From the IMG/VR virus record IMGVR_UViG_3300023257_000135, positions 1 through 22,367 of that record: 22,367 bases of DNA. One strand, given 5' to 3'. The DNA comes from a virus. The position numbers were made by a program, and so were the translations under genes. Under the pieces are notes generated by a model. The model had not been told where the DNA came from and ran no database searches. It was given only the letters and a program-made list of their open reading frames with translations. Of the stretch, positions 1 through 22,367 are shown piece by piece; the first letter of the stretch is position 1, and every line of letters begins with the position of its first letter.

Positions 1-123
1 ATAGAACCTATGATGGCTGACTGCCCTAAAGAGCAAGTTAGGTGGCTGTGGTTTGTCGTAATACCGATGGGATTATCACAACTTGGTGTGGCGTTTGCTT
101 TGATTAGGTTCGCGTTAAAGTGA
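1..123 (+). CDS. C-terminal end of a small membrane protein (partial, cut by left edge)
   Basis: Frame 1 is open from the first base to a TGA at 121-123. It ends in a hydrophobic stretch (WLWFVVIPMGLSQLGVAFAL) followed by a short basic tail, which reads as one transmembrane helix. In-frame ATGs at 10 and 13 exist but have no visible ribosome binding site, so the gene probably begins upstream of the window. The stop overlaps the GTG start of the next gene (GTGA). Its place just before endolysin and holin makes a lysis-cassette membrane protein (second holin, antiholin or spanin part) plausible, but nothing in the residues decides this. Confidence 0.6.
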   Translation: MEPMMADCPKEQVRWLWFVVIPMGLSQLGVAFALIRFALK

Positions 124-338
124 AAAAACTTCACAAACAAGCTAAACAGCTAACAAAAGATGCTCAGGCTATTGAACGAATGATCTTTGAATATAATGAT
201 GGAATCGAAGCAACTGAGAAAGTACCACTTGATAATATTCAAGCATCAATAGCTTGTTTATGTAAAGATTATGCAGGACTTTACTCAGATACAGCACAAG
301 AGATAAGGAGACAATTCGAAGATGAAAAGTTACATTAG
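120..338 (+). CDS. Small hypothetical protein of the lysis cassette
   Basis: A 72-residue, charged and probably mostly helical protein with no signal peptide or membrane segment. It starts at a GTG that overlaps the stop of the upstream membrane protein gene, and its end overlaps the endolysin start by 17 nt. This tight packing on both sides is the main support for it being real, because its ribosome binding site is weak. I do not recognise the family. A spanin-type or regulatory role is possible only by position. Confidence 0.55.
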   Translation: MKKLHKQAKQLTKDAQAIERMIFEYNDGIEATEKVPLDNIQASIACLCKDYAGLYSDTAQEIRRQFEDEKLH

Positions 339-732
339 AGCTAATGAGGGATTAAGATTAAAACCTTATAAATGTTCTGCTAATAGGTTAACTATAGGTT
401 ATGGTAGAAATCTTGATGATATTGGTATAACTAAAGATGAAGCAGAAATGATGCTTACAAATGATACAGATAGATGCTTATCTGCTCTTTCTGCTATATT
501 TGGAGATAATTTTTTATATAAGTTATCTCATCAACGTAAAGTAGTCTTAGTTGATATGATGTATAATCTTGGTAAGACTAGATTTCTTACATTTAAGAAA
601 ATGATTCAAGCAGTAAAAGATAAAGATTTTAATGAAGCCTCAGTACAGTTATTAGATAGTAAATATGCAAGACAACTTCCAGAGAGATCTGAACGTAATG
701 CAGGTATGATGAGAATCTCAGGGAGGAAATAG
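322..732 (+). CDS. Endolysin, GH24 (T4-type) lysozyme
   Basis: A 136-residue muramidase that cleaves the MurNAc-GlcNAc bond in peptidoglycan at the end of infection. The N-terminal signature is clear: E9-G-L-R-L-K-P-Y-K-C18, then L-T24-I-G-Y-G-R-N-L. Relative to T4 lysozyme (E11, D20, T26) the spacing is identical (9 and 15 residues), but the Asp position is Cys18. A Cys at this position also occurs in other phage GH24 enzymes, and an engineered D20C form of T4 lysozyme is known to stay active, so the enzyme is probably functional. There is no signal peptide or cell-wall-binding domain, so export depends on the holin. An AAGGAG ribosome binding site lies just upstream of the ATG. The gene is followed after one base by the holin gene. 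Confidence 0.92.
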   Translation: MKSYIRANEGLRLKPYKCSANRLTIGYGRNLDDIGITKDEAEMMLTNDTDRCLSALSAIFGDNFLYKLSHQRKVVLVDMMYNLGKTRFLTFKKMIQAVKDKDFNEASVQLLDSKYARQLPERSERNAGMMRISGRK

Positions 733-733
733 A

Positions 734-1147
734 ATGGCTTTTGACCCTATTACAGCAGGTTTACAAGTAGCAAGTAAGGTTATAGATAAGATATTTCCTG
801 ACCCGATTGAAAGAGAAAAGGCTAAACTTCAAATGGCAAAGCTTAATCAGGAAGGCTCGCTTAAAGAAGTTGAAGTTCAAATGAGTGCGATAGTTGCAGA
901 AGCTAAGTCAACAGATCCTTGGACTTCGAGAGCAAGACCATCATTCTTATATGTTATGTATGCTTTGATACTTGCTTCTATTCCAATGGGAATCTTATCT
1001 GCCTTTAATCCTAGTGCAGCGGTTCAGATTGCTGCTGGTATGAAAGCATGGTTAGGAAGTATTCCTGATGCTCTCTGGGCAACTTTTGGAATAGGCTATA
1101 GTGGATATACAGTCGCAAGATCAGCTTGGGATAAGAAAGTTAAATAA
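734..1147 (+). CDS. Holin, 3-TM (GTA-type) holin family
   Basis: A 137-residue protein with a charged, helical N-terminal part (residues 1-65) and a hydrophobic C-terminal part. TM-like segments lie near residues 71-91 and 112-128, with amphipathic stretches before and between them. The DPWTSRARPS lead into the first membrane segment is typical of the family that Pfam calls GTA_holin_3TM. It would form membrane lesions that release the endolysin. It starts one base after the endolysin stop, with a GGGAGG ribosome binding site inside the end of the endolysin gene. The family name comes from recall of the sequence pattern, not a search. Confidence 0.8.
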   Translation: MAFDPITAGLQVASKVIDKIFPDPIEREKAKLQMAKLNQEGSLKEVEVQMSAIVAEAKSTDPWTSRARPSFLYVMYALILASIPMGILSAFNPSAAVQIAAGMKAWLGSIPDALWATFGIGYSGYTVARSAWDKKVK

Positions 1148-1177
1148 CTACATACGAAATTTGAACAAAGGATAGAT

Positions 1178-3109
1178 ATGCCTCATATATTAGATCCAAA
1201 TAAAGAAGGAAGAAAGCAAGAGTTTGATAATATTAATTATGACTATAACTATCCAGGAGATATGAATCTTAAGCCTGGAAGTGAACTTCATGAAAAGATT
1301 AAGACAGAAGTCATGAAGAGAGCTCTTGAAGCTACTGGTCCTATGGCTAATAGATTTGACTCATGGAATAAGATTGATGAGACTCTGACTACTTATATTC
1401 AGACAGATGATGCAGAAGAAGATATAAAAGAGAAAGATCACAGAAAACCTGTCTCGATTATATATCCTTATTCTTATGCTATTCTTGAGACAATTCTTGG
1501 TTATCTTCTTGCAGCCTTCTTTCAGGAACCTGTATTTAGATACGAGGGTGTATCACCTGAGGATACAATGGGAGCTATTATGCTTGAGAAGATAGTTGAC
1601 CTTCATTGTAATAAGTTTAAGATGGTTCTCAACCTCCATACAATGTTTAGAGATTCTCTGGCATATGGCTTTGGAGTTGTAGCGCCTGAATGGAAAAAGG
1701 TAACAGGAAAACGAATCATAACACAGACAATTCCTAGATGGTTTGGCCCTGACGAGAAGAGAAAAGTTCTCAAAGAGGGAATTATTATGGAAGGTAATGC
1801 TTTGTCTAATATAGATCCTTATCTGTGTCTTCCAGATCCTAATGTCTCAATAGCAGATATTCAGAAGGGTGAGTTCTTTGGTTGGATAGAACAAACAAAT
1901 TTCTATGATCTGTTGACAGAAGAACAAAACTCAAATGGAAAGGTCTTTAATGTTGAGTATTTGAAAAGTGCTATTGGTCGGAGAACGTCTATATATGCTG
2001 CTGATCAATCAGGCAGGGAAAAGAAAACTGGTAATTCAAAGTTTAATACTAATGCTTCTACTAATCCTTGTGATGTAATAAGAATGTATGTGAAGTTGAT
2101 TCCAAGGGAGTGGAAGTTAGGAGATAGTAAATATCCAGAGAAATGGTATTTTGCTCTTGGAGCTGATTCAGTTGTTATCGAAGCAAGACCTGTGGGTCTT
2201 ATTCACAATATGTTTCCGTTAGCAGTTTCAGCCCCAGATTTTGATGGTTATAGTTCAACGCCTGTATCTCGTATGGAGACGCTTTACGGTCTTCAGCATA
2301 CACTTGACTGGATGTTTAATGCTCATATAGCTAATGTAAGAAAGGTTATAAATGATACGCTTATAGTTGATCCTTATCTAATAAACGTACCTGATCTTGA
2401 AGATCCTAGACCAGGCGGTATTGTAAGGACCAGAAGACCTGCATGGGGAAGAGGTGTAAAAGACTCCATTATGCAATTAGCAGTGTCAGATGTTACTAGA
2501 GGTCATATAGCAGACACTGGGTTGATTAGGGAAGCAATGGATAAGATTGCTGCAACTGATTCATGGACTATGGGGAGTTTGAGACAGGGTGGTCCTGAGC
2601 GTCTAACAGGTAAAGAATTTGAGGGAACTCAGCAGGGTGGCTATACAAGGTTGGAAAGAATAGCAAAGTTGATTGGTGTCCAAGCTATGCAAGATATTGG
2701 CTATATGTTTGCTAATCATACTCAGCAGTTCATGACACAAGAGCTCTCACTTACAACCACTGGTAGATGGCAAGAGGTTCTTGCTCAGGAATATGGTGAG
2801 AATACTCATATGAAAGCTTCTCCATTTGACGTTCTTATTGATTATGATGTTAAGGTAAGAGATGGTTCTGTACCAGGTAGTAACTCTTCTGGTGTATGGA
2901 TGCAGATGTGGGAAGCTCTTTCAACCAATCCTGAGCTTCAGCAGAAGTTTGATATTGTAAAGATCTTCAAACATATAGCAAGAAATAGTGGGGCGAAGAA
3001 TGTTGATGAGTTTATAAAGATTCAGAAACAGCCTACGGAAGATGTGATGAGACAGGCAGAAGCTGGTAATGTTGTACCAGTGGATGAGATCTTAGGAGGA
3101 GGACAATAA
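1178..3109 (+). CDS. Portal protein (podovirus-type)
   Basis: A 643-residue protein of the size and composition of podovirus portal proteins, which form the dodecameric ring at the capsid vertex for DNA entry and exit. Supporting features are an N-terminal helical region rich in acidic residues, the long central part with RMETLYGLQHTLDWMFNAHI (about residues 365-384), the GGIVRTRRPAWGRG segment, and the helical, Gln-rich GTQQGGYTRLERIAKLIGVQ stem-like region. It directly precedes the scaffold and capsid genes, as expected. An AAAGGA site precedes the ATG. The stop overlaps the next start (TAATG). Confidence 0.85.
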   Translation: MPHILDPNKEGRKQEFDNINYDYNYPGDMNLKPGSELHEKIKTEVMKRALEATGPMANRFDSWNKIDETLTTYIQTDDAEEDIKEKDHRKPVSIIYPYSYAILETILGYLLAAFFQEPVFRYEGVSPEDTMGAIMLEKIVDLHCNKFKMVLNLHTMFRDSLAYGFGVVAPEWKKVTGKRIITQTIPRWFGPDEKRKVLKEGIIMEGNALSNIDPYLCLPDPNVSIADIQKGEFFGWIEQTNFYDLLTEEQNSNGKVFNVEYLKSAIGRRTSIYAADQSGREKKTGNSKFNTNASTNPCDVIRMYVKLIPREWKLGDSKYPEKWYFALGADSVVIEARPVGLIHNMFPLAVSAPDFDGYSSTPVSRMETLYGLQHTLDWMFNAHIANVRKVINDTLIVDPYLINVPDLEDPRPGGIVRTRRPAWGRGVKDSIMQLAVSDVTRGHIADTGLIREAMDKIAATDSWTMGSLRQGGPERLTGKEFEGTQQGGYTRLERIAKLIGVQAMQDIGYMFANHTQQFMTQELSLTTTGRWQEVLAQEYGENTHMKASPFDVLIDYDVKVRDGSVPGSNSSGVWMQMWEALSTNPELQQKFDIVKIFKHIARNSGAKNVDEFIKIQKQPTEDVMRQAEAGNVVPVDEILGGGQ

Positions 3110-3390
3110 TGGGAGATAAGATTGATGATAATAAACCCTTTTCAACCCCAGCTCAGGTAGAGGACTTTCTAAAGTATTCTCCCATCTGGAAGGATATGGA
3201 GAGAGAACTTAAAATCTGGCTGAGTGAGCTTCATATGTTACTTGAGAATCTTGATGGAAATATGTCTCATAGGGAGTTGGATAGATTTGGTGGAAGTGCA
3301 GAAGCAGTAAGGAATATGGCAAATTTTCCTGATGTACTCAAAGTAAATGCTGAGAGTGGTAAGAGGAAGAAGAAGGTAAGTAAAAAATAA
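3109..3390 (+). CDS. Small hypothetical protein between portal and scaffold
   Basis: A 93-residue, helical, charged protein ending in a strongly basic tail (KRKKKVSKK). It starts in a TAATG overlap with the portal gene and has an AGGAGG site inside the portal's last codons, so the two are translationally coupled. I do not recognise the family. Its position between portal and scaffold suggests a minor head component or an assembly factor. Confidence 0.75.
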   Translation: MGDKIDDNKPFSTPAQVEDFLKYSPIWKDMERELKIWLSELHMLLENLDGNMSHRELDRFGGSAEAVRNMANFPDVLKVNAESGKRKKKVSKK

Positions 3391-3393
3391 CTA

Positions 3394-3410
3394 TGTTCGA
3401 TTAATGAACA
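3394..3410 (+). other. Short hairpin before the scaffold gene
   Basis: TGTTC (3394-3398) and GAACA (3406-3410) form a 5-bp stem around a 7-base loop, just before the AAGGGAGG ribosome binding site of the scaffold gene. It could be an operator-like half-site pair or a weak RNA hairpin. There is no U tract, so it is not a terminator. Confidence 0.35.
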
Positions 3411-3425
3411 AAGGGAGGCAAAACG

Positions 3426-4346
3426 ATGGGTGATGAAGATAAAAAAGTTACTGATTTAGAGAAGGAATTAGATGACATTGAGATTGACACACTTTCTGTT
3501 TATGAACCTATTGCTGAGGAAGATAAAAATGAAGCTGAGACTGATGTTAAAACAGATCTGGAGGACGCTAATAAATCTGAAGCGTCGGCTAAAGCGGAGG
3601 TTCTTGATGAGACGAAGACAGAAGAAGATAATAAAGCTGCTGAAGCGGAGACGGATGAAGATACAAAGAGTAATGAGGACACAAAGAAAACAGAAAAAAC
3701 TACTGAAAAAGTTGTTGAAACAGAAGCTAAGCCGACTCAAATAGAGTTGCTTATGGCTGAAGTTGAGCGTCTGAGTGGACTGCTTCCTGGTGAAGTTAAA
3801 GTTGAGACAGAAGAAGAAAAACCTGTTGCTGATAATGTTATTCCTCTGAAGATTGATGATGATGGAAAGGTTCATGACTTTATCGGAGATATAGATATGG
3901 ATGATGTTGCTTCTGATCCTGCTGTTCTCAATAAGATCCTTAGTCAGGTTATTAAGAGAGTTCAGCAACAGACAACTGAGCAGGTTCTACTAAGCATCCC
4001 TCAGGTGGTAATGTCTCAGGTAAATCAGCAGTCGCATTTTAAAAGAATGGCAGACAAATTCTATGATGATAATAAAGATCTGGTGAATGTAAAGCAGGTT
4101 GTAAGAGCATGTGCTCAGCAGATTCAGCTGGCTAATCCTGAATGGGAAGTTGAAAAGGTTTTTGCTGAGACTGCAACTAAGACTCGTGAGACACTTGGAA
4201 TGTCTGCTCAAAAAGTAGAAAGTGTTGTTAGTGGCAATGGAATACCTTCAGTAGAAGATGTAGCCTTTGGTAAATCTAGTGGAGGTTCAAGATCAAAAAC
4301 GGAACGTAAAAAATCAGCTCTACAGAAAGAGCTTGATGAAGCTTAA
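3426..4346 (+). CDS. Capsid scaffolding protein
   Basis: A 306-residue protein with a highly acidic, low-complexity N-terminal half (residues 1-105, full of Glu, Asp, Lys and Thr). A helical middle (IELLMAEVERLSGLL) and a more ordered C-terminal half follow, ending in a basic, Ser-rich tail (residues 285-306). This composition, and its place after the portal and before the capsid gene, fit the internal scaffold that directs procapsid assembly and is then removed. The basic C-terminus is where scaffolds of this type often bind the coat protein. It has a strong AAGGGAGG site 8 nt before the ATG. A protease domain is not visible. Confidence 0.8.
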   Translation: MGDEDKKVTDLEKELDDIEIDTLSVYEPIAEEDKNEAETDVKTDLEDANKSEASAKAEVLDETKTEEDNKAAEAETDEDTKSNEDTKKTEKTTEKVVETEAKPTQIELLMAEVERLSGLLPGEVKVETEEEKPVADNVIPLKIDDDGKVHDFIGDIDMDDVASDPAVLNKILSQVIKRVQQQTTEQVLLSIPQVVMSQVNQQSHFKRMADKFYDDNKDLVNVKQVVRACAQQIQLANPEWEVEKVFAETATKTRETLGMSAQKVESVVSGNGIPSVEDVAFGKSSGGSRSKTERKKSALQKELDEA

Positions 4347-4358
4347 GGGAGGAAGATT

Positions 4359-4730
4359 ATGGGTAATCGAGTAAGTAATTCAGACAAAGACACTCAGCTT
4401 GACTTGGAGGGACTGCCAAGACATATCTTGCTGACTACAGCTGCTCCTACATATCAGATGAAAGTGAGTGACAAACTTCTGAGTGTTATATCATCTGCTG
4501 GAGATGGTGTGGCTATTGTAACACTTCCATCGGTAGCTGAGGCAGCGGGCATGTCATTCTATGTGGTTGCGCCTACAGGAGCTGCTGGAGGTGATGTATC
4601 CTTCTTCGAGAAGGAAACTGCGGCACTAATTGTAACAGATCCTGTCGGACCTTTTAATGCAGATGGAGATTATTCAATCTTCTTCTCAACGGGTACGAGC
4701 TGGTTGGTTACAACTGACGGCGTTGCTTAG
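4359..4730 (+). CDS. Small beta-rich structural protein, probable capsid decoration
   Basis: A 123-residue protein rich in Gly, Ala, Thr and Val, with alternating hydrophobic strands such as VAIVTLPSVAEAAGMSFYVV and YSIFFSTGTSWLVTT. It resembles short beta-sandwich head proteins of phages found between scaffold and capsid genes. The ATG lies 12 nt after the scaffold stop, behind GGGAGG. Assignment as a decoration protein is inferred from position and strand pattern. A trimerisation or attachment piece for the neighbouring beta-helix protein is an alternative. Confidence 0.6.
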   Translation: MGNRVSNSDKDTQLDLEGLPRHILLTTAAPTYQMKVSDKLLSVISSAGDGVAIVTLPSVAEAAGMSFYVVAPTGAAGGDVSFFEKETAALIVTDPVGPFNADGDYSIFFSTGTSWLVTTDGVA

Positions 4731-4731
4731 A

Positions 4732-4770
4732 ATTTAAACCTAGTTAGCGTATATGATGTTGCTAACTGAA
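4732..4770 (+). other. Intergenic AACCTAG word plus hairpin
   Basis: TTTAAACCTAG (4733-4743) runs into a hairpin with AGTTAGC (4742-4748) and GCTAACT (4761-4767), 7 bp around a 12-base loop. A related word followed by a hairpin recurs after the next two head genes. It is not followed by a U tract, so a role in mRNA stability or processing is more likely than termination. Confidence 0.45.
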
Positions 4771-4785
4771 TAGGAGGAAGATATT

Positions 4786-5811
4786 ATGGGACGATGGATA
4801 GATAGATTACGAAGACCGACTGCGGATAATACAGCTAATAGTTGGATATCTCAGGTTGTTGGTAATAAAGATGATGCGGCTGTTGCCTCAGGTTCTGGTG
4901 ATGGAACTCTGGTGGCTTATGCTAAGGCTCTTCTCGGAATTGGACAGCCTCAGCAACTTCTGGCAGCCACTTATTTTGTTGATGGTAATGTCTCAGTTAC
5001 TGGTGATGGTTCTATGGGAAGTCCTTTTTCAACCCTTGCTGAGGCTATTGCAGCAAGTAATACCAGTATAGGTCTGACAGCGAATCGTTGGTGGGCAAGA
5101 CGTAATAGAATTCTTGTCTGTGGTGACCAGGAAATTGAGGAAGATCTTACTGTCTTTCCTGAGAAGTGTGATGTTGTTGGTTGTGGTTTTGATCTTGAGG
5201 CTATGCCAAGAATTATTGGGCATCATATTATAGGAGCACAGCCTGCTGGTAAGGCTTATGGAACAAGATTCTATAATTGTGGTTTTATGAATGAGAATGC
5301 AGGTGAGCATATTCATCTCTTGTCAGATCATATGTGTGTTGAGTTTCATGAAAGTATCTTCTGGCCATTGGTTACTGGTTCTACTCACTGTATTCGTCTT
5401 GCCTCAAGTAATCGTGGTTTTAAGTTAATTAACTCCAGAATATTGACTGTTGCTGGAGGTGGTGCTAATGCTATTTATGCTGAAGCTATTAAGGTTGAGG
5501 GAACTAGTCAAATGGATATGATTATAAAGGATAGTTTTATTCATGCGACTGAGGGTATTCATAAAGTAGCTGATACAGGTGGTTATAATTGTGAAATAAC
5601 TCATAATATTATTCGAGCAACTGCTCTTACAATCAATGATGTTGCAAGCTTAGATGTTGTTACAGATAATCGACTTATTACGGCCGCTGATGATGGAGTA
5701 GCTGGAGTAGGTGGTATTGTTTGTAATACCCTTCTGGCTAATGGTAATAAGATTACTTTTGGTACTGGAGGCATAAATGTAGATTATCCAGTAGTTGTTG
5801 CAATTGCTTAA
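4786..5811 (+). CDS. Right-handed beta-helix structural protein in the head module
   Basis: A 341-residue protein. The segment from about residue 62, ATYFVDGNVSVTGDGSMGSP followed by FSTLAEAIAA, is the usual entry into a pectate-lyase-like parallel beta-helix. Repeated short strands with N/G turns follow (residues 105-335: RILVCGDQEI, CDVVGCGF, TRFYNCGF, VEFHESIFW, FKLINSRI, MIIKDSFI, CEITHNII, DVVTDNRL). Such folds often bind or cleave glycans. Its location between scaffold and capsid, rather than among tail genes, points to a capsid-surface fibre or decoration instead of a tailspike. A strong AGGAGG site precedes the ATG. I cannot identify catalytic residues. Confidence 0.7.
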   Translation: MGRWIDRLRRPTADNTANSWISQVVGNKDDAAVASGSGDGTLVAYAKALLGIGQPQQLLAATYFVDGNVSVTGDGSMGSPFSTLAEAIAASNTSIGLTANRWWARRNRILVCGDQEIEEDLTVFPEKCDVVGCGFDLEAMPRIIGHHIIGAQPAGKAYGTRFYNCGFMNENAGEHIHLLSDHMCVEFHESIFWPLVTGSTHCIRLASSNRGFKLINSRILTVAGGGANAIYAEAIKVEGTSQMDMIIKDSFIHATEGIHKVADTGGYNCEITHNIIRATALTINDVASLDVVTDNRLITAADDGVAGVGGIVCNTLLANGNKITFGTGGINVDYPVVVAIA

Positions 5812-5814
5812 TCT

Positions 5815-5850
5815 TTAATCTAACCTGGGAGGCCTTAATGGTCTCCCTAT
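5815..5850 (+). other. Intergenic AACCTGG word plus strong hairpin before the capsid gene
   Basis: TCTAACCTGGG (5819-5829) leads into a perfect 8-bp hairpin, GGGAGGCC (5827-5834) with GGTCTCCC (5840-5847), around a 5-base loop. TATAACAAGG follows rather than a U tract, so strong rho-independent termination is unlikely. The capsid ribosome binding site begins only a few bases later. With the hairpin at 8932-8957 it brackets the capsid gene. Confidence 0.55.
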
Positions 5851-5867
5851 AACAAGGAGAAATAACT

Positions 5868-5888
5868 ATGGCTTTTTTAGGAATGCGT
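5868..5888 (+). CDS. Major capsid protein, exon 1 (7 codons)
   Basis: ATG at 5868 stands 8 nt after AAGGAG (5854-5859) and encodes MAFLGMR, after which the frame meets TAA inside the intron. Joining codon CGT (5886-5888) to GGA at 6775 gives MAFLGMRGNGDWTTDQRPK, which reads as the natural N-terminus of this capsid family. The exon ends in TGCGT, which pairs with GCGCA at 5903-5907 in the intron (P1), including the U-G wobble expected at a group I 5' splice site. Confidence 0.88.
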
Positions 5889-6774
5889 TAACTTAATAAC
5901 CGGCGCATTTAAAACTAATCTAAAAACGGGGAACCTCTCTTAATTGAGACAATCCCGTGCCAAACCGTTACGGGAGGTGTAGAGACTATGAGCAAAGTAA
6001 TTGATGAATGGGAACAAGAAAGATTAAGTGATATGATTAATAGTGTAAAAAATCTTAATAAATTTGATTTAATGAGTGCTATTCATTGGATGATTCTAGG
6101 AGATGGTAGTTTAACTAAACCTCTAAGAGGTCACAGTAGATTGGAAATATCTCATACAGATCATTTAGATTATTTAGAATGGAAAAAATCTATTATTGAG
6201 AATTTGACTGGGGCTGAAATTAAAGATAGGCCTCCTTCAAAAACTGGATATTCAGATAAATGGTCTCAGCGACTTAGATCAAAAACACATCCAGTTTTTA
6301 CTAAACTAAGAGAACGTCTTTATGGAGTTTTTGGACGAAAAGCTATTGATTTACATTCACTTAAACTTTTAACTCCTATGGGATTAGCCATCTTATATCA
6401 AGATGACGGAAGTTATTCCTTTTCTAATACTAGGGGTTATGAAGATAGAAATGTTTTAATACATACACTAGCTTTTGGAGAAATTGAGAATGAGGCTTTA
6501 GCTAAAGTAATTATAAAAGCATCAGGTCTTATTTTTCGAGTTAATAGAGTTAAAAAACCTAGTGGTATTAAATATAGATTAAGACTCAGATCTAAAGATA
6601 TAGATAAGTTCTTTGATTGGATTGAGCCTTATATAGTTCCCTCAATGCTTTATAAGCTTGGAAGAGATAGTGAGTGGGAGTTAAATCCTACTTAGTGAGA
6701 TAGTCCGTACTCTATAGTGATATAGAGAGCTAAACAGAAATGCTTTAGCCATTCGATAGAATGTAACAAACTAG
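5889..6774 (+). ncRNA. Group I intron 1 in the capsid gene (td-like, probably IA2)
   Basis: An 886-nt self-splicing intron. P1 is TGCGT (exon) with GCGCA at 5903-5907. The P/Q core (ACGGGGAACCTCTC about 5926-5939, AATCCCGTGC 5951-5960) closely resembles the T4 td intron core. P7 is GACTAT (5984-5989) with ATAGTC (6700-6705). Downstream are P9, CTCTATA/TATAGAG with a GTGA tetraloop (6710-6727), and two further hairpins (GCTAAA/TTTAGC 6729-6749 and CATTC/GAATG 6750-6763). The intron ends in G6774, as group I introns must. It is inserted in phase 0. I could not place P3 and P8 with confidence, and P10 looks weak. An endonuclease gene lies between the two strands of P7. Confidence 0.88.
5988..6695 (+). 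CDS. LAGLIDADG homing endonuclease in intron 1
   Basis: A 235-residue protein with two LAGLIDADG-type helices: residues about 31-41 (AIHWMILGDGS) and 131-142 (MGLAILYQDDGS). The acidic residues D39 and D140 are the likely metal-binding catalytic pair. Two motifs indicate a monomeric enzyme with a pseudo-symmetric DNA-binding saddle. It would cut intronless capsid alleles near the GMR/GNG codons and so spread the intron. Alternatively or additionally it may act as a maturase. GGGAGG (about 5972-5977) is the ribosome binding site. The ATG (5988-5990) overlaps the 5' strand of ribozyme helix P7. The codon use is noticeably more A/T-rich than in the flanking structural genes. Confidence 0.9.
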   Translation: MSKVIDEWEQERLSDMINSVKNLNKFDLMSAIHWMILGDGSLTKPLRGHSRLEISHTDHLDYLEWKKSIIENLTGAEIKDRPPSKTGYSDKWSQRLRSKTHPVFTKLRERLYGVFGRKAIDLHSLKLLTPMGLAILYQDDGSYSFSNTRGYEDRNVLIHTLAFGEIENEALAKVIIKASGLIFRVNRVKKPSGIKYRLRLRSKDIDKFFDWIEPYIVPSMLYKLGRDSEWELNPT

Positions 6775-6916
6775 GGAAATGGTGACTGGACAACAGACCA
6801 GCGCCCTAAAAACTGGCGGCAGAAAGTGCTTCAGCTTTATCCAAATGGAGATGCACCACTTACTGCCATACTTTCAATGATGAAGGAAGAATCAACAGAT
6901 GATCCAGAATATAACT
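6775..6916 (+). CDS. Major capsid protein, exon 2
   Basis: A 142-nt exon encoding 47 codons plus one base, with no start or stop of its own: GNGDWTTDQRPKNWRQK and onward to DDPEYN. It begins at GGA directly after the intron-terminal G6774 and ends at T6916, the U of the P1 wobble pair of intron 2. TAACT (6912-6916) pairs with GGTTA (6929-6933). The encoded residues contain the conserved start of the coat protein (RPKNWR, LYPNG, PLTAILS), which shows it is exon and not intron. Confidence 0.88.
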
Positions 6917-7786
6917 AGAACGTCCACTGGTTACTTCGGGTGAAACCCCGTCGATTAAACGACAGAAATTGCTGGAAACTCCTAAAGCCTATCTTGACCA
7001 AAGCGTTAAACTAAGGAGGATGATGATAATGGACAATCAGCATGGAAACGTACTACATGTTATGGATAAATATTTTGAGGTTATGGCATATTCTATAGGT
7101 GCAATGACAGGAGATGGAAGTGTAAAAAAATATCTCCGAAAATCTGAAGAGGGAAGAATGTTTACTGTCTATAATGCAAGTATTAGTTCTATGGATGAAG
7201 AGTGTGTAGGAAAGGTTTGTTATGAAGTTGATGTATTATTTCATAAGAACTTTAAACCTACTCCTTATGTAAGTCCAAAAGGAACTAAGATGTATAGAAT
7301 AGGTTTTGGCAGTGAAGAGACTTTTAACTTCTTTAATTACTTTATCAGAGAAAAATTAACAGTACCAGATGAAGTTTTTAGAGTTTCTAGAAAGGCTAAG
7401 ACAGATTATATAGCAGGTCTTTTTGATACAGATGGATGGATTACATCTCATAATGGTTATTATAGACTTGGCTTTGCCTCAAGACATAGAACATTTGTAG
7501 AGGATGTAGCAAGACTCTTAATGAAAACAGGTGTAAAGGTTGGAAAGATTAATGAGGATGTTTCTGGATATGGTACACTCATGTTCAGGATAACTCCGAA
7601 TCTCAGATCCTTTATAGAGAAAGGTTATTATTTTCATATACAGAGAAAGGCTAAAAGAGTTGAAGAATATATATACTCTATGAAATTAAGTCATAAAATG
7701 GTGCGACCTTCAGAGACTATAATGTCGAATCCATGACTATGGATTAAGATATAGTCCAGCAATAAGTGAAAGCTTATTGGTTTAAG
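6917..7786 (+). ncRNA. Group I intron 2 in the capsid gene (IA1-like)
   Basis: An 870-nt self-splicing intron with a nearly complete core. P1 is TAACT/GGTTA (6912-6916, 6929-6933) with AG/CT continuing the helix. P10 pairs TCCACT (6923-6928) with the first six bases of exon 3, GGTGGA. P2 is CGGG/CCCG (6937-6950). P3 is CGACA (6960-6964) with TGTCG (7723-7727). P4 is TGCTG (6970-6974) with CAGCA (7038-7042). P7 is GACTATA (7715-7721) with TATAGTC (7750-7756). P8 is AATCCA/TGGATT (7728-7745). P9 is an 8-bp stem with a GAAA tetraloop (7760-7779). The last base is G7786. The insertion is in phase 1, splitting a Trp codon (T|GG). Confidence 0.92.
7029..7736 (+). CDS. LAGLIDADG homing endonuclease in intron 2
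   Basis: A 235-residue protein with two LAGLIDADG helices: YSIGAMTGDGS (about residues 21-31, D29) and YIAGLFDTDGW (127-137, D135). It is a likely monomeric homing endonuclease, distinct in sequence from the one in intron 1. I chose ATG 7029 because AAGGAGG (7013-7019) is 9 nt upstream. ATGs at 7020 and 7023 are too close to that site, and an upstream TTG at 6969 lies inside helix P4. The coding frame contains the P4 3' strand at its beginning, and P7 5', P3 3' and the P8 5' strand at its end, so protein and ribozyme share sequence at both ends. Confidence 0.9.
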   Translation: MDNQHGNVLHVMDKYFEVMAYSIGAMTGDGSVKKYLRKSEEGRMFTVYNASISSMDEECVGKVCYEVDVLFHKNFKPTPYVSPKGTKMYRIGFGSEETFNFFNYFIREKLTVPDEVFRVSRKAKTDYIAGLFDTDGWITSHNGYYRLGFASRHRTFVEDVARLLMKTGVKVGKINEDVSGYGTLMFRITPNLRSFIEKGYYFHIQRKAKRVEEYIYSMKLSHKMVRPSETIMSNP

Positions 7787-8910
7787 GGTGGACAAAAAGC
7801 CTGGCAACACAGGCAGCTACTGTTGTAAGTGTATGGAAAACGGCAGATCTTTCAAGTACTGAGTATACTACAACTGGGGCGGCTGGAGATGTCCTCTATG
7901 TTAATATTGGTACTGAAGCAGCTTGTAAAGAGTTTCGTGCTGGGCATCAGGTGCTTCTGAGGAATACTGATAACTATGCAGATGATACAAATGCTAAGGT
8001 TACCAGTGTAGTTCTCAACGGGGCATCTAGTTACATTGCAGTGAAACTGCTTGAAGCTGATCCGACCACGACTGGTATAGCTGATTGTGATAGGATTCTG
8101 ATTGTAGGTAATATCAACCCTGAGGGTGGTGCTATGCCGTCAGCGATTGCTTATGATCCATCCAAGCATTACAATTACACTCAGATCTTTCGAACTCCTC
8201 TGAGCATAACTCGTACGGCTCGAAAAACCAAACTTCGTACTGGAGATCAGTATAAGGAAGCCAAACGAGAATGTCTTGAACTCCATTCAATTGAGATGGA
8301 AAAGGCGTTTCTGTGGGGGATTAGAACTGAGAACACTGGAGATAATGGTAAACCTGAAAGAACAACTGCTGGTCTGGTAAGATCTGTTATTGATAACAGT
8401 GGTAACGTTTCTGACTTTACTTCTGATGCAGATTTCACTGATACCTCATGGCTGTCAGGTGGTGAGGAATGGCTGGATATTCAGCTTGAACAAATCTTCC
8501 GTTATGGTTCTCAGGATCGTCTGGCCTTTGCAGGCTCGGGTGTTGTTCTGGCAATCAATAAACTCATTAAAGAATACGGTAATTATGAGTTTACATCAAA
8601 AACAACTGACTATGGAATTAAGGTCAAAACGTGGAGTACTCCTTTTGGAGACCTTCATATTAAGATTCACCCATTGTTTAGTTATGAAGTAACAAATCGT
8701 AACTGTATGGTGGTCTTTGACCCGAAAGATCTTAACTATCGTTATATTGATGATACTAAGTTCTATGCTGATCCCGATAAACAGAATACAGGACGTAATA
8801 GAATTGATGGTTCTGACGAGGAATACCTCACTGAGGCTGGCCTTGAATTTCATCACTATGCAAAGACAGGTTATCTTACTGGCTTTGGTTCTGACAACGG
8901 CACTCCTTAA
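7787..8910 (+). CDS. Major capsid protein, exon 3 (bulk of the protein)
   Basis: This exon carries about 374 of the 428 residues of the coat protein. The full gene is join(5868..5888, 6775..6916, 7787..8910), a perfect 429 codons with the stop. The exon starts GG|TGG|ACA, completing the split Trp codon and giving DPEYNWWTKSLATQ. Key segments are INPEGGAMPSAIAYDP, YNYTQIFRTPLSITRTARKT, RTGDQYKEAKRECLELHSIE and EYLTEAGLEFHHY. They match the HK97-fold coat family of short-tailed phages that I believe Pfam lists as DUF5309 (SU10-type). It assembles on the scaffold into the procapsid. A reader that looks only for ORFs would see a shorter protein starting at GTG 7951 and lose 54 exon 1-2 residues plus 55 from exon 3. 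Confidence 0.92.
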
Positions 8911-8916
8911 CGTTAA

Positions 8917-8960
8917 CTTTTAACCTAGAGCAGAGGGGAGACTTCGGTCTCTCCTTTGTT
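8917..8960 (+). terminator. Terminator-like hairpin after the capsid gene
   Basis: TTTTAACCTAG (8918-8928) is followed by AGAGGGGAGAC (8932-8942), a TTCG tetraloop (8943-8946) and GTCTCTCCTTT (8947-8957), an 11-bp stem with a cUUCGg cap and then GTT. The UUCG cap and the T-rich 3' side fit an intrinsic terminator, or an RNA stabiliser for the abundant capsid message. The T run is short (TTTGTT), so read-through into the adaptor gene is likely. Confidence 0.7.
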
Positions 8961-8982
8961 CAAATTTCGGACGGAGATAATC

Positions 8983-9696
8983 ATGACTCTTGTAGAGATT
9001 CGAGAACAATTTGTAAAGCTTTCAGGCAGGTATGATCTTGTTGTTGATACAACTGACTGGGCAGATAATGGAGCAGACTTCTTCATTCAAGCTGGTCAGG
9101 ATTATCTTGATCGTTACTATCATAATCCTAAAGCTAACAATACAATATTTGAAGAGCTCGCTGCAGGAGCATGGTATACTACTTTTGCTAAATGTAGAGC
9201 AATAAAAGAGGTCTGGATAAATAATGCTGAGGGAAGATCAGAGTTGACAAAGAAAGATCTGTCATGGCTCTATGAAGAATACTCATCCTTAATAAGTGCT
9301 ACGGATAGAGGAACTCCTCTTTATTACTGTCCAGCAAGACTCAGATCGACTGAGAATACAGATCAGACATCTCTTGGAGCTTTCTTTAATTATGTCAAAG
9401 ATGACAGCAATGCACTGAGAGGAATTCTGATTTTTGCCCCACCTGATGAGAAGATAGTTGTTGAGATACAGGGACTGTTTTACTCAGATGCCCTGACGAT
9501 AGATGCTTCTGAGAGTTATTGGTCTGAGAACTGGCCAGCAATTCTTATCAAAGCAGCTCTTTATCAGGTTGAGGTGTTTAACAGGAATACTGAGGGAATG
9601 AAAGATTGGAAGTATGCTATTGAAGATGAACTTCTTGGTCTTGATAAGGATAATATAGAAGAATCAATTTCTGGTGTTAATCAGATTATAGGATAA
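8983..9696 (+). CDS. Head-tail adaptor-like protein
   Basis: A 237-residue protein directly after the capsid gene, the usual place for the adaptor that binds below the portal. I chose ATG 8983 because ACGGAG lies 6 nt upstream. A TTG at 8956 would start inside the terminator hairpin. The N-terminal MTLVEIREQFVKLSGRYDLV and the following helices (FFIQAGQDYLDRYY), together with the C-terminal helices (WPAILIKAALYQVEVFNRNT), resemble adaptor proteins of podovirus-like phages with a helical bundle. The family assignment rests on pattern and position. Confidence 0.65.
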   Translation: MTLVEIREQFVKLSGRYDLVVDTTDWADNGADFFIQAGQDYLDRYYHNPKANNTIFEELAAGAWYTTFAKCRAIKEVWINNAEGRSELTKKDLSWLYEEYSSLISATDRGTPLYYCPARLRSTENTDQTSLGAFFNYVKDDSNALRGILIFAPPDEKIVVEIQGLFYSDALTIDASESYWSENWPAILIKAALYQVEVFNRNTEGMKDWKYAIEDELLGLDKDNIEESISGVNQIIG

Positions 9697-9708
9697 CTGG
9701 AGGATAAG

Positions 9709-10248
9709 ATGGGAGATAAGCGAGCACAGATAACTATCAAGGGTGCAAACCCAGAAGCCAAGTTTAAACATCTTGAGGTTATTCTTAAACGTTTGGCAAG
9801 ACGGATGAATGAGAAGGTTGTAGGAATTATGCCTCCCTCGATTATATTTCAGTATGCTAAAAAGCCAGAGCCTGATGGAGTTCTTCTCAGAGGGATATTT
9901 CCTTCAGGAGAGCTGACAAAGATCTGTCTGGCCATTAAGAAGTATAATACTAAGAAGGCAGTTAAGTTCATATGCAATCTTGAGACACGAGTCGGCATCG
10001 GAAAGCAATTTGTATTTGAAACGCATAAAGAGCTGTTGACCGAAGATATCAATCTCTCAATAGATGATGTTGGATTCTTTACCCTTCGAATTGATCTGAC
10101 GTCAGCTGATATTAATGAGAACAGTCCTCCTCTGATAGAAGATATCTGGACAACAGCTCTGTTTCAAGTAAAGCAATCAGATAGTAAAATCAAGACCGTT
10201 ATGCTTGGGGAGTTAGAGAAGCTGGAGGATCTCAGTGAAAGAATTTAA
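9709..10248 (+). CDS. Hypothetical neck or tail structural protein
   Basis: A 179-residue protein with mixed beta strands and helices and no membrane segment or signal peptide. It follows the adaptor gene by 12 nt with a GGAGG site, and its 3' end overlaps the next gene by 14 nt. I do not recognise the family. Its position between adaptor and tail proteins suggests a neck or tail-completion role. The segment IDDVGFFTLRIDL looks like a beta edge. Confidence 0.6.
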   Translation: MGDKRAQITIKGANPEAKFKHLEVILKRLARRMNEKVVGIMPPSIIFQYAKKPEPDGVLLRGIFPSGELTKICLAIKKYNTKKAVKFICNLETRVGIGKQFVFETHKELLTEDINLSIDDVGFFTLRIDLTSADINENSPPLIEDIWTTALFQVKQSDSKIKTVMLGELEKLEDLSERI

Positions 10249-10660
10249 TTACAAGCTGAAAGATACTCTCTTTGAGGGACTCAGGAAGTTTCCTAATAAT
10301 CCAAGAGAGAACGGCTCTGTAGTAGAATGCCATAATCTTGCACCAGCAGAGAATGGTCTGGAGCTTCATGATTACATATACTCTCTGAATGAGGCTGCCA
10401 GCTTTGGCGGTCTGGGAAGTGAGACTGCAGTTGCTACAACCAGAGACATTACTATTAATGTAGCGGATTTTGTGAGTGATGCAGATCTGGCAACTGTGAC
10501 TGTGTTTATAGATACTGTTAATAAGGGTACTACAGATGCAGATGGACTGATAACCATTACTGATGTTACAGTTGGTAGTCATGCTATTAAGATGACAAAG
10601 ACTGGTTATGAAGATTCAGATACTGATACTCTTATCAATGACTTCATTATGGTGATATAG
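10235..10660 (+). CDS. Tail protein fragment: nozzle-like N-terminus plus PEGA-like domain
   Basis: A 141-residue protein starting at GTG 10235, with GGAGG (10223-10227) at good spacing inside the upstream gene. Residues 1-55 (KFPNNPRENGSVVECHNLAP, then GLELHDYIYSLNE) look like the N-terminus of beta-propeller tail proteins (nozzle or stabilisation type). Residues about 80-141 (VTVFIDTVNKGTTDADGLIT, then VGSHAIKMTKTGYED) look like a PEGA or carboxypeptidase-regulatory beta-sandwich. The expected propeller part is not here but may correspond to the gene at 12057. See the finding on a divided tail gene. The family calls are inferred from motif pattern. Confidence 0.6.
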   Translation: MKEFNYKLKDTLFEGLRKFPNNPRENGSVVECHNLAPAENGLELHDYIYSLNEAASFGGLGSETAVATTRDITINVADFVSDADLATVTVFIDTVNKGTTDADGLITITDVTVGSHAIKMTKTGYEDSDTDTLINDFIMVI

Positions 10661-10662
10661 AT

Positions 10663-11679
10663 ATGGCTTATACTCCCAAGAATAATTTTAACTTTCAGAT
10701 GAAGAAGACTGGAACTGGTGATGTAGGATTTAAGATGGATCTTCTTGCTGAAACTGTAGATACTTGTAATGATCCAGAATACTATTTCAGAATTAATCCT
10801 ACTTATGATAGTCTTTATAAAAGTGACTCTAAAGAGATATCAGTAGTTGGAGGAGTAGGAGACTTTAGTTGGTCTATTATAGGTTCAGGTTTTAGTTTAG
10901 CCTCTGCTACAACTTCTGCTAGAACTAATACTGTTAGTACAGATGCTACTGTTAGTACTGGAAGTAGTGCAGTTGTTACAGTTGTAGATAGTTGTGGAAA
11001 TAGCATTAGCAGTAATTTGAAAGTTTGTTATAATCCTTGTGATGATATAACTGATGTATCATGGGATGATGTAGTAAGTCCTGAAACTATATCCCCAGAT
11101 GACTCAGTAGTAGTAGCTATTGCAGATGGTAAAGCACCTTATAGCTGGAGTGTGGAAGGAACTGGTTTTACCTTTGCTAATGCAACCACAACTGAATTAA
11201 CAAATACACTAATTACAGATAATATAGCTTGTGGAAGTGGTATAATGACAGTTCTTGATGCTTGTGGAAAAACAACTACAGGTTATATAAGAAGTACAAT
11301 AGGACAGTGGGTTAATGACTTTTCGATTGAAGCACCCGCAGATATCCCGATACCTGCTGGATGGACTGGGACATCTTGTTCCTCTTATTGTGGAGCAGGT
11401 GGAAGTTATTATGGCAATTGGAGAGCTTTTGCAGAAAATTTTGGCTATTTTACTAATATTCATAGATCGAGTAGAAACCCACAACTAACTGGATGGTGCT
11501 ATTCAGAAGGGTGTGCGGACTTTGCTGGAACTATATATACTTTTGACGATGGTTATCAAGTTACATTAGAAGAATTAATCATACAAGATACAGATCTTGC
11601 AGCTTGTCCAAGAGGATGTCTTGGCACTCGTTACAATGTTGGAATAGGTTTTTTCTATGGTCAGAGGTGGAAATGCTAA
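10663..11679 (+). CDS. Cys-rich Ig-like repeat protein, possible adhesin or tail decoration
   Basis: A 338-residue protein with two homologous Ig-like repeats at about residues 58-122 and 147-210. Both follow the pattern G-x-x-x-x-W-S-[IV]-x-G-[ST]-G-F, ending V-[VL]-D-[SA]-C-G. A Cys-rich C-terminal part (residues 215-338) contains CSSYCGAG, WCYSEGCAD and CPRGCLG, for 13 cysteines in all. It has no signal peptide. Ig-like domains in phage virions usually bind cell-surface or environmental glycans. It starts 2 nt after the preceding stop with only a weak GGTGA site, and its stop overlaps the next start (ATGCTAA). The DNA is more AT-rich than the tail gene that follows, a sign of later acquisition. 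Confidence 0.65.
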   Translation: MAYTPKNNFNFQMKKTGTGDVGFKMDLLAETVDTCNDPEYYFRINPTYDSLYKSDSKEISVVGGVGDFSWSIIGSGFSLASATTSARTNTVSTDATVSTGSSAVVTVVDSCGNSISSNLKVCYNPCDDITDVSWDDVVSPETISPDDSVVVAIADGKAPYSWSVEGTGFTFANATTTELTNTLITDNIACGSGIMTVLDACGKTTTGYIRSTIGQWVNDFSIEAPADIPIPAGWTGTSCSSYCGAGGSYYGNWRAFAENFGYFTNIHRSSRNPQLTGWCYSEGCADFAGTIYTFDDGYQVTLEELIIQDTDLAACPRGCLGTRYNVGIGFFYGQRWKC

Positions 11680-12053
11680 TAAAAAAATTACTCGAGGCTT
11701 TCAGTTTTACTTTTGGACAACTTCAAGATATAGTTACCCTAATAAAGAATCTTGAGAAGAATGAAATATCTAATCAAGAATTCATAGCTTATATTAAGAA
11801 AGAAAAAGTTCTACGATTAGACAATAAAAGAAAAATAGCGAATATAGAGAAAAGCTCAAAAATCCAATGGGAGAAGAATGCTCTTAAGTGTGTTGAGTGT
11901 GGCTCAATAATGAATCTCTTTCCAGTTAACTCTAATAAAGGAGATCAGGTGGAAGGTAATTTTAAATCTCAGTGGTTCTGTCCTAATTGTGGAAATGATA
12001 AGTTTAGTAATAAAACAGTTAGGGAAACTATAGTTAAAATAAATAAGGAATAA
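11673..12053 (+). CDS. Small zinc-ribbon protein
   Basis: A 126-residue protein. The start at ATG 11673 overlaps the stop of the Ig-like gene, and AGAGGTGG just upstream can serve as ribosome binding site. The N-terminal 65 residues are helical and charged. C73-x2-C76 and C103-x2-C106 (CVECG and CPNCG) form a typical zinc ribbon. The function is unknown. It could assist folding or attachment of the Cys-rich neighbour, or be a small regulator. An upstream extension from 11604 lies inside the Ig-like gene and is not favoured. Confidence 0.6.
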   Translation: MLIKKLLEAFSFTFGQLQDIVTLIKNLEKNEISNQEFIAYIKKEKVLRLDNKRKIANIEKSSKIQWEKNALKCVECGSIMNLFPVNSNKGDQVEGNFKSQWFCPNCGNDKFSNKTVRETIVKINKE

Positions 12054-12056
12054 GAA

Positions 12057-13397
12057 ATGCCAGATACAATAATATCAAGTTGTGGAACATGGGATGTAAC
12101 GTGGCCTTATCCTCAGGTCTTCTTTGGAAAATACTACACGCTGGCCTTTGCTATCGTAGCAGCCGCTGATGATTGTTCTGCAGGAGTTCCAGCAGCTAAC
12201 GGAAATCTTGTCATGTATGAACTTGTCAATGATGCTAACACATGGACAGCTACCGCCATGCATGACTTCGGCAGCCCCTCTTATATTGATCAGCTTGATG
12301 TAATGGACTTTGGACAATTCTATACAGTCTCTGCATTTGGTTATAACGCAGGCACAGCAGTTCATACAACTGTTAGAAGAAATCCAGGTGTGGCAGCTCC
12401 TCTCATTACAGCTCTTGAGTCAACCAAAGCGCCGAGATTTATCTCAGGATGTAATCTTAATGGTCAAGCGGTTATTGGCGGAATCTATTCAACCAACGCA
12501 ACTTGGAGTGATCTGGGTCTATGTGGAGTAGCTTGGTCAGCCATTGGATATTTTGACTTCCGGCCCTATGATGCTAACAATGTAGCTGGTTATCGTAGGA
12601 TGCCTTGGGAGAATGGAGGCAAAGGAATTGTTTATAAAGTTAAGCATCTTGGCAAGGGAGTGATAGTATTTGGAGATGGTGGTCAGGCCTTTCTTTATCC
12701 TGCTTCAGCACCCGCCGTTACCTTTGGGATGCAACATCTTCCTGGGGCGGGCATCAGAAGTGGGAATCATGTAGCAGGTGATGCAAACACTATCTGTTAT
12801 ATAGATCGTAATTATGATCTCTGGATGATAGGAGCAGACCTTAAGGCTCAGAAACTTGGATACAGAGAATACATGAAGGCAATGGTGACTCATGCTAACC
12901 GAACCATCATAAGCTATGTTCCAGCTAAAAAACGATTCTATATATCTAATGGTATTACAGGTTATGTTCTGACAGAACACGGCCTTTATACTACAGATCA
13001 AATGGCTACATCAGTTGGAGATTATAAAGGAACTCTCTGTGGCTTCTGGGCAGACGGAGCTGACGTTGAGATCAGACTCAAAACTGACAGACTTGACTTT
13101 GGCTCACAAGGGTTGAAGACTCTGGAAGGTCTTGAGTTTGGAGCTGGCTATGTGGCGACAGGTGGTAAGCTCTCAGCCAACATAGAACACATGTATACCT
13201 ATAACACAGCATCTTTCACAGCTCTCGGATGGATGGATCTTAACCCTCTGGGACAGCTCTCAACACCAGTAACTGCAAGGGAATTCAGACTTGCTCTCAA
13301 AGGAACAACATACAAAAGCGCCACTTTTAATCTTGATTCAATAATGGCTAAAGTTAAATTCTGTGATAAAAGGGCAATAAGGGGATTGATGAGATGA
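12057..13397 (+). CDS. Tail nozzle-like beta-propeller protein
   Basis: A 446-residue beta-rich protein with repeating strand patterns and Gly/Asp turns: WPYPQVFFGKYYTLAFA near the start, KGIVYKVKHLGKGVIVFGDG, CYIDRNYDLWMIG, KRFYISNGITGYVLT, and a C-terminal beta-sandwich-like region. Its size and composition fit the beta-propeller tail proteins that close podovirus tails (T7 gp12 or P22 gp10 type). It lacks the N-terminal segment usual for these proteins, which may instead lie in the gene at 10235. ATG follows AAGGA at 12045-12049. Its stop overlaps the next start (ATGA). Confidence 0.6.
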   Translation: MPDTIISSCGTWDVTWPYPQVFFGKYYTLAFAIVAAADDCSAGVPAANGNLVMYELVNDANTWTATAMHDFGSPSYIDQLDVMDFGQFYTVSAFGYNAGTAVHTTVRRNPGVAAPLITALESTKAPRFISGCNLNGQAVIGGIYSTNATWSDLGLCGVAWSAIGYFDFRPYDANNVAGYRRMPWENGGKGIVYKVKHLGKGVIVFGDGGQAFLYPASAPAVTFGMQHLPGAGIRSGNHVAGDANTICYIDRNYDLWMIGADLKAQKLGYREYMKAMVTHANRTIISYVPAKKRFYISNGITGYVLTEHGLYTTDQMATSVGDYKGTLCGFWADGADVEIRLKTDRLDFGSQGLKTLEGLEFGAGYVATGGKLSANIEHMYTYNTASFTALGWMDLNPLGQLSTPVTAREFRLALKGTTYKSATFNLDSIMAKVKFCDKRAIRGLMR

Positions 13398-13843
13398 TAA
13401 TAAGACTTTCAACAGAACAGATTTCTACACATTGGGAAGCTATTAAGGATATGCTCAGTAAGGCTATTCCTGACATACCAGGACAACTCGCTAATCGAGA
13501 CAATAACATTCTCCGTTCTCTTACAATTGGAGAGCTTGTATGCTGGGTTGGGTATAAGAAGCTTGCAGAGAAACAGAATGAGATAATATGTATGCTCATT
13601 ACTCGAATCATCTATGACGATATAACAGGCGTACGAAGCCTTCTCATATATTGTCTGGCCGGATGGGAGACAATGGAATTAGATTTCTATGATGAAGGTC
13701 TTAAGACCCTTCTCAATTATAGTAAGGAAGCCGGCTGCTTTCGGATACTCTTTTACTCAGAAGAACCCCGCATTCTGAATGTAACCACAGCTCTTGGTTT
13801 TAATGTAGATACCCGATACGGAGTGTACAACATACCTTCGTAA
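13394..13843 (+). CDS. GNAT-like protein in the tail module
   Basis: A 149-residue protein with an alternation of helices and strands that resembles a GNAT acyltransferase: a helical N-terminus, strands around MLITRIIYDD and LLIYCLAGW, a helix (GLKTLLNYSKEAGC), the strand RILFYSEEP, then ILNVTTALGF, like the usual C-terminal GNAT element. The canonical acetyl-CoA loop (Q/RxxGxG/A) is not evident, so activity is uncertain. It is coupled to the tail gene by an ATGA overlap. Small GNAT-like genes do occur among structural genes of environmental phages. A chaperone-like or modifying role is conjecture. Confidence 0.5.
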   Translation: MIIRLSTEQISTHWEAIKDMLSKAIPDIPGQLANRDNNILRSLTIGELVCWVGYKKLAEKQNEIICMLITRIIYDDITGVRSLLIYCLAGWETMELDFYDEGLKTLLNYSKEAGCFRILFYSEEPRILNVTTALGFNVDTRYGVYNIPS

Positions 13844-13904
13844 TAATTCCGAACGAAGTGTTACATGACTGGTCAACGATACCTCATTAGGACGATCACA
13901 GATT

Positions 13905-13940
13905 TTGTTAATGTTTCTATTTTTTGTTATTAAATATGCT
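13905..13940 (+). promoter_or_regulatory. Candidate sigma70-like promoter
   Basis: TTGTTA (13905-13910), a 17-nt spacer and TATTAA (13928-13933) match the -35 and -10 consensus at 4 of 6 positions each. The flanks are T-rich. It would drive the ejection protein genes from 14042. Such matches are easy to find by chance in AT-rich DNA. Confidence 0.3.
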
Positions 13941-13981
13941 TTTTGTTTAGCTTTAACTCATGAAAATTTCAATAGTTTTTT

Positions 13982-14018
13982 GCCGTAGGCACCACGGTCT
14001 GTGAGTGCCGAAGGCGCG
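13982..14018 (+). other. GC-rich hairpin upstream of the ejection operon
   Basis: GGCACCAC (13988-13995) pairs with GTG-A-GTGCC (14001-14009): 8 bp with one bulged A and a 5-base loop. Two GCC-xxx-GGC mini-hairpins (13982-13990 and 14007-14015) are alternative folds of the same region. It is much more GC-rich than its surroundings and sits just before a ribosome binding site. It could be a 5'-UTR stabiliser, a processing site or a leader RNA of the operon. Confidence 0.45.
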
Positions 14019-14041
14019 AACAAGGTAGGAAAAGGAATACT

Positions 14042-15031
14042 ATGAGAATATATAATAAGATAGTAATAGATATGAGTACTCTGAAAGTTCTCGAAGAAGA
14101 CTCATATGAGTATGAAGGAGAAGTTGCTGAGTGTAAGGGTGGTGGAGGAAGCTCTGGTAGTTCTTCTGGTAAGGTTGACTATCCTGAATACATGAAGACA
14201 ATGCATGGAACTTGGTTGACTGCTGTTGCAGCTGATATAGTGACTGCTACTACTGGAAACAGTCCTTATTATTCTGCTACTGCTTATGATCCTGCTACTC
14301 CTCTTGCAGCTATGGATACTGCAGTGTGTGCTTTCAATACAGTTGTAGATGCATTGAGTAATGAGAGTGACTGGGATTCTGCTATGACTCAGGCAAAGAC
14401 AACTGTAGATGCTCTGATTAGTGAGACTTACATAACCGCTGATATTGCAGCCTTTGCAGATGTTCTTGATGATCAAGTTGATAATGTTACTATACCGAAG
14501 TTTCAGCGTGGTATGCAAGATATCAATGCAGTTCAGTCTTCAGCCTTTGCTCTTGGAGAAGCTTTGATCTATGGAATGAGAGACAGAGATGTAGCTAAAT
14601 ATACATCCGATCTTAGATTGAAGTCTTCTTTGCAGAGAAATGAGATGATAATACAATCTGCAGCAACAATGCTTCAGGCTCTACTTACTCGAGCTGAGCT
14701 TGAGAAGGCTGTAGCTCATTATTCTCTTGAATATAATCGTATGTTTATTGCTGCTACAAAAGATCAGGAAGATCGAGATCTTCAATTAGATGAACTTGAT
14801 GCTAAGTGGGATCTTGAGATGTATCAATATGGAGGTAATATGATGGCATCTATTGCAGGTGCTGCTACAAGTCAGGGAGCAGATGCTCCTAGTCAATCAT
14901 CTTCTGCTATTGGTGGAGCTCTGTCAGGAGCTGCAGCAGGTGCTATGATAGGCTCAAAAATAGGGGCTATTGGAGGTCCTATGGGAGCAGGTATGGGGGC
15001 AGCTTTAGGAATTTTCTCGTCTTTCTTATAA
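14042..15031 (+). CDS. Internal virion protein with glycine-zipper C-terminus
   Basis: A 329-residue protein. After a short N-terminal region and a Gly/Ser linker (residues 33-43), most of it is helical (residues 45-265). Residues about 285-329 form a Gly/Ala-rich glycine-zipper membrane segment (GGALSGAAAGAMIGSKIGAI, then GAGMGAALGIF). In podovirus-like phages such proteins precede the large ejection proteins and are thought to insert into the host outer membrane during DNA entry, like T7 gp14. It starts the ejection operon behind the intergenic hairpin. Confidence 0.65.
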   Translation: MRIYNKIVIDMSTLKVLEEDSYEYEGEVAECKGGGGSSGSSSGKVDYPEYMKTMHGTWLTAVAADIVTATTGNSPYYSATAYDPATPLAAMDTAVCAFNTVVDALSNESDWDSAMTQAKTTVDALISETYITADIAAFADVLDDQVDNVTIPKFQRGMQDINAVQSSAFALGEALIYGMRDRDVAKYTSDLRLKSSLQRNEMIIQSAATMLQALLTRAELEKAVAHYSLEYNRMFIAATKDQEDRDLQLDELDAKWDLEMYQYGGNMMASIAGAATSQGADAPSQSSSAIGGALSGAAAGAMIGSKIGAIGGPMGAGMGAALGIFSSFL

Positions 15032-15049
15032 TATAAAGGAGGTTTTAAA

Positions 15050-15496
15050 ATGGCTGATGGTAAATGGGGAGGTCTTTGGGGAGCTCTCGGTGGTGATGAA
15101 ACTATAAATGGTGATGTTGTTAAAGGTGCTCCAGAGCAACTATCTATTGGTCTAGATATGCTTGGTCAGGGATTTGATCCAAAGAATGTAGCGGCTGGAA
15201 TTGGAACAGATCTTGGTAAGAGTCAACTTGCGGCAAAGGCTGAGACAGCTGGACAGACACGCTCAAATGATATGTTTCAGCAGCTTCTGAAAGCTATGAC
15301 TCCTGGAGATAAACCAGGACCTACCAAACTTACAACTTCTATAGGTAAAGATGGTACAGGAATTGATTATAGTCTTACAGGATTAGCGGGAATGGATCAG
15401 CCAGTGAAGGCTCCAAATGTAAGTTCAGGAGTTGAGACACCTAAGATTCTTACTGCTGATGACTTTATGAAAGATTTTGGAGGAGGAAATATCTAA
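15050..15496 (+). CDS. Small Gly-rich internal virion protein
   Basis: A 148-residue protein with a Gly/Trp-rich N-terminus (KWGGLWGALGG), a helical middle and a Gly-rich end (FGGGN). It has a very strong AAAGGAGG site and its stop overlaps the next start (TAATG). I do not recognise the family. Its position inside the ejection operon suggests a minor internal protein or an assembly partner of the giant protein. Confidence 0.6.
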   Translation: MADGKWGGLWGALGGDETINGDVVKGAPEQLSIGLDMLGQGFDPKNVAAGIGTDLGKSQLAAKAETAGQTRSNDMFQQLLKAMTPGDKPGPTKLTTSIGKDGTGIDYSLTGLAGMDQPVKAPNVSSGVETPKILTADDFMKDFGGGNI

Positions 15497-16449
15497 TGGA
15501 TGCTACATCTTTTTTAGAAAATCCTAAACCAGCAGCCCCTGTTGATCTCTCTGGATTATCTCCTGAGGAAATCAGAGGAGTATCTGGAAGTAGAATAGCT
15601 CGTGATCAAGGCATACAAAGAATGATGGAAATGCTGGCAGGTCAGGCAGGAAGAGAATCGACTATAGCTGCTCAGAAAGCCTCGGCAGGCTTGGCAAGAG
15701 CTAGACAGAAAGAGATTGAAAATCCTGAGATGTCTGAGATAACTGATCCAGTAACTAAGAAGACTTATAAAGTCAAACGAGCAGATATTACTAGTAGTCT
15801 TAAAGATATGGCTAATATAGAACGATTAGCTAAAGCCGGAGAACTTGATGATGAGAGGTTGAGTCAGCTAAAAAATACTATTCCTACAATGATAAATGGA
15901 AAGAGTTATAATCTCTCAACAGCTAATTATATTGCTATTACTAAATCTATAGCTGATGGAAAAGTAGCTGAGCAGAAACAAACTTCTATAGATAATCTTG
16001 CAGGACTAACTTTTAAACAGATGACAGATCCAGATCATATACAAGATCTTATGACAGCTAATCCAAATGCTTTTACTGCTTATATTAATAGTAGACGAGA
16101 AGGTCTTACACCTGGTGAGGAAGCTCGTTTTACTGGAATGGAATATAATCTTGGTCAGAAACTTTTTGGAACTGAAGCTTCGAAAGAGAATCCAGATGAT
16201 TCAGATATTGCTTCTTATAATGCTATAGGTAGATCTCTTAAATCTCACTACGGTGCATTGAAAGTTCCTAAGACTAAGAAGTTTATGGGTATTGATAGAT
16301 TATCTTCAGATCAGACTCAGGCTGTCTCAGTACCTCTTCCTCCTGGATATACAATGGAGGATGTTTATAGGGCTGCCAGATTAAAAAAGGTTCGTGTTCA
16401 AGATGAATTACTCAGAATCTATAATAACAATAAGGGAGTATCTAAATGA
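15496..16449 (+). CDS. Helical internal virion (ejection) protein
   Basis: A 317-residue, largely helical, charged protein without membrane segments. It starts in a TAATG overlap behind GGAGGAGG and ends in an ATGA overlap with the giant gene, so all three genes are translationally coupled. Its place matches the mid-sized ejection proteins (T7 gp15-like position), but I see no family-specific motif. A C-terminal basic helix (YRAARLKKVRVQDELLRIYN) may bind DNA or a partner. Confidence 0.6.
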   Translation: MDATSFLENPKPAAPVDLSGLSPEEIRGVSGSRIARDQGIQRMMEMLAGQAGRESTIAAQKASAGLARARQKEIENPEMSEITDPVTKKTYKVKRADITSSLKDMANIERLAKAGELDDERLSQLKNTIPTMINGKSYNLSTANYIAITKSIADGKVAEQKQTSIDNLAGLTFKQMTDPDHIQDLMTANPNAFTAYINSRREGLTPGEEARFTGMEYNLGQKLFGTEASKENPDDSDIASYNAIGRSLKSHYGALKVPKTKKFMGIDRLSSDQTQAVSVPLPPGYTMEDVYRAARLKKVRVQDELLRIYNNNKGVSK

Positions 16450-19400
16450 ACGACCAAGAGTTCTTAGATAATTATAATAAAGCTACTGGTATAACTACAG
16501 ATATTATTCCTCAGACACAAACTCTTCAGGCTCCTCAGACTTCTGTAGATTTGTCTATTACTGCAGAGGATAAACAGTTCCTCTCTGATTATGATCAAGC
16601 TATAGCTGGTACTGGAATTGAAACTCCTGCTCCTATTCCTGAATCTAAGTTGACTCCTGAGACAGTTCTAAACAAAGAGATGTCTCGATACACTGATCCT
16701 ATGAACGCTGGAATAGAAGCTGCTACTCATCTTGGAGTTGGAGTTCTTGCATATTTTCCATCTCTTGCTGCAGGTGCTGGACAGTTTATTCATGATAAGA
16801 GTATAAATGTTATGACAAGCATGTCTGAAGCTTTTCAGATAGACAAGAAACAAGCTCTTCAGAAGAAACTCTCTAAAGCTAAATCACTTCCTGAGTATCA
16901 AGATATCTATAATGCAGATAGGTATGAGAAGGCTAAGCGTGAACTAACATTAGAGCAGATGAAGAAAACTCCTGAACAGATTAGAGCTAATATAGATGAT
17001 GCAATGAGTTTAATTTCTGAGATGACTGTTGGTCAGTTAGAAGAACCTAAATATAAGTCAACTAAAGATGCTCTTAAGCTTGCAGATTTAGCACTATCTG
17101 AAGTTCTTTTATACTATCCAGCAAAGGCTGATAAATGGCTAACTGAGAAAGGTTTTCCGAATGCTGGCTGGATGTTTAAGTCAGCTGGTGAACTTACTAT
17201 GTTTAAGATGATGCATTCTTCTGGTAAGGAAGTTAAAACTACAGTAAATAACTATATGAAATTCTTAGAGGATATTAGACCTGAGCTTTATAAACCAGAT
17301 ATATCTATTGAGAAAATAGAGAGTAGGACTAATGAGTACTTTGATTCTATTGATAAACCTGAAGGAAAAGCTTTTAAGAGACCTACAATAAGTCAGATGA
17401 AGAAAGCGCATCAGTATGCACGTGATCTTAAAATGTCTGAGGAAGTTAGAAGAAATCTTGCTGAAGAAATTACTGGTGTAAGAACCATGAAAAAGATGAA
17501 TCGTGATACAGCAAAGCAATTCTTAGATAGACTTAGAGAAATGAAGAAAGATGGTAAAAAACCTGTTGAGACTACTAAACTAAAATCTAGATCAGAACTT
17601 CCTGAGGGAGAAGAATCAGATCTGGATATCCCTTATAGAGATCAGCCTGGTGGAAGAGTTCAGCCTATGGAAAGTATTCCTCCAGCAGATGTTCCTAAGA
17701 CTATTCGTATGATGGGTTTAGATAAAGAAGGAATAGGTCTTGATTATATAAGAGATCTTTCAAAAGAAACTCAGGCTATTGCTTTAAATAAAGCTCCTGT
17801 TAAAAAGGGTATGGTAACTGTTTATCGTGCAGGACAGAGTGAGATTAGACAAGGTGATTTTGTTACCTTCTCAAAAGAATCAGCTAAGAAATACTTAGAA
17901 GGTGCTGGAAAAGAGGCAAAACTCTATACAAAAGAGATACCTACTAATGAATTATATTCACCTAATCCTAATGAAGCATTATGGTTACCAAGAGAGATAG
18001 AGAAGTCTACTAAGCCAGTACCTGCTGAACTCAAGACAGATGTAGCTTCTGAGTCAGTGGGTACTGAGGCTAAAGGAAAAGGAGAGCCTGATAGAAGTGC
18101 AGAAGTAAAGAGATGGGTTGCTGAGCAGGCAGAGAAAGAACCTACTCATGAAGTAGAAGCACGTTCATTATTTGTAGCAAGAGTAAAACAACTTGCTGAT
18201 CTTACTAGTGAACAAGTTCAGGATCTTTTTTTACGTGATGAGTTTACAGAGACTATAATGTCTAGAATAGATGAGGCATTTAGAAGAGGTGCAGGTAATA
18301 AGGAGATAACAGCTGAAGCAAGAAGGGTTGCTGATGAGGTTATAAAGCGTCTTGGAAAAGAGAAACCTGTAAAATTAGCTAAGTCTGTTGAGATAAAAGA
18401 AGTAGAACCTGTTGAGCCTACCAAGCCCCAACCATCTAAACCTATCATCTCTGAGTCTATCCAGCAAGTAATCTCTGACGACATCATAATCGCTGAGGAT
18501 ATGGGTATCTATGCTAATGTTAAAGATATCATCACAGGAAAGAAAAGAATTGGAGTTGATAAGATCTTAACAGAGCTCAAAAAGAGTCCTGATTATGTTC
18601 AAGATATGAAGGACTTCGGTTATAGTGATCCTGATATCAGATCTGCTATTCGTGCTATCAAAGCTGAGGGTGGAAATAAGACAGCGTTGAAGCATATAGA
18701 GAATGAGCTTAAGGCTGAGACAGAAGCTGTCGAGAGAATTAAGACAGAGAAAAAAGCTAAGGTTGCTGAGCCTGTTAAACCTGCTCCTGAATCTCTTCCT
18801 CAACCTAAGCGAGTCGATCCTGAGACAGGTCGTAAGCCTGGGGTTAAAGAAGACCTAACCAGAAAACCAACAGAACCTGATGAGGTTGTTGAGGCCTACC
18901 TTGCTTCTCGAAAGCCAATAACTAAAGATGGTAAGGTGGTTAAAACAAAAGCTATTGCAAAACAACAAGTTGCTGAGATGGGTATGCAAGGAGAACTGGT
19001 TAAAAACACTGACGGGGAAGGCTGGGTAGTCGAAAAAGCAAAAACAAAAAAAACAAAAGCACAGTTAAAAAAAGAAAGAGAGTTGGAACAAAAACAGTGG
19101 GAGGAGATTCTCAAAGATGAGGAGCTTGGAGATCTTGAGGATCAGTTTGGTGAGCGGGTTGATGTAGATGTTGATAAGGTGGGAGGTGACAGGAGCTTTC
19201 CTTTTAATGAAAAAGGCTATATTGAGCTTGATACTAAACTCATAAAGGATATAAAGGATAGGATCAAAAAGGGATTCTTTTCTCGAAACAGAGCTATTAA
19301 GGAACTCCGTGTACGAGGAGCTACTGATAAGGATATTCTTAAAGTATTCTCTGATGCCTCTGTCCGTATTTTGAACGAAGGTAAGGAATCTAAATGGTTG

Positions 19401-21329
19401 AAGAAAGGACAAGATCCTCTAGCACTTCTTAAACGCAGAAAACTTCCTGGAAAGGAGAAGGGAAAGGCTCCTGCTGTTACTCGTGGTGAAGCTCATATGA
19501 TAGCTACTATAAATGATATGCCTGTAAGGCTGACATCTGAACATCTCTCATGGGAGAATGCTATTAGGACATTTGAGAAACTTCCTCCTGCCGTAAAGGA
19601 GACATTTTATAGAACTGTTAAGGAGGGAGAGAGTTTAGCATTTGATCATCTTCGTGAGATTCTTAAACGTTCAAAGAAGATCAGGAATTCTGTACCTTAC
19701 ATAAGCCATAAGCGAATTGGGATTCATGCTATTGCTAAACAACCTGATGGTCTTGAAGTTCTTGCTCAGCAGGGAATAACAAAGATACCTAAGCTGAGAC
19801 CTAAGGAAATCAAGGCATATGAATCTTTAAGAGCTATTTATGATGAGTTGTTTCCTCTTATTAATAAAGCAAGAGAAGCTGCGGGTGAGAAACCTTTTCC
19901 AAAGATGGAGAATTACTTTACCTGGGTACAGGATCTTATGCAGATTGAGAAAGTAAAAGATGGAAGTCTGTTTAGTGATACTAGGACTATTGAGAGTAAG
20001 ATGGCGGAGCATAAAAGAGTTCCAAGCTTTCGCTTTGCCAAATTCAGAGCAGGTCCTGAAAAAGCACGTAGGCTAAGTCTTAATCCTTTCTCTGTCATGG
20101 ATGGATATGCTAAGTCAGCTACTCATTATATTGAGATGGGACCCAGGCTAGCTAAGCTTAATGAACTCATGACAGAGAAATTTGGTATGGCAAAGAATGC
20201 TCCTAATGCTTATAACTTTATGAGACACTGGTTGGATTATCAAGCTGGTAAGATTCCTGCATGGGATATAGCTAATCCAAAAACCAGACGAGCTATGCAG
20301 GTTCTCAATGGTAATGTTGTTTATTCTCTTCTTGCTTACAACGTGCGATCAGCTCTGATACAGCCTGCCGCTTTGGCTAGCTCATATACTGTGCTTGGTG
20401 AATACTATATGGCAAAAGGTATTGCTCAGATTATAAGACCTGCTAAGTGGAAGATGGCAGGAAAGCTCTCTAATGTTCTTAATACAAGATCTCCTGAAGT
20501 AGCCCTATATGAAGCTATGCATATGGGAAAGAAACTTCCAGGTCAGGTTAAGCAGAAGATTGCTCAGGTTGGTACAGCTCCTTTGGCTGTTCTTGATAGT
20601 ATAGCTGCTAGAATTACTTGGCTTGGTGCGTTTGAGAAGGCCACAAAGAGTATGAAGCTTGGAAAGAGGGAAGCTATAAACTATGCAGATGATATTGTTA
20701 CAAGAACTCAGGCTTCTGCAGCTAAGAGTGATGTAGCTCCAATACAGAGAACTCAAATAGGAAAGACGATTACATCTCTCCAAACCTTTGTAATCAATCA
20801 CTGGGGCTTTCTAACTAAAGATGTTATGGGAATTAAGAATGCTGACATAAAGAATCCTACAAGAGTTAAAAATGTTATTAGGTTTGTTCTGGCCACAACA
20901 GCTGTTAATGCTTTCTATGAGGATGTTCTTAAAATGAACTCTCCTAATCCAACTCCTATTAGAGCTTATCAAGAGAAGTTTGAGGAGACTGAAGATTCTG
21001 CTAAAGCCTTTGCAGCAAGTCTAAAAGAGATTGCTGAATATATACCTATATTTGGCGGGCGTCTAAGATATGGAAGTGAGATAGGTGGACCTGTTATGAC
21101 TGAGGCTCTTAAACTTATCGGTAAGGGAGATATGCAAGCAGCGATAAAACTTCTAGGTGTATCTGGTTCTAATCAGTTCTTTAAAATGCTGAGAGCTAAA
21201 GAACGTGGTGGATCAGGAGCTGATATAGCTCTTGGAAGATATGTAGAACCTCCAAAGAAGAAATCTACATCTCTGACTTCTGGCTTTGGAGGTTCTGGGG
21301 GATTGTCTGGTAAGATTAAAGATGATTAA
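16446..21329 (+). CDS. Giant internal virion (DNA ejection) protein with ART-like segment
   Basis: A 1,627-residue protein. Residues about 93-115 are hydrophobic (LGVGVLAYFPSLAAGAGQF). Residues about 430-520 hold an ADP-ribosyltransferase-like pattern: VTVYR461AG, FVTFS476KESAKKYL and NPNE510ALW. Pro/Glu/Lys-rich linkers follow (about 640-670 and 767-808), then a Lys-rich coil (about 860-882). The C-terminal 600 residues carry the SFRFAKFRAGPEKARR, RSALIQPAALASSYT and TRTQASAAKSDVAPIQRT segments. These are typical of large polyvalent ejection proteins in podovirus-like phages, which travel with the DNA and span the host envelope (T7 gp16 position). AAGGGAG precedes the ATG. The stop overlaps the convergent exonuclease stop. 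No lytic transglycosylase motif is evident. Confidence 0.75.
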   Translation: MNDQEFLDNYNKATGITTDIIPQTQTLQAPQTSVDLSITAEDKQFLSDYDQAIAGTGIETPAPIPESKLTPETVLNKEMSRYTDPMNAGIEAATHLGVGVLAYFPSLAAGAGQFIHDKSINVMTSMSEAFQIDKKQALQKKLSKAKSLPEYQDIYNADRYEKAKRELTLEQMKKTPEQIRANIDDAMSLISEMTVGQLEEPKYKSTKDALKLADLALSEVLLYYPAKADKWLTEKGFPNAGWMFKSAGELTMFKMMHSSGKEVKTTVNNYMKFLEDIRPELYKPDISIEKIESRTNEYFDSIDKPEGKAFKRPTISQMKKAHQYARDLKMSEEVRRNLAEEITGVRTMKKMNRDTAKQFLDRLREMKKDGKKPVETTKLKSRSELPEGEESDLDIPYRDQPGGRVQPMESIPPADVPKTIRMMGLDKEGIGLDYIRDLSKETQAIALNKAPVKKGMVTVYRAGQSEIRQGDFVTFSKESAKKYLEGAGKEAKLYTKEIPTNELYSPNPNEALWLPREIEKSTKPVPAELKTDVASESVGTEAKGKGEPDRSAEVKRWVAEQAEKEPTHEVEARSLFVARVKQLADLTSEQVQDLFLRDEFTETIMSRIDEAFRRGAGNKEITAEARRVADEVIKRLGKEKPVKLAKSVEIKEVEPVEPTKPQPSKPIISESIQQVISDDIIIAEDMGIYANVKDIITGKKRIGVDKILTELKKSPDYVQDMKDFGYSDPDIRSAIRAIKAEGGNKTALKHIENELKAETEAVERIKTEKKAKVAEPVKPAPESLPQPKRVDPETGRKPGVKEDLTRKPTEPDEVVEAYLASRKPITKDGKVVKTKAIAKQQVAEMGMQGELVKNTDGEGWVVEKAKTKKTKAQLKKERELEQKQWEEILKDEELGDLEDQFGERVDVDVDKVGGDRSFPFNEKGYIELDTKLIKDIKDRIKKGFFSRNRAIKELRVRGATDKDILKVFSDASVRILNEGKESKWLKKGQDPLALLKRRKLPGKEKGKAPAVTRGEAHMIATINDMPVRLTSEHLSWENAIRTFEKLPPAVKETFYRTVKEGESLAFDHLREILKRSKKIRNSVPYISHKRIGIHAIAKQPDGLEVLAQQGITKIPKLRPKEIKAYESLRAIYDELFPLINKAREAAGEKPFPKMENYFTWVQDLMQIEKVKDGSLFSDTRTIESKMAEHKRVPSFRFAKFRAGPEKARRLSLNPFSVMDGYAKSATHYIEMGPRLAKLNELMTEKFGMAKNAPNAYNFMRHWLDYQAGKIPAWDIANPKTRRAMQVLNGNVVYSLLAYNVRSALIQPAALASSYTVLGEYYMAKGIAQIIRPAKWKMAGKLSNVLNTRSPEVALYEAMHMGKKLPGQVKQKIAQVGTAPLAVLDSIAARITWLGAFEKATKSMKLGKREAINYADDIVTRTQASAAKSDVAPIQRTQIGKTITSLQTFVINHWGFLTKDVMGIKNADIKNPTRVKNVIRFVLATTAVNAFYEDVLKMNSPNPTPIRAYQEKFEETEDSAKAFAASLKEIAEYIPIFGGRLRYGSEIGGPVMTEALKLIGKGDMQAAIKLLGVSGSNQFFKMLRAKERGGSGADIALGRYVEPPKKKSTSLTSGFGGSGGLSGKIKDD

Positions 21330-21901
21330 AGTCCCATTTCTTTCAGCTTATAATAACATCTCCTGGTTGCCTTAACATCTACAAGGGCATCATGAGCACC
21401 TTCAAACTCTTCATTAAACAGAAAGCTATATAGCTCTGTAAGCTTAGGCCACTTATATTTTCCATAGCGTCCAGGAAGCTTACAGAGCTCAGTTGTTGAT
21501 TTCATGGTGCAGAAGAGAGGAAGTTTCTTTATTAATCTATCAAACTCCTTTTGTTGTCGTCTAAATAACATCTGGGATACAAAGTCAAGATCAAAGAATA
21601 TGTTATGAGCTACCAAAGTCAACTCAGGTATTGGAGTTATCATATTAAGTAGAAGATTTGATATAAGAGCTTCAGATATTCCTCTCTTATTACACTCCTC
21701 AACTGATATCTCATGAACCTTCTGAGCATGAGGATTACACACTCTATCTCCTGCATAGATCAATGAGCTGAACTCAGTATAGATTCTATCTTTATCACTC
21801 ACGATAAAAGCTAACTGCATAATCCATGACTGATCTGGATGATCAGGTGCAAGATCTTTCTTTAAGAATCCACTCGTCTCAGTATCAAAAAAGAATTCCA
21901 T
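21326..21901 (-). CDS. DnaQ-like DEDDh 3'-5' exonuclease
   Basis: A 191-residue protein with all exonuclease motifs: Exo I D6-T-E8-T, Exo II H99-N-x3-D104, Exo III H170-x4-D175. It would remove nucleotides from 3' ends of DNA (or RNA) in proofreading, recombination or host DNA breakdown. There is no polymerase domain attached, so it is a stand-alone exonuclease. It is read leftward, convergent with the late operon, with its stop overlapping that of the giant gene. Its ATG overlaps the stop of the deaminase gene (TAATG) behind a GAGGGGG site, so the two are co-translated. Confidence 0.9.
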   Translation of the reverse strand: MEFFFDTETSGFLKKDLAPDHPDQSWIMQLAFIVSDKDRIYTEFSSLIYAGDRVCNPHAQKVHEISVEECNKRGISEALISNLLLNMITPIPELTLVAHNIFFDLDFVSQMLFRRQQKEFDRLIKKLPLFCTMKSTTELCKLPGRYGKYKWPKLTELYSFLFNEEFEGAHDALVDVKATRRCYYKLKEMGL

Positions 21902-22367
21902 TACTCTTCCCCCTCTTCAAATGTTCTTATTATAAGATTAGACTCTCCTATCAGCCACTTAGATAACTCATCATAAGGTATGAGCTCTGTACATACAATC
22001 TCATCTATACCTGCATTAATTATCTTCTTAAGACAATCTTTACAGGGGATACAAGCGTTAAGGTAAAGAGTGGCTCCGATTGTAACAACTCCCTCTCTTG
22101 CAGCATTGGTAATACAGTTGTCCTCGGCATGAGCTGCTGGACAGATATGTAATCCCTCTCCTGACTTATATCCTAATCTCTGTCTGGGACACATATTAGA
22201 ATCTCCAAACAACAACTTAGGAGCATCTTTGAGAAGCCTGAAAAGATTAACATCTTTCTTCTCCCTCTCTCCTCCACAATGAGATACACCTCTTGGAGGC
22301 CCATTATATCCAGTGGCCAGAATAGTATTATCACGAACTAGTACTGAACCTATCTTACGTGAGGGAC
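21901..22367 (-). CDS. dCMP deaminase (partial, cut by right edge)
   Basis: A zinc enzyme that converts dCMP to dUMP for dTTP synthesis. On the minus strand the frame is open to the edge of the window. Read from the edge it gives KIGSVLVRDNTILATGYNGP, then PRGVSHC, the typical N-terminal region of dCMP deaminases, so the start lies beyond the window. The TTG at 22215 is internal, not the start. The zinc and catalytic motifs are present: H-A-E (in CPAAHAEDN) and P-C-x-x-C (in CIPCKDC). It is an early-type nucleotide metabolism gene coupled to the exonuclease downstream. Confidence 0.9.
   Translation of the reverse strand, partial: PSRKIGSVLVRDNTILATGYNGPPRGVSHCGGEREKKDVNLFRLLKDAPKLLFGDSNMCPRQRLGYKSGEGLHICPAAHAEDNCITNAAREGVVTIGATLYLNACIPCKDCLKKIINAGIDEIVCTELIPYDELSKWLIGESNLIIRTFEEGEE

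Follow-up and report, generated by a model that had tools for sequence, protein, structure and literature searches.

A predicted ADP-ribosyltransferase-like domain in a giant late viral protein and its phage family

Gene order of the window and modules of the giant late protein

The window, by which we mean the whole stretch of DNA analysed here, is a 22,367-base IMG/VR virus record. Its plus strand carries endolysin-like and holin genes, a portal gene, part of a major head protein gene, several unassigned genes and, last, the gene of a giant protein, beyond which the minus strand encodes a DNA polymerase exonuclease subunit and a dCMP deaminase. The features referred to below, including the ADP-ribosyltransferase (ART)-like core, are as follows:

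1178..3109, plus strand: portal / head-tail adaptor protein (phrog_332, E 1.5e-12; phrog_1216, E 1.8e-4)
7951-8910, plus strand: main part of the major head protein
16446..21329, plus strand: giant late protein, 1627 aa, final gene of the structural block, ahead of the opposite-strand replication genes
17391..17567, plus strand: GemA-like segment, residues 316-374 (phrog_286, E 1.4e-6; Pfam GemA, 16.1 bits, under the cut-off of 27)
17814..17987, plus strand: ART-like core, residues 457-514 (R461 strand, GDFVT strand, helix, strand, E510 strand)
17826..17828, plus strand: R461 codon, the family's invariant Arg (72/72 in alignment A3)
17859-17873, plus strand: F472/T474/S476
17865..17867, plus strand: T474 codon, Thr/Ser position ending the GDxVT strand, candidate second active-site residue (T/S in 14/15 rows not fetched via the motif)
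17973..17975, plus strand: E510 codon, conserved Glu (69/72 in A3, partly selected for)
20031..20870, plus strand: C-terminal region, residues 1196-1475, common to other giant phage proteins

The giant protein is named by no profile, and the LPD profiles in the Pfam search do not match it; the term "ejection protein", which the initial annotation applied to it, was drawn from its size and position. Along it lie the ART-like segment, the GemA-like segment, which sits just upstream of the ART-like core, and the shared C-terminal region. The motif strings VTVYR461AG, GDFVT474-F-S476-KESAKKY and PNE510ALWLP hold the residues V-Y-R461, F-V-T-F-S476 and N-E510 exactly where the initial annotation had placed them in the 1627-aa protein when it read this segment as ART-like with an R-S-E signature.

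Elsewhere in the window, at 5869-8910, the major head protein gene is seemingly interrupted twice. It starts with MAFLGMR at 5869, is first interrupted by a LAGLIDADG endonuclease ORF at 5988-6695 (phrog_11023, E 3.8e-18), continues in an exon-like stretch at about 6781-6918 and, after a second endonuclease ORF at 6969-7736 (phrog_4645, E 4.4e-8), resumes with the remaining head protein (phrog_1328). Rfam places a group I intron at 7652-7778, under the gathering score (28.5 of 50 bits).

A domain family in phages

Searched directly, the 127-aa segment gave nothing significant in Pfam, no match among PDB sequences, a single non-significant match at E 1 among phages, four plasmid records at E 2-7 (not significant) and, among viral_contigs, a near-identical record only. 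No known ART was reached by sequence search in Pfam, NCBIfam or PDB, and a match of a 64-aa piece to Pfam E1_FCCH (E 0.075) was taken as chance. Two weak matches, L006 and L007, can be aligned across the whole motif and served as bridges. L006 yielded no further relatives; L007 led to clear phage relatives, including the giant protein of Vibrio phage 1.185.O and "ParB C-terminal domain" proteins. L007 itself is a Vibrio replicon in which S24 peptidase and Y-family polymerase genes (umuDC-like) are immediately followed, at 3308-4342, by the gene of a 345-aa protein that has the domain in its short form.

The family was collected with two DNA patterns for GD[W/F]VT....YA, which gave at least 240 IMG/VR stretches. 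Among the matches listed, 204 of the 231 long-enough stretches have a downstream E motif, and at least two of these 204, L151 and L179, carry it without being family members; nine of the 240 stretches are cut too short and 27 are without the E motif (mostly unrelated). Five stretches without the motif (L105, L109, L133, L145 and L226) were returned to alignment A3, and L192 is cut. A3 comprises 71 of the 83 listed references (72 rows including the window), and the 12 references outside it are mainly those in which a long insertion separates the R strand from GDWVT, with R present, plus some close rows; alignment A4 consists of the same 71 references minus L109. The long form of the domain follows the consensus YRGxHxxP...PxDxY...VTIYRAVP...INxGDWVT...YAxxHG...EFGY, of which the window has a diverged short version that lacks the conserved YxxxH half.

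A family profile built from 96 of 172 long segments, with the window excluded, scores the giant protein at 27.9 bits over residues 437-505 (E 1.2e-10 for one sequence). By comparison, full shuffles reach at best 6.0 bits (407 scored of 500), 20-residue local shuffles at best 6.8 bits (488 scored of 500), and shuffled and reversed versions together stay at or below 6.8 bits; the best of the other window ORFs scores 3.1 bits (43 scored of 90). Because the profile is independent and its score stands so far above every shuffle, the motif lies beyond chance level. Additionally, hhalign pairs the family with the window segment at a probability of 96.8%; the alignment keeps R, GDFVT and E in register and reaches E510. 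The region around the motif is charged and poorly modelled, as one would expect if a charged, low-complexity linker resembled an ART by chance, but the profile score, the shuffle controls and the hhalign result refute this explanation and the core is modelled confidently (see below), which leaves it extremely improbable. Judged by these comparisons of sequences, the window segment is a member of a real domain family.

Predicted fold and candidate active site

The AlphaFold model of the window segment (72-row alignment) has a mean pLDDT of 68. Specifically, the 10-residue blocks of model residues 81-120, which form strand, strand, helix and strand, reach pLDDT 94-97 and the next two blocks (model residues 121-140) reach 89 and 85, and the N-terminal half, with pLDDT below 50 in places, is not confident. 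The AlphaFold model of the relative L036 reaches 97-98 over most of the domain. Foldseek against the PDB returned no match at E 0.001 or better, the best being the Vis ART at 0.94 for the window and 0.08 for L036. In VIA-align, which only re-aligns Foldseek's own list, we classify as ART folds 41 of the 44 entries for the window model and 27 of the 28 domain-covering rows for the L036 model (Z up to 4.9); the other six of the 34 L036 rows match N-terminal helices. In these counts, CNFy, IcmQ, TreTu, TreX, RES, Tse6 and 6kyf are taken to be ART folds. The top rows for the window model are Tpt1 (8tg4, Z 5.4, rmsd 3.7, 66 aligned), TreTu (7zhm, Z 5.2, rmsd 3.7, 70 aligned) and KptA (9ld3, Z 5.2, rmsd 2.9, 61 aligned). 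Because these Z values, at most 5.4, lie under the level at which one match stands alone, the fold assignment draws its weight from the agreement among many unrelated ART families, which align to the same residues in both models, and from no one match.

If the alignments are ungapped at their ends, the VIA row ends place R123 and E179 of L036 on positions 7 and 112 of cholera toxin A1, and R461 of the window on position 9 of pertussis S1; we take cholera toxin A1 R7 and E112 and pertussis S1 R9 to be catalytic residues. Viral models gave 15 significant matches, several of which are known family members (Myrna, Skog) and none of the named ones of which is called ART; rows below significance include proteins named ADP-ribosyltransferase and ART-PolyVal-like. 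Taken together, the models make an ART fold of the domain highly probable.

The family does carry another label. phrog_2579, "ParB C-terminal domain", is matched by 68 of the 70 family members, and some of the copies in mycobacteriophages bear the name ParB-like nuclease, which would suit a ParB-type C-terminal dimerisation or DNA-binding domain. However, the label may name position only, our guess being that copies lie C-terminally in ParB-like proteins, and gp129 of the mycobacteriophage Pumpkin is the domain alone. ParB structures appear in neither fold list (Foldseek or VIA rows), an absence that excludes nothing. With these points on either side, we consider a ParB-type domain very improbable and retain the predicted ART fold.

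An Arg occupies the R461 position in all 72 rows of A3 and in 21 of 21 sequences of a further non-window set, and it was not part of the DNA patterns used for collecting the family. A Glu occupies the E510 position in 69 of 72 rows of A3, most of which were chosen with the E motif, and in 20 of 20 aligned sequences of the further set. Ser replaces Arg in the weak relative L006, Glu is missing in the trio L105/L109/L133, and L103 is without the Arg strand. That some members have lost the R was considered and rejected, as 11 of the 16 E-motif segments with no R motif close by have YR further upstream behind an insertion; two of the other five are cut by the stretch start, two are non-members and one (L103) is without R. 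The proposal of an ART-like domain inside the giant late-gene protein is thus supported, as far as sequence and models carry, by a predicted fold that is ART-like in AlphaFold and VIA-align rather than unrelated to ART, and by R461 and E510, both of which are conserved in homologues.

The finer claim of an R-S-E order and spacing holds for the order and fails for the spacing, since R-15-S-34-E is compressed relative to cholera toxin A1, whose catalytic residues, in the classical R-S-E spacing, we take to be R7, S61 and E112. S476, which had been put forward as the signature Ser, is not conserved (S 40, N 12, D 9 and T 6 of 72 rows in A3); it looks like a helix cap and is unlikely to be the second catalytic residue. 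The STS middle motif of the R-S-E clade is absent, with GD[WF]V[TS] in its place. T474 is a better candidate for the second residue than S476, its position being T in nine, S in five and G in one of the 15 rows not fetched through GDWVT. The active site may accordingly be read as R461 ... T474 (or F472) ... E510, with the middle residue putatively assigned.

Several of these observations would also fit an ART fold without catalysis, in which case the domain would serve the giant protein structurally or in binding and keep R and E for folding or ligand binding: the window copy is the short form lacking the YxxxH half, R is lost in L006 and E in L105/L109/L133, and S476 varies. On the other hand, R is invariant and E nearly so across very diverged sequences, stand-alone genes of 109-129 aa included, which would be unusual for purely structural residues. 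We judge a non-catalytic module unlikely and a catalytic domain likely.

The position two residues before the Glu (E-2) is never E or Q in the 67 readable of 71 family sequences, where it is I/L/A/P/V/M/F/S/Y, and the window has P508 there; this speaks against an arginine-modifying ART of the ExE subtype. The lack of ExE or QxE would be in keeping with consumption of NAD+ or of a nucleotide or nucleic-acid signal (NAD glycohydrolase, counter-defence) in place of host protein modification, as would the top VIA rows, KptA/Tpt1 (which act on RNA 2'-phosphate) and TreTu, and the location of T4-like and mycobacteriophage members among DNA metabolism or small accessory genes. Yet no partner gene speaks for it, and a fold rank at Z of about 5 cannot separate ART subfamilies; we hold this alternative to be distinctly unlikely.

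Genomic settings, proposed role and relation to known systems

Among 223 other ORFs with the domain, measured stop to stop on contigs that are often cut, 86 are at most 350 aa long, 89 fall between 350 and 1000 aa and 48 have at least 1000 aa. In Vibrio phage 1.185.O, the domain lies in a 2514-aa late protein after head-closure genes. The C-terminal region of the window's giant protein recurs in four of 46 other large ORFs that were fetched only for the ART domain (L029, L071, L087 and L201). In a neighbour survey of six loci selected from 16, with ten neighbours examined, stand-alone domain genes adjoin terminase and portal genes in L119, L054 and L027, a portal gene in L206 and L189, and a minor head protein gene in L022. 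Because the domain gene lies outside the structural block in Pumpkin, the Vibrio phage VH7D and Myrna, virion delivery is not general. As observations on architecture, the giant ART-bearing proteins of L029, L071 and L201 also have a RadC-like JAB domain (E 1.5e-11, 5.9e-10 and 2.2e-10, respectively), an 823-aa ORF from position 6661 of L041 has up to three domain copies in one protein, and L066 has, on its minus strand, two different domain genes in one locus, one of 109 aa and short form only.

The giant protein of vir555 (L004), whose given host is Methanomicrobiales, has a C-terminal region homologous to that of the window, and the window host could for this reason be an archaeon. In its N-terminal half, vir555 residues 489-531 weakly match ART-PolyVal (PF18760, E 0.0072, under the cut-off); a direct sequence link between our family and ART-PolyVal was looked for without success (hhalign 0.1% to the vir555 copy). 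Xanthomonas phage CP2 combines the window-type C-terminal region with LPD22 (E 9.9e-26), and L029 has an LPD22 match under the cut-off. Since the C-terminal region is common to proteins with different ART modules, giant proteins of the window type may exchange ART modules.

We propose that residues 457-514 represent, in its short form, a domain family that is widespread in phages and folds as a compact ART, in which the first-strand Arg and the last-strand Glu would frame a presumed NAD+ pocket with Thr474 (or Phe472) in the middle. The domain would be one module of a giant late multidomain ("polyvalent"-type) protein that most likely enters the host together with the DNA, and we infer that NAD+ would be used to ADP-ribosylate a host macromolecule, or be hydrolysed, at the start of infection. 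Delivery with the DNA seems probable for the window phage; ART fold, catalysis and delivery taken jointly come out slightly better than even, a level that holds because the three estimates are correlated. On balance, we thus lean towards an ART-fold module of a giant late protein that would enter the host with the DNA and use NAD+.

At somewhat less than even chance, we further suggest that R-[T/S]-E domains could form an unrecognised large class of phage ARTs in giant virion, terminase/portal-linked, T4-like and more than 100 mycobacteriophage settings, in the first two of which they would be DNA-delivered and act before phage gene expression. At present its members are listed under "ParB C-terminal domain" or as hypothetical proteins. 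Phages use ARTs as one of their first-line weapons. If the family is enzymatic, an overlooked NAD+-using effector would stand under a misleading label in 173 isolate phage records and more than 200 metagenomic stretches, and small stand-alone copies, such as the one of 129 aa in Pumpkin, make this prediction testable with laboratory strains.

Regarding known systems, the phrog_2579 proteins Myrna gp78, Pumpkin gp129 and Skog gp173 belong to the same family by sequence, the direct match of the window being weak (E 0.012); they bear a ParB label without ART assignment, whereas the window copy is a diverged short form in a giant protein. Pfam and NCBIfam have no model for the family, and no entry in them is matched by more than one of the 70 members; literature searches on phrog_2579, on phage ParB C-terminal domains and on ARTs in internal virion or ejection proteins found no assignment of the family. 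KptA/Tpt1, TreTu, Vis, ParT, Arr, RES and PARP16 give fold rows on the same window-model stretch (best Z 3.6-5.4) and no detected sequence relation; several of them use other active-site residues.

T4 Alt (Alt/VIP2, R-S-E clade) is also a phage ART with R and E, from which the window family differs in having no sequence match, a compressed spacing, no STS and no ExE. According to a published account, Alt is packaged and injected. Passages of PMC11699363 deal with the prophage MuF-type ART toxin Bxa. The polyvalent-protein survey states, in the passage that deals with them, that Alt/VIP2-type R-S-E ARTs are absent from genuine polyvalent proteins, and ARTs in such proteins are described as H-Y-D in the corresponding parts of Iyer et al. 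2017 (PMC5512222) and of the 2022 viral NAD+ survey (PMC9503650). ART-PolyVal (PF18760; Tox-ART-HYD2 clade) is likewise an ART-fold domain in giant phage polyvalent proteins, but PF18760 matches neither the window nor any of the 70 family members, and its active site is H-Y-D as opposed to R...E. Against these published H-Y-D ARTs of polyvalent proteins, what is new here is an R...E ART-like family in giant phage proteins.
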